Shown one piece after another: positions 1-52,472 of a DNA stretch of 52,472 nucleotides; positions within the stretch are counted from its first letter, which is position 1, and each line of letters begins with the position of its first letter. The notes under the pieces were generated by a model. The model worked only from the letters and a program-made list of their open reading frames with translations. It searched no databases and was not told the origin of the DNA. The DNA comes from Candidatus Persebacteraceae bacterium Df01 (GTDB lineage: Bacteria > Pseudomonadota > Gammaproteobacteria > Tethybacterales > Persebacteraceae), in contig JANQAO010000002.1 of assembly GCA_030386295.1 (NCBI GenBank), forward strand, positions 250,868 through 303,339, given 5' to 3'. The translations under genes and the position numbers were made by a program.

Positions 1-996
1 TAATTGAATTTGTTCACATAAATTGCCATCATTATTTATATTTTGCAGCCGGGATGAAATTTCTGTTCTATCGCTCAATATTTGCTTGTGCAATTTCTCC
101 AACTTACATGAGAGTACTGTTTTTCTTTTATCTTTAAGCTCTTTCTTTTTTTCATCCACAGTATTATTTTTTTGACTCGCTAATTGCTGAGCATATTCAT
201 TAATTTTTTCATTTACCCCTTGTTCTTTTATATTTCCTCTTTTACTCTGCCCACCTCTAATTTTATTGTACTCGTCTATACCGCGTTGCGTTAGGCAATT
301 ATTAAAGTAAGAAAGCGAAAAAACATTATCTAATTTAACATCAAAATAATTTCCCACTTCTGAAAAATCCACGCCCAACTCTTTTGCCTTTTCATAACGT
401 AAGATGTTATCTATAAACCGCGGTAGGTTTTCGTGAATCAACCGATAACTAATTGATGTGCTATGGCTTTCTGCTGTATAAATATTTTTTCTGTTTTCAT
501 TAAACCCGTCAAAATAGCTAGTCCATTTTTCAAAATCTTTAACAATTCCTATTGCTTCCTCGTTATTTTCCACTTTATCAGGATGCTGCTCTAGCCATGT
601 AGGTAAATCTTCTTTAATAAACTCTTTTTGGAAAAGTCTGTCATTCTTAAATACCTCGCTAACTAGTTTTCTAAGCGCTTCCTGTTTCTCGCCTAGTTTA
701 TCCTGCTCATCTTTATTTTTCTTATCCGCTTTAAGTGCTTCGTACGCACTTTTAAAATCCTCTAAATCCTCTATTTTGAAGGAAAATCCGGAAAGCCGCT
801 TATGAATAAAATCTTTGTGATATTCATCTATTATTATTTTGGCTAGTTTATATTTTCTAGCTAACTCTTCGTCTTTTTTCAACAATTCGCCGTCTTTAAT
901 ATGCTTAGCGGTTTCTCCTACTGGCTCTAATGCAAAGCGAAGTGTTTTTTGAACACTGTACTGATTTGTGAATTCGTCAAAAATAGATGTTTTCAT
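1..996 (-). CDS. cas12a: Cas12a (Cpf1) type V-A CRISPR effector, N-terminal part, runs off the window
   Basis: An uninterrupted 332-codon frame starts at ATG 996 and is still open at base 1. The translation carries the N-terminal Cas12a signature in order: KTLRF (17-21) in the WED-I strand, W158 followed by FxENRKN (165-171), TSISYRLIHENLPRF (180-194), FNNCLTQRGI (231-240), GVNEKINEYAQQ (260-271) and LHKQILSDR (302-310). From memory these match Francisella and Moraxella Cas12a in order and spacing; the TSISYRLIHENLPRF block is nearly identical to the Moraxella one. Family members are about 1200-1350 aa, so roughly 900-1000 codons holding REC2, PI, RuvC and Nuc lie outside. The segment is WED-I plus REC1, which contact crRNA and target heteroduplex. 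An AAGGGA ribosome site precedes the ATG. A weak -10 (TAAAAT, revcomp 1071-1076) lies upstream. The gene is AT- and Lys-rich unlike its neighbours, suggesting transfer. Identity is firm; whether the full gene is intact cannot be seen. Confidence 0.95.
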   Translation of the reverse strand, partial: MKTSIFDEFTNQYSVQKTLRFALEPVGETAKHIKDGELLKKDEELARKYKLAKIIIDEYHKDFIHKRLSGFSFKIEDLEDFKSAYEALKADKKNKDEQDKLGEKQEALRKLVSEVFKNDRLFQKEFIKEDLPTWLEQHPDKVENNEEAIGIVKDFEKWTSYFDGFNENRKNIYTAESHSTSISYRLIHENLPRFIDNILRYEKAKELGVDFSEVGNYFDVKLDNVFSLSYFNNCLTQRGIDEYNKIRGGQSKRGNIKEQGVNEKINEYAQQLASQKNNTVDEKKKELKDKRKTVLSCKLEKLHKQILSDRTEISSRLQNINNDGNLCEQIQL

Positions 997-1009
997 GATT
1001 TTTCCCTTA
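997..1009 (-). promoter_or_regulatory. Ribosome binding site of cas12a
   Basis: Read on the minus strand the bases before ATG 996 are AATAAGGGAAAAATC, giving an AAGGGA Shine-Dalgarno about 6 nt before the start. This supports ATG 996 as the true start. It also contrasts with many neighbouring genes that lack any such site. Confidence 0.7.
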
Positions 1010-1212
1010 TTAAATTAAGTTTACAATCAAAGATACCTAAATCAAATAAATGCCATCCTATTAATTTCATATTTTATGCTAATGTCTTTTTAAACAACAA
1101 TTTTCTTGTGTAACATTTTTTAATGGCACAATATGATGCAATTAGACATCTTTCCGAATGTCATAACCTGCTGTCTATTTATTTTCTCCTATACACCCCA
1201 CAACATACTATC

Positions 1213-2319
1213 ATGAGCACACTTACCGCCAATCAACGGTACCAGCACGGCACAGCCGAAAATATTGGTGTATTACTGGTTAATTTAGGTACCCCAACAG
1301 CACCCACCGCTAAAATGTTGCGGACGTATTTACGTCAATTTTTGAGCGATCGCCGCGTGGTAGAAGCGCCGCACTGGTGGTGGCTGCCATTGCTATACTG
1401 CATCATTGTGCCACGCCGCGCGCCACGCTCGGCGACTGCTTATCAATCAGTGTGGACAGACCAAGGCTCTCCGCTAATGGTTATTTCTCGAGCGCAACAA
1501 CAAAAACTTGCCGCCGCTTTTGCCAAAGAACCCGTTGTTGTGGAATTAGGAATGAGCTACGGCAAGCCATCTGTTGCCAGCGCATTACAAGCACTGCAAG
1601 CACAAAACTGCCGGCGCATTGTGGTGCTGCCGTTATATCCACAATATGCCAGCAGCACCGTCGGTTCGGTTTTTTGCGATGTCACGCGTGAATTATCAAA
1701 ATGGCGAGAGACGCCACATATGCGTTTTGTTTCCGGCTATTGTGACGACCCGCGTTATGTTACGACACTGGTCGATTCCATCCGCACAGCACAACAAGCA
1801 CACGGTCGTCCAGACAAATTAATATTTTCTTTTCATGGTACACCGCTCGCCATGTTGATGGCAGGCGATCCCTATCATTGCTGGTGTCACAAAACAGCGC
1901 GATTGGCGGCGACAGCATTGGGGCTTCACGATAACGAATGGATGACGACATTTCAATCGCGTTTTGGTCCTGCCAAGTGGCTACAACCCTATACAGACGA
2001 AACACTAAAAAAATTGCCTGCACAAGGCGTTCATCATGTGCACGTGGTGTGCCCTGCTTTTGCTTCCGATTGTTTGGAAACACTGGAAGAAATTGCTATT
2101 GAAAACGGCGATTTTTTTAAGCAAGCAGGTGGCAAGCAGTTTCATTATCTGCCAGCACTCAACGACTCGCCACCACATATAGATTTTTTGCGTGATTTGA
2201 TAATTGACAATATTAATGATTGGCTGCAGACAGTGCTACACGAAAATGCACCTGACGTACGCAAAACACAACAGCAAGCAAAAGAATTTATGCACACCTT
2301 GTTAACTCGTTCAAATTAA
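1213..2319 (+). CDS. hemH: Ferrochelatase
   Basis: HemH inserts Fe2+ into protoporphyrin IX, the last step of protoheme synthesis, at the cytoplasmic face of the inner membrane. The 368-aa product has the family opening GVLLVNLGTP (19-28), RQFLSDRRVV (41-50), the catalytic His in FSFHGTP (His208) and the acidic DCLETLEEIA block (286-295). An in-frame ATG at 1123 would add 30 residues with no family counterpart. ATG 1213 places NLGTP at the usual distance from the N-terminus, so I chose it. No good Shine-Dalgarno precedes either start. The gene is divergent from cas12a and convergent with trpC. Length is normal for the family and no defect is seen. Confidence 0.95.
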   Translation: MSTLTANQRYQHGTAENIGVLLVNLGTPTAPTAKMLRTYLRQFLSDRRVVEAPHWWWLPLLYCIIVPRRAPRSATAYQSVWTDQGSPLMVISRAQQQKLAAAFAKEPVVVELGMSYGKPSVASALQALQAQNCRRIVVLPLYPQYASSTVGSVFCDVTRELSKWRETPHMRFVSGYCDDPRYVTTLVDSIRTAQQAHGRPDKLIFSFHGTPLAMLMAGDPYHCWCHKTARLAATALGLHDNEWMTTFQSRFGPAKWLQPYTDETLKKLPAQGVHHVHVVCPAFASDCLETLEEIAIENGDFFKQAGGKQFHYLPALNDSPPHIDFLRDLIIDNINDWLQTVLHENAPDVRKTQQQAKEFMHTLLTRSN

Positions 2320-2378
2320 ATATTATTTCGTTTAATTGCGAATGTATAAATGGCCGTCAAACGCCGATTAATAAATAA

Positions 2379-3179
2379 TTAATCGGCAAACAATTGCCGC
2401 AAAGCAGTACCGGGATCTGATGCTCGCATAAAAGTCTCGCCAATTAAGAAAGCATCGACGCCAGCAGCAGTAAGCGATTTAATATCTGCATTGCTAGCAA
2501 TACCGCTTTCGGCTACAGTGAGCGGACGCGGAGTAGTAGCATGCGCTAGCGGTAACAAATTTATGGATGTTTGCAACGACACTTCAAAAGTGTGTAAGTT
2601 GCGATTGTTAATGCCGATAAGTGCGTTCGGTACGGTCAGCGCCATTTCCAGTTCTTCTGCAGTATGCGATTCGGTTAACACCGCCATGCCCAGTTTGTGT
2701 GCTGCTTGTGCCATGCTGTGCATGAGTTCCGGCGTCAATGCGGCAACAATTAACAATACCGCATCCGCTTCCAACGCCCGAGATTCATAAATCTGCCATT
2801 CTTCCAGCATAAAATCTTTACGCAATATAGGCAACATACAAGCAGCGCGCGCTTGTTGTAAGTGTGCATCTTTACCACCAAAGTATGGCGTGTCGGTGAG
2901 AACCGACAAACAGGTAGCACCTCCAGCTTCATATTGAGATGCTAGCGTAGCAGGATCAAAATCAGCACGCAATAACCCCTTACTGGGGCTTTTTTTCTTG
3001 ATTTCGGCAATGACTGGCAAGCGACTATTTGGCGATTGCAAAGCAGCAACAAAATCACGCGGTGGCGGCACCGCAGAAGCTCTTTGTTGCACTGTGATTA
3101 ATGATTCGTTCTGTCGTCGGCGCGCTACTTCGCAACGCTTGTCGGCAACGATACGCTGCAAGAAAGCCGGTGTATTCAA
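2379..3179 (-). CDS. trpC: Indole-3-glycerol phosphate synthase
   Basis: TrpC closes the ring of carboxyphenylamino-deoxyribulose 5-phosphate to indole-3-glycerol phosphate in tryptophan synthesis. The 266-aa TIM-barrel protein has AEIKKKSPSKG (58-68) with the catalytic Lys, LRKDFM (Lys121), GINNRNLHTFEVSL and the C-terminal SGI and IGE phosphate loops. No ATG fits. I chose TTG 3179 because MNTPAFLQRI then aligns residue for residue with the start of Pseudomonas-type TrpC; a TTG at 3206 would overlap trpD by 20 bp. It lies 7 nt after trpD and is surely co-translated with it. It is a monofunctional enzyme without a fused TrpF. Confidence 0.95.
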   Translation of the reverse strand: MNTPAFLQRIVADKRCEVARRRQNESLITVQQRASAVPPPRDFVAALQSPNSRLPVIAEIKKKSPSKGLLRADFDPATLASQYEAGGATCLSVLTDTPYFGGKDAHLQQARAACMLPILRKDFMLEEWQIYESRALEADAVLLIVAALTPELMHSMAQAAHKLGMAVLTESHTAEELEMALTVPNALIGINNRNLHTFEVSLQTSINLLPLAHATTPRPLTVAESGIASNADIKSLTAAGVDAFLIGETFMRASDPGTALRQLFAD

Positions 3180-3186
3180 CAGAAAA

Positions 3187-4209
3187 TTAGGAGGACGCAG
3201 CGACAAAATCGCTCAACTTTTGCGCCGCCGCACCACTGTCTACCGCCACCGCCGCTTGTTGTACACCGTCTGCAAAGTCTACGGCCTTGTCTGCGACCAT
3301 CAAAGCGGCAGCGGCGTTGAGCAATACGATATCTCGCGCGGCACCGGTGTTACCAGCAAATACCGCATTAATTAATGCCGCCGATTCTGCCGCTGACGAA
3401 ACTCGCAAAGAATCAAGCGACGCGACGCTGAGTCCGACATCTGTCGGCGCAATCGTATAACGAACAATAGCGCCATCGCGCCACTCCGCAATGGCAGTTT
3501 CACCGGCAATGGTAATTTCGTCCAGTCCTTCGCCATGAACTACCATCGCCCGCTGGGCACCACAAGCAGCCAAAGTCTCTGCGTATGAAACTAACAATTG
3601 CAAATTAAAAACACCAGTAACTTGCCGCCGCACACCAGCGGGATTACACAATGGTCCCAGCAAATTAAACATTGTCCGCACACCCAGCTCGCGCCGCACC
3701 GGTGCGGCATGGCGCATTGCCGGATGATGATTAGGTGCAAACATAAAGCCAATGCCAAGGCGCTGAATCAACTCGGCAATTTTGTCCGGCTCCGTATCCA
3801 GCGACGCACCAAGTTCTGACAACAAATCTGAACTGCCTGAAGTGCTGGATAACGCACGATTACCGTGTTTTGCCACACACACACCAGCTGCGGCAGCAAC
3901 AAAAGCGGCAGCAGTAGAAACATTAAACAATCCAGCCCCATCACCGCCAGTGCCGCAAGTATCCACCGCATTGTCGTCAGCTAAGGATACCGGAATCATC
4001 ATAGTGCGCATAACATCTGCTGCCGCCGCTAATTCCTCCGGCGTTTCGCCTTTAATTTTCATTGCCACCAAAAAACCAGCTGTTTGCACCGGAGTCCATT
4101 CCCCTTCTAATATACCGCACACGGCCGTAGCCATTTCAGTGGCGGATAAGTCGCAGCGGGAAGTAGCTTTTTCCAAAAGCTGCTTATAGGAATAGGTGGT
4201 TTCAGACAT
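3187..4209 (-). CDS. trpD: Anthranilate phosphoribosyltransferase
   Basis: TrpD transfers the phosphoribosyl group from PRPP to anthranilate, the second committed step of tryptophan synthesis. The 340-aa product has the PRPP-binding CGTGGD loop (85-90), the following FNVSTAAAFVAAAAG helix, KHGNRALSSTSGSSDLLSELG and the RRELGVRTMFNLLGPL block, all typical. It heads a two-gene trpD-trpC operon; trpE and trpG are not in the window. ATG 4209 has no Shine-Dalgarno. A TAGAAT hexamer preceded by TGT (extended -10) ends 7 nt before it, which suggests a leaderless transcript. Confidence 0.96.
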   Translation of the reverse strand: MSETTYSYKQLLEKATSRCDLSATEMATAVCGILEGEWTPVQTAGFLVAMKIKGETPEELAAAADVMRTMMIPVSLADDNAVDTCGTGGDGAGLFNVSTAAAFVAAAAGVCVAKHGNRALSSTSGSSDLLSELGASLDTEPDKIAELIQRLGIGFMFAPNHHPAMRHAAPVRRELGVRTMFNLLGPLCNPAGVRRQVTGVFNLQLLVSYAETLAACGAQRAMVVHGEGLDEITIAGETAIAEWRDGAIVRYTIAPTDVGLSVASLDSLRVSSAAESAALINAVFAGNTGAARDIVLLNAAAALMVADKAVDFADGVQQAAVAVDSGAAAQKLSDFVAASS

Positions 4210-4216
4210 GAAAATT

Positions 4217-4222
4217 ATTCTA
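4217..4222 (-). promoter_or_regulatory. Candidate extended -10 of trpDC
   Basis: On the minus strand TGTTAGAAT (an extended -10 with TAGAAT) is followed by AATTTTC and then ATG 4209. Transcription would begin at or next to the start codon. No convincing -35 is seen, which fits an extended -10 promoter. Confidence 0.4.
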
Positions 4223-4271
4223 ACACGAGCGTCAGACGGTATTTTCTTTCAACCATCCAAAAGCAATGCAA

Positions 4272-5090
4272 TCAATCTAAAATCCCGTCCAATGCACAAC
4301 GTGCTTTGAATGCCATCAGAAATGGCTTAATGCAAGCAATTTCCTCTTCTTCGGCGGACAAGGAAATTGCCTTCAAAGAATCAACTACAACGATAATGTC
4401 ATCACGCACTGTCGCGCTAAGACGCAACAGTAGCGTCTGCAAAAACGGTTGACGTTCAGGCAACGCCACATTGATGTGTTGTTGTGCCATGTCTAACAAC
4501 GGCAAAATGTTAGCAATTTCATTAGCGGCGATGGCTTTTTCCGCTTCCTCCAAATAATTGAATATCGGCGACGCGCCAACAAGATGACGCGCCCGCTTCC
4601 AATCAATCCCAGAAACAAAATCGCCCTGAGGTCGGATAGTGTCGGTTTTTGAAGAAGGTGTAGAAATATGGTGCTGGGAGTTGGACGAACTGGTGGCAAT
4701 TTGTGATTTGTGAGTTAGCGCAATGGTGGAATTTTGGGGTGATGTCTGCGAAAAAAGCTGCTGCACAATCGCTGTTACCAATTCTTGTAACGTGACATCA
4801 TCAGCCGCAGTATTCCATTCCAATATATTAAAATCTGGCCATTTTTCTGCGGCTCGCCGGCGCAAGGCAGACAAATAAGAAAAATGCGACGGCACCTGTG
4901 CAACAATTGGAAAGTTATTACCTTTTGCTAATTCAACCGCTGCTTCTATGTCTGATACGACATATGTAGTGAGCAATACAGCTATTCCCGCCGATGGCAC
5001 AATTGTCGCCATTTGCGCAGCGGGTAACAGAGCTGCCAGCTGGCGCGCGTCCAAATCTTCACGCACAGAAATAACGCTAATTGTTTTCAT
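4272..5090 (-). CDS. Unrecognised 272-aa protein
   Basis: I do not recognise this protein. Residues 1 to about 115 look like an alpha/beta domain with alternating hydrophobic strands (TISVISV, IAVLLTTYVV, FPIVAQV). Residues about 117-155 form a Ser/Thr/Gln-rich linker likely to be disordered. Residues about 165-272 look all-helical, with AEKAIAANE and EEEEIACIKPFLMAFKARCALDG. There is no signal peptide, transmembrane segment or P-loop. It lies between trpD and a divergent metal permease, with about 60 bp to trpD, so it could be read through into trpDC. The coding signal (codon use like its neighbours, 272 codons without a stop) is convincing; function is unknown. Confidence 0.75.
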   Translation of the reverse strand: MKTISVISVREDLDARQLAALLPAAQMATIVPSAGIAVLLTTYVVSDIEAAVELAKGNNFPIVAQVPSHFSYLSALRRRAAEKWPDFNILEWNTAADDVTLQELVTAIVQQLFSQTSPQNSTIALTHKSQIATSSSNSQHHISTPSSKTDTIRPQGDFVSGIDWKRARHLVGASPIFNYLEEAEKAIAANEIANILPLLDMAQQHINVALPERQPFLQTLLLRLSATVRDDIIVVVDSLKAISLSAEEEEIACIKPFLMAFKARCALDGILD

Positions 5091-5165
5091 TGTCGAATTT
5101 ATCTATTGAAAAATAAAAATTGCCGTGTGCATCAAACGACATCGTACAACCACGATTGCTTGAAT

Positions 5166-5171
5166 TATAAT
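5166..5171 (+). promoter_or_regulatory. Consensus -10 box 8 nt before the permease start
   Basis: A perfect TATAAT is followed by AAGAATTA and ATG 5180. No Shine-Dalgarno lies between them, so the mRNA probably begins at or within a base or two of the ATG. No clear -35 is visible. Confidence 0.45.
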
Positions 5172-5179
5172 AAGAATTA

Positions 5180-6331
5180 ATGAACACAGTTGTTATCAAA
5201 CGCGGCTTACACAATATTGTTGACAATCTTGCCTTGGGCAAAATCGTTGCTCTAGTCGCTAGTGTTCTTCTTATCCTTTATCCAGCCACCCGAGATATCG
5301 CGTTCACGGCATTGAGCGAATCTTATTATCAAGTAAGCATCTTTGTCGCTGCTACGCTTATTGGATTGATTATGTTTGAGCGTGCCCAAAAGCGCGAAAT
5401 GCGGGAAATTTTGCGCCGCCATGCGCGCTGGCAAGTTCCCATTGCCGCTATTTTTGGTGCTATTCCCGGTTGCGGCGGTGCCATTTTTGTGGTCACCCAA
5501 TACATTCGCGGCGCCATGAGTTTTGGTGGCGTAGTAGCTACGCTTACCGCCACTATGGGAGATGCCGCCTTTTTGTTACTCGCCAAAACGCCGCTGGTAG
5601 CAATAAAAATATTCGCTATTTGTTTTGTCATGGGATTGGTTTTTGGTTTTATAGTAGACCGTATTCATGGTCGTGATTTTTTACGCCCTGATACTAAAAA
5701 TGTAGACGTTGACTCCGATATTGAGGAAAACCCACTATTGTCGCCATTTTACCTTTTGTGGATGGTACTGTTTGTCCCCGGTGCAATTATTGGCATTTCC
5801 TACGCTTTTCAGGTTGATGTCGCTAAAGTCTCACAAATTGGCGGAGTAGATTGGGTTAGTCCTTTTGGCGCCGCCGCGGCACTATTTGCTATTGTTATGT
5901 GGACACTTAATCCACTATCCGACATTCGCCTGTGTATTTCAGAGCGACGCACTATGACAAGACGGGTTACCGATACCACCAACTTTATTACCTTTTGGGT
6001 GCTGTGTGGTTTTTTCGGCTATGGGGTACTAGAAAGTTACTTCCATCTTAATTTAGCAGGATTACTGCAATCTTGGGTTTGGCTAACGCCGCTGGTAGCG
6101 GTAATTATCGGCTTTATTCCCGGCTGTGGTCCGCAAGTAGTAGTCGCCACTTTGTTTGTAAACGGTGTAATTCCGCTGTCGGCACAACTAGCCAATGCCA
6201 TTTCCAACGACGGTGATGCACTGTTTCCCGCCGTCGCTATTGCTCCCAAAGCCTCCGTCATTGCCACACTGTACACTGCAATACCGGCTTTGATTGCCGG
6301 ATATGGTTGGATGTTTTTGTTTGAGCGTTGA
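5180..6331 (+). CDS. Putative 10-TM metal/metalloid permease (ArsP_2 / putative manganese transporter family)
   Basis: This is a 383-aa inner-membrane protein with about ten hydrophobic segments. It holds two copies of one motif: IPGCGG...MGDAAFLLLAKTP around residues 95-140 and IPGCGP...DGDALFPAVAIAP around residues 315-355. Each copy has an IPGCG turn and then a GDA helix, as expected of an internally duplicated transporter. From memory this pattern belongs to the ArsP_2 family (putative heavy-metal exporters, often named putative manganese transporter). Cys in both IPGCG motifs and the paired Asp residues are plausible metal ligands. The substrate is not known from sequence. It is a single gene, divergent from the unknown gene at 4272 and followed by tRNA-Val. 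Confidence 0.75.
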   Translation: MNTVVIKRGLHNIVDNLALGKIVALVASVLLILYPATRDIAFTALSESYYQVSIFVAATLIGLIMFERAQKREMREILRRHARWQVPIAAIFGAIPGCGGAIFVVTQYIRGAMSFGGVVATLTATMGDAAFLLLAKTPLVAIKIFAICFVMGLVFGFIVDRIHGRDFLRPDTKNVDVDSDIEENPLLSPFYLLWMVLFVPGAIIGISYAFQVDVAKVSQIGGVDWVSPFGAAAALFAIVMWTLNPLSDIRLCISERRTMTRRVTDTTNFITFWVLCGFFGYGVLESYFHLNLAGLLQSWVWLTPLVAVIIGFIPGCGPQVVVATLFVNGVIPLSAQLANAISNDGDALFPAVAIAPKASVIATLYTAIPALIAGYGWMFLFER

Positions 6332-6399
6332 ATTCACATTTATCAAACCCGTCCATGATAAATGATGGCACGCCTACAGTGCGATAAAATAACGTTTTC

Positions 6400-6474
6400 G
6401 GGCGCTTAGCTCAGTGGGAGAGCGCTGCCTTCACACGGCAGAGGTCGCTGGTTCGATCCCAGCAGCGCCCACCA
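6400..6474 (+). tRNA. tRNA-Val (anticodon CAC)
   Basis: The 75-nt cloverleaf has acceptor GGGCGCT pairing with AGCGCCC, D-arm AGCTCAGTGGGAGAGC, anticodon stem CTGCC/GGCAG with loop TTCACAC (anticodon CAC, reads GUG), T-arm with GGTTCGATCC, and an encoded CCA at 6472-6474. The next ATG is only 11 nt downstream, so the tRNA is very likely co-transcribed with the glycan operon. An upstream TAAAAT (6385-6390) could be its -10. Confidence 0.97.
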
Positions 6475-6485
6475 TTTATAACCCT

Positions 6486-7241
6486 ATGGCTACTATTGAA
6501 AAAACTGTTGTTTGTCTAAAGTGGGGAAATCATCCTCATACCGCCGAGTGGGTTAATCGCCTGTATCGGGGAGTGGCGCGGCATTTATCGCCACCGTTTC
6601 GTTTTGTTTGTTTTACGGATGAACCAACCGGCATGGAACCAGCAATCGAATCTCGCAACATACAATCACTAACATTAGGGTCGGAATTATCCGGTATCTG
6701 GTGGAAGCTGGCAGTTATGCACCCTGACGCCAAGCTTTCTGGTCGCTGTCTGTTTTTGGATTTAGACACAGTAATTGTAGACAACATGGATGATTTTTTT
6801 TCGTATCCGAGACGTTTTTATATTATTCGCAATTGGATTGAGCGACGCAAACAAATTTTTCGCGCACGCCCCCAAGTAGGAAATTCGTCTGTATTTCGTT
6901 TTGAGACCGGAACGAATTCGCATGTAGCAAATTTATTTTTACAAAATCCAGCACACGCAAATAATCGTCTTATTTTTCCTACCGAACAAGCGTTTATAAC
7001 TCATGCCATAGAAAAAAATAATATTACTTGGCGGCCGGAATCGTGGGTAAGAAGCTTTAAGCGTCATTGCTTGCCGATATTTCCTCTGAACTGGCTGCGG
7101 CGTCCACAAATGGAAGCGGGCACAAAAATTATCGCTTTCCATGGTGGTACGCCCAAGCTGGATAAAGTGATTAAAGGCACCGTCGGCAACTGGTACAAAC
7201 GGACGTTGCCTATGCCGCAACTCGCAAAGCATTGGAAATAA
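6486..7241 (+). CDS. Putative glycosyltransferase
   Basis: The 251-aa cytoplasmic protein starts TVVCLKWGNHP and contains RFVCFTD, IWWKLAV and a DxD-type motif in CLFLDLDTVIVDN (about residues 95-107). That motif is the sugar-nucleotide and metal site of GT-A-fold transferases; NSSVFRFE and FHGGTPK are further family-like blocks. The acceptor is unknown. The frame extends back into the tRNA; ATG 6486 is the first start outside it. It is the first gene of an operon with an msbA-like exporter and a GT39 transferase, so a role in lipid A, core or other envelope glycan is inferred. Confidence 0.75.
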   Translation: MATIEKTVVCLKWGNHPHTAEWVNRLYRGVARHLSPPFRFVCFTDEPTGMEPAIESRNIQSLTLGSELSGIWWKLAVMHPDAKLSGRCLFLDLDTVIVDNMDDFFSYPRRFYIIRNWIERRKQIFRARPQVGNSSVFRFETGTNSHVANLFLQNPAHANNRLIFPTEQAFITHAIEKNNITWRPESWVRSFKRHCLPIFPLNWLRRPQMEAGTKIIAFHGGTPKLDKVIKGTVGNWYKRTLPMPQLAKHWK

Positions 7242-8971
7242 CCCAAAGCGAACGGAGGCGGCTGGCACGCCTTTATCTCCCGTATTTGCTTCGCCATCGC
7301 GCTCCCTTTATCGGCATGGTCACGTGCATGCTAGCGGTAGCAGCTTTGGAACCGTTGTTGCCGATGATGATGAAACCACTGTTGGATTCCGCCGAAAATA
7401 CCGATTTTTTTGTCCAGCCAACGTGGCTACCTTACGTTTTATTGGGCTTAATTACATTATTGTCCTTGTTTAGCTATGGTCGTTCCTATTTAGGTGGCTG
7501 GCTGAACGTCACCATGCAAAAAAAATTGCGCGATGATATGACGGCACATTTATTGCGCCTGCCGCTCAACCATCGGCAAACGGAAACGCTGGGGAAAACC
7601 ACATCTCGCTTTATGGCTTTTGTACCGGCATTGGCTTCGCCCGTCCTGCCAGTATTTACGGCACTGGTGCAAGAAACCGTTAAAACCGCGGTTTATCTTA
7701 GCTGGATGTTTTATTTGCAATGGAAATTGGCATGCATTGTATTAGTAGCAGTGCCGTTTGTGTCGTTGTTGATTAAAATATTGGGGACAAAAATGAAAAT
7801 TGCTGCAACTCGTGCCCAGAGAGATATTGCTGCAAGCCAAAGTCATTTAAATGAAACAGTGCGGCTGTTACCAATTATCAAACTTGCTAGCGACAGTACC
7901 GCCGAGCATTCATTACGAGATAAATTTTCTTCATTACGAGGTGCACAGCTACGTCAACAAATCGTAATAGCTGCGGGACAACCGCTATCACAGATGATTA
8001 TCGCCATTCCCAGCGCGGTTATTCTTGTGTACGTGGTAGACGCTTTGCTCAATGCGCAAATGAGCAGCGGCGATGTCGCCGCGTTTGTCGGTGTGATGCT
8101 GCTGATGCCGCGTTCAGTGCGTGTAATTACCCGATCAACGTCAATATTTGAAGAACTGATCGTGGCGGCGCGTGAAATTTCTTATTTTTTAGGGACCGAT
8201 ACCGAAATAGATAACGGCAAAACAACAATAGCGCGAGCACAGGGAGCAATTGCTTTTGAAAACATTTCTTTTGCTTACAATCAAAATACGCAATTGGTAC
8301 TGGACGACGTGTCGCTGACTCTTGCGCCCGGTGAAACGGTAGCGTTGGTGGGACGCTCCGGTGCCGGCAAAACGACTTTAGCAAATCTATTACCGCGCTT
8401 TTACACACCGACGGCGGGCGTAATTCGGTTAGACAACCACGATTTACGAGAGATCTCTTTAGCGTCATTGCGCCACCAAATTGCGCTAGTCACACAAGAA
8501 CCGCTGTTGTTTGATGACACCGTGGCGATAAACGTAGCGTATCCCGACGGAGGCGCGGCGGATATTGATAAAGTTGAGCGAGCATTAAAAAATGCTGCTG
8601 CCAATGATTTTGTCGCCGCCTTGCCACATGGTATACAAACGCGGATAGGCGAAAATGGCGCATATTTATCGGGCGGGCAGCGACAACGATTGGCATTGGC
8701 ACGAGCTTTTTACCGTGACGCACCCATTATTATTTTGGACGAGGCGACATCGGCACTGGACAGTGAAACCGAAACCACAATTAAAGAAGCCATGCGGCGC
8801 CTGCTTATCGGGCGCACGGCAATTATCATTGCTCACCGATTTTCTACAATTGATTTTGCTGACCGTATTATTGTGTTGGACGGCGGTAAAATTATCGCTT
8901 CGGGAACGGTCGCCACTTTACGCCATACTTGCCCTCTGTTTGCAGAATTGTATGATGCGCAAATCATTTAA
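7232..8971 (+). CDS. msbA: MsbA-type lipid exporter ABC transporter (fused TMD-NBD)
   Basis: A 579-aa half-transporter with about six transmembrane helices (residues about 25-310) followed by an ATPase domain. Motifs seen: Walker A GRSGAGKTT, the HDLRE...SLASLRHQIALVTQ Q-loop region, signature LSGGQRQRLALARA, Walker B IIILDEATSALD and the H-loop AHRFSTI. The ATPase part follows E. coli MsbA almost block for block, so flipping of lipid A-core across the inner membrane is the likely job. Other lipid or peptide exporters of this class cannot be excluded. Translation starts at TTG 7232, overlapping the glycosyltransferase by 10 bp. Confidence 0.85.
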   Translation: MEITQSERRRLARLYLPYLLRHRAPFIGMVTCMLAVAALEPLLPMMMKPLLDSAENTDFFVQPTWLPYVLLGLITLLSLFSYGRSYLGGWLNVTMQKKLRDDMTAHLLRLPLNHRQTETLGKTTSRFMAFVPALASPVLPVFTALVQETVKTAVYLSWMFYLQWKLACIVLVAVPFVSLLIKILGTKMKIAATRAQRDIAASQSHLNETVRLLPIIKLASDSTAEHSLRDKFSSLRGAQLRQQIVIAAGQPLSQMIIAIPSAVILVYVVDALLNAQMSSGDVAAFVGVMLLMPRSVRVITRSTSIFEELIVAAREISYFLGTDTEIDNGKTTIARAQGAIAFENISFAYNQNTQLVLDDVSLTLAPGETVALVGRSGAGKTTLANLLPRFYTPTAGVIRLDNHDLREISLASLRHQIALVTQEPLLFDDTVAINVAYPDGGAADIDKVERALKNAAANDFVAALPHGIQTRIGENGAYLSGGQRQRLALARAFYRDAPIIILDEATSALDSETETTIKEAMRRLLIGRTAIIIAHRFSTIDFADRIIVLDGGKIIASGTVATLRHTCPLFAELYDAQII

Positions 8972-8974
8972 TTA

Positions 8975-10462
8975 ATGAACAATATGTGTCAACTTTGGCA
9001 CTATCCAAATCGTTTTGTTGCTATATATTTAATAGCACGTTTTGTCATTTGGACAGTAGTTATATGGCTGACACAACCGACGCTGCCGCTGGACGTGCTG
9101 GAACATTTAGCTTGGGGGAAAGAGTGGCGTCTAGTATATTCCAGTCATCCCGGACTGCCAGCATGGATTAATGAGGCAGTCCATATCACATTTTCTGGCA
9201 ATCATTTGGCATTGTCGGCAATATCACCTTTTTTCTCTTGTGTGGCGATATGGGCAGTTTGGCAATTGGCGCGAGATACACTCAAAAACAATAATACCGC
9301 AGCAATTGCTGCCTTATCTTTGGAAGGAGTGTTTTATTTTAATATCAGCGCCATAGAATTCAATCACAATGTCGCCCAACTAACCGCAATTACCTTGTTT
9401 TTTTTGACTGTATGGCGCGCATTTTCACTAGGAAAATATTGGTGGCCGGTAGCCGGTATGATAGCGGCTTTTGCCATGTGGGCCAAATATTCTTCACTGC
9501 TAGTGCTCGTAAGTATATTTTTGTGGAGTTTGTGGGATCGGCAAGCGCGAGGGTTTTATCGTAGCTGGGGACCATACGCAGCGATGGCAGTTTTTACCAT
9601 TTTGATCCTTCCCAATATTTGGGCGTTAACAGCAACTGATTTTCAACCGGTAGAATTTGCTTTTAACCGGGCAAAAAAATCAACTGCATGGTGGCAGTCA
9701 GCCGTATTCCCTCTGCACTTTATGCTAGCGCAAGTAATGGCGTCTATCTTAGCCGTAGCGTTATGTCGGTTAGCAACAGGGCGTTGGTTACCACGATGGT
9801 CAACAGCAACACCCACTTTTTCAAACCGTTTTATTATCGTTGCCGCTTTCTCGCCACTATTACTTGCGATGTTAATTTCGGCTGTTGGTGGATTGCGCTT
9901 TAAATCCACGTGGGGGGCAGCTATGTGTTCTTTGTGGCCTCTGTTAATATTAATGTGGCATGGTGATGGCAAACTCAATATACGTTTTTGGCGTCGTGGT
10001 TTTATTATTATCTCAGCATTGACCGTTATCATTCATACCGCTATTTTTATAGGAGGTCCTTATCTCACCGGAAAAGCAAAGCGTGTACACTATCCCGCTG
10101 CCCAAATTGCCTCACACATAGACCGCGAATGGGCGCAACAATTTCCGGAACAGCCTCTGTCCTATGTTATTGGTAAAAAACATACAGCTTCTATGGTTTC
10201 ATATTACTCACAATGGCGACCGTCGGCAGTGATAGACGGAGATTTAAAAAAGAGTTTTTGGGTAAAAGCAGACGATATTCATCAGTCAGGTGCTGTTATT
10301 GTGTGGGTAGTGGATAATGGCAAAGGCAGACAAAACCAGCCTTTTGTTTTTTCTCAAAGCACTCCCCTGTTACAGCGGCAACCTAACTTCAAGGTTGATT
10401 GGTTAAGCGGTGCTAATTTACCGGCTTTAGAAATGGGATGGGCGATATTACCGCCGAGATAA
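8975..10462 (+). CDS. GT39/ArnT-like membrane glycosyltransferase
   Basis: A 495-aa polytopic protein with about ten hydrophobic segments. After TM1 it has LPLDVLEHLAWG, the acidic loop in which PMT/ArnT-type transferases keep their catalytic Asp/Glu. Later come the SHPGLPAWINEA motif and WAKYSS, common in bacterial dolichyl-P-mannose-protein mannosyltransferase-like proteins. These use polyprenyl-phosphate sugars to modify lipid A or other periplasmic acceptors. It begins 3 nt after the msbA stop and completes the operon. Family assignment is fairly firm; the substrate is unknown. Confidence 0.78.
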   Translation: MNNMCQLWHYPNRFVAIYLIARFVIWTVVIWLTQPTLPLDVLEHLAWGKEWRLVYSSHPGLPAWINEAVHITFSGNHLALSAISPFFSCVAIWAVWQLARDTLKNNNTAAIAALSLEGVFYFNISAIEFNHNVAQLTAITLFFLTVWRAFSLGKYWWPVAGMIAAFAMWAKYSSLLVLVSIFLWSLWDRQARGFYRSWGPYAAMAVFTILILPNIWALTATDFQPVEFAFNRAKKSTAWWQSAVFPLHFMLAQVMASILAVALCRLATGRWLPRWSTATPTFSNRFIIVAAFSPLLLAMLISAVGGLRFKSTWGAAMCSLWPLLILMWHGDGKLNIRFWRRGFIIISALTVIIHTAIFIGGPYLTGKAKRVHYPAAQIASHIDREWAQQFPEQPLSYVIGKKHTASMVSYYSQWRPSAVIDGDLKKSFWVKADDIHQSGAVIVWVVDNGKGRQNQPFVFSQSTPLLQRQPNFKVDWLSGANLPALEMGWAILPPR

Positions 10463-10617
10463 CGTATCAGGTTCGCATTCCAATAAGCGACCAAGCGGCT
10501 TTTTCTCTAAAACCCAGCCAGCGCTTTATTCAAAACTATGAGCGATGTGCAACACCAAAGCAAAAAATACTGAACAGTAAATTAGCCACCAAAGACGAAA
10601 TAACGGCAGGTAAGCCG

Positions 10618-12225
10618 CTAATTAACTGCGTCTTCCAAAATAAGAGCAGCTGCCTTTTCGGCAATCATCAGCGTCGGCGCGTTGGTATTTCCCGAAATAA
10701 TATCTGGCATGATAGAGGCGTCAGCGACACGCAATCCTGACAATCCACGCACTCGCAAGCGCGAGTCCACGACCGCAGTATCGTCATCTTCCCGCCCCAT
10801 CTTACAAGTGCCAGTAGGATGAAAAATAGTAGTGGAATGCTCTCCTGCCGCCAATGCCAACTCTTCATCACTTTGCATCCCTGTACCCGGAGCAATTTCT
10901 TTTGATACAAATTTGGACAAAGGAGCGGCGGCACACAAGTGGCGGGAATGACGAATAGCGCGAGCCGCTGTTAGACGGTCTTGCGGATGAGATAAATGTT
11001 GTGCATCAATCACCGGCGTGGCGAGTGGGTCGGCTGAAGCAATGCGCACATAACCGCGACTATGTGGACGCAAATCGCACACCGACGCTGTAAAGCCGGG
11101 ATGGCGATGTAGCGGGTCACCAAAATTATCCAATGACAGCGGTTGCAGGTGATATTGCAAATCAGGTGCTGGCATACTGTCATCGCTGTACGCAAAACAT
11201 CCCAGCTGGCTGGGAGCCGATGCTAGCGGACCTCGCCGACAGAAAACATATTGCAGTCCCATGCCAACTTTCCACAACGGGTTATATGACATTTCATTAA
11301 GAGTACGCACGCCGTTAACGGAAAAAGCGATACGAATTTGCAGATGGTCTTGTAAATTTTCACCAACGCCTGGCAAGGCGTGAACTGTTTCCACACCGAC
11401 TTCACTGAGCAGTTCTGGCGAGCCAATGCCTGAACACTGCAAAATCTGCGGTGACCCAATGCTACCTGCCGACAAGATAACCTCACCATCAGTATGTACC
11501 GTTTGCACTCCGTCTAGTGTTTGATATTCCACACCCACAACATTTCCATTTTCTAACAACAACCGCCGACCACGGGCGCCGGTTTCCACAGTCAAATTTG
11601 GTCTTTGTCTGATCGGCCACAAAAAAGCATCCGCCGACGTCTGTCGCATTCCGTTTTTTTGGTTAACCTGATAATAGGACACACCCAAATTATCGCCACC
11701 GTTAAAATCCTCCACTCGAGGAATACCACAGGTTTCAGCTGCCTCCGCAAAAGCGTCCAAAATACGCCAGTTGCTACGCACCGGTTGTACACAAACCTCA
11801 CCACTTTGGTTGTGTAATGCGCCACCCAGTATGGCGTTATTTTCGTGGCGTAAAAAATAAGGTAGCACGCTATTCCATTCCCAACCTTCACAGCCAGCTT
11901 GCGCCCACAAATCATAATCACGCGCTTGACCGCGAATATAAATCATCCCGTTAATAGCAGAAGAACCGCCCAGCACTCGCCCTCGCGGATAAGGCAAGCG
12001 ACGACCGTTGAGATGCGGGTTTTCTTTGAGCACAAAGCACCAATCCGTAGCTGGATTGCCCATTGTCTGCAAGTAACCAATGGGAATTTTTAGCCAAATA
12101 TTGCCCCGTCCCGTACCGCCTGCTTCCAACAACAGCACCCGCGCGCTACCGGCGCTTAGCCGATTAGCCAGCAAACAACCCGCACTACCGCCACCTACTA
12201 CAATGTAATCGTAAATTTTTCGCAT
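10618..12225 (-). CDS. GMC-family FAD oxidoreductase (choline/alcohol dehydrogenase-like)
   Basis: The 535-aa protein opens with the FAD dinucleotide fold YIVVGGGSAGCLLANRL and LLLEAGG, then the GMC signatures GRVLGGSSAINGMIYIRG (about residues 80-97) and GSIGSPQILQCSGIG. The C-terminal catalytic region is TTIFHPTGTCKMG with the active His and NTNAPTLMIAEKAA. Such enzymes oxidise alcohols to aldehydes and pass electrons to the respiratory chain or O2. It resembles BetA and AlkJ but nothing fixes choline as the substrate. The divergent sarcosine oxidase operon makes a choline-betaine-sarcosine context attractive, as inference. TATAAT ends 5 nt before the start. Confidence 0.85.
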   Translation of the reverse strand: MRKIYDYIVVGGGSAGCLLANRLSAGSARVLLLEAGGTGRGNIWLKIPIGYLQTMGNPATDWCFVLKENPHLNGRRLPYPRGRVLGGSSAINGMIYIRGQARDYDLWAQAGCEGWEWNSVLPYFLRHENNAILGGALHNQSGEVCVQPVRSNWRILDAFAEAAETCGIPRVEDFNGGDNLGVSYYQVNQKNGMRQTSADAFLWPIRQRPNLTVETGARGRRLLLENGNVVGVEYQTLDGVQTVHTDGEVILSAGSIGSPQILQCSGIGSPELLSEVGVETVHALPGVGENLQDHLQIRIAFSVNGVRTLNEMSYNPLWKVGMGLQYVFCRRGPLASAPSQLGCFAYSDDSMPAPDLQYHLQPLSLDNFGDPLHRHPGFTASVCDLRPHSRGYVRIASADPLATPVIDAQHLSHPQDRLTAARAIRHSRHLCAAAPLSKFVSKEIAPGTGMQSDEELALAAGEHSTTIFHPTGTCKMGREDDDTAVVDSRLRVRGLSGLRVADASIMPDIISGNTNAPTLMIAEKAAALILEDAVN

Positions 12226-12230
12226 TTCTT

Positions 12231-12236
12231 ATTATA
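12231..12236 (-). promoter_or_regulatory. Consensus -10 box 5 nt before the GMC oxidoreductase start
   Basis: On the minus strand TATAAT is followed by AAGAA and ATG 12225, with no room for a normal leader. This is the tightest of the candidate leaderless arrangements in the window. No -35 match is seen. Confidence 0.45.
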
Positions 12237-12383
12237 TATTTATAGCTATTTTTGAAATTTCTCTTACCGTTTTCTCCATTATTCGCACCCTATTGACACC
12301 AAAAACGGATTTTCATTGCACATAATCTTCTTGGTAAGCGCGTAAACGCATGGCTAATTTATTTTGTTGTATCCTAACTTAAG

Positions 12384-13646
12384 ATGGACAGTATAATCAA
12401 CGATATGCCACTTGCTTTACTCCGTTGTGCTTTTCGCCGTCGCCCATTACGGCGTCTGATGCCGCCCACACCAACACGCAAAAAACATTACGATGTGGTG
12501 ATTATCGGTGGCGGTGGTCATGGGCTGGCGTGTGCTTATTATTTGGCTAAAAATCACGGCATTCGCAATGTTGCAGTGTTAGATAAAAGCTGGCTGGCTG
12601 GCGGCAATACGGCACGCAATACCACCATCATCCGCTCCAACTATCTAACCGCCGAAGCCGTTCGCTTTTATGGCGAATCCATGCGGCTGTATCAAAATTT
12701 ATCCTCTGAACTAGATATTAATTTGCTGTATTCACCGCGTGGTCATTTAACTTTGGCACATACCGACGCCGCTTGTCGCACTGCCCGCTGGCGTGCCAAC
12801 ATGAACCGCCACTTGGGTGAAGACTCACGCTTTGTTGACCGCCGCGAATTAGCCGAACTCTGCCCGCAACTCAACATGTCGGAAACAGTACGCTATCCCA
12901 TTCAGGGAGCGCTGTACCATCCGCCCGGAGCCATCGCCCGCCACGATGCGGTAGCCTGGGGATATGCCATCCGCGCCGCCGAAATGGGAGTTTCCGTTTT
13001 TTCCCACACCGAAGTAACCGAAGTGCTCCAAGCAGGTGGTAAAGCAGTTGGTGTTCGTCTAGCCGACGGCAGCGAAATTGGTGCCGGCACGGTCATGCAG
13101 GCGGTCGCTGGTCAAAGCTCACAGGTCGCGGCGATGGCTGGTTTTAAAGTGCCTATCACCAGCATTCCTTTACAGGCAATGGTGTCACAACCGTTAGCGC
13201 CATTTTTGGACCCCATTATTGTTTCCGGTTCGTTACACGTATACATCTCGCAATCAGCACGTGGCGAATTAGTTATGGGCGGTAGTGTAGACCCGCGGCC
13301 ACTACACCGTTCGCGCTCCACATTGCATTTCAAAGAATCACTGGCAGGCGATATTTTGCAATTGTTCCCATTTTTGGGCGGAGTACGGTTGCTGCGACAA
13401 TGGGCTGGCGTCGCCGACATGACGGCAGATTTTTCACCTGTAATGGGTAAAACGCCGCTAGACAATTACTATATTGATGCCGGCTGGGGAACATGGGGAT
13501 TTAAAGCTACACCAGTATGCGGAGTTACCATGGCAGAAACCGTCGCCACCGGTCAGCCACCGGCACTGATTACACCTTATGCGATGTCACGTTTTGATAA
13601 TTTGTCACTTGTCGGCGAAAAAGGCGCTGCCGCGGTTGGGCACTAA
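12384..13646 (+). CDS. soxB: Sarcosine oxidase beta subunit
   Basis: SoxB is the catalytic subunit of heterotetrameric sarcosine oxidase, carrying FAD and the covalent FMN site and oxidising sarcosine to glycine plus a C1 unit. The 420-aa product has the Rossmann motif VVIIGGGGHG (38-47), AVLDKSWLAGGNTARNTTIIRSNYL and the C-terminal WGTWGFKATPVCG block typical of the DadA-like SoxB family. It has an Arg-rich N-terminal extension of about 30 residues before the fold. A TATCCT hexamer lies 8 nt before the ATG. It leads the four-gene operon soxB-D-A-G with very tight spacing. Confidence 0.93.
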   Translation: MDSIINDMPLALLRCAFRRRPLRRLMPPTPTRKKHYDVVIIGGGGHGLACAYYLAKNHGIRNVAVLDKSWLAGGNTARNTTIIRSNYLTAEAVRFYGESMRLYQNLSSELDINLLYSPRGHLTLAHTDAACRTARWRANMNRHLGEDSRFVDRRELAELCPQLNMSETVRYPIQGALYHPPGAIARHDAVAWGYAIRAAEMGVSVFSHTEVTEVLQAGGKAVGVRLADGSEIGAGTVMQAVAGQSSQVAAMAGFKVPITSIPLQAMVSQPLAPFLDPIIVSGSLHVYISQSARGELVMGGSVDPRPLHRSRSTLHFKESLAGDILQLFPFLGGVRLLRQWAGVADMTADFSPVMGKTPLDNYYIDAGWGTWGFKATPVCGVTMAETVATGQPPALITPYAMSRFDNLSLVGEKGAAAVGH

Positions 13647-13649
13647 TCT

Positions 13650-13928
13650 ATGAAATTGATACCCTGCCCGCTCAACGGTCCACGCCCAGAAGATGAATTT
13701 GTCTGTGGCGGCTCTATTCGCGCCGTTCCGCCGTCGGATGCTGATGATGCAACTTGGCGTGATTATTTGTTTTTTGACGCCAATTTGCCTAACGAAGTGT
13801 GGGAATGGTGGTGTCACACACCTAGTGTATATTGGTTTGCCGCACGTCGTGACACGTACTCAGACGTTATCAGTGCCACGATGACAGTAGGCGAAGCACA
13901 AAAACAGTTGGAGGCGGGAACATTATGA
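13650..13928 (+). CDS. soxD: Sarcosine oxidase delta subunit, variant lacking the usual zinc cysteines
   Basis: This 92-aa subunit lies 3 nt after soxB and overlaps soxA by 4 bp, the canonical place of the delta subunit. It has the family framework CPLNGPRPEDEFVCGG (6-21), a WxDYLFF block and WWCHTPSVYWFAARRDT. In well-studied delta subunits Zn is held by Cys6, Cys9, a His and a later Cys. Here position 9 is Asn and the last ligand position is Val, so a tetrahedral Zn site is unlikely. I recall similar CPxNG variants in other marine bacteria, so it may be a subfamily rather than decay. The symbol clashes with the sulfur-oxidation soxD at 24383. Confidence 0.9.
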   Translation: MKLIPCPLNGPRPEDEFVCGGSIRAVPPSDADDATWRDYLFFDANLPNEVWEWWCHTPSVYWFAARRDTYSDVISATMTVGEAQKQLEAGTL

Positions 13929-16657
13929 AGGCGGGGCGGTTTATTGACACCAGCAACCGCGTGTCTTTCAATTTTGAAGGACGGCAAATGGAAGGTTTTT
14001 CTGGTGACACTATTGCCACGGCTTTGTGGCGCGCTGGAACCAAAACGCTTTCTCGTTCTTTCAAATACCATCGCCGGCGTGGTCTGTTGTCTTTGTCCGG
14101 TGCCGACGCCAACACGCTGATGGATATAGATGACCATCCCAACGCCCAAGCTGACCGTACCCCCATCGCCCCCAATATGGTGGTTCGTCCGCGCCATTAC
14201 TTAGGAACGCTGGAAAATGACAAAATGGCAATTTTGGGGCAATTTTCCCGTTTCTTACCTCCTGGTTTTTATTACAAAGCTTTTTTCAAACCGCGCGGAA
14301 TATGGTCAAAATGGGAACCACTCATCCGTAATCTAGCCGGTCTTGGCGTTGTCAATCAAACAGCGACACCGTCACATATAGAAAAAGCGCACGATTTTTG
14401 TGATGTCGCCATTATTGGCGGCGGTCCAGCAGGATTAAGTGCTGCATTGACGGCAGCCCGCGCGGGCAAAAGTGTACGGTTGCTAGATAAAAACCCGCTT
14501 CTCGGCGGCTCACTCAATTGGCGTCCAGATGAAAGTGGCGACGGTGAAAGATTGCTGGCTTCTGTTGAGGCAGAAACGGGTATAAAAGTACTGTTGCAAT
14601 GCGATGTGACCGGCGTGTTTGAAGATAACCTGATTGTTGCCACGCAACCCAATTGCGCTTGGCGTTTGCGCGCTGAACAGATTATCTACTCCACTGGAGC
14701 CCGCGAGCTGCCAGCGGTATTTACTGGCAATGATTTGCCGGGCGTGATGCTAGTATCTGCGGCACTCCGATTGGCATTTTTATATGATTTGGCATGTGGC
14801 AAGCGCGCTGTCATACTGGCATCTTGCTCCGCCGACGCCGATGCCGCACGGGCATTAACAAACTACGGCGTATCTATTACTGCCATACTAAATCTTGCTG
14901 CCAAAGACGCCCCATGGGCAGCTCAGTTGACCGCCGACGGTTTTGATGTTCGCCACAATGTAACTGTTTTTACTGCCACCGGAACTCAAAGCGTAAGTGG
15001 CGCAAACGCTATTATTGACGGCACGCAGGAAAAATTTTCCTGCGACTGCGTGTTGATGAACGCTGGTAGTATTCCCGCCTCCGAGTTGCCAGCGGCTATC
15101 GGTATCACTTTTCCATATGATGACGTATTGTGCCGCCCGGTTATTGAGCACGCAGCATTGGCTGGCGCAGTACACAACCGCCCGTCTTTGTCGGCAGCTA
15201 TTGCCGACGGTGCCGAGGCAATGAATGGCGGCACCCGCCCGCCCGCCGATACCACACCATCGCCCGCATCCGCCGTGTTGTGGGATGGTAAAGGCAAGGC
15301 TTTTGTGGATTTTGATGAAGACTTACAACCACGCGATTTGGATGATGCCATAGATGAAGGCTTTGACGATATTCAGCTACTCAAACGCTATACCACCGCA
15401 GGAATGGGTCCAGCACAAGGGAAATTGACCAATATTCACGCTGCTCGTCATCTGGCTCAGCGCCTAAACTGCGCAGTGAGCATGGTAGGACAGGTCACAG
15501 CTCGTCCACCAGCGGCAGCAGAAACGCTAGCTCAACTGGCCGGTGAAGAACATCCTATCAAGCGCACCGTACTGCACGGTCAGCACACGCATTTGTCAGC
15601 TCAGTTCATGCCCGCTAGTGCTTGGTTACGGCCAGCCTATTATATCGGAGCCGAAAAAGAATCTCTTGCGGTACGACAACATATAGGTATGATTGACATT
15701 TCCACATTGGGTAAGATGCAAATTACCGGCCCTGACGCAGCCGTGCTTTTAGAGCGCCTGTACACTGGAAAATTCCAAAAACAGGCTGTCGGTGCCGTTC
15801 GTTACGCCTTAATGTTGGACGAAAGTGGCATTATTACCGACGACGGCGTAGTGGCACGGCTAGACGAAGAACGTTTTTGGGTTACAACCACAACTGGCAA
15901 CGCCGATGCTATTTACCGGCAAATGTTACTATGGTGCGCTCGCTGGCAGTTACGGGTAGATGTTGTCAACATGACATCGGCCTATGCCGCCATCAATTTA
16001 GCTGGTCCGGAAGCACCGCCGCTATTAGAAAAAATAGCCGGTCAATCTATTAATATAAACTACATGAAGACAGCGGAAATTAATTTGCAGGGAATTCCAG
16101 CAATATTATTACGTGTCGGATTCGTCGGCGAAAAAGGCTATGAAATTCATTTGCCGATGGGTCACATGCGAAATTTGTGGAAAGAACTATTACCGCATGC
16201 ACAGCCTTTTGGCGTAGAAGCCCAGCGGTTGTTGCGATTGGAAAAAGGACACGTTATCGTTGGACAAGATACCGACGGGTTGACTACACCGCTAGAAGCA
16301 GACATGGCGTGGTCACTAGGACGCGATAAAGATTTTTATCTAGGTCAGCGAGCTTTGGAGATTCACCGGCAACGCGGTATTCACCGACAATTACGCGGCT
16401 TCACAATAACGGCATGCTGGCGAAACCGGCTCAACGAAGCCGATTTAGTACTGGACGACAAAGGCCACGCGGTGGGGCATGTCACATCAGTATCGTATTC
16501 GCCGACGCTGGATTGTATGGTGGGGCTGGCTTATGCGTCACCACAAACGCCGCGAGATAGTGGTGACCTGCGCATTCGCACGGCAAGCGGTGAAATTATG
16601 CAAGCACAGGTACGGTTACTACCGTTTTACGACCCCAAAGGAGAAAGACAGCAATGA
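13925..16657 (+). CDS. soxA: Sarcosine oxidase alpha subunit
   Basis: The 910-aa subunit combines three parts. An N-terminal 2Fe-2S-fold-like region holds GFSGDTIATALWRAG and SRSFKYHRRRGL. An NAD-binding pyridine-nucleotide oxidoreductase domain holds VAIIGGGPAGLSAALTAARAG (about 158-178). A C-terminal aminomethyltransferase (GcvT-like) domain from about residue 540 is expected to bind tetrahydrofolate and capture the methyl carbon; it holds the RLLRLEKGHVIVGQDTDG block. It overlaps soxD and soxG by 4 bp each. It is somewhat shorter than the roughly 960-1000 aa I expect, without an obvious missing domain. Confidence 0.93.
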   Translation: MKAGRFIDTSNRVSFNFEGRQMEGFSGDTIATALWRAGTKTLSRSFKYHRRRGLLSLSGADANTLMDIDDHPNAQADRTPIAPNMVVRPRHYLGTLENDKMAILGQFSRFLPPGFYYKAFFKPRGIWSKWEPLIRNLAGLGVVNQTATPSHIEKAHDFCDVAIIGGGPAGLSAALTAARAGKSVRLLDKNPLLGGSLNWRPDESGDGERLLASVEAETGIKVLLQCDVTGVFEDNLIVATQPNCAWRLRAEQIIYSTGARELPAVFTGNDLPGVMLVSAALRLAFLYDLACGKRAVILASCSADADAARALTNYGVSITAILNLAAKDAPWAAQLTADGFDVRHNVTVFTATGTQSVSGANAIIDGTQEKFSCDCVLMNAGSIPASELPAAIGITFPYDDVLCRPVIEHAALAGAVHNRPSLSAAIADGAEAMNGGTRPPADTTPSPASAVLWDGKGKAFVDFDEDLQPRDLDDAIDEGFDDIQLLKRYTTAGMGPAQGKLTNIHAARHLAQRLNCAVSMVGQVTARPPAAAETLAQLAGEEHPIKRTVLHGQHTHLSAQFMPASAWLRPAYYIGAEKESLAVRQHIGMIDISTLGKMQITGPDAAVLLERLYTGKFQKQAVGAVRYALMLDESGIITDDGVVARLDEERFWVTTTTGNADAIYRQMLLWCARWQLRVDVVNMTSAYAAINLAGPEAPPLLEKIAGQSININYMKTAEINLQGIPAILLRVGFVGEKGYEIHLPMGHMRNLWKELLPHAQPFGVEAQRLLRLEKGHVIVGQDTDGLTTPLEADMAWSLGRDKDFYLGQRALEIHRQRGIHRQLRGFTITACWRNRLNEADLVLDDKGHAVGHVTSVSYSPTLDCMVGLAYASPQTPRDSGDLRIRTASGEIMQAQVRLLPFYDPKGERQQ

Positions 16658-17262
16658 GTTGGCGGTGGCGCAGTCCGCTAGCGGGAGTATTTGGCAAACA
16701 CGCCGAATGGTGCGCGGTAGCGGATTCTGATATTGTTGAAGACACCGGTAGCGACACAGCGATGACGCTGGGTTTTTGTGACTTGTCACCGTTACCGCGA
16801 TTGGGTGCTAAGGGCGATACCGAAAAACGAGTGCCTAATATTAACCACAGCGCAGTGATGAAAACCGGCTCTCTCTGTTGCCGGCTGTCGGCGGACGAGT
16901 TTTTATTATTAGCCGCGCCGGACGGCACGGCACCGGAACTGTCCGAAGTTTTGCCGAAACCACGCCTACTGCTACCACGTCGTGATTCGCATTGCTGTCT
17001 CGGCTTGTGCGGGTGGCGTGCGCCAGAAATGCTGTCATTATTATGCGCGGTGGCACCACCGGAGAAGGATGAATTGCTACAAACTCGAGTAGCAGAAATT
17101 GGTGCCTTGGTTATCAGGGACGCCCGCACCGACGTTCCTGCTTTTAATTTACTCGTGGACAGCGGTTATGCCATGCACTTATGGGATGCAATTAGACACG
17201 CAGCAACAGCTCGGAACGGTAGTGTTATCGGCTGGCGACAGTGGCGAGAATTGTTTTCCTAA
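16654..17262 (+). CDS. soxG: Sarcosine oxidase gamma subunit
   Basis: A 202-aa protein that starts in the ATGA overlap with soxA and ends the operon, the usual place of SoxG. It has the start SPLAGVFGKHAE, the mid-region RLSADEFLLLAAPDG and the C-terminal DVPAFNLLVDSGYAMHLWDAI block typical of this weakly conserved structural subunit, which is related to the GcvT fold. glyA, folD or purU, often found next to this operon elsewhere, are not adjacent here. Confidence 0.85.
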   Translation: MSWRWRSPLAGVFGKHAEWCAVADSDIVEDTGSDTAMTLGFCDLSPLPRLGAKGDTEKRVPNINHSAVMKTGSLCCRLSADEFLLLAAPDGTAPELSEVLPKPRLLLPRRDSHCCLGLCGWRAPEMLSLLCAVAPPEKDELLQTRVAEIGALVIRDARTDVPAFNLLVDSGYAMHLWDAIRHAATARNGSVIGWRQWRELFS

Positions 17263-17388
17263 TTTAAAACTTAAATATTTTCTCATACAAGCGAATTTAC
17301 GTCGCTTTGTGACAGCCAATTTAATTTTTTGCTTATTAAAAAAAATTCGGCACTTATGTTTTATGTTACTGTGGCGAGAAATGCTATT

Positions 17389-17412
17389 TAATGAATTTTA
17401 GAAAATTCATTA
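17389..17412. repeat. 24-bp palindrome upstream of the mannose-1-P guanylyltransferase gene
   Basis: Arms of 11 bp (TAATGAATTTT and AAAATTCATTA) flank a 2-bp centre. The site is about 50 bp upstream of the -10 at 17464 and beyond soxG. The short loop and lack of a T-tract argue against a terminator and for a dimeric regulator operator. Confidence 0.55.
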
Positions 17413-17463
17413 TCTACAGAAAAAAATGTTAACTACTAAAAAACACGCTTTGTTTTTCCACCA

Positions 17464-17469
17464 TATAAT
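17464..17469 (+). promoter_or_regulatory. Consensus -10 box 6 nt before ATG 17476
   Basis: A perfect TATAAT is followed by TTGTTC and ATG 17476, so the first transcribed base should be the A of the start codon. A TTG at 17470 could extend the frame by two codons but would lie upstream of the predicted transcription start. Confidence 0.5.
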
Positions 17470-17475
17470 TTGTTC

Positions 17476-18933
17476 ATGATTACATCCATAGACACACCTT
17501 TTATTCCCGTTATTATCTGTGGTGGCAGCGGTTCACGCTTGTGGCCACGCTCACGAATAACACATCCCAAACCATTTATCTCCCCGCTTGGCGGCGGCAA
17601 GTCATTGCTTGACATGACCTATGCACGTTTGTGCAATGCTTCCATAAAGCCCGCAGCAGTGCTTACGGTAACTGCTGCTGATAGCATGTTTATGTGTGAG
17701 CAAAGCGCCTCCGACAACGCCCCACAAGCACCACATTTTTTCATCGGCGAACCAGCAGGACGCAATACGGCACCAGCTATTGCTTTGGCAGCAGTATGGA
17801 TACAGCAGCGTTTTGGCAACAACGCTCTCTTATTAGCGCTACCTGCCGACCATTTGGTAAAAAACACAATCGCTTTTTGGCGCGCTGCCGATAGCGCACT
17901 ACAAGCAGCGAAACAAGGACATTTGGCACTGCTCGGCGTTACGCCAACTTATCCCGCCACTGGTTATGGTTATATTGAGTGCGCACCGCAAATTTCCATT
18001 GCCAACACCGAAGACTGCTTTCCCGTACGCCGTTTTGTTGAAAAACCACCACTTGAAGATGCCACTACCTTTGTACAAGATGGCAATTTTTATTGGAATA
18101 CCGGTATTTTTTGCTTCACACCGCGAACATTGATGGAAGAAATGCCGCAAACTGCTGTCGACATTATGCCACCACTGCAGGCACTGGCTAAGACCGCACC
18201 CACCGACAACAACCGCTGGCTGCCAGATACCCCCTTGCACGCGCAGTTCCCCAACATTTCTTTTGATTATGCCGTAATGGAAAAAACAAAAAAAGCAGCT
18301 ATGGCTGTTGTTGCCGGTGCAGAGTGGAATGATGTTGGCTCTTGGCACTCGCTGGGTGAGACGCTACCGGCGGACACTCGCGGCAATCGCACAGACGGCG
18401 ACACTCTGTTGATTGATTGCGACAACTGCTTGGTGGCAGGCGGTGGACGACTGATAGCCGGCATTGCACTCAAAAATTTGCACATTATTGACAGTCCCGA
18501 TGCTTTGCTTGTTGCCAACGCTGACAGTGCCGAACGTACCCGTGAAGTATTTGATCAGCTACGTGCCACCAATCGCGATGAGGCAACAACACCGGCTACA
18601 GTACACCGTCCTTGGGGGACTTACACTGTGCTAGAAGAATCCCATAGTCACAAAGTCAAGCGCATTGAAGTGCTACCCGGAGCTCAACTTAGCCTGCAGT
18701 CACACCAACACCGTAGCGAGCACTGGACAACGGTGACGGGGACGATGACCATTGTTATTGGTGAGCGCACGTTTGACATGGAAACAAACCAATCTTGCTA
18801 CATCTCGCAAGGCGAAAAGCATCGCATGGCAAACCGTACCGACCAACCTGCATCTATTATTGAAGTTCAAGTTGGCGATTATTTTGGAGAAGACGATATT
18901 ATTCGTTATGAAGACCTTTATGGAAGAATTTGA
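17476..18933 (+). CDS. manC: Mannose-1-phosphate guanylyltransferase / mannose-6-phosphate isomerase
   Basis: The 485-aa bifunctional enzyme (ManC/AlgA/CpsB type) makes GDP-mannose and interconverts mannose-6-P and fructose-6-P. The guanylyltransferase half has IPVIICGGSGSRLWPRSR (about 10-27), the FVEKP motif (about 185) and NTGIF. The C-terminal cupin isomerase half has RPWGTYTVLEE, VLPGAQLSLQSHQHRSEHW and a His-rich metal site. It supplies GDP-mannose for envelope polysaccharide, in line with the glycan genes at 6486-10462. Base 17476 is the first ATG. It stands alone, 86 bp before purE. Confidence 0.93.
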   Translation: MITSIDTPFIPVIICGGSGSRLWPRSRITHPKPFISPLGGGKSLLDMTYARLCNASIKPAAVLTVTAADSMFMCEQSASDNAPQAPHFFIGEPAGRNTAPAIALAAVWIQQRFGNNALLLALPADHLVKNTIAFWRAADSALQAAKQGHLALLGVTPTYPATGYGYIECAPQISIANTEDCFPVRRFVEKPPLEDATTFVQDGNFYWNTGIFCFTPRTLMEEMPQTAVDIMPPLQALAKTAPTDNNRWLPDTPLHAQFPNISFDYAVMEKTKKAAMAVVAGAEWNDVGSWHSLGETLPADTRGNRTDGDTLLIDCDNCLVAGGGRLIAGIALKNLHIIDSPDALLVANADSAERTREVFDQLRATNRDEATTPATVHRPWGTYTVLEESHSHKVKRIEVLPGAQLSLQSHQHRSEHWTTVTGTMTIVIGERTFDMETNQSCYISQGEKHRMANRTDQPASIIEVQVGDYFGEDDIIRYEDLYGRI

Positions 18934-19019
18934 GTCCACTGCTATGTATAGCGGATGACGTTTTTTCTAGTATCATAACGCTTTCGCCAGACTTGCCGGA
19001 AAGGAGAACACCTAAAAAC

Positions 19020-19523
19020 ATGACAACAACACAGCCATTAGTGGGAATTATGATGGGCAGCGCCAATGATTGGCCAATTATGCGTCGCGCCGCTGAGGTG
19101 TTGCGTGATTTCGACATTGCTTATGAAACACGGGTGATTTCAGCACACCGCACGCCGGATTTATTTTTTGAATACGCCGTTGGGTTGGAAGCACGAGGGT
19201 TACGAGTAATGATTGGCGGCGCTGGCGGTGCAGCACATTTGCCCGGTGTACTAGCAGCTAAAACTACGCTACCAGTATTGGGAGTCCCCATTGATGCCAC
19301 GCCAATGCGCGGCGTTGATGCACTTCACGCCATTGTGCAAATGCCACGCGGTATTCCAGTAGCTACTTTCGCTATCGGAGAACCAGGCGCGGCCAATGCG
19401 GCATTGTTCGCCGCCGCTATTTTGGCCGGTAGCGATGCCGCCATCGCACAGCAGCTCAAGGATTTTCGCATTCGCCAAGCCGAAAAAATCCGCAATACAC
19501 CACCACCAACATTAGAATCATGA
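19020..19523 (+). CDS. purE: N5-carboxyaminoimidazole ribonucleotide mutase
   Basis: PurE moves the carboxyl group of N5-CAIR to give CAIR in purine synthesis. The 167-aa class I enzyme has [19 protein letters not shown] (about 11-29), [24 protein letters not shown] and a [15 protein letters not shown] loop. An in-frame upstream start at 18930 would add 30 atypical residues. I chose ATG 19020, preceded by GGAAAGGAG, though the spacing is long. It overlaps purC by 4 bp. purK is absent from the window. Confidence 0.96.
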
Positions 19524-20407
19524 GCGGTTTGTGGCAAAGTTCATTGCACTCGTTGCCGCTTATTGGGCGCGGCAAGGTGCGCGATATGTACGCAGTAGAT
19601 GATAACCGATTACTCATCGTACAGAGTGATCGTATATCGGCTTTTGACGTGATTATGAAAGAGCCTTTACCGGGCAAAGGAGCGGTGCTTACCGCCATGT
19701 CGCATTTTTGGTTTTCACATCTAGCGCATGTAGTAAAGAATCATCTTACCGAAGAAGCACCGGAGTCGGTAGTTGCCGCCGATGAGCAGGAACAAGTCAT
19801 AGGACGCGCCATGCTGGTGCAGCGTTTGAAACCCTTACCAATAGAGGCCGTCTGCCGCGGTTATCTCATCGGCTCCGGCTGGAAAGATTACCAGCGCACC
19901 AACTCCGTTTGCGGAGTGTCACTACCCGCTGGCTTGCCATTGGCCGGCAAGCTACCAGAAGTCATTTTCACACCCGCCACTAAAGCCGAACAGGGAGAGC
20001 ATGACGAAAATATTTCTTACTCGCAAATGGCTAGTATTGTCGGTACTGACACCGCCGAAAAAGTTCGGGAGACAACACTGCGGCTTTATCGAGAAGCAGC
20101 GGAATACGCCTTGGCACGCGGTATTATTATCGCCGATACCAAGTTTGAGTTTGCTTTGGATGATGATGGTGAACTGATATTGATAGATGAAGCACTAACA
20201 CCTGATTCATCACGTTTTTGGCCAGCAGAATCCTGGCAAGCGGGGCATAATCCGGCAAGCTTTGATAAGCAGATTTTACGCGATTGGCTGGAAACGCTGG
20301 ATTGGGATAAATCACCACCACCACCAACGTTGCCACCGGAAATTATTGCTAGCACCATCGCCAAATACGAAGACATCCGCAATCGATTGCTAGGCGATAC
20401 CGCATAA
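19520..20407 (+). CDS. purC: Phosphoribosylaminoimidazole-succinocarboxamide synthase
   Basis: PurC ligates aspartate to CAIR using ATP. The 295-aa product is of the longer bacterial/fungal type, with [15 protein letters not shown] (about 15-29), [27 protein letters not shown] (about 113-128) and the [15 protein letters not shown] block (about 220-234). It begins within the purE stop (ATGA) and ends 13 bp from the convergent histidine kinase gene. Confidence 0.96.
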
Positions 20408-20420
20408 CTTTTATTTACTA

Positions 20421-21740
20421 TCAAGACTCGTTTGACACAGTCGTCTCGTCAACGATGTTCTGTTGACTCTCGTCATTTTTTTCCGGCAGCCATAATTCCA
20501 TAATCAATCCGCCACTAGAAGCGTTTTTAGCAGTTATTTTTCCATTATGAGCCTCTACAGTGGCTTTGACAATAGATAACCCCAAACCAAAACCACCGGT
20601 CTTACGCGAGCGCGAAGTGTCAGCGCGGTAAAAAGGCTCAAATAAATTCGGCAAATCTTCTTCATTGGCTCCGGGACCATCATCGCGGATGCTAATTAGC
20701 GCGCCACCATCCGCTGCTGTCCCGTCTGCCCAAACATTGTCGGAAGCAAATTTGACAGCATTATCCAGCAAATTGGAAAGTGCCCGCAGTAAGACTTCCA
20801 CATCGGCTTCAATAGTAGTGTCAACCGTAACGCGAAAAATAACGGCGGGATATTTTTCTTGTAAATTGCTAAACACATCTGTCAATTGCAATCGTGTTTT
20901 TTTCAGCCGCTGCCGAAAATTATCCAACCGTGTTTTTTCCATAATGTCACCAGTCAAGCGATCAAGTTCCATAACATCCGTACACATGCGAGCACGTAAG
21001 TTATCGTCTTGAACAAACTCTGCAGCTAATCGCAACCGCGCCAATGGTGAGCGTAATTCGTGCGAGGCGTCAGCCAAAAAGCGCAACTTGGCTTGTACTA
21101 GGACTCGCAATTTTTCCTGCATTTGGTTAAACCCCGTTGCCAGATCTCCAATTTCATCATTCCGCCCAATTACTGTTTGCCTCCACTCACCGCGTCCCAC
21201 CGCTTCCATATCATTGCGCAACACTTGCAAAGGCATCAACAGACGACGTTGATAAAAATAAAATAGCCCCCACAATAGTGACAGTACCAACACCAAGAAT
21301 ACAACGGAGCCAGCAGCTACTTCCCATGGACTGCGATAATCATCCAAGTTAATCATTAATTTATGCGGTCCTTTGGTGTGCAACGCCACCAGTCGTTCAT
21401 TACCCTGCGCCAACACAACACCACGGCTTCTTTTTAAAAACAGCACTTCCCCAAAACCTGGCATATCAACGTCACTGACATGATCAAAAAAAGGGCCGCT
21501 ATAGCGCAATCCTAAACCGGTCTCGTGAGTAATATGGTTAATACTGAATGGTGTCGGATTTTCGTACACGCGCATTGCTACAGCGCGCACTGTCCGCGCA
21601 TAATAGCCGTGATGGCGGCGGTTGGTCTGCTCAAATAAAAATGACATAAATATGATGATGATGACAATTGTCAGCAAGGATGCGACAATCGCCATCCAAG
21701 TGATTTTGACAATAAGTGAGGAACGCCAGCCGGCTTTCAC
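20421..21740 (-). CDS. Sensor histidine kinase (CpxA/EnvZ-like)
   Basis: The 439-aa inner-membrane kinase has TM1 (about 8-35), a periplasmic sensor loop of about 105 residues, TM2 (about 141-164), a HAMP linker (RRLLMPLQVLRNDMEAVGRGEW), a HisKA box FLADASHELRSPLARLRL with phospho-acceptor His227, an N box NLLDNAVKFA, and G boxes RDDGPG and GGFGLGLSIVKA. A longer frame reaching into the response regulator gene is open. I chose GTG 21740, one base after the regulator stop, because it puts TM1 at the N-terminus and gives normal translational coupling. The partner regulator is directly upstream. The signal sensed is unknown; the organisation resembles envelope-stress systems. Confidence 0.88.
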   Translation of the reverse strand: MKAGWRSSLIVKITWMAIVASLLTIVIIIIFMSFLFEQTNRRHHGYYARTVRAVAMRVYENPTPFSINHITHETGLGLRYSGPFFDHVSDVDMPGFGEVLFLKRSRGVVLAQGNERLVALHTKGPHKLMINLDDYRSPWEVAAGSVVFLVLVLSLLWGLFYFYQRRLLMPLQVLRNDMEAVGRGEWRQTVIGRNDEIGDLATGFNQMQEKLRVLVQAKLRFLADASHELRSPLARLRLAAEFVQDDNLRARMCTDVMELDRLTGDIMEKTRLDNFRQRLKKTRLQLTDVFSNLQEKYPAVIFRVTVDTTIEADVEVLLRALSNLLDNAVKFASDNVWADGTAADGGALISIRDDGPGANEEDLPNLFEPFYRADTSRSRKTGGFGLGLSIVKATVEAHNGKITAKNASSGGLIMELWLPEKNDESQQNIVDETTVSNES

Positions 21741-21741
21741 T

Positions 21742-22455
21742 TTACGCAGACGCTGGTGGAGCGATAAAAGCGTAACCTTCGCTGCGTACGGTTTGCACAA
21801 AACGCGGACTCTGCGGCGTGTCATGCAGTTTAGCGCGCAAACGACTAATGGCAATATCAATAGAACGATCAAACACGTCGCGTTCAAAACCGCGAATCTC
21901 TTCAATCAATACATCACGATGGACTACTGCCGGTCGCCGTCGTACTAGTTCACTCAGCACTCGGAATTCTATACTAGTCAATATTATTTCTTTATTGCCT
22001 TGTAACCACACGCGACGCGCTGACAAATGCACGCTAATTCCTTCAAAATACAATACCTCACCATCGCCAGTACTGGTATTGGCAACAGCGCGACGCAACA
22101 ACGCCGTCAGACGCGCCGCCAATTCCCGCGGCTCAAAAGGTTTAGGTAAATAATCGTCTGCTCCAATTTCTAACCCAACCACACGGTCAGTCATATCACC
22201 GCGCGCCGTGAGCATCATAATTGGCAAGCGTGGGTATTTTCGCCTGGCGATTTTGCACAACTCAAAACCGTCCATTTCTGGCAGCATCACATCAAAAATA
22301 GCGCCTTTGTATTCGCCACTGGCCAACAACTCCAACCCTTCGGAAGGCGTCTGTGCAACGGTCAGAGAAAAACCAAAGCGGCCGAGATAAGTAGATAGCA
22401 AATCGCCCAAACCGACATCGTCATCCACCAGCAAAAGAGGATTAACTTCATCCAT
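21742..22455 (-). CDS. OmpR-family response regulator
   Basis: The 237-aa regulator has a receiver domain with the acidic pocket LVDDD (9-13), phospho-acceptor Asp55 in IFDVMLPEMDGF, the Thr of MMLTARGD and the Lys of PKPFEPRELAARL. A C-terminal winged-helix DNA-binding domain ends in IDIAISRLRAKL...VQTVRSEGYAF. ATG 22455 is preferred. A GTG at 22479 would add eight residues. It is upstream of, and coupled to, the histidine kinase. Confidence 0.92.
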   Translation of the reverse strand: MDEVNPLLLVDDDVGLGDLLSTYLGRFGFSLTVAQTPSEGLELLASGEYKGAIFDVMLPEMDGFELCKIARRKYPRLPIMMLTARGDMTDRVVGLEIGADDYLPKPFEPRELAARLTALLRRAVANTSTGDGEVLYFEGISVHLSARRVWLQGNKEIILTSIEFRVLSELVRRRPAVVHRDVLIEEIRGFERDVFDRSIDIAISRLRAKLHDTPQSPRFVQTVRSEGYAFIAPPASA

Positions 22456-22487
22456 GCTAACAATGTTATCAGACTGCACAGCCTTAT

Positions 22488-22523
22488 AAAAAAAACGGGC
22501 AGGTCAAAATAGACTCTGCCCGT
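22488..22523 (-). terminator. Intrinsic terminator facing the response regulator gene
   Basis: On the minus strand ACGGGCAG pairs perfectly with CTGCCCGT. An inner GTC/GAC pairing extends the stem past one bulged base, and eight T follow directly. It sits upstream of the regulator start, so it must end a transcript arriving from the right, which is the region of the 53-codon frame at 22539-22700. Confidence 0.85.
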
Positions 22524-22538
22524 AGGAGAAGAAAACCA

Positions 22539-22700
22539 TTAATTAATATTGCCTCTAAGCAAAGCGGAACGATGGCAAGCGTGATTATCACCGCCGTTAA
22601 CATCATACACCACTGCTCTCTTACCAATCGCCAGAGAAAAACTGACAGCGAACATTCTCATAAACATATCAACCGATTTTTTCCAACGTAATTTATTCAT
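22539..22700 (-). CDS. Small 53-aa candidate protein ahead of a strong terminator
   Basis: A 54-codon frame (ATG 22700, TAA 22539-22541) encodes a short cationic protein starting MNKLRWKKSVDMFMRMF. It has a hydrophobic patch at about 14-25 and a C-terminal part with GGDNHACH. I do not recognise it. The terminator at 22488-22523 begins 15 nt after the stop, which shows a transcript ends here. No clear Shine-Dalgarno is seen, so the transcript could instead be a non-coding RNA with a chance frame. Confidence 0.4.
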   Translation of the reverse strand: MNKLRWKKSVDMFMRMFAVSFSLAIGKRAVVYDVNGGDNHACHRSALLRGNIN

Positions 22701-23091
22701 AAATAATATTGCCAAATTAAAATAATTGATTTCAACTTTCGCTACATTGCTATTATGAATTGAACCATTCTATTACTATTGTCACCACAGAAACATAATG
22801 TTTCAATTTGTATCGGCCGGTAATTTTATTTTCCCAAATTATCACTTGTAAAGATGACTTTGGGAAAAAATCATAAAGAATAACCTCGCTCATCTATTTA
22901 GGACTCGGAAAATTTGATATGAACATTCGGCATTTTTATAGCACTCGTTATTTTTCTTTTTTTTGCATCATAATGTTAAATTCTATACTCAAATTGAACA
23001 GTAAAAATATACTAAAATAGTTTTCTTTTACAATACTTAACTGAAATTTAGGTGTAAATAATGAATAATTTTCCCATTACCTGAAAACGAT
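22701..23091. other. AT-rich 390-bp intergenic region before soxC
   Basis: No frame longer than a few codons is convincing here. The region should hold the minus-strand promoter for the small transcript ending at 22488 and the plus-strand promoter for soxC; TACAAT near 23030 is a weak candidate -10. A 10-bp inverted repeat lies at 22829-22868. A 7-codon frame (ATG 23061) sits just before soxC and is probably chance. Confidence 0.5.
22829..22868. repeat. Inverted repeat, 10-bp arms
   Basis: TTTTCCCAAA and TTTGGGAAAA flank a 20-nt loop between the small minus-strand transcript and soxC. With no T-tract it is not an obvious terminator. It could be an operator or a structured 5' element of either transcript. 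Confidence 0.45.
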
Positions 23092-24399
23092 ATGAAGCGG
23101 TTATCGGATAAAGAATTACTAAGTGCCGTTGCCCGAAAGGCAACATCCATGTCCGTTCCTCAGCGGCGGCGTTTTTTACAAGCTGGAATGATTGTTGCGG
23201 GTACTGCCGCAGGTATTGCACAAACACCACGTACGGTTGCCGATACGCTTCAAGTAAAAGCATGGAGCAAGCAGCTCGGACGCGGCGTAGTTTCAGCACC
23301 TTACGGCTCACCCTCACGCCACGAGGCGCATGTCGTACGACGCAATGTCCCTTGGTTGACGGCAGACACGGTATCTTCAATAAGTTTCACACCGCTACAC
23401 GAGTTGCACGGCATTATTACACCCAATGGATTGGTGTTTGAACGTTATCATGCAGGCGTACCAGAAATTCCACCGGAACAACACCAGTTGCTCATTCACG
23501 GCTTGGTAACGCGACCGCTGGTGCTAGAGATGAATGACCTCATGCGCTTTCCGTCAGTATCGGTCATTCACTTTTTAGAATGTCCAGCCAATGGCGGTAT
23601 GGAATGGCGTGGCGCACAAATGGAAGCACTACAATTTACGCACGGGATGATTTCTTGTTGCGAATGGACGGGCGTGCCGTTATCTGTGGTGCTACAAGAA
23701 GCGGGTTTGAAACCGGAAGGAAAATGGATATTAGCCGAAGGTGCTGACGGTGCTGGCATGACGCGTAGCATTCCCATAGAAAAAGCTTTAGATGATGCGC
23801 TGTTGGCGTACGCACAAAACGGCGAACGATTACGTCCGGAACAAGGCTATCCGCTACGCCTCCTCAATCCGGGTTGGGAGGGCAATACTTCCGTTAAGTG
23901 GCTGCGGCGGCTAAAAGTCGGTGAACTACCGTGGCACCATCGTGAAGAAACTTCCAAATACACCGACCTCATGCCCGACGGACGATCGCGGCGTTTTACT
24001 TGGGTACAAGACGCCAATTCGGTAATTTTAAGTCCTTGCCCAGAAAAGCCGTGGACTGGCATGATCGGACGCTTTCATGAGATACGGGGGATTGCTTGGT
24101 CAGGACGAGGACGCATCAAACGTGTGGATGTATCAGATGACGGCGGAGTCAACTGGCGTCCGGCGCAACTTAAAGGACCAGTTCTCAGCAAAGCACTCAC
24201 CCGGTTTGTCTTACCGTATGAATGGGACGGCTCCCCCAAATTGTTGCAAAGCCGCGCCGTTGACGAAACCGGCTATGTACAACCAACGTTGGCACAATTA
24301 CGGGATATCCGCGGAGTGGAGTCCATCTACCATAAAAATTCTATTCACACCTGGGCACTCAGTAATGATGGTGCGGTTCGCAATGTACAAATTTCTTAA
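23092..24399 (+). CDS. soxC: SoxC, molybdopterin subunit of sulfane/sulfite dehydrogenase
   Basis: SoxC is the Mo-cofactor subunit of the periplasmic SoxCD dehydrogenase, which oxidises protein-bound sulfane sulfur (or sulfite in relatives). The 435-aa protein has a Tat-like signal (RRRFLQAG, 25-32), the sulfite-oxidase-fold Mo-binding region with Cys164 in FLECPANGG, and later LLNPGWEGNTSVKWLRRL and the dimerisation-domain block IRGIAWSGRGRIKRVDVSDDGG. The cytochrome partner starts inside its 3' end. No soxXYZAB genes are in the window, so the rest of the Sox system must be elsewhere or missing. Confidence 0.9.
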   Translation: MKRLSDKELLSAVARKATSMSVPQRRRFLQAGMIVAGTAAGIAQTPRTVADTLQVKAWSKQLGRGVVSAPYGSPSRHEAHVVRRNVPWLTADTVSSISFTPLHELHGIITPNGLVFERYHAGVPEIPPEQHQLLIHGLVTRPLVLEMNDLMRFPSVSVIHFLECPANGGMEWRGAQMEALQFTHGMISCCEWTGVPLSVVLQEAGLKPEGKWILAEGADGAGMTRSIPIEKALDDALLAYAQNGERLRPEQGYPLRLLNPGWEGNTSVKWLRRLKVGELPWHHREETSKYTDLMPDGRSRRFTWVQDANSVILSPCPEKPWTGMIGRFHEIRGIAWSGRGRIKRVDVSDDGGVNWRPAQLKGPVLSKALTRFVLPYEWDGSPKLLQSRAVDETGYVQPTLAQLRDIRGVESIYHKNSIHTWALSNDGAVRNVQIS

Positions 24400-25306
24400 T
24401 CTCTGCTGGATAGTGGTGCTGTCGGCAGTATGCTTGCCGACAATGGCCAAAGATGCCGGCACTTATGGTTTGGGGCGAGCGGCAACAGAAACCGATATAG
24501 CCGTCTGGGATATTGATGTCCGTTTTGATGGAGCTGGTTTGCCAGCAGGAAACGGTAACGTAGCACAAGGGGAAATGCTGTTTGATGCCAAATGCTCAGC
24601 CTGTCATGGAGATTTTGGCCAAGGCGAGGGACGTTGGCCTCCCTTAGCTGGTGGAAACGATACTTTGCGTCATCAAGGCGCTGATGGGCGCCCCGAAAAA
24701 ACGGTCGGTAGTTATTGGCCTTATGTTCCACCGCTATTTGATTATATCCGCCGCGCCATGCCCTATGCTGCCCCCAAAACATTAACCGACGAAGAAACAT
24801 ATGCTTTGGTGGCTTATGTATTACGACTTAATGAAATTGTTGGTGATAATTTTACCGCCAATGCGCAAAGCTTACCGCAAATAGTTATGCCTAATCGCGA
24901 TAATTTTTTTTTCGACCCGAGACCGGATTCCCCCAACACTGCTTGCATGGAAGATTGTGTCGATACCGGCACATTACGCTTGATTGAATCCATTACCGGC
25001 GTGACTCCAAGCGAACATCTTGGTATTAACAAAGAATCGTCGGCAGAAAAAATAATAAATGTAGGTGCAGTACACTACAAGGCGTCATGCGCAGTCTGCC
25101 ACGCCGCCGGTGTCGCCGGAGCACCACGTGAAGGAGATAGCGTCGAATGGAAGCGACGTTTACAGGTCGGCGGCGAAGCGGCGCTAATTGACTCGGTGAT
25201 TTCCGGTAAAGGGCTTATGCCACCACGCGGTGGCGGTGCACATCTTAGCGATGAAGACATTACCGCCGCCGCACGGTATTTGATTAGATTAGAAAAATCT
25301 AATTGA
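24383..25306 (+). CDS. soxD: SoxD-like dihaem cytochrome c subunit of sulfane dehydrogenase
   Basis: The 307-aa protein begins with a Sec signal peptide (FLNLCWIVVLSAVCLPTMA). It has two c-type haem motifs, CSACH (71-75) and CAVCH (236-240), with likely distal Met ligands in RRAMPYA (Met126) and GKGLMPPRGG (Met279). It takes electrons from SoxC. The frame is open upstream inside soxC; ATG 24383 puts the signal peptide at the N-terminus, and ATGs at 24365 and 24368 are alternatives. It overlaps soxC by 17 bp. It is shorter than the SoxD of about 380 aa I expect. Confidence 0.87.
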   Translation: MYKFLNLCWIVVLSAVCLPTMAKDAGTYGLGRAATETDIAVWDIDVRFDGAGLPAGNGNVAQGEMLFDAKCSACHGDFGQGEGRWPPLAGGNDTLRHQGADGRPEKTVGSYWPYVPPLFDYIRRAMPYAAPKTLTDEETYALVAYVLRLNEIVGDNFTANAQSLPQIVMPNRDNFFFDPRPDSPNTACMEDCVDTGTLRLIESITGVTPSEHLGINKESSAEKIINVGAVHYKASCAVCHAAGVAGAPREGDSVEWKRRLQVGGEAALIDSVISGKGLMPPRGGGAHLSDEDITAAARYLIRLEKSN

Positions 25307-25453
25307 TTTGGTAGCAGCGTCAAAACCTAACGAACTTTATTCAACCAAAGGAAAACTTTGCTCCTTAATATCGCATCCATATTTTGCGCTCATTCGTACA
25401 AATACGGAAAACTCTCCGCGACAACGATAAAATGCCGTACCTCGTTTGATTAA

Positions 25454-26818
25454 TTATCCATACACTTGGCGCGGCAGCCACAGTGTTAATTCGGGAAAAA
25501 TAATACACAGCGCCAGCCCCACAATCTGTAAAAGTAAAAACGGTAACGAAGAACGATAGATTTGTGCCATCGTGACTTCCGGCGGTGCTACACTTTTAAG
25601 ATAAAACAGCGCATAACCAAAGGGGGGGCTCAAAAATGACATTTGCATGTTAACCATATACACCACACCAAACCACAGTGCCAAGTCGTCTGGCGCAACG
25701 CCGGGCAATCCAAATACTCCATCAAATGACAGCGTTTTCATCAGCGGCACAAAAATTGGCACAGCCAATAATAAAATTCCCACCCAATCAAGAAACATGC
25801 CTAATACCACCAACACAACCATCATCAGTATTAATATGCCGTAAGGCCCAAGACCCAATCCTGTGATAGTACGATTGATAAATTCTTGTCCATCGTTAAA
25901 TATATAAAACCCCACAAATAAGGTAGCGCCAAAAATAATCCACAACACCATGCCGGTAACTTTGAGCGTAGAAACGGCAGCAGCGCGCATATTGGCGAGC
26001 GTCAGCCGCCCATGTATAGCCGACACCACAATAGCACCAAAACTGCCTACTCCGGCGGCTTCCACCGGCGTCGCTACACCAGTAAATATAATTCCTAATA
26101 CAATGGCAATCAACGCGATAGGCGCGCCAAGATTTTTTAGCAATCGTAATTTTTCTCTGCTCGTCAATCGCTCATCCGGCGGTAACGCTGGTCCAAGTGC
26201 TGGATTGAGATAACAACGCACGGAAATATAAGCAATATACATGCCCGACAAAAGCAGCCCGGGAATGACGGCACCAATAAACAGTTCTCCCACCGATTGC
26301 TGCGCAACCACCGCAAATAAAATTGCAAGAATCGATGGTGGAATAAGAATGCCCAATGTGCCACCGGCCAATATAGAACCGCAAGCGATAGTAGTGTCAT
26401 AGCGACGCCGAAGCATCGCTGGCAGAGCAATAAGTCCCATTGTCACTTCGGTAGCACCAATAACACCGCACATAGCCGCTAGTAATGTAGAAGCAATAAC
26501 GGTAGAACTGGCTAAACCGCCGCGCAGGCCTCCCAACATTTTGTACACCATGTCAAATAGTTCTTCAATCACGCCAGCGCGCTCCAACATGGACGCCATA
26601 AAAATAAACATTGGTATTGCCGTGAGTTGATAATCAGTCATCAGCGGATACAGCCGTGATGGAATAATATTAAGCGCACTGGCGTTGCCAAAGATAAACA
26701 GAAAAATACAGGCCAGCCCGCCAGTAACAAAAGCCAGCGGTAACCCGAGCATCAAAAGCACCGCCAGCGAACCAAACATAAGAATGGTTAACCAAAAAAT
26801 ATCTATTTCAAAGCCCAT
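25454..26818 (-). CDS. TRAP transporter large permease (DctM)
   Basis: The 454-aa polytopic protein has about twelve hydrophobic segments and family blocks such as GLPLAFVTGGLA, ERAGVIEELFDMVYKMLGGLRGGLA, GGTLGILIPPS and FLDWVGILLLAVPIF. It is the Na+-coupled transport subunit for an organic anion. It starts 3 nt after the small permease. The long MCxVIGATEVTMGLIALPAMLRR block is typical of the branch serving C4-dicarboxylates, 2-oxo acids or similar substrates; the actual substrate cannot be read from sequence. Confidence 0.92.
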   Translation of the reverse strand: MGFEIDIFWLTILMFGSLAVLLMLGLPLAFVTGGLACIFLFIFGNASALNIIPSRLYPLMTDYQLTAIPMFIFMASMLERAGVIEELFDMVYKMLGGLRGGLASSTVIASTLLAAMCGVIGATEVTMGLIALPAMLRRRYDTTIACGSILAGGTLGILIPPSILAILFAVVAQQSVGELFIGAVIPGLLLSGMYIAYISVRCYLNPALGPALPPDERLTSREKLRLLKNLGAPIALIAIVLGIIFTGVATPVEAAGVGSFGAIVVSAIHGRLTLANMRAAAVSTLKVTGMVLWIIFGATLFVGFYIFNDGQEFINRTITGLGLGPYGILILMMVVLVVLGMFLDWVGILLLAVPIFVPLMKTLSFDGVFGLPGVAPDDLALWFGVVYMVNMQMSFLSPPFGYALFYLKSVAPPEVTMAQIYRSSLPFLLLQIVGLALCIIFPELTLWLPRQVYG

Positions 26819-26821
26819 AAT

Positions 26822-27898
26822 TTATACGCCCGTATCAAGGCGGCGTAACGCCGCAATATCACTGAGCAGACGAACAACTCCCTGCAATAATATTAAAAAA
26901 CCACCCAAAGGTAGGGCAAACTTAATTGGCCAATGTGGAATTGCCCATTCGGTAAATGATACTTCTTTGATTACAAAAGAATCGTGAAAAAAAATCCAGC
27001 CAGTTGCCAATAATGCACCGGTAAAAATAAAGAAAAAAACAGAAGTTACGACATCAGCGATAGCTCGTGCCCGCAACGATAAATGCATGTACACTACATC
27101 CACACGAACATGAGCCTTTTCGCGCAAACAAAACCCACCTGCTAACAGATATTGCATACCAAACATCAAATACATGCTTTCGTGTGCCCATGTGGTGGGC
27201 GAATTAAATATATAGCGAGCGATAACTTCATAATAAAAAACAAACACCGCCAAGAGCGTCCAATAAGCAATAAACTCCCCCACGAATTTGTTTATGGCAG
27301 ATACGGTGCGCGAAAAAAAATCATTGTTAACTACCGTCTCCTCTTCTGGCTCCGGTAATACGGGTGCTGGCGAAGCTTGTGATACGTTGGCCAACCGCAC
27401 ACTACGCGGCAACAAAAAGCATTCCCACAACAAAATAATAAAAATTAAAATCGCCAGATAATAAGATGCGCTACGCCAACCATCCAAAGTGACAGCTAAT
27501 TTTCTTTCAATCGCCGTTTTTGTTGTAATGTCATCGCGCAACGCGGTAATAGTCGCTTCAGCTTCTTCCTCTTCGGCCTCACGCAAATCAAATTGGGCAA
27601 TTACAACGTCATTGTGCGCCACTGAATGCTGGTTTCGCGTTAGCCGTGCCTCTTGGTTACACAAAATAATTGCCACAAACAAAGCAACAAAAATCGCCGC
27701 CAACCAACTTTTAAGATACAACCGATGCACTCCCATTAAACCGCCTGTCAGGAGGAAAAAATACGCTAACGGTAATGATTTTCGCGATGCAGATTCGCGC
27801 GCCGGAAAATGTCGCGTTGCCAACATCAACAACAACGGCAACAAGAAAATGCTACCCCAGTACAGCCAGTGTGGCAAAACAAAAGTTAGCTCAGGCAC
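26822..27898 (-). CDS. TRAP transporter small permease (DctQ) with an N-terminal TM2-like extension
   Basis: The 358-aa protein is about twice the usual DctQ length. Residues about 185-358 are DctQ: four helices with YYEVIARYIFNSPTTWAHE and AHVRVDVVY, the hallmark region. Residues 1-160 are extra, with TM segments about 10-26, 40-62 and 66-82; the block LPLAYFFLLTGGLMGVHRLYL resembles the TM2 domain (PF05154). A charged helix DLREAEEEEAEATITALRDD (likely coiled coil) and another TM about 145-163 follow. The fusion is uninterrupted, in frame and shares codon use, so it looks real. It lies between dctM and dctP. Confidence 0.85.
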   Translation of the reverse strand: MPELTFVLPHWLYWGSIFLLPLLLMLATRHFPARESASRKSLPLAYFFLLTGGLMGVHRLYLKSWLAAIFVALFVAIILCNQEARLTRNQHSVAHNDVVIAQFDLREAEEEEAEATITALRDDITTKTAIERKLAVTLDGWRSASYYLAILIFIILLWECFLLPRSVRLANVSQASPAPVLPEPEEETVVNNDFFSRTVSAINKFVGEFIAYWTLLAVFVFYYEVIARYIFNSPTTWAHESMYLMFGMQYLLAGGFCLREKAHVRVDVVYMHLSLRARAIADVVTSVFFFIFTGALLATGWIFFHDSFVIKEVSFTEWAIPHWPIKFALPLGGFLILLQGVVRLLSDIAALRRLDTGV

Positions 27899-27930
27899 GA
27901 ATTAGTGGCGACAAAATTGGCAAAAGGCAA

Positions 27931-27963
27931 ACAAAAATGCCCGCCTTTATAGCAGCGGGCATT
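27931..27963 (-). terminator. Terminator between the TRAP binding protein and permease genes
   Basis: On the minus strand AATGCCCGC pairs perfectly with GCGGGCATT (10-nt loop), followed by TTTTTGTTT. It lies just after the binding-protein stop. It probably attenuates, so that the binding protein is made in excess over the permeases, as is common for binding-protein-dependent transporters. Confidence 0.75.
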
Positions 27964-27984
27964 ATTTACAAGAAGTAATGATGA

Positions 27985-29079
27985 TTAGAGCGAATACCCT
28001 TTAACCATTTTTGGCGTCACATAGCCTAAAGAGCCAGACATCATGTAATCCAATTGGATTTTGAAAGCTTCGGCACTCTCGGGAGATTTTTTGGCCCACT
28101 CAAACCAGATAGGCACCGCTAACGCAGTGAATTTTTCGACATCCGACTCGGACAAACGCGTAACGCGAGTTCCAGCAGCAGTAAGCTTGGGCCACGCCTC
28201 TTGGTCAGCTTTTTGAATGGCGGCGTGATGATGGACGGAATAAGCGTACACTTCGGCTTCTAAAAATTGCTTCATTTTCGGAGACAATGCATTCCAGGGT
28301 TCCATGCCTACCGTCAAATCCATCAAGTCAACCGGCTGATAAATGGACATAAACCCTTGCGGTCCTGTAGACACGTAATTAGTAACTTGATGAAAACCAT
28401 ATTCATAATTAAGAGCTGGACCAACATAATCAGCAGCGTCAATGGTGCCTTTTTCCAACGCCGGGAAAATCTCGCTGCCCGGCAACAAAGTGGTTTTAGC
28501 ACCCGCCGCTTCAAATAGCTTTGCCACCATGCCACCCGGAGCCCGAAGTTTGCGCCCCTTAAAGTCATCAATAGAATTAATCGGAACTTTAGAATGAATA
28601 ATGTTTGCACCATGATGAATAATACCAACAAAATGCATTCCCAATCTGGCATACGCTTTACGCGCAATTTCCAAACCACCCAAACCATAATAAAATACAT
28701 CCCACTCGTGCGGTTGGCGCAAGCCCAGAGGGTAAGAACTCAAAAAAGCACCTAATGGCAGCTTCTGTTGATAATAAATCGTGAACGGATTAGCCGCCTC
28801 CAAAACACCATTTTTGACCGCATCGTAAAGCGAAAAATCGCCGACTACATCTTTGGCACCAAAAGGTTTAAAAGCTAATTCACCACCAGTTTTTTCCGCG
28901 ATAGTACCGCACCAATCTTTAAAAACCTGCAATCCCAAACCACCCGGCCACGATGTTTGTATTTTCCAAGTAGTGGTTTCCGCAGCTTTGGCATTACGTA
29001 TGTAAGGCATCGCCAACCCAGCACCAACAGCGGCACCCAAAAAGCGACGACGGGAATGTTTTGCGTTAGATTTTTCCAT
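27985..29079 (-). CDS. TRAP transporter solute-binding protein (DctP/TAXI-like, Tat-exported)
   Basis: The 364-aa periplasmic receptor begins with a Tat signal (SRRRFLGAAVGAGLAMP, cleavage near AKA). ATG 29079 is preceded by AGGAG, which fixes the start; the open frame extends 27 residues further without a signal. Family blocks include IQTSWPGG, HHGANIIHSKVPINSIDDFKGRKLRAPGG and the Arg of the LRAPGG strand, which in DctP proteins contacts the ligand carboxylate. It resembles the YiaO/2-oxo-acid binding branch. It feeds the permeases downstream. Confidence 0.9.
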   Translation of the reverse strand: MEKSNAKHSRRRFLGAAVGAGLAMPYIRNAKAAETTTWKIQTSWPGGLGLQVFKDWCGTIAEKTGGELAFKPFGAKDVVGDFSLYDAVKNGVLEAANPFTIYYQQKLPLGAFLSSYPLGLRQPHEWDVFYYGLGGLEIARKAYARLGMHFVGIIHHGANIIHSKVPINSIDDFKGRKLRAPGGMVAKLFEAAGAKTTLLPGSEIFPALEKGTIDAADYVGPALNYEYGFHQVTNYVSTGPQGFMSIYQPVDLMDLTVGMEPWNALSPKMKQFLEAEVYAYSVHHHAAIQKADQEAWPKLTAAGTRVTRLSESDVEKFTALAVPIWFEWAKKSPESAEAFKIQLDYMMSGSLGYVTPKMVKGYSL

Positions 29080-29259
29080 TTTTTTCTCCTGTTTGATATT
29101 TAAATATGCAAACGATAACGCAAACCGCGTCCGTCCACTCTCTCGTGTGAAATATAACACAAATCATGTGTGGAAATTAGGGCAACGCCCCAACAAAAAT
29201 TATGACAAGGAGCTCCTCCGAAAAACGGTTTTTCCGAAGATAACGATTACGGTATTTTT

Positions 29260-32064
29260 CTAATGCGCCGCCACACCGCCGCCAAATGACAATGCCACTG
29301 TTGGCTCGCCGCCCTTTTCCACTTTTACCGCACAGTATTTAAATTCCGGAATTTTTCCGTCCGGATCCAACACCGGATTAGTCAGCATGTTGGCCGCCGC
29401 CTCGTAGTAGCAAAACGGTATAAATACCGCACCACGCGGTACACCACCATCTCCACGAGCCGTTAAACTAACCGCGCCGCGCCGCGAACGCACAGTCACG
29501 GTATCACCTGCTTGTAGTTGTGCAGATGACAATTCTTGTGGATTTATATACACCGTTGGCGCTGGCTCCAAAGCATCTAGCACCCGCGTTCGCCGAGTCA
29601 TCGCGCCAGTATGCCAGTGCTCCAGTTCACGTCCGGTGATCAATACTAATGGATAATCAGCATCAGGACGCTCAGCGGCAGGCGAAAATGCCGCCGGCAC
29701 AAAACGCCCCAATCCATCAGTAGTGGGAAATTTTTCGGTAAAAATAATCGGCTCTCCGGCATCTCCAACAGCACGGCAAGGATATGTCACCGAATGTTCG
29801 GACTGCAACCGCTCCCACGTAATGCCGGCAATAGATGGCATGGCTCGCCGCATTTCTTCAAATACTCGCCGTACACCAGAATTTTCGCCACGATACTTCC
29901 ACTTTAAGTCCAGCCGCCGCGCAATTTGTTGAATAATCCACAAGTCCTGCCGCGCCAAACCGGGAACATCCAACGCTCGTCGCCCCAGCTGTACCATGCG
30001 ATCAGTATTAGTAAATGTGCCAGTTTTTTCGACAAACACCGACGCCGGCAACACCACATCCGCCAACGCTGCGGTTTCAGTAAGAAAAATATCTTGCACC
30101 ACCAGCATTTGTAAAGATGCCAGCCCCTGACGTGCGTGCGCTGCATCAGGATCGGACATAGCGGGGTTCTCTCCCATCACATACATGCCGCAAATTTCGC
30201 CCTGACAAGCAGCGTCAATTACCTCAACCACAGTCAGTCCCGGCTTGTTGTCCAACGGCATTCCCCACAGCTCTTCAAATCGTTTCCGTGCACTCTCATC
30301 ATCCACACGCTGATAATCGGGAAACATCATTGGAATTAACCCTGCATCCGAAGCGCCCTGCACATTATTTTGTCCGCGCAAGGGATGCAAACCACATCCA
30401 GGACGGCCAATATTGCCGGTCATCATAGCCAGCGCAATCAGACAACGGGCATTATCGGTGCCATGTGTATGCTGTGACACACCCATACCCCAAAAAATCA
30501 TCGCTCGCTCAGCAGTACCATACAAGCGTGCCGCTTGGCGAATTTCCTCTGCTGGAATACCGCAAATGTCTTCCATTTTTTCCGGCGGGCAAGTCAACGC
30601 TTGCGCCCGCAATAATTCAAAATCTTTAGTGCGAGAACGAATAAATTCTTCATCCGTTAGATTTTCAGTAATGATAACGTGCATCATAGCGTTGAGCAAT
30701 GCTACGTCAGAATCAGGCTTCATCTGCATTGTGATTTCGGCATGCGCCGCCAATTCTGACCGACGTGGATCGGCGACAATAAGGCGCGTACCGCGCGCAG
30801 CAGCATTTTTCATCATTGTCGCGGCAACGGGATGATTAACCGTAGGATTGGCGCCAATGACAAATGCAACATCAGCCTGCAATACATCCGACACTTGATT
30901 AGAAACAGCACCGGAGCCGATACCCTCCAACAGCGCTGCCACTGAAGAGGCGTGACACAAACGAGTGCAGTGGTCCACATTGTTAACACCAAACCCTGTG
31001 CGTACTAATTTTTGAAACAAATATGCTTCCTCATTGCTGCCCTTGGCCGAACCAAAACCGGCGAGCGCACCACCACCTTTCTCGTCACGAATCGCTCGCA
31101 AACCATCAGCGGCAAAATCAAGTGCTTGCTTCCAATCAACCTCGCGAAACACGTCTCGCCAATTATCAGGTTCTAACAGCCCGTTTGCGTCTTTAGGCAC
31201 ATCATCACGACGAATCAGTGGACTTGTCAACCGATGTGGATGGTGCGCGTAATCAGCACCGTAGCGGCCTTTCACGCACAAACGGCTGTGATTAGCCGGT
31301 CCGTCACGTCCTTCTACATACGAAATGCGATTGTCTTTAACATGGTAAGTAGTTTGACAACCAACACCACAATACGGGCATAATGAAGGTACAGATTTTT
31401 CCTGCTGCTGCAACAATATATCGCCAAAAGGCGCCAGCGCTCCGGTCGGACAAGCTTGCACGCATTCGCCACAGCCGACACAGGTACTCTGCCCCATTGG
31501 TGTGTCAAAATCAAACACAATCCGAGCGCTTGCACCACGTCCAGCATAGCCGATAACGTTGTTTACCTGCTCTTCGCGACAGGCTCGTACACAACGAGTA
31601 CATTGAATACAGGAGTCCAGATTCACCGTCATTGCCGGATGCGATTTATCTGGCGGCGGTTGTTGGCGGGCAGCAAAACGTGTCTCCTTCACATCCAATT
31701 CTTGTGCCCACCGAGTAAGCTCCGAGTCTGCTTTGCGCACAGTAGTAGACGTATCGGCGATAAGTAATTCCACAATCATTTTTTGTGCATGGCGAACGCG
31801 GTTGTTGCTGGCAGAAACTTTCATACCCGCTGCCGGCTGGCGGCAGCAAGACGGCGCCAAGGCACGCTCTCCATCAATTTCTACCATACAGGCACGACAG
31901 TTGCCGGCTGCACGATACCCCTGCTTGTAACATAGGTGCGGAATCTCCACGCCATAGCGGCGTGCGGCTTCCAAAATATTTTCGCCGGCGTAAGCGATAA
32001 CTGGTTGATTATCCAGTTCAAATTCCACCGCCTCTGCCGATGGTGACAATGTATGTTGAGGCAT
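29260..32064 (-). CDS. Formate dehydrogenase, molybdopterin alpha subunit
   Basis: The 934-aa cytoplasmic enzyme is FdsA/FdhF-like. It has a 2Fe-2S ferredoxin domain (Cys45, 56, 59 and a later Cys), two 4Fe-4S motifs (Cys152/155/158/162 and 195/198/201/205), the catalytic-domain cluster CPYCGVGC (229-236), then a bis-MGD domain. NNVDHCTRLCH (361-371) has Cys370 where FdhF carries selenocysteine, followed by the catalytic His. Start ATG 32064 follows AAAGAGAG. No beta, gamma or delta partner or fdhD is adjacent, so its electron acceptor is unclear. It could dispose of formate from the C1 unit released by sarcosine oxidase (inference). Confidence 0.9.
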   Translation of the reverse strand: MPQHTLSPSAEAVEFELDNQPVIAYAGENILEAARRYGVEIPHLCYKQGYRAAGNCRACMVEIDGERALAPSCCRQPAAGMKVSASNNRVRHAQKMIVELLIADTSTTVRKADSELTRWAQELDVKETRFAARQQPPPDKSHPAMTVNLDSCIQCTRCVRACREEQVNNVIGYAGRGASARIVFDFDTPMGQSTCVGCGECVQACPTGALAPFGDILLQQQEKSVPSLCPYCGVGCQTTYHVKDNRISYVEGRDGPANHSRLCVKGRYGADYAHHPHRLTSPLIRRDDVPKDANGLLEPDNWRDVFREVDWKQALDFAADGLRAIRDEKGGGALAGFGSAKGSNEEAYLFQKLVRTGFGVNNVDHCTRLCHASSVAALLEGIGSGAVSNQVSDVLQADVAFVIGANPTVNHPVAATMMKNAAARGTRLIVADPRRSELAAHAEITMQMKPDSDVALLNAMMHVIITENLTDEEFIRSRTKDFELLRAQALTCPPEKMEDICGIPAEEIRQAARLYGTAERAMIFWGMGVSQHTHGTDNARCLIALAMMTGNIGRPGCGLHPLRGQNNVQGASDAGLIPMMFPDYQRVDDESARKRFEELWGMPLDNKPGLTVVEVIDAACQGEICGMYVMGENPAMSDPDAAHARQGLASLQMLVVQDIFLTETAALADVVLPASVFVEKTGTFTNTDRMVQLGRRALDVPGLARQDLWIIQQIARRLDLKWKYRGENSGVRRVFEEMRRAMPSIAGITWERLQSEHSVTYPCRAVGDAGEPIIFTEKFPTTDGLGRFVPAAFSPAAERPDADYPLVLITGRELEHWHTGAMTRRTRVLDALEPAPTVYINPQELSSAQLQAGDTVTVRSRRGAVSLTARGDGGVPRGAVFIPFCYYEAAANMLTNPVLDPDGKIPEFKYCAVKVEKGGEPTVALSFGGGVAAH

Positions 32065-32081
32065 AAAAAACTCTCTTTCTT

Positions 32082-32116
32082 TGACTGGAATTGTACCAGT
32101 CATGCGGCAACCGCAT
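32082..32116 (-). promoter_or_regulatory. Two adjacent palindromes at the formate dehydrogenase promoter
   Basis: TGACTGG/CCAGTCA (32082-32088 and 32096-32102, 7-nt spacer) contains a TACAAT on the minus strand that could be the -10. Directly next to it, sharing base 32102, is ATGCGG/CCGCAT (32102-32107 and 32111-32116, 3-nt spacer). They may be operators, or two hairpins if transcription starts further upstream. Confidence 0.4.
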
Positions 32117-32129
32117 AGCAATTTTTATT

Positions 32130-32146
32130 ACACATTTATAATGTGT
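32130..32146 (+). promoter_or_regulatory. Palindrome enclosing the candidate uvrB -10 box
   Basis: ACACAT-TTATA-ATGTGT is a perfect 6-bp inverted repeat around TATAAT (32137-32142). This lies about 54 bp upstream of GTG 32196. The layout suggests a repressor operator overlapping the promoter; it does not match the CTGT-N8-ACAG LexA box of enteric bacteria. Confidence 0.4.
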
Positions 32147-32195
32147 GGCATGATGGATTGTAGTAAAAACATTGCTCCCTGCCAACACCGCACAA

Positions 32196-34226
32196 GTGAA
32201 TAAAAAAATCGCTTCCACTTCATCGCTGTCGCGGGCACAGTTTGACTTGCAATCGCCTTATGCGCCAATGGGAGACCAACCGCAGGCAATCACACAACTC
32301 AGTGCTGGCCTCGCCGCCGGACAACCCGCACAAACGCTGATGGGTGTGACCGGCTCCGGCAAAACCTATACCATGGCTAATGTCATTGCCAAACATGGGC
32401 GTCCCACAATGGTGATGGCACACAATAAAACGCTAGCGGCACAATTGTATGCCGAATTTCGAGAATTTTTCCCACAAAATGCAGTGGAATATTTTGTTTC
32501 CTATTACGACTACTACCAACCTGAAGCCTACGTACCGGCACGCGATTTGTTTATTGAAAAAGACTCCAGCATTAACGAACACATAGAACAAATGCGATTA
32601 TCGGCAACTAAAGCGCTGATGGAACGACGCGATTGCATTATTGTCGCCACCGTATCGGCAATTTATGGCATCGGCGACCCAGTGGATTATCACAGCATGA
32701 TTTTGCATTTAAAGAACGGTGACTCGCTGTCACGCGAAAGCATTATCAAACGTCTAGTTACTATGCAGTATGAGCGCAATAAAGCCGATTTTAAACGCGG
32801 TGTTTTTCGTGTGCGTGGCGACACTATTGATATTTTCCCAGCAGAAAATGCCGATCACGCGGTGCGTGTGGATTTATGCGATGATGAAATAGAAAGCCTT
32901 TTTTTATTTGACCCACTAACCGGTCGCAAACACCGCCGAGTAGAGCGTTATACGGTGTACCCCTCATCGCATTACGTAGCACCGCGCAGCACTCTGTTAC
33001 GCGCTATGGCAGCGATTAAAGAAGAACTGGTAACGCACTCGGAGGAGCTACGTACCACTCGACGTGAATTGGAAGCAGTGCGGCTAGAAGAACGGGTGCG
33101 CTTTGACTTGGAAATGATGGAAACAATGGGATTTTGCAAAGGCATTGAAAATTATTCGCGTCACTTATCAGGACGACAACCCGGTGAACCACCACCAACG
33201 CTGTTTGACTATCTGCCCGCCGATGCTCTGCTATTTATTGATGAATCACACGTGACCATTCCGCAGTTGGGTGGCATGTTTCGCGGCGATCGCTCGCGCA
33301 AAGAAACGCTGGTGCAATACGGATTTCGCCTGCCGTCAGCGTTGGATAACCGACCATTAAAATTTGAAGAATTTGAAAAGCTCAAACCACAAGCAGTTTA
33401 TGTATCAGCCACACCGGCGAAATATGAGCTTAGCACCACCAGTCATATGGTACAACAAGTGTTACGCCCCACCGGTCTAGTAGACCCACAAGTGCTAGTG
33501 CGTCCGGCGCGCACTCAAGTGGATGATTTGTGTGGTGAATTGAAAGAACGAACGGCGCGTGGGGAGCGGGTACTGGTAACCACGTTGACCAAGCGCATGG
33601 CTGAACAATTTACAGAATTTCTCACTGAAACGGGAGTGCGGGCACGCTATTTACACGCCGACATAGACACCGTAGAACGCGTGGAAATCTTACGCGATTT
33701 ACGGCTAGGCACTTTTGACGTGCTAGTAGGTATTAATTTATTGCGCGAAGGATTGGATTTGCCTGAAGTGTCGTTGGTTGCAATTTTTGATGCTGACAAG
33801 GAAGGTTTTTTGCGCTCCGAGCAATCACTCATTCAAACCATGGGGCGAGCAGCACGACATATCAATGGCACGGCCATCTTGTACGCAGACAAAGAAACCG
33901 GATCAATGCAAAGGGCACTGGCCGAAACGCAGCGGCGGCGCGACATACAAGTGGCATACAATAAGCGCCACGGCATCCACCCCGAAAGCATAAAAAAAGC
34001 AGTGCATGACATAATTAAAACGGGCGAAGACGTAACGGAACCTACCGCACCGCGTAACAACCGCCGCCTCAGCGAGGCCGAAGCGGGGCGCGAATTACGG
34101 CGCCTAGAAAAGAAAATGCATAAACATGCCCGCGATTTAGAATTTGAGCAGGCGGCGGATGTGCGCGATCAAATTCGCATTATCAAGCGCCAAACACTGG
34201 GCGTCACCACAGACAATGCTGCATAA
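32196..34226 (+). CDS. uvrB: Excinuclease ABC subunit B
   Basis: UvrB is the helicase-like damage-verification subunit of nucleotide excision repair. The 676-aa product has Walker A GVTGSGKT (50-57), the beta-hairpin [12 protein letters not shown], helicase motifs FIDESHVT and [39 protein letters not shown], and a C-terminal UVR motif ([13 protein letters not shown]) that binds UvrC. No ATG is available. GTG 32196 gives an N-terminus of family length; TTG 32172 would add eight residues. DUF2065 follows after 15 nt. Confidence 0.96.
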
Positions 34227-34241
34227 CCGCCGGTATCAAAA

Positions 34242-34430
34242 ATGACAATCAGCGCGCTGTTATCGGTTATCGGCTTACTATTACTGATTGAAGGCGTATT
34301 TTTGCTGTTTGTACGCGAATCATCATGGCGGCGATTTTCTCAAATAATCACCGAAATAACTGTCGGCCAGGTACGTACTGTCGGCATAATCATGGTCTGT
34401 TGTGGTTTATTGTTACTGGCGTTTTTTTAG
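34242..34430 (+). CDS. Small DUF2065 (YjeT-like) inner-membrane protein
   Basis: A 62-aa protein with two hydrophobic helices (about 3-24 and 44-61) around a short cationic loop FVRESSWRRF. The first helix with LIEGVFLL and the second with RTVGIIMVCCGLLLL match the DUF2065/YjeT pattern. It lies 15 nt after uvrB and is probably co-transcribed. Function is unknown; in enterics yjeT sits near hflC and purA. Confidence 0.75.
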   Translation: MTISALLSVIGLLLLIEGVFLLFVRESSWRRFSQIITEITVGQVRTVGIIMVCCGLLLLAFF

Positions 34431-34587
34431 TAGCTCTTCGTATTTTGTTGTTCAACGCATTTCACAAAAACCGCATAAAAAATAAATTGTTTCAATTAAC
34501 CTACTTTTTATCTTACCCTATCTTTACAAATCCGGAAATTTTTTAAATATTTCTGAACAACCTACCTATATCCCATATCAAGTCACG

Positions 34588-34615
34588 TTGAACTTATACA
34601 AAAAATGGATACAAT
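34588..34615 (+). promoter_or_regulatory. Promoter of the DUF924 gene, leaderless layout
   Basis: TTGAAC (34588-34593), a 16-bp spacer and TACAAT (34610-34615) form the best -35/-10 pair among the candidate leaderless promoters. CGCAAC separates the -10 from ATG 34622, so transcription should start at the ATG. Confidence 0.55.
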
Positions 34616-34621
34616 CGCAAC

Positions 34622-35230
34622 ATGACTACACCACAGGATATTCTTGATTTTTGGTTCGGCGACATAGCTGACGGCTGGACAACAGAAGACCACAGCACAC
34701 TTTGGTTCCTAGGACGCGCTGATGATGATGCGCGCATTTTCGCACGCTTTGGCAATGACATTATTCGCGCCATAAACGGCGATTTTGAGGAATGGCTACA
34801 AACACCTGAAGGCACGTTGGCACTTATCCTTTTACTGGATCAGATGACACGCGCAACACGCCGCGGCACGGTAACAGCGTTTGCCGGCGATGCACGGGCA
34901 TTGCAAATTTGTCAAGATGGTATCACCGCGGGTAGTGATCAAAAACTACCACCAGTGTACCGAATTTTCTTTTATCTGCCACTAGAGCACAGTGAAAATC
35001 TTGCCCATCAGGAACGCTGTGTTGCGTTGTACGCCACCTTGCGACAAAGCACGCCGGAACGGGAAAGTGAACTTGCCCAAACATACGTTTACGCACTCAA
35101 ACACCGTGATATCATCGCCCAATTCGGTCGCTTCCCACACCGCAATGAAGTACTAAACCGCACCGACACAGTAGAAGAAAGAACGTACCTGGAAAGCACT
35201 GACGAACGCTTTGGTCAGCAAGCAAAATAA
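34622..35230 (+). CDS. DUF924 family protein
   Basis: The 202-aa soluble protein matches DUF924 throughout: ILDFWFGD at the start, LWFLGRADDDARIFARFG, ALILLLDQMTRATRRGT, the FFYLPLEHSEN motif and KHRDIIAQFGRFPHRN near the C-terminus. The fold is predicted all-helical and the function is not established. It is a single gene with its own promoter. Nothing unusual in length or motifs. Confidence 0.9.
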   Translation: MTTPQDILDFWFGDIADGWTTEDHSTLWFLGRADDDARIFARFGNDIIRAINGDFEEWLQTPEGTLALILLLDQMTRATRRGTVTAFAGDARALQICQDGITAGSDQKLPPVYRIFFYLPLEHSENLAHQERCVALYATLRQSTPERESELAQTYVYALKHRDIIAQFGRFPHRNEVLNRTDTVEERTYLESTDERFGQQAK

Positions 35231-35378
35231 CTGTGACAGATTTTCTGTTCGCCAACTGAATGAAATAAAAAGTCAATGACTATGACAACCGTTTTTTTAA
35301 TGCGGTTATCACATTATTTAGTCACTTCAATAAAAAATAATAAAGTGATAATGTAAATTTCACAAAATACCACGTATT

Positions 35379-35384
35379 GATAAT
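35379..35384 (+). promoter_or_regulatory. -10 box 6 nt before the acetoacetyl-CoA synthetase start
   Basis: GATAAT (5 of 6 consensus) is followed by TCGCAA and ATG 35391, with no Shine-Dalgarno. Its spacer resembles the CGCAAC seen before ATG 34622. No -35 is clear. Confidence 0.4.
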
Positions 35385-35390
35385 TCGCAA

Positions 35391-37337
35391 ATGACAAGCA
35401 CGCCTATTTTATGGGAACCTTCGGAAGCACGTCAACAAAACAGCCGCATGGTGGAATTTATTGATGCTATAAATCAGCGATACAATTTATGCTTGCCTCG
35501 CCAATATGCGCCACTATGGGAATGGTCAGTAAATGAACCTGCATTATTTTGGGAGGCTGTATGGGATTTCTTTGGTGTTATTGGCGATAAAGGCGAGCGG
35601 CGGCTGATACATCCCAAATCCATGTTCGGTGCACAGTTTTTTCCCGATGCGAAATTAAATTTTGCTGAAAACTTGCTTACCCATGCGGACGAGCGTCCTG
35701 CACTCATCGCTTGGAACGAAAACGGGCAAGCACAAACACTCAACCGTGCCGACCTGCTAACGCAGGCACAACAACTGGCCGGCTGGTTGCGGCTCAATGG
35801 CGTTGGTCCCGGTGACCGCGTGGGTGCCTATCTGCCAAATATTCCTGAAACTGTCGTCGCTTTTTTGGCAACAACATCGCTAGGAGCCATATTTTCTTCC
35901 TGCTCCATGGATTTCGGTGCTGACGGCGTAACTTCTAGGCTAGGACAAATCACACCCACCATATTAATTACCGCTGACGGTTATCGTTATGCTGGTCGAG
36001 ACATTTCTCGGCAAGACACCGTTGCCGATATTATGGCGCGCATTCCTTCCGTACGTGCCGTCTTAACCGTTCCCTATTTACACAAAAATGCCGCGCCAAT
36101 AGCGGGGGGGTGTCTTTGGCAAGACGCTTTAACTACCGAACCGATAACAGATTTTTATCCGTGTGCGTTCAACGACCCACTGGTCATTTTATTTTCATCA
36201 GGAACCACCGGTGCGCCTAAATGTATCGTTCACAATGTAGGTGGCGTTTTATTGCAACATCTTAAAGAGTTAGGGTTACACACCGATTTACACGCTAATG
36301 AAAGTATTTTTTACTTCACTACGTGCGGCTGGATGATGTGGAATTGGTTAGTGAGTTCACTCGCTTTACAAGCGACGCCGGTGCTTTTTGAGGGGGATCC
36401 CACACACCCATCACCGGCGGTATTATGGGACATGGCGGATGCCTGTTCGGTAACGGTATTTGGTGCTTCTGCCAAATATGTAGACACGTTACGCAAAGCG
36501 AGTATCGCCCCACGACATACTCACCAATTGAAAATGTTGCGCACAATTTGTTCTACTGGATCACCGCTACTAGCCGACAGCTTTAAATATGTGTACAGCA
36601 ACATTAAAGCAGACGTACAATTGGCGTCTATTTCTGGCGGAACTGACATTGTGTCATGTTTCGTTTTGGGCAATCCGCTAGATAAAGTGCGATTGGGAGA
36701 GATTCAATGCCGAGGGCTGGGCATGACGGTAGATGTGTACGACGATGCTGGGCAACCATTACGCAATGCGCCGGGAGAATTTGTGTGCACAACACCTTTT
36801 CCCAGTATGCCGGTTATGTTTTGGGATGATGAAGATGGCACAAAATACTATAACGCTTACTTTTCCCGTTTTCAAAATGTGTGGGCGCACGGCGATTGGG
36901 CAACGCTCACTGCTCACGGTAGCCTTGTAATTCACGGACGTTCAGACGCCACACTTAATCCCAGCGGAGTGCGCATTGGCACGGCAGAAATTTATCGCCC
37001 TGTAGAAGCCTTTGATGAAATCGCCGAAGCCTTGGCGGTGGGACAAGAATGGCAGGATGACCAGCGGGTGATATTATTTGTGCGTTTGGCTGTGGAAACG
37101 GTACTAGATGATATATTGCGCGAACGGTTACGCACCGCCATTCGCCAAAGTGCTAGCCCCCGCCATGTACCAGCCAAAATTATCGCCGTTGCCGACATGC
37201 CCCGCACTCGCTCAGGAAAAATTAGCGAAATTGCAGTTAGAGATATTATTCACAATCGTTCAATTAAAAATTTAGAAGCGCTGACAAATCCGGAAACGCT
37301 AGATTATTTTAAAAACCTGTCAGAATTGCAAGGTTAA
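35391..37337 (+). CDS. aacS: Acetoacetyl-CoA synthetase
   Basis: The 648-aa ANL-superfamily ligase activates acetoacetate to acetoacetyl-CoA with ATP. It carries the N-terminal ACS cap with FFPDAKLNFAENLL, the P-loop VILFSSGTTGAPKCIVH (about residues 265-281), TTCGWMMWNWLVSSLA, the GGTDIVSCFVLGNP motif characteristic of the AacS branch, and the C-terminal HGRSDATLNPSGVRIGTAEIYR and TRSGKISE (catalytic Lys) blocks. It allows use of ketone bodies or degradation products of polyhydroxybutyrate. A sodium:solute symporter follows 102 bp downstream. Confidence 0.93.
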   Translation: MTSTPILWEPSEARQQNSRMVEFIDAINQRYNLCLPRQYAPLWEWSVNEPALFWEAVWDFFGVIGDKGERRLIHPKSMFGAQFFPDAKLNFAENLLTHADERPALIAWNENGQAQTLNRADLLTQAQQLAGWLRLNGVGPGDRVGAYLPNIPETVVAFLATTSLGAIFSSCSMDFGADGVTSRLGQITPTILITADGYRYAGRDISRQDTVADIMARIPSVRAVLTVPYLHKNAAPIAGGCLWQDALTTEPITDFYPCAFNDPLVILFSSGTTGAPKCIVHNVGGVLLQHLKELGLHTDLHANESIFYFTTCGWMMWNWLVSSLALQATPVLFEGDPTHPSPAVLWDMADACSVTVFGASAKYVDTLRKASIAPRHTHQLKMLRTICSTGSPLLADSFKYVYSNIKADVQLASISGGTDIVSCFVLGNPLDKVRLGEIQCRGLGMTVDVYDDAGQPLRNAPGEFVCTTPFPSMPVMFWDDEDGTKYYNAYFSRFQNVWAHGDWATLTAHGSLVIHGRSDATLNPSGVRIGTAEIYRPVEAFDEIAEALAVGQEWQDDQRVILFVRLAVETVLDDILRERLRTAIRQSASPRHVPAKIIAVADMPRTRSGKISEIAVRDIIHNRSIKNLEALTNPETLDYFKNLSELQG

Positions 37338-37439
37338 ACGAAAAATAAAATATTTTGCACGTTGTTATAAATTCAAACACCCTTACAACGCGCTACTATC
37401 TCATCAAATTATCACGATACTAAACGAAAGTTCTCACTT

Positions 37440-38834
37440 ATGAATATCGGTTTTTTGGCTACCTCAGGTCTTTTCTACATGCTGGTTGTCTGGTACGTTG
37501 CCCCTCGTCATGTTAGTGTTAATCAATTTTTTACTGGCAAATCTAATAAAAAAACAGAACCCGCTTTTTTATTATTAGCCGCCAGTGCCGCTATCAGTTG
37601 GATATTTGCCAAATCTATTGTTAATTCCGCTGCACTGACTCACGCTTTTGGTCTGTGGGGCGGATTCGGTTACGCTATTTATTATTTATCCTTTATCGTT
37701 GTGGCAGTAACGATTTATTTTTTGCGCGTGCACGGTGGTTACCGTTCATTACCAAATTTTATTTCTACGCGCTACGGCGCACTGTGCATGAAACTTTTTA
37801 TTATCGCCATCGCCATTCGCTTGTTTAACGAGGTATGGTCTAACACCAAAGTAGTGGGACTCTTTTTTGGCGACGAGGGTGGCGGCGGTTACTGGCTGGC
37901 GGTAATAATATTCACACTTTTTACCGCATTTTATACACTCAAAAGCGGCTTACGCGGCAGCCTGCTTACTGACGGTCTGCAAATGTTACTGGCTTCAATT
38001 TTGCTGGTTATTGTAATGGCAAGCATTTTGCCGTCATTTTCCGGCGGCTTGCCCGCCGCTACTGAAACACAAGTAGCCGGTGGCATTACCTTTGCGCTAT
38101 TGGCGCTGGTACAAATCACCTCTTACGGTTTTCACGATCCGGTTCTCACCGACCGCGCCTTTGTAACCAATCCCAAACGCATGTTGGGTGCTTTTTGTCT
38201 GGCCGGACTGGTTGGTGGCACATTTATCGTGCTTTTCGGTCTGACCGGTCTGTATGCCAAAACCATTGGTCACGAAAACGGCAATATCATGGCCAGCATT
38301 GCCGGTGCGGTGTCACTGCCGCTGCTTATTGTATTCAATGTCATGATGCTAACCTCGGCAGGATCTACACTAGATTCCACTTTTTCTTCTACTGCAAAAA
38401 TGACGGCTCTCGATTTCAACCAACAAGCCACCGCTGATCAAAAGGCACTCTCCAAAGGGCGTATTTCAATAGTAATTATCGCTCTCTTGGGCAATCTACC
38501 TTTGCTGTCACTGTATTTAGGCGATAAAGTGGGGCCAGCGATTATCGCCGCCACAACCATTAGCGGCACGATGGTAATGGGATTGGCACCAATTTTTCTG
38601 TTATCATTTATTCGCCGAGCAGGCGTGTTGAGCTTTCATTTGTCGTTTTGGGCTGGGTTAGCACTGGGTATCTGGCTTGCGGTAGCGAAAGCTTCCGTTC
38701 CGGCATGGATGATCATCGGTAGCGGAAAATATGCCGTGCATTTAGGTGTAAATGTGTGGGGATTAGCATTGTGTTCCCTATTGTATGTAGCTGCTGCATT
38801 TATTGTGCCTGCTAAGTCAATAGCGAAAAATTAA
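37440..38834 (+). CDS. Sodium:solute symporter (SSS family)
   Basis: The 464-aa inner-membrane protein has about twelve to thirteen transmembrane segments. It begins with a short helix and then NQFFTGKSNKKTEPAFLLLAASAAISWIFAKS, the SSS-type first helices. The core follows with RSLPNFISTRYG, TAFYTLKSGLRGSLLTDGLQ and SAGSTLDSTFSS (Na2-site region). The substrate is not predictable. The gene is separated from pgk by a strong inverted repeat. A GATACT 18 nt before the ATG may be its -10. Confidence 0.85.
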   Translation: MNIGFLATSGLFYMLVVWYVAPRHVSVNQFFTGKSNKKTEPAFLLLAASAAISWIFAKSIVNSAALTHAFGLWGGFGYAIYYLSFIVVAVTIYFLRVHGGYRSLPNFISTRYGALCMKLFIIAIAIRLFNEVWSNTKVVGLFFGDEGGGGYWLAVIIFTLFTAFYTLKSGLRGSLLTDGLQMLLASILLVIVMASILPSFSGGLPAATETQVAGGITFALLALVQITSYGFHDPVLTDRAFVTNPKRMLGAFCLAGLVGGTFIVLFGLTGLYAKTIGHENGNIMASIAGAVSLPLLIVFNVMMLTSAGSTLDSTFSSTAKMTALDFNQQATADQKALSKGRISIVIIALLGNLPLLSLYLGDKVGPAIIAATTISGTMVMGLAPIFLLSFIRRAGVLSFHLSFWAGLALGIWLAVAKASVPAWMIIGSGKYAVHLGVNVWGLALCSLLYVAAAFIVPAKSIAKN

Positions 38835-38840
38835 AATCAA

Positions 38841-38880
38841 TCCCCGTCAATAACGCCAATATTTCCGTTATTGACGGGGA
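38841..38880. terminator. Convergent (bidirectional) terminator between the symporter and pgk
   Basis: A perfect 15-bp stem (TCCCCGTCAATAACG with its complement) encloses a 10-nt loop between the two gene ends. Minus-strand transcripts continue into TTGATTTTAATTTTT, a usable U-rich tail. The plus-strand tail is weaker. Confidence 0.75.
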
Positions 38881-38908
38881 AATCTAGATTATTCTTGTAT
38901 CCGGTTAC

Positions 38909-40075
38909 TTACCGCTTTAAAACGCTAGCCAATCCCGGCATGGGGCTGCCTTCTATAAATTGCAAAAACGCTCCTCCCCCTGTAGACAAATAAGAAATGC
39001 CACTTTTTACTTCGCTTTGCGCTACCGCCGCCAGCGTATCGCCACCACCTGCCAGCGAATACGCTGGTGATGCTGCAATCATTGCTGCCAGCGCCCGAGT
39101 GCCAGCAGAAAATGGCGGCTGCTCAAACCATCCCAAAGGACCATTCCAAATAATAGTTCCTGCCTTGGCCAACACTCTGCCATAAGCAGCGCAAGCGGCG
39201 GGACCGACATCCACGATACGACCATCCCCAATATCGGACAACTCAGATAGCCGTAACACCCGAATATTTTCACCACTTCCATCAACAACCGTCACATCTT
39301 CTGGTAATAATGTTTTATCGGCATGCGCACTGAGAAACTTTTTGGCCTCGCCAAGCATGTCGTGCTCAGCTAGTGAGTTTCCGATTGGGTTTTCTTCCGC
39401 CAGCAACAAAGTATTGGCAATACCGCCTCCGGCAATTAAATAGTCACACGTTTGCATTAAATTATTTAACGCAGCAAGTTTGGTAGATACTTTGGCGCCA
39501 CCCACCACCGCTACCACCGGTTTGGTGGGATTAAACAACGCTTTTTTCAACGCTTCCACTTCAGCTTGAAGTAACAAACCAGCGCAACACGCTGATGTGG
39601 CTTGTGCTAATGCGCTAGTAGACGCTTCAGCACGGTGGGCAGTGGCAAAGGCGTCCATCACAAATACGTCACCCAGTGTTGCGTAACGGGCAGCAAGATC
39701 TGGGCTGTTTTCTTTTTCTCCAACGTTAAAACGCGTGTTTTCCAGCATCCATACTGCGCCCGGAGGCGGCTGTTGTGTCGGCCAATTCCGACAAAAAACC
39801 ACGTCTTGGCTAATTAAATTTTGTAACTGTGCCGCCACTGGTGCCAATGAACGTGCCGGATTAGGCTCACCTGCTCGCGGACGTCCCAAATGCGACAGGC
39901 ACAATACGCCACCGCCATTTTCCAAAATATGGTGAATGGTCGGAAGCGCCGCACGAATACGCGTGTCATCGGTGCAGTTGCCATCCACCATCGGCACGTT
40001 AAAGTCCGCGCGCAACAATGCAATTTTCCCATGCCAATTAATGTCAGTAAGCGTATAAAAGTCAAATGCTGACAT
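38909..40075 (-). CDS. pgk: Phosphoglycerate kinase
   Basis: The 388-aa cytoplasmic kinase interconverts 1,3-bisphosphoglycerate and 3-phosphoglycerate. It has the substrate loop LLRADFNVPMVDG (about 20-32), LSHLGRP, the VVAVVGGAKVSTKL nucleotide-side block, WNGPLGWFE and the GGGDTLAAV motif near the C-terminus. It lies 3 nt after gap, a two-gene glycolytic/gluconeogenic operon. All key blocks are present. Confidence 0.96.
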   Translation of the reverse strand: MSAFDFYTLTDINWHGKIALLRADFNVPMVDGNCTDDTRIRAALPTIHHILENGGGVLCLSHLGRPRAGEPNPARSLAPVAAQLQNLISQDVVFCRNWPTQQPPPGAVWMLENTRFNVGEKENSPDLAARYATLGDVFVMDAFATAHRAEASTSALAQATSACCAGLLLQAEVEALKKALFNPTKPVVAVVGGAKVSTKLAALNNLMQTCDYLIAGGGIANTLLLAEENPIGNSLAEHDMLGEAKKFLSAHADKTLLPEDVTVVDGSGENIRVLRLSELSDIGDGRIVDVGPAACAAYGRVLAKAGTIIWNGPLGWFEQPPFSAGTRALAAMIAASPAYSLAGGGDTLAAVAQSEVKSGISYLSTGGGAFLQFIEGSPMPGLASVLKR

Positions 40076-40078
40076 ACG

Positions 40079-41083
40079 TTATTCGGCCATCACCGCAGCA
40101 ACATCTACCATCCGACAAGCAAAACCCCACTCATTGTCATACCAAGCCATCACTTTAACCAACCGTTTATTCATTACTTGGGTTTGAGTCGCATCAAAAA
40201 TAGAAGAATATACGGTGTGATTAAAATCGGATGACACCAAAGGCTCATCATTAACGGTCATAACTCCAGTAGGCATGTTTGCCGCAGCCTTCCGCATCAT
40301 GTCATTAATGGCGTTGGCATCGGTATCATTAGCCAGTAAGCAAGTCAAATCTACCAGAGACACATTTTTGACCGGCACCCGAGCGGCAACACCGTTTAGT
40401 TTGCCGGCAAGCTCGGGGATTACTAATCCAACCGCTGCCGCCGCCCCAGTTTTGGTCAGAATAATGGATTCGCCAGCTGCCCGCGCCCGCCGCAGATCTT
40501 TGTGTGACTCATCCAGTATTTTTTGGTCGTTCGTAGAGGCGTGCACCGTACTCATCCAGCCACATTCAATACCGACGTTATTGTGCAAGGTTTGAGCAAC
40601 CGGTGCTAAGCAATTGGTAGTGCATGATGCAGCGGAAACAATAGCACATTTTTTTTCGGTAAGAACGCTATGGTTTACCCCGTACACTACCGTCGCGTCG
40701 GAATTTTTTCCCGGCGCGGAAATTAGAACCTGCTGGGCACCAGCTTGCAAATGGCGTGCCGCATCATCACGAGCTGTAAAAATTCCTGAGCATTCCATTA
40801 CCAGTTGTGTATCGGTAGCCTGCCAGTTAATATCGTCAATATTGGTATGACGACTGTAAGGAATACGATTCCCGTTAACAAGCAAAGCATCACTACTCAC
40901 TTCCACTGAGGCGGCGAAACGCCCGTGAGTACTGTCATAACGCAACAAATGCGCGGCGATATTAATATCGGAACGGCTGTTAATGGCGGAAATGCAAACA
41001 TCGTCACGCCCACTTTCTACTAACGCTCGTAATACACAGCGACCAATGCGCCCAAAACCATTAATACCGACCCGAATAAACAT
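40079..41083 (-). CDS. gap: Glyceraldehyde-3-phosphate dehydrogenase
   Basis: The 334-aa enzyme has the NAD(P)-binding start VGINGFGRIGR (5-15), the catalytic SAASCTTNCLAP with active Cys, VHASTNDQ with the paired His, and a NEWGFACRMVD C-terminus. INSRSDINIAAHLLRYDSTHG shows Ser-Arg-Ser after the second beta strand instead of the usual acidic NAD-selecting residue, so cofactor preference may lean to NADP (inference). Erythrose-4-phosphate dehydrogenase is the alternative reading. A GAGGAT ribosome site precedes ATG 41083. TATAAT lies about 22 nt upstream. Confidence 0.92.
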   Translation of the reverse strand: MFIRVGINGFGRIGRCVLRALVESGRDDVCISAINSRSDINIAAHLLRYDSTHGRFAASVEVSSDALLVNGNRIPYSRHTNIDDINWQATDTQLVMECSGIFTARDDAARHLQAGAQQVLISAPGKNSDATVVYGVNHSVLTEKKCAIVSAASCTTNCLAPVAQTLHNNVGIECGWMSTVHASTNDQKILDESHKDLRRARAAGESIILTKTGAAAAVGLVIPELAGKLNGVAARVPVKNVSLVDLTCLLANDTDANAINDMMRKAAANMPTGVMTVNDEPLVSSDFNHTVYSSIFDATQTQVMNKRLVKVMAWYDNEWGFACRMVDVAAVMAE

Positions 41084-41284
41084 ATGCTATCCTCAAAATG
41101 TTACGATTATATAACGCCTTCATTGTCGCAATTAGTCGCTTTTTTATCCGCTTTCAAATCTAATCTTTTTTTCTGCGCAACGATGACTATAATTACCCTC
41201 ACTCATGTATGAAAATCAACCATTTCCACGCGCGATAATAAATGTGAATGAAATCGCAAAGAATTTTATTTCCCACTGCTAGCA

Positions 41285-41905
41285 ATGTCAAATTTGATAA
41301 AAAAAATTCTCGCGCGCAAAGTGCCGGCTATCACCAATCAAACCGCACTGACCTCTTTTATTGATGGCAGTAGTGCTTATGTCGCACAGTCAACCTTGTA
41401 TGGTTATATCAAAACACGCGCAGGATTCGAATATTTTCGCCTATTTGACGACAAGATTTTTGTGAATTCTATTAATGTCGCTAAATGGAACATTTATGCC
41501 GCCTGCGTTAGCGATTTAACGCTATTTTGCGGTGCTCATATTCGCCAACAATTACAAACCTCTGATAATTTATTAACCGTTTTCATGGCTACTTGTGCCG
41601 AAAGCGCCTTTGCCGAACACGGCACACCGACAGATGCTGGCGATGATTATGTAAAGTTAGTACAAAAAGCCCTGGAGCGCGTCCGCACTGTTTATTGGTT
41701 GGATTTACCCGCTGATGAAAGCCCTTTTTCACACAGCCCTGATGCGCTTGTTTATTGGTCGCCAATCGCCGACAATCACAAAAAACATGATGCCGCTATC
41801 GTTAAAAATTCCATTACTTTTAAGTGGAAAGAAATACGCGATAATTTTCGCCATCAAGCAAACTTACCTGCTCTTGCAAATGAAATATTACAGCAAAAAA
41901 CGTAA
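41285..41905 (+). CDS. Unrecognised 206-aa protein
   Basis: I do not recognise this family. The product is soluble and mixed alpha/beta, without signal peptide or membrane segment. Notable parts are the basic N-terminus MSNLIKKILARK, an aromatic stretch GYIKTRAGFEYFRLFDD, CGAHIRQQLQ, and a Lys-rich C-terminal region. Its coding character is clear, and the stop abuts the stop of the convergent membrane-protein gene. A TATAAT lies at 41188-41193. A 25-codon frame (41205-41282) lies between that -10 and the gene, ending 2 nt before its ATG, and might be a leader peptide. Confidence 0.72.
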   Translation: MSNLIKKILARKVPAITNQTALTSFIDGSSAYVAQSTLYGYIKTRAGFEYFRLFDDKIFVNSINVAKWNIYAACVSDLTLFCGAHIRQQLQTSDNLLTVFMATCAESAFAEHGTPTDAGDDYVKLVQKALERVRTVYWLDLPADESPFSHSPDALVYWSPIADNHKKHDAAIVKNSITFKWKEIRDNFRHQANLPALANEILQQKT

Positions 41906-42277
41906 TTAAAAATAACCGCGTAAATTGTTATATACGTCGTAAATTATGCGCGCAATATCACTTTCAAGTGGAAATGACAGCATGCCGAATGTCGAATAAC
42001 CCAAAAACAATGGCATTAGATAAAAACGGAACATATAAAAAAACCATGCTACATAAAGCGGCACCATAGGACGCAATAAAAATTTTGGGGTAATCGGTGC
42101 AAAACAACGTAATAAAGGATTGGTAACGCGAACGAAAAACTTCATAAAGAAAAAGTTTGATGTCTCTGGTAGAAAAATATTCATGCCAAAACGCCCGATA
42201 AGCGTCCACATCGCGGCGCCCATCACATAATCAATCACGATAACCCAAATCGGGAAAGGGTCAGCGGCTAAATCCAT
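41906..42277 (-). CDS. Small integral membrane protein, possibly YggT-related
   Basis: The 123-aa protein has about three hydrophobic segments (about 9-30, 70-92 and a weaker one at 40-58). A NPLLRCFAPITPKFLLRPMVPLYVAWFFYMFRF block recalls the YggT family loop, but the match is loose. It follows the ActP-like symporter on the same strand behind a hairpin. It may be a minor partner of the symporter or unrelated. Its stop is directly adjacent to the stop of the convergent gene at 41285. Confidence 0.65.
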   Translation of the reverse strand: MDLAADPFPIWVIVIDYVMGAAMWTLIGRFGMNIFLPETSNFFFMKFFVRVTNPLLRCFAPITPKFLLRPMVPLYVAWFFYMFRFYLMPLFLGYSTFGMLSFPLESDIARIIYDVYNNLRGYF

Positions 42278-42308
42278 TCAAGTTAACTGCCTTGTTGAAT
42301 ATTAAATA

Positions 42309-42336
42309 AATCGGGGCAACAAATGTCGCCCCGATT
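42309..42336 (-). terminator. Hairpin after the ActP-like symporter gene
   Basis: AATCGGGGC and GCCCCGATT form a perfect 9-bp stem with a 10-nt loop, followed on the minus strand by TATTTAATATT. The U-run is broken, so it is probably a partial terminator that separates expression of the downstream 123-aa membrane protein. Confidence 0.6.
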
Positions 42337-42361
42337 GAAAACGGTTCAAGCGAATTAATGC

Positions 42362-44173
42362 CTATTGTCCCAGCACCGTTTTGCCTCGCGGAATACGAAT
42401 TTCATCCACCATACGCTGGGTTTCTTCATCCGGCTCTTCAGTTGCCAGCGATACTGTTACCATTAATATCAAACTGGCTGTCATGCCGACTATACCAAAC
42501 CGCAGATGATCTAATCCCAAAATTGGCTCTCCACCCCAAAATCGGACATACATTAAGTACAGCACGCCGGATAAAAAGCCACCGGCAATGCCTGCAATGG
42601 CACCCTGTTTGTTAGCACGCTTCCACCAGACGCCAAGCACCAGCGGGAAGAACAAGCCCGAATTGGCAAAATTAAATGCCCAAGCAACTGCACCAAGAAT
42701 TGAAGTGAGCTTTAAGCTAGCTATAAAGGCACTGAACGCCCCGATAGCAATGAGCAAAACTCGTGCCACAATCAGCCGCTTTTTTGTATCTGCCTGCGGA
42801 TCAATAATTTTGTAGTACAAATCGTGACTCAATGCATTGGCGATTGCCAACAACAATCCGTCAGCCGTGGACATGGCGGCGGCCATGCCGCCAGCGGCGA
42901 CTAGTCCTGAAATAACATAAGGCAATCCCGCAATTTCTGGCGTTGCCAGCACCACGATATCACCGCGCATGAAGAACTCATTAATCTGCAACAAGCCATC
43001 ACCATTGCTGTCAATTACTTTAAGAAAGCCGACATTGGACCATTTTTGCACCCAATCCAGCATCTGTACATCGGCAATCGCTTTGCCAATCAAACCAGTC
43101 GGCAAGCTGGGGTCTAACACCTGTAACTTGGTCAGTGTTGCCAGCGCCGGCGCCGTGAAATACAGCAGAAAAATAAATAACAATGACCATGCCACTGATT
43201 GACGTGCCTCACGCACCGAAGGAGTGGTGAAATAGCGCATCAAAATATGCGGCAACGAGGCGGTTCCCAACATCATACACAATACCAAAGTAACGAATTT
43301 CCATTTAGACAACCAATCATCACCGGCAAAAGCATGCAAAGTTGTCAGCGATTTGAGACCGGCAACACTTTCCGTAGGGTTGAGTATGCCCACCTGATGC
43401 ATGACTTCCAACTCGGCTACTCGCATCACCGCATCACCGTAACCAAAATGCGGAATAATGCCAAATCCCTGCTTGTTAGACATCCACACTACCGGCACGA
43501 CATAGGCGATGATAAGGACAATGTATTGTGCTACCTGAGTCCAAGTTACCGCGCGCATACCACCAAGCATTGAACACAATAAAATTCCCAACAAACCAAA
43601 CCACACACCCACTTCAAAAGGAATTTGTAAAGCCCGCGACGCGATGGTACCGGTGGCGTTGATTTGGGCTGTCACATAAGTAAATGATGCAAACACCAAT
43701 ACCACTACGGCACAAAACCGCGTGATATTGCCACCATAACGCACGCCAACAAAATCCGGAACTGTATAGCAACCAAATTTGCGCAGGTATGGTGCTAATA
43801 ACGAAGCCACCAAAACATAACCGCCGGTCCAGCCAACGACAAAGGCAAGATAACCGTAACCGCCAAAATAAATACCTCCGGCCATAGCGACAAAAGAAGC
43901 ACCAGACATCCAGTCCGCCGCCGTTGCCATGCCGTTGTACAACGCTGGGACTTGCCGCCCGGCGACATAATAAGCATCTACTTCCATCGTGCGCGACAAA
44001 AAGCCAATAATGGCATAAATCGCAATAGTAAAAGCCACAAACATAATGCCGATAGCTTCTGCTGAAACACCTGCTTGCTCCAATATCGCCATCAACGCGA
44101 TAAATAATAAAAATCCTCCAGTGTACAGACCGTACACCTTAGCGATGTTGTCAATAAAATTTCCTTTAAACAT
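42362..44173 (-). CDS. Cation/acetate-type symporter, VC_2705 branch
   Basis: The 603-aa SSS-family transporter has about thirteen membrane segments. Family blocks include YYVAGRQVPALYNGMATAADWMSGASF (about 68-94), GGYVLVASLLAPYLRKFGCYTVPDF and AGGMAAAMSTADGLLLAIANALSHD. A cytoplasmic/periplasmic insert of about 100 residues (SVAGLKSL...) is typical of the VC_2705 group. That group works with the small DUF4212 protein encoded 14 nt upstream. An AAGGATCTCACC leader fits translation from ATG 44173. Acetate or another short organic acid is the likely substrate. Confidence 0.9.
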   Translation of the reverse strand: MFKGNFIDNIAKVYGLYTGGFLLFIALMAILEQAGVSAEAIGIMFVAFTIAIYAIIGFLSRTMEVDAYYVAGRQVPALYNGMATAADWMSGASFVAMAGGIYFGGYGYLAFVVGWTGGYVLVASLLAPYLRKFGCYTVPDFVGVRYGGNITRFCAVVVLVFASFTYVTAQINATGTIASRALQIPFEVGVWFGLLGILLCSMLGGMRAVTWTQVAQYIVLIIAYVVPVVWMSNKQGFGIIPHFGYGDAVMRVAELEVMHQVGILNPTESVAGLKSLTTLHAFAGDDWLSKWKFVTLVLCMMLGTASLPHILMRYFTTPSVREARQSVAWSLLFIFLLYFTAPALATLTKLQVLDPSLPTGLIGKAIADVQMLDWVQKWSNVGFLKVIDSNGDGLLQINEFFMRGDIVVLATPEIAGLPYVISGLVAAGGMAAAMSTADGLLLAIANALSHDLYYKIIDPQADTKKRLIVARVLLIAIGAFSAFIASLKLTSILGAVAWAFNFANSGLFFPLVLGVWWKRANKQGAIAGIAGGFLSGVLYLMYVRFWGGEPILGLDHLRFGIVGMTASLILMVTVSLATEEPDEETQRMVDEIRIPRGKTVLGQ

Positions 44174-44187
44174 GGTGAGATCCTTAA

Positions 44188-44466
44188 TTAATTTTCTTTA
44201 TTTGATTCTGTTTCGTGCATTTCGTGCACGCCAAACTCTTCATCAATCTTATTTTGTCTGTTTACCATCCAAAAAATTAACACAACAAAAATAAACAACG
44301 AGCCTTGCGCCGCCATATAAAAGCCGAGCGGAAAACCCAGAAAATAAATGTTATTGAGCGCATTTCCAAACCAATGCACCACATAACTAAACACAAACCA
44401 AATGCCCAGCGTAGTGAACATTAGCTTACGAGTTCGAGACCAATGCTCGTTATTATTGTTTTCCAT
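44188..44466 (-). CDS. DUF4212 small subunit of the sodium/substrate symporter
   Basis: The 92-aa protein has two transmembrane helices (about 18-40 and 50-76). The DUF4212 pattern is WSRTRKLMFTTLGIWFVFSYVVHWF and LGFPLGFYMAAQGSLFIFVVLIFWMVNRQNKIDEEFG. ATG 44466 follows GAGGAGAG; the frame extends 15 codons further upstream. It is translated just before the large symporter subunit, the standard pairing for this family. Confidence 0.9.
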   Translation of the reverse strand: MENNNNEHWSRTRKLMFTTLGIWFVFSYVVHWFGNALNNIYFLGFPLGFYMAAQGSLFIFVVLIFWMVNRQNKIDEEFGVHEMHETESNKEN

Positions 44467-44481
44467 GCTTCTCTCCTCGCC

Positions 44482-44588
44482 AACATAAAATTTTGTCAGC
44501 AGTATTTTCACCGTATTTATAACATAAAATGATTATTTTTACGTTAATTTGATAAAAAATAATCATTTTATGTTCAAAGTTAACGTAA
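44482..44588. repeat. Cluster of inverted repeats in the divergent symporter/DUF547 promoter region
   Basis: AACATAAAATGATTATTTTT (44521-44540) is perfectly complementary to 44555-44574 (20 bp, 14-nt loop). TTACGTTAA (44539-44547), mostly in that loop, is complementary to 44580-44588. The core AACATAAAAT occurs a third time at 44482-44491. The 20-bp hairpin lies between divergent genes, so it is unlikely to be a terminator. Regulator binding or an alternating RNA/DNA structure is more likely. Confidence 0.7.
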
Positions 44589-44653
44589 CGATGACTGTTA
44601 TGATTAGATTTTCACTATCACTTTTGATTGGTTCGGTGGCACAAGGAATTACG

Positions 44654-45451
44654 ATGAATAAATTATCACTTTTTTTATTGTTATTATTATGCGCACCCAC
44701 AATGGCGGCACCCAAAGCCGAATTGTGGGATTACTGGCAGGCGCACAACTCGCAAAGCACAGAAACAGTGACGCATGATGCTTGGGATACCTTTTTACAA
44801 AAACATCTATCCACACGCGACGACGTTGCCGTACTGGACTATTCAAACGCCAGCGCCGACAAAAAATTATTAGACAGTTATCTCAAGCGCTTATCTCAAA
44901 CGCCCGTACGAATGCTCAATCGTGATGAACAGCGCGCTTTTTGGATCAATTTATATAACGCATTGACGGTACGAACGATATTAAAAAATTATCCGGTGGA
45001 TAGCATTCGCGATATTTCTTCAGGCTTTTTATCTTTTGGTCCTTGGGATGAAAAAATTATCACGATAGAAAACACAGAGTTATCGCTTAACGATATTGAG
45101 CATCGCATTTTACGTCCTATTTGGCAAGATGCGCGACTACACTACGCCGTTAATTGCGCCTCTATTGGCTGCCCCAATCTGGCAGCACACGCTTTTACCG
45201 CCACTAACGGAGAAGCCTTATTAGAAGCTGCAGCTGCGGCTTATATCAATCATCCGCGCGGTGTACAAATCCAAAACGGTGTTTTACACGTTTCCAGCAT
45301 TTATGACTGGTTTAAAATAGATTTCGGAAACGACGACATCGGCGTGATTGCTCATCTAAAAAAATATGCTGAACCATCATTATTTGCCAAACTACAAAAT
45401 ATTTCAGCCATCGCTAAATACGATTATGATTGGTCACTCAACGACAAATAA
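44654..45451 (+). CDS. DUF547 domain protein, exported
   Basis: The 265-aa protein starts with a clear Sec signal peptide (LSLFLLLLLCAPTMA, cleavage near residue 18). AAGGA precedes ATG 44654; a TTG start at 44549 would bury the signal. It contains the DUF547 hallmarks RAFWINLYNALTVRTIL, the GPWDEKIITIENTELSLNDIEHRILRP block and HYAVNCASIGCPNLAAHAFT with two Cys. Such proteins are probably periplasmic; function is not established (a papain-like fold has been suggested). It is divergent from the symporter operon across an unusual palindrome cluster. Confidence 0.85.
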   Translation: MNKLSLFLLLLLCAPTMAAPKAELWDYWQAHNSQSTETVTHDAWDTFLQKHLSTRDDVAVLDYSNASADKKLLDSYLKRLSQTPVRMLNRDEQRAFWINLYNALTVRTILKNYPVDSIRDISSGFLSFGPWDEKIITIENTELSLNDIEHRILRPIWQDARLHYAVNCASIGCPNLAAHAFTATNGEALLEAAAAAYINHPRGVQIQNGVLHVSSIYDWFKIDFGNDDIGVIAHLKKYAEPSLFAKLQNISAIAKYDYDWSLNDK

Positions 45452-45480
45452 CCGCCCTAAAAAATTTGATAGGCAGTAGC

Positions 45481-45966
45481 CTATTTGTCTTCTGACACCC
45501 TTGACATACCACAAACACCAGTACGCGCTGTTTCTACAATATTTCCCGCACAGGCTGCCAAAAAAGCATTCAGCTTTTTGCGATCGCCGGTAACTTGAAT
45601 AATGAATGTTTTGGTACTCACTCCAACAATAGACGCGCGAAAAATATCAGCCAACCGTTTCATTTCTTCACGTTCATCACCTTCAGCACGGACTTTAACC
45701 AGCATCAATTCACGCTCAACATGGCGGCCTTCGGTAATGTCAGAAACTTTAAATACTTCTATTAACTTGTGTACCTGTTTGGTTATTTGTTCAATCACCG
45801 TATCGTCACCGGCGGTAACAACGGTCATACGCGATAACGTTGGGTCTTCGGTTGGCGCTACTGTTAGCGATTCGATGTTGTAACTGCGAGCAGAAAATAG
45901 CCCTGCCACCCGTGATAACGCACCAGATTCGTTTTCCATCAAAATGGAGAGTACGCGCCGCATCAC
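45481..45966 (-). CDS. ilvN: Acetolactate synthase small (regulatory) subunit
   Basis: The 161-aa protein has an N-terminal ACT domain (RVLSILMENESGALSRVAGLFSARSYNIESLTVAPTEDP, about 4-42), which binds valine for feedback inhibition, and the C-terminal AHAS-regulatory half with ELMLVKVRAEGDEREEMKRLADIF. Its start overlaps the large subunit stop by 4 bp. Length fits IlvH/IlvN of the AHAS I/III types. Confidence 0.94.
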   Translation of the reverse strand: MMRRVLSILMENESGALSRVAGLFSARSYNIESLTVAPTEDPTLSRMTVVTAGDDTVIEQITKQVHKLIEVFKVSDITEGRHVERELMLVKVRAEGDEREEMKRLADIFRASIVGVSTKTFIIQVTGDRKKLNAFLAACAGNIVETARTGVCGMSRVSEDK

Positions 45967-47666
45967 AAATCTTCCGCCAGCACCATTTCAGACAGCCCTT
46001 TGCCCGCCGCTACCATCGGATACACATTTTCCGTTTGGTCGGTGACAAAATCCATAAATACCAGCTCATCCTTGCGCGCAAACACCTCGCGCAATGCCGG
46101 CTCCACATCTTCTGGACGCTCTACGCGCACTCCAGAATGACCGTAGCTTTCGGCTAGTTTGACAAAATCTGGCAAAGCGTCCATATACGATTCGGAATAG
46201 CGATTACCATGAAAAAATTCCTGCCACTGGCGCACCATACCCATGTAGCGATTGTTAAGATTGATGATTTTTACCGGCAGACGATACTGCTTACACGTAG
46301 ATAATTCTTGAATGCACATCATAATACTGGCCTCACCGGTCACGCAAGCAACAGCCGCCCCAGGATGCGCCAATTGCACTCCCACTGCCGCCGGCAGACC
46401 AAAACCCATCGTCCCCAACCCGCCAGAGTTAATCCACCGCCGCGGTTTATTAAATTTGTAATATTGCGCCGCCCACATCTGATGCTGTCCAACATCCGAA
46501 GTAACAAAAGCATCGCCACCAGTCACTTTGTGTAGTGCCTCTATAACTTGTTGCGGTTTGACAACGCCAGGCTTAGTTTTGTAGCGCAGACAATTTTTAT
46601 TCTGCCACTTAGTAATTTGCTCCCACCAGGCATCCATATCTTTAGTACTAGGCATGTTGCCGGCAATCCCCTCATTCAAGGATTTAAGCACCTGCGTCAC
46701 CTCACCGACGATAGGCACATCTACTTTTACTCGCTTGGAAATGGAGGACGGATCTACGTCCACATGCACAATCTGCCGTGCCACTTGAGAAAAATGCGCG
46801 GGATCGCCAATGACACGATCATCAAAACGCGCGCCCACCGCCACCAGCACATCACAATGCTGCATGGCCATATTGGTTTCATAAGTGCCGTGCATGCCCG
46901 GCATACCCAAAAATTGTTTATCCGTAGCGGGATAGGCACCCAACCCCATTAGCGTGTTGGTAACCGGACACTTAAGTTTTTTTACAAACCGCGTAAACTC
47001 GGTAGCAGCATTGCCCAAAATCACACCACCACCGGAATACACCATTAATCGCTTGGCGCCTTTGATTAATTTGATTGCCCGCGACACCTGCCCACGATGT
47101 CCGGCAGACGATGGGTTGTATGACCGTATTTTGAGCGCCCCTTTGGGATATGAATAAGTTGTTTTTTGGGCTGTCAAATCTTTGGGAATATCCACTAATA
47201 CCGGTCCCGGTCGCCCCGTAGAGGCGATATGAAAAGCCTTGCGAATCGTTGGTGCTATATCTTCTACACGTTTTACCAATACATTGTACTTGGTACAAGA
47301 ACGGGTAATGCCTACGGCATCTGCTTCTTGAAACGCATCTAGCCCAATGGCGTGGGAGGGAACTTGTCCGGAAATAATAACCATTGGAATGGAGTCCATA
47401 TAAGCAGTGGCAATGCCGGTAACTGCGTTAGTCAGGCCCGGTCCGGAAGTTACTAAACAAACGCCAATTTTTCCGGAAGAACGAGCATAACCGTCAGCGG
47501 CGTGCGACGCTCCCTGCTCGTGCCGCGTGAGCACATGCTTGATTTTTTTCTGTTTAAATAACTCATCGTAAATAAACAGCACTGCGCCACCAGGATAGCC
47601 AAAGATATACTCTACCTTCTCTTCCTGCAGCGAGCGAATAATAATTTCTGCGCCAGTTGTTTCCAT
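45963..47666 (-). CDS. ilvI: Acetolactate synthase large (catalytic) subunit
   Basis: The 567-aa ThDP enzyme makes acetolactate for valine and leucine, and acetohydroxybutyrate for isoleucine. It has the Glu-containing pyrimidine-side block FGYPGGAVL...[39 protein letters not shown], the FAD-domain [11 protein letters not shown] and [13 protein letters not shown]. The ThDP-Mg loop reads [13 protein letters not shown]...LNN, with GEA where GDG is usual, an Asp-to-Glu change at a metal ligand; I believe related gammaproteobacterial enzymes share it. ATG 47666 gives METTGAEII; the frame extends 19 codons upstream. A TACAAT lies 9 nt before the ATG. Confidence 0.95.
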
Positions 47667-47853
47667 TATGTGAATATTGTATTGTATCGTTGTATTTACG
47701 AATTTGAGCACTCTCGCGCCCAATTACAAAAAAATGAGCGTAATATTTCGTTTCTGGCAGTGAAATTAACACAATTTGGCATGAAAAAAGGATTTTTTAC
47801 ATTTGCCTCATTGTTGCCTTGCGACTATCCGCAAAGCACAATTTTTAGTACGC

Positions 47854-49251
47854 TCAGCAATCTACAATATTAATCGGCACTTCCAATACATGCGTAGCCA
47901 AACCGCCACGCGCTGTTTCTTTGTATTTATCTTTCATATCCCGACCGGTCTCGCGCATAGTCTTAATAACCTTATCCAATGAAACAAAGTGCTCACCATC
48001 ACCTGCCAATGCCAAACGAACGACATTAATCGCCTTATTAGCACCTACTGCATTGCGCTCAATGCAGGGGATTTGTACCAAACCGCCAATAGGATCGCAA
48101 GTGAGTCCGAGATTGTGCTCCATGGCGATTTCAGCGGCATTTTCTACCTGCATCGGCGTACCTCCGCTAACTTCGGCCAAGCCTGCAGCTGCCATAGCAC
48201 AGGCCGATCCGACTTCACCCTGACAGCCAACTTCGGCACCACTGATAGAAGCATTTTCCTTGCACAAAGAGCCTACCGCAGCGGCAGCCAGCAAAAAACG
48301 TACCACACCGTCATCAGTCGGTGAATCGGTGTGGCGAGTGTAATAATGCAACACTGCTGGAATAATACCGGCAGCACCGTTGGTAGGCGCAGTTACCACC
48401 CGCCCGCCGGCGGCATTTTCTTCGTTAACCGCAATAGCGTACAAATTCACCCAATCAATAACTTTAAGCGGGCTATCATCTTTGCTATCACACAATCGCT
48501 GATGCAATCCTGCCGCTCGCCGTTTGACTTCCAACCCACCCGGCAACACACCTTCTTCTCGACAGCCTCGCTCCACACAAGCTTGCATAACCTCCCAAAT
48601 TTCCAGTAATCGGCTACGTACTGTGGATTCGGGAAGCTGTTGTTTTTCATTTTCCATCACCACATCGCTGATAGAAATATTATTTTTTTGGCAAATAGCC
48701 AGCAATTCTGTTCCACTAGAAAACGGATAAGGAACAGCAGTCGCCGCCACCGCAATCACTGGATTATCGTTAGCCGCCGCATTTTCATCAATAACGAAGC
48801 CGCCACCAATAGAATAATATGAAGAAGCTCGCAATTCGTTACCAGTGGCATCATAAGCCCGAAAAATCATGCCATTGGGGTGGTGTGGTAATGATTTACG
48901 CTTGTGCATAAGCAAGTCTTCCCGCTCATAATATGGCACTTCATGACGCCCTAACAGCCGCAACCGCTGACCTTCACGAATGGCGACCAAACGGGCGGGA
49001 ATGGTTTCTACCTCTATGCCCGCTGGTGTATCACCTTCCAACCCTAGCAAAACCGCTTTAGTAGAGCCGTGACTGCGTCCGGTTACGCCCAGTGATCCGT
49101 ACATTTCTGCCCGCACTCGTGCCGTTTGCGATAGCAACCCATCATCTGCCAGAGATTGAGAAAATCGCCGCCCAGCAACCATCGGACCGACTGTATGCGA
49201 ACTGGACGGCCCAATACCAATTTTAAATAATTCAAAAACGCTAACTGTCAT
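47854..49251 (-). CDS. sdaA: L-serine dehydratase (single-chain, Fe-S type)
   Basis: The 465-aa enzyme deaminates serine to pyruvate. The N-terminal beta domain has [24 protein letters not shown] (7-30). The alpha domain has [33 protein letters not shown] and [18 protein letters not shown], whose Cys residues hold the catalytic 4Fe-4S cluster. A TACACT extended -10 ends 7 nt before the start and there is no Shine-Dalgarno. A 63-bp exact copy of its 5' region (49166-49228) recurs at 51198-51260, where it is fused to a cysteine desulfurase remnant. Confidence 0.95.
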
Positions 49252-49258
49252 AACAGTT

Positions 49259-49264
49259 AGTGTA
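49259..49264 (-). promoter_or_regulatory. Candidate extended -10 of sdaA
   Basis: On the minus strand TGTTACACT (extended -10) is followed by AACTGTT and ATG 49251, giving a leaderless layout. A weak TTGCTT (revcomp 49280-49285) could act as -35 at 15 bp. The site lies inside the 67 bp missing from the duplicated copy near 51260. Confidence 0.4.
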
Positions 49265-49295
49265 ACAAATTATTTTTATAAGCAATATTTCTAAC

Positions 49296-49411
49296 CCTTG
49301 CTAATCCTTGTATTTTGATTAAAAAAAAGAAGGCGCATAAGCGCCCTCTTTTAGGGGAGGTAAAAGAAGATTAGAAGTCGTGACGCAAACCAATGTTGAC
49401 ATAGTCATCAG
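49296..49411. repeat. 116-bp direct repeat, copy 1 (porin 3' end and terminator)
   Basis: Bases 49296-49411 are identical by eye to 51261-51376. They cover the porin 3' end, its terminator and the following spacer. This is one side of the tandem porin duplication. Confidence 0.85.
49321..49349 (-). terminator. Intrinsic terminator of porin copy 1
   Basis: On the minus strand AGAGGGCGC pairs with GCGCCTTCT (one G-T wobble) over a TTAT loop, followed by eight T. It lies 22 bp after the porin stop. Confidence 0.9.
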
Positions 49412-50561
49412 CATCAGCATCTGTGTCTAAATCTTGGCTAGCATACTCAATCCAAACTCTGGACTTGGAGCCCAAATTGTATTGAACACCAACTGTTCCA
49501 TAGTGATCTTTAGCACCATCTGCACCTTCAGCATTTTCCAATGAATCGTACACCGCATAGAGATTGACTTTGTCAACCGCTACACCAGCAGCAATGGAAA
49601 ACAACTGGGGGTCACTAGCAGCCTGAACAACTTCTGTTTCTACGCCATCTGTGGTTGACTTATATTCATATGTAACGTCGCTATAGTTGGTTTCACCATA
49701 CCAGCTGGTAACGTACCAATTATCTTGCTCATAAGCAAGGCGGAGCGCCCAACTATCAACATCATTATTCAGGCCTCTCTCAACCTGCGCACTATGAGTA
49801 GTGTCATCATCTGCTTCTGCTATAGCAGCAACCTGATCTATAAGCGCCCGAATCGGCGAGTTGTCATTATCGGGATCACTTAATAATACGTTAGTGTAAT
49901 CCGCACGAGTGTTGTAAGTACCAGCAACAGTAAAGCCTGAAATACTGTAGCTACCGGCTAATGCCCAGTAATCTACTGCATTTTCACCGTTTGCAACGGT
50001 GTTCTCATCGGCGTCGTATCGATCGTCGTTTACCATGCTAGCAATCACAGCACCTTGAAAACCATTTAAGTTAGGGGTTGTATATTGTACGGAACGGCTA
50101 ATACGACCGGGGAAAACATGTGAACCAACGAGGAGGCTAGCACTTTGTTTATTAGCAACGTCAGTGCTGCCATAAACCATGTTGTATGGAGCTGCCCAAA
50201 AGCTACCGGCGCGTACTTCACCAAAATTACCGCGTAATCCGACATGCAATTGACGAGTTTCAAGGCTGCCACCATTTTCGGCATCCATACCTGCTTCATA
50301 AGCATAAAAACCGACTAAACCATTGCCTAAATCATTAGAACCGCGTACACCAAAACGGCTACCCGAATTCTGAATCTCTGCACTATGCTTACTCGCTGCA
50401 CTCTCGCCATCCTTTTCACCGGAATTCCAGCGCACTCGTAGTGAAGCCCAAAAACCTTCAGATGCTGATGTGTATTGCATACCGGAAGTGTCTTGAGCCG
50501 CAAACGCATTTGGGGCGACCATGGCACTGGCGATAGCAAGAGCAATTGCTTTCTTTTTCAT
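49371..50561 (-). CDS. Outer-membrane porin, copy 1
   Basis: The 396-aa protein has a Sec signal peptide (MKKKAIALAIASAMVAPNAFA|AQD) after an AAGGAG ribosome site that fixes ATG 50561. The mature part is a gram-negative porin of the 16-strand type: alternating strands, the SRFGVRGSNDLGNGLVGFYAYEAG and RQLHVGLRGNFGEVRAGSFWAAPYNMV region before the constriction loop, and a C-terminal strand ending YVNIGLRHDF with the terminal Phe needed for BAM assembly. Long acidic insertions mark the outer loops. Copy 2 at 51336 is nearly identical in strands but differs in loops. Confidence 0.93.
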   Translation of the reverse strand: MKKKAIALAIASAMVAPNAFAAQDTSGMQYTSASEGFWASLRVRWNSGEKDGESAASKHSAEIQNSGSRFGVRGSNDLGNGLVGFYAYEAGMDAENGGSLETRQLHVGLRGNFGEVRAGSFWAAPYNMVYGSTDVANKQSASLLVGSHVFPGRISRSVQYTTPNLNGFQGAVIASMVNDDRYDADENTVANGENAVDYWALAGSYSISGFTVAGTYNTRADYTNVLLSDPDNDNSPIRALIDQVAAIAEADDDTTHSAQVERGLNNDVDSWALRLAYEQDNWYVTSWYGETNYSDVTYEYKSTTDGVETEVVQAASDPQLFSIAAGVAVDKVNLYAVYDSLENAEGADGAKDHYGTVGVQYNLGSKSRVWIEYASQDLDTDADADDYVNIGLRHDF

Positions 50562-50661
50562 GTCTAATTTCTCCTTGAAATAAATAAAATAATAAAACGC
50601 AGTTGCCCGCGGTTCATCCACAATGTGAATCATAACCTACTCAACACGAAAAAGTGAAATT

Positions 50662-50694
50662 AAAAACAACATAACGGCTTTTACTGTTGTTTTT
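50662..50694. repeat. Inverted repeat upstream of porin copy 1
   Basis: AAAAACAACA and TGTTGTTTTT (10-bp arms, 13-nt loop) lie between the cysteine desulfurase remnant stop and the porin start. It could terminate minus-strand transcripts from the remnant or act in porin control. The stem is AT-rich and so weak as a terminator. Confidence 0.5.
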
Positions 50695-50743
50695 TGTTCA
50701 CCTGCCCCGTTTTATAGTTGTTTTTATTGACCAAAGAAAAGCC

Positions 50744-51259
50744 TCAATCCCCACACACCGACGACATCGCACCCAACTGCTGCCGCAAAGATACTGCCGC
50801 CGAAACAAATCGCGCTATATTTTCAGCACTAGTCGCGGCACCTAACGACACCCGTACTGCAGTACGAGCAGTATCTAACGGTGTCCCCATCGCCAGCAAC
50901 ACATGACTGGGCTCTTCTTTCATACTAGAGCAAGCAGCGCCACTAGCGACAGCAAAACCGGATTGATCTAGCATCACCACCATACTTTCGCCTTCTATAC
51001 TGGGAAAACCAAACAATGACGTATTGGATAGCCGCTCGGCCTCTCCGCCAAATATCAACGCCCCTTCCTGCCGCAAAACAGCTTCCATCTCATCACGCAA
51101 AGTGCCAAGTCGCTCTGCTTCTGTTTTTTGCTGTGCCACTGCCAGCTCGCATGCCGCACCCATGCCTACGATGCCCGCCACATTTTCAGTAGAAGAACGC
51201 CGCCCAGCAACCATCGGACCGACTGTATGCGAACTGGACGGCCCAATACCAATTTTAAA
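50744..51259 (-). pseudogene. Chimeric remnant: sdaA 5' piece fused in frame to a cysteine desulfurase C-terminus
   Basis: From 51259 the minus strand reads [21 protein letters not shown] of serine dehydratase, then continues in the same frame as RSSTENVAGIVGMGAACELA, the C-terminal part of an IscS/NifS cysteine desulfurase. That part includes the catalytic Cys loop ASGAACSS and the usual C-terminal helices. The PLP-binding Lys half of the desulfurase is absent, so it cannot be active. The sdaA start codon is also lost, and TAG stands just upstream, two codons before FKI. ATG 51214 could start a 156-aa product. The junction is at GRR, a sequence common to both proteins (GGGCGGCG). It lies between the two porin copies. 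Confidence 0.85.
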
Positions 51260-51376
51260 TCCTTGCTAATCCTTGTATTTTGATTAAAAAAAAGAAGGCG
51301 CATAAGCGCCCTCTTTTAGGGGAGGTAAAAGAAGATTAGAAGTCGTGACGCAAACCAATGTTGACATAGTCATCAG
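51198..51376. repeat. Copy 2 of the sdaA-5' / porin-3' direct repeats with a 67-bp deletion
   Basis: Bases 51198-51260 equal 49166-49228 (63 bp) and 51261-51376 equal 49296-49411 (116 bp). The 67 bp between them in copy 1 (49229-49295), which hold the sdaA start codon and promoter, are missing here. Identity was judged by eye. Confidence 0.85.
51286..51314 (-). terminator. Intrinsic terminator of porin copy 2
   Basis: An exact copy of the terminator at 49321-49349, with the same 9-bp stem, TTAT loop and eight T. It lies 22 bp after the stop of the second porin. Confidence 0.9.
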
Positions 51377-52472
51377 TATACATCTCTGTGCCTGCCTTTT
51401 GGCCAACATACTCAGCCCAAATTCTGGACTTGGAGGTAAAATTGTATTGAACACCAACTGTTCCAAAGTTATCTTTAGCACTATATGCACCTTGAGCGTT
51501 GTCTACTGAATCGTACACCACATAGAAATCGACGTTGTCAACCGCTATACCAGCAGCAAAGGAAAACAATTTGGGGTCACTAGGAATATTAACAACTCTT
51601 GTAGTTACGCCGTCTTTGGTTGAATCAAATATATATGAAACGCCGCTATAGTCGATTTCACCATACCAGCTGGTAACGTACCAATTATCTTGCTCATAAG
51701 CAAGGCGAATCGCCCAACTATCAACATCATTATACCGGCACTCCACACACCAAAAGCTATCATTCTCAACCCCTTCCCCTTCTGGATGAGCACCGCCAGC
51801 ATGTCTTACAAACTCATCAAGCGGCTCGTCTTCGTGCATTAATGTGTCACCGTAATCCGCACGAGTGTTGTAAGTACCAGCAACAGTAAAGCCTGAAATA
51901 CTGTAGCTACCGGCTAATGCCCAGTAATCTATTGTATTTTTAGCGTTTGTTCTGGTGCTTACGCCGGGTGGCCCGTCGTTTATCATGCTAGCAACCACAG
52001 CACCTTGAAAACCATTTAAGTCAGGGGTTGTATATTGTACGGAACGGCTAATAATACCGGGTAAAAGATTTGGAAAACCACCTACAGGTGCAAAAACAAT
52101 CGCACCACTTTGTCTATTAGCAACGTCAGTGCTGCCATAAACCATGTTGAATGGAGCTGTCCAAAAGCTACCGGCGCGTACTTCACCAAAAGCACCGCGT
52201 AACCCGACATGCAATTGACGAGTTTCAAGCTCGAGACCAGTTCTGGCAAACATACCTACTTCATAAGCATAAAAGCCGACTAAACCATTGCCTAAATCAT
52301 TAGAACCGCGTGCACCAAAACGGCTACTAGAACCGTATATACGATAAGGGCCATGCGAACTCTTAATCTCTATATCACTGTCACTTCTTTCGCCGGAATT
52401 GAAGTGCACTCGTAGTGAAGCCCAAAAACCTTCAGACGCTGATGTGTATTGCATACCGGAAGTGTCTTGAGC
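51336..52472 (-). CDS. Outer-membrane porin, copy 2, 5' end outside the window
   Basis: The frame is open at 52472, where it reads AQDTSG directly before MQYTSASEGFWASLRV, so only the signal peptide is missing; 378 residues are visible. Strands, the SRFGARGSNDLGNGLVGFYAYE region and the C-terminus YVNIGLRHDF match copy 1. The predicted outer loops differ strongly, for instance after NTRADY and after NSGE. One loop has WCVECRY with two Cys, rare in porins and able to form a disulfide. It ends in the same terminator sequence as copy 1. Confidence 0.92.
   Translation of the reverse strand, partial: AQDTSGMQYTSASEGFWASLRVHFNSGERSDSDIEIKSSHGPYRIYGSSSRFGARGSNDLGNGLVGFYAYEVGMFARTGLELETRQLHVGLRGAFGEVRAGSFWTAPFNMVYGSTDVANRQSGAIVFAPVGGFPNLLPGIISRSVQYTTPDLNGFQGAVVASMINDGPPGVSTRTNAKNTIDYWALAGSYSISGFTVAGTYNTRADYGDTLMHEDEPLDEFVRHAGGAHPEGEGVENDSFWCVECRYNDVDSWAIRLAYEQDNWYVTSWYGEIDYSGVSYIFDSTKDGVTTRVVNIPSDPKLFSFAAGIAVDNVDFYVVYDSVDNAQGAYSAKDNFGTVGVQYNFTSKSRIWAEYVGQKAGTEMYTDDYVNIGLRHDF

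What the first reader, a model, noticed from the sequence alone, without database searches (positions are those of the whole stretch)
50744..51335. Chimeric sdaA/cysteine desulfurase remnant between duplicated porins
An in-frame fusion joins the N-terminus of serine dehydratase to the C-terminal third of a cysteine desulfurase at a shared GRR codon run. Exact copies of sdaA 5' DNA (63 bp) and porin 3' DNA (116 bp) recur, less 67 bp. This records a recent tandem duplication or illegitimate recombination at microhomology, and it may have made a new expressed 156-aa protein.
Basis: seen in the sequence. Interest (0 to 1): 0.55.

Follow-up and report, generated by a model that had tools for sequence, protein, structure and literature searches.

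The report
Scar of a tandem porin duplication
The odd fused gene is most likely the silent seam left when a bacterium copied a stretch carrying an outer-membrane pore gene side by side; the seam itself is ordinary, but the two pore genes have since become unusually different.

Summary
Exact copies of 63 bp (sdaA 5') and 116 bp (porin 3' end plus terminator) recur, minus 67 bp. This is what a short-junction tandem duplication leaves: [desulfurase 3' end - porin - terminator - sdaA 5' end] copied head to tail. The model predicts a complete desulfurase upstream of the second porin. The window ends at a contig end inside that porin, and another contig begins with the first 196 residues of a desulfurase of the same type; the rest would fall in an assembly gap. 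That fits but does not prove it. A new expressed protein is not supported: the sdaA start codon is deleted, a terminator stands just upstream, and the PLP-binding part is missing. More notable are the porins: 66% amino-acid identity, 70 replacement versus 9 silent single-base codon differences, whole-gene dN/dS about 1.8, while 138 flanking non-coding or dead bases are identical. A chimera of the same layout, made at an 8-bp repeat, is published for Staphylococcus aureus sigH.

The parts
47854..49251 (-). sdaA, intact L-serine ammonia-lyase (465 aa)
   Evidence: TIGR00720 688 bits, over its cut-off of 345; ORF
49166..49228 (-). sdaA 5' codons present in both copies (63 bp exact)
49229..49295 (-). 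67 bp absent from the copy; holds the sdaA start codon (49249-49251) and DNA upstream of it
49296..49411 (-). porin1 3' end plus downstream non-coding DNA, the 116 bp that recur exactly
49325..49352 (-). terminator-like site after porin1 (12-pair stem, T-run)
   Evidence: fold z -4.5 for the surrounding 86 nt
49371..50561 (-). porin1, 396 aa from ATG at 50561, with AAGGAG upstream and a signal-peptide-like N-terminus (peptide judged by eye)
   Evidence: Porin_4 1e-29; anti-SD energy -8.3
50744..51197 (-). C-terminal part of a NifS/IscS-type cysteine desulfurase, open to its stop codon
51198..51205 (-). join: GGGCGGCG, Gly-Arg-Arg codons of sdaA and (by protein, in relatives G001 and G002) of the desulfurase
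51198..51260 (-). sdaA 5' remnant in the copy, without start codon
51261..51376 (-). exact copy of porin 3' end plus non-coding DNA
51290..51317 (-). copy of the terminator-like site, just upstream of the chimeric frame
51336..52472 (-). porin2, 378 codons to the contig end; 66% aa identity to porin1

Best explanation
The chimeric frame is the novel join of a head-to-tail (short-junction) tandem duplication. The unit ran, in the direction of transcription, from about codon 233 of a NifS/IscS-type cysteine desulfurase (position judged from relatives), through a porin with its own upstream region and terminator, into codon 29 of sdaA. A replication or repair error joined sdaA to the desulfurase where both encode Gly-Arg-Arg. 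Result: full desulfurase - porin2 - terminator - sdaA' | 'desulfurase - porin1 - terminator - full sdaA. What was gained is a second porin unit; the chimera is a by-product. If the order was duplication then deletion, the join began as an in-frame fusion under sdaA's own start and was silenced when 67 bp with that start were lost. The porins then diverged, mostly by amino-acid-changing differences, or a divergent allele was brought in by recombination. Shown: the join, exact repeats, missing 67 bp, terminator-like site, excess of replacement differences. Inferred: the intact desulfurase in the gap, the order of events, the silence of the chimera, selection as the cause.
For: Copies in the same orientation, 1950-2032 bp apart. 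The join links the 5' end of the gene downstream of the porin to the 3' end of the gene upstream of it, as a tandem duplication requires. Of 9 class-V matches in G000, one is an N-terminal fragment of 196 residues cut by the left end of C1, and one is the chimera; C2 ends inside porin2; the other 7 are full-length genes or weak partial matches in other long frames, none of them the missing piece. N-terminal fragment and chimera both hit NifS/IscS models and align with successive parts of the same relatives' genes at 61-62% and 56-58% to G002 and G001. The region upstream of porin1 has no second assembled copy; only the last 59 bases of the contig, porin coding, match that query. Silence: sdaA start lost; terminator-like stem ends about 75 nt before the first in-frame start at 51214. 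Published chimera of the same layout with an 8-bp repeat (PMC3486894, passages).
Against: The stretch joining C1 and C2 is not assembled, so the intact desulfurase and the microhomology are not seen. No relative with the undivided order desulfurase-porin-sdaA was found: in G001 the three genes lie on three contigs, G002 has no porin match, and its desulfurase is followed by convergent frames. C1 stops about 36 codons before the join, not at the repeat border, so the repeat alone does not explain that break. In more distant relatives (G003, G004) the site reads GLR, not GRR. Porin divergence (dS 0.155 by one method) sits badly with 0 changes in 138 flanking bases unless selection, recombination or gene conversion acted. 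The desulfurase part of the chimera shows no decay (57 of 65 invariant residues kept), which also fits constraint.
Confidence: 0.78

Rival explanations
1. The block porin2 - terminator - sdaA 5' was inserted into the desulfurase gene and split it, so the genome has only one C-terminus of this desulfurase (in the chimera) and a truncated N-terminus.
For: Exactly one N-terminal fragment and one C-terminal fragment are visible in the assembly.
Against: Needs two junctions instead of one, and it would be a coincidence that the insertion hit the gene directly upstream of porin1, in the same orientation and order (inference).
Confidence: 0.1
2. Assembly or library artefact: two strains' porin alleles and a chimeric molecule were joined at the repeats.
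For: Porin2 and the contig end coincide; the porins differ as alleles of two strains might. Reads could not be examined.
Against: The join rests on about 8 shared bases, too short for the overlaps assemblers use (general knowledge), and the 67-bp deletion has no matching bases at its ends (read); both need real molecules. G000 is listed as 98.31% complete with 0.03% contamination.
Confidence: 0.1
3. The chimera is expressed as a working 156-aa protein, for example a stand-alone small domain carrying the desulfurase cysteine loop.
For: Open frame; no excess loss of conserved residues (57 of 65 kept; leave-one-out controls 57/65, 57/64, 57/69). Anti-SD energy at its ATG (-2.4) lies within the range of 10 other window starts (-8.3 to +1.5, starts taken mechanically from ORFs), and sdaA itself has none (+1.5).
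Against: sdaA start and upstream DNA deleted; terminator-like site just upstream; no promoter-like site on that strand between 51290 and 51214 (a weak scan: 2 sites in the region, 3.8 expected from shuffles); lacks the PLP-lysine part. The single-sequence structure model is uninformative (pLDDT 46.7).
Confidence: 0.04

Closest known systems
Short-junction tandem duplication at Staphylococcus aureus sigH (nusG'-'sigH, rplK'-'sigH; PMC3486894, passages read)
   Same: Short head-to-tail unit (1210 bp in one clone), 8-bp direct repeat at its ends, in-frame fusion of a downstream gene's 5' codons to an upstream gene's 3' part, intact copies left on the outside.
   Different: [quoted passage not shown] here that start is deleted, the copies have diverged, and the fusion is probably silent.
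Spontaneous duplications with short junction repeats in Salmonella (PMC3411829, abstract and passages read)
   Same: Confirmed duplications had short direct repeats at their endpoints.
   Different: The paper's deduced cut-off for verified duplications was 11 bp or more; here about 8 bp are visible on the sdaA side. Those are events in culture, this one is in an assembled genome.
PorB-type porins with variable, recombining loops (PMC10327514, abstract and passages read)
   Same: Both porins hit Pfam porin families and, far below cut-off (50.5 and 38.0 against 480 bits), NCBIfam PorB; differences are clustered.
   Different: Loop location was not shown here (structure model failed); here the two variants sit in tandem in one genome.

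Membership tests
Short-junction tandem duplication | Two head-to-tail copies of one segment | tested here: met
   Direct repeats D1-D6, same strand, spacing 1950-2032
Short-junction tandem duplication | Novel join linking the downstream end of the unit to its upstream end | tested here: met
   sdaA 5' to desulfurase 3'
Short-junction tandem duplication | Short direct repeat at both endpoints | tested here: inconclusive
   GRR in sdaA and in the desulfurases of G001 and G002 (GLR in G003 and G004), but the intact desulfurase DNA of G000 at this point is not assembled
Short-junction tandem duplication | Intact copies of both fused genes on the outside | tested here: inconclusive
   sdaA intact; the desulfurase is seen only to residue 196 at the end of C1
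Short-junction tandem duplication | RecA independence | not testable with these tools
   needs genetics
Cysteine desulfurase (NifS/IscS type) | PLP-binding lysine and N-terminal part | tested here: not met
   The chimera begins after the SGHK/SAHK segment of its relatives (its role is recalled); NifS score 133 bits against a cut-off of 530.75
Cysteine desulfurase (NifS/IscS type) | C-terminal cysteine loop | tested here: met
   SGAACSSM aligned with SGAACASM of G002 and SGAACSSM of G001; the catalytic role of this cysteine is recalled knowledge

The most novel reading that the evidence does not exclude
The duplication locks two divergent porin alleles in tandem: either a heteroallelic join between strains or very rapid selection after copying. 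The locus would then be a snapshot of a surface protein escaping the one-allele limit, with a seam (the dead sdaA-desulfurase fusion) that gives a neutral clock next to selected genes.
Probability: 0.3. Interest if true: 0.5.

Novelty: new member of a known kind. Interest (0 to 1): 0.3.

Why it matters
The join of a short tandem duplication is easiest to see in selected laboratory clones. Here one appears kept in a small genome, next to paralogues with more replacement than silent change. The dead join offers a built-in neutral reference for the age of the copies, so selection on a duplicated surface protein could be tested directly once reads or sister strains are available.

Tried and rejected
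A diversity-generating retroelement as source of the porin changes: no reverse transcriptase in G000 (PF00078: 0 of 1 genome; the control rang in 3 of 14), and the differences include all six base-pair types, 71 of 214 being A/G.

Close relatives with the undivided order: the genome-contig scan with SdaA kept 80 loci at 59-68% identity; their neighbourhoods were not examined, as none is close. Of 37 genomes searched (G000 included; 40 asked for), 27 had a chimera match, 8 a porin match and 17 an SdaA match. Gene neighbours were read only in G001 and G002 (desulfurase and sdaA, and the porin of G001) and, for the desulfurase alone, G003 and G004, by eye. No undivided order was seen. G001's desulfurase is divergent from a glyQ-like frame, as on C1 (named by eye).

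Plasmid searches: no DNA match; by protein, 225 records, all under 60% identity; of the 5 listed, 3 are annotated NifS, 1 a class-V enzyme, 1 nothing. No sign of recent import from a plasmid.

Structure: chimera pLDDT 46.7 and porin pLDDT 27.5, both unusable; no fold search was made. Mapping the porin differences to loops was therefore not possible.

dN/dS: 2 of 20 fits stopped near omega 1 (the starting value); refitting with three starts gave 1.71 and 2.38 for those two settings. One search also split the gene into conserved blocks (213 codons, omega 1.46, 2 delta lnL 0.8, not different from 1) and variable blocks (156 codons, omega 3.2); the split selects on replacement changes and is circular, so it is not used as evidence, but it means the excess comes from the variable blocks.

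The 10 listings of the porin-duplication search were not used.

Full report
What is there. All genes concerned lie on the minus strand. In the direction of transcription: porin2 (cut by the end of the window), a terminator-like site, a 63-bp remnant of the sdaA 5' region without its start, the C-terminal part of a cysteine desulfurase to its own stop, porin1 with its own ribosome site, an identical terminator-like site, and intact sdaA. The exact repeats are 63 bp and 116 bp; between them the original has 67 bp that the copy lacks, including the sdaA ATG. The deletion shows no matching bases at its ends (read).

What the join is. The chimera reads MVAGRR-SSTENV. SdaA has MVAGRRF; the desulfurases of the two family relatives have GRRSGTENV, those of two order relatives GLRS. 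So the frames meet at Gly-Arg-Arg codons; sdaA and chimera agree through GGGCGGCG. The join puts the 5' part of the gene downstream of the porin onto the 3' part of the gene upstream of it. A tandem duplication of [desulfurase 3' - porin - sdaA 5'] gives exactly that, and predicts a complete desulfurase upstream of porin2.

Testing the prediction. The window is the right end of contig C2 of a 1.53-Mb, five-contig genome. Of 9 class-V matches in G000, one is a NifS/IscS-type N-terminus of 196 residues cut by the left end of C1, starting divergently from a frame that looks like glycyl-tRNA synthetase alpha (by eye); one is the chimera; the other 7 are full-length genes or weak partial matches inside other long frames. 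The segment between them, about 36 codons by alignment with relatives, is not in the assembly as a fragment. A query from porin1's 5' end and upstream DNA finds, besides itself, only the last 59 bases of the contig. This is what an unassembled stretch between C1 and C2 would give. It is a consistent but not a completed test: adjacency of C1 and C2 is not shown, and C1 ends before the repeat border, which the repeat alone does not explain.

Is the chimera a gene? The desulfurase part has kept 57 of 65 residues invariant in G001-G003, about as many as each relative does in turn (57/65, 57/64, 57/69); the N-terminal fragment on C1 keeps 74 of 80. So no decay is visible; a young duplicate would look the same. 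Against expression: sdaA's start and upstream DNA are deleted, a 12-pair stem with a T-run ends about 75 nt before the first in-frame start, and the PLP-lysine part is missing. Weak ribosome-site pairing is not decisive, since sdaA itself shows none. The promoter scan is uninformative (2 sites against 3.8 in shuffles).

The porins. A search with porin1 finds only these two in G000 (E up to 10). Over 369 aligned codons, 232 are identical; single-base differences change the amino acid in 70 codons and are silent in 9, where about 26% silent is expected at a transition bias of 2 (binomial p 0.001). A pairwise codon model gives omega 1.82 (2 delta lnL 7.85), and 1.7 to 3.5 across two alignments and four gap masks (eight fits). 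Replacements are clustered (0 of 2000 permutations as uneven); in conserved blocks alone omega does not differ from 1. Meanwhile 63 bp of dead sdaA and 75 bp of non-coding DNA are unchanged. At 3.7% divergence (9 silent differences over 244.5 silent sites) the chance of no change in 138 bases is 0.006; for the 63 dead bases alone it is 0.09; at 15.5% the chance for 138 is 8e-11. So the porins have probably diverged more than their flanks: selection for change, import of another allele, or conversion of the flanks. These were not separated, and the terminator may be constrained. A porin of G001, 47% identical in its best segment, used as outgroup leaves 22 sites derived in porin2 and 10 in porin1, with 50 sites all different and 160 gapped columns.

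Comparison with the known. PMC3486894 (passages) describes short-junction tandem duplications in S. aureus that fuse codon 50 of nusG to codon 7 of sigH in frame at an 8-bp repeat, with intact genes on either side. The layout here is the same. PMC3411829 (abstract and passages) reports duplications as common in growing Salmonella. PMC11111574 (passages) uses 9-bp repeats to make them on purpose. So the scar is a member of a known kind; its persistence and the porin divergence are the unusual parts.

Noticed in passing
49371-50561 and 51336-52472: Tandem porins with more replacement than silent differences (70:9 single-base codons; omega about 1.8) beside unchanged flanks.
   Followed up: partly
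49241-49260: The sdaA start codon lies in the loop of a perfect 8-bp inverted repeat; the sdaA starts of G001 and G002, read by eye, lack it. It is part of the 67 bp lost in the copy.
   Followed up: partly
L140 (G016:C22:1738-3126) and L143 (G020:C7:20557-21909): SdaA matches in two same-class genomes each contain one in-frame TGA: pseudogene, error or recoding not examined.
   Followed up: no
L054 (G001:C15) 4526-5971: The family relative's porin frame also ends close to a contig end (239 bases away); porin repeats may break assemblies in this family.
   Followed up: no
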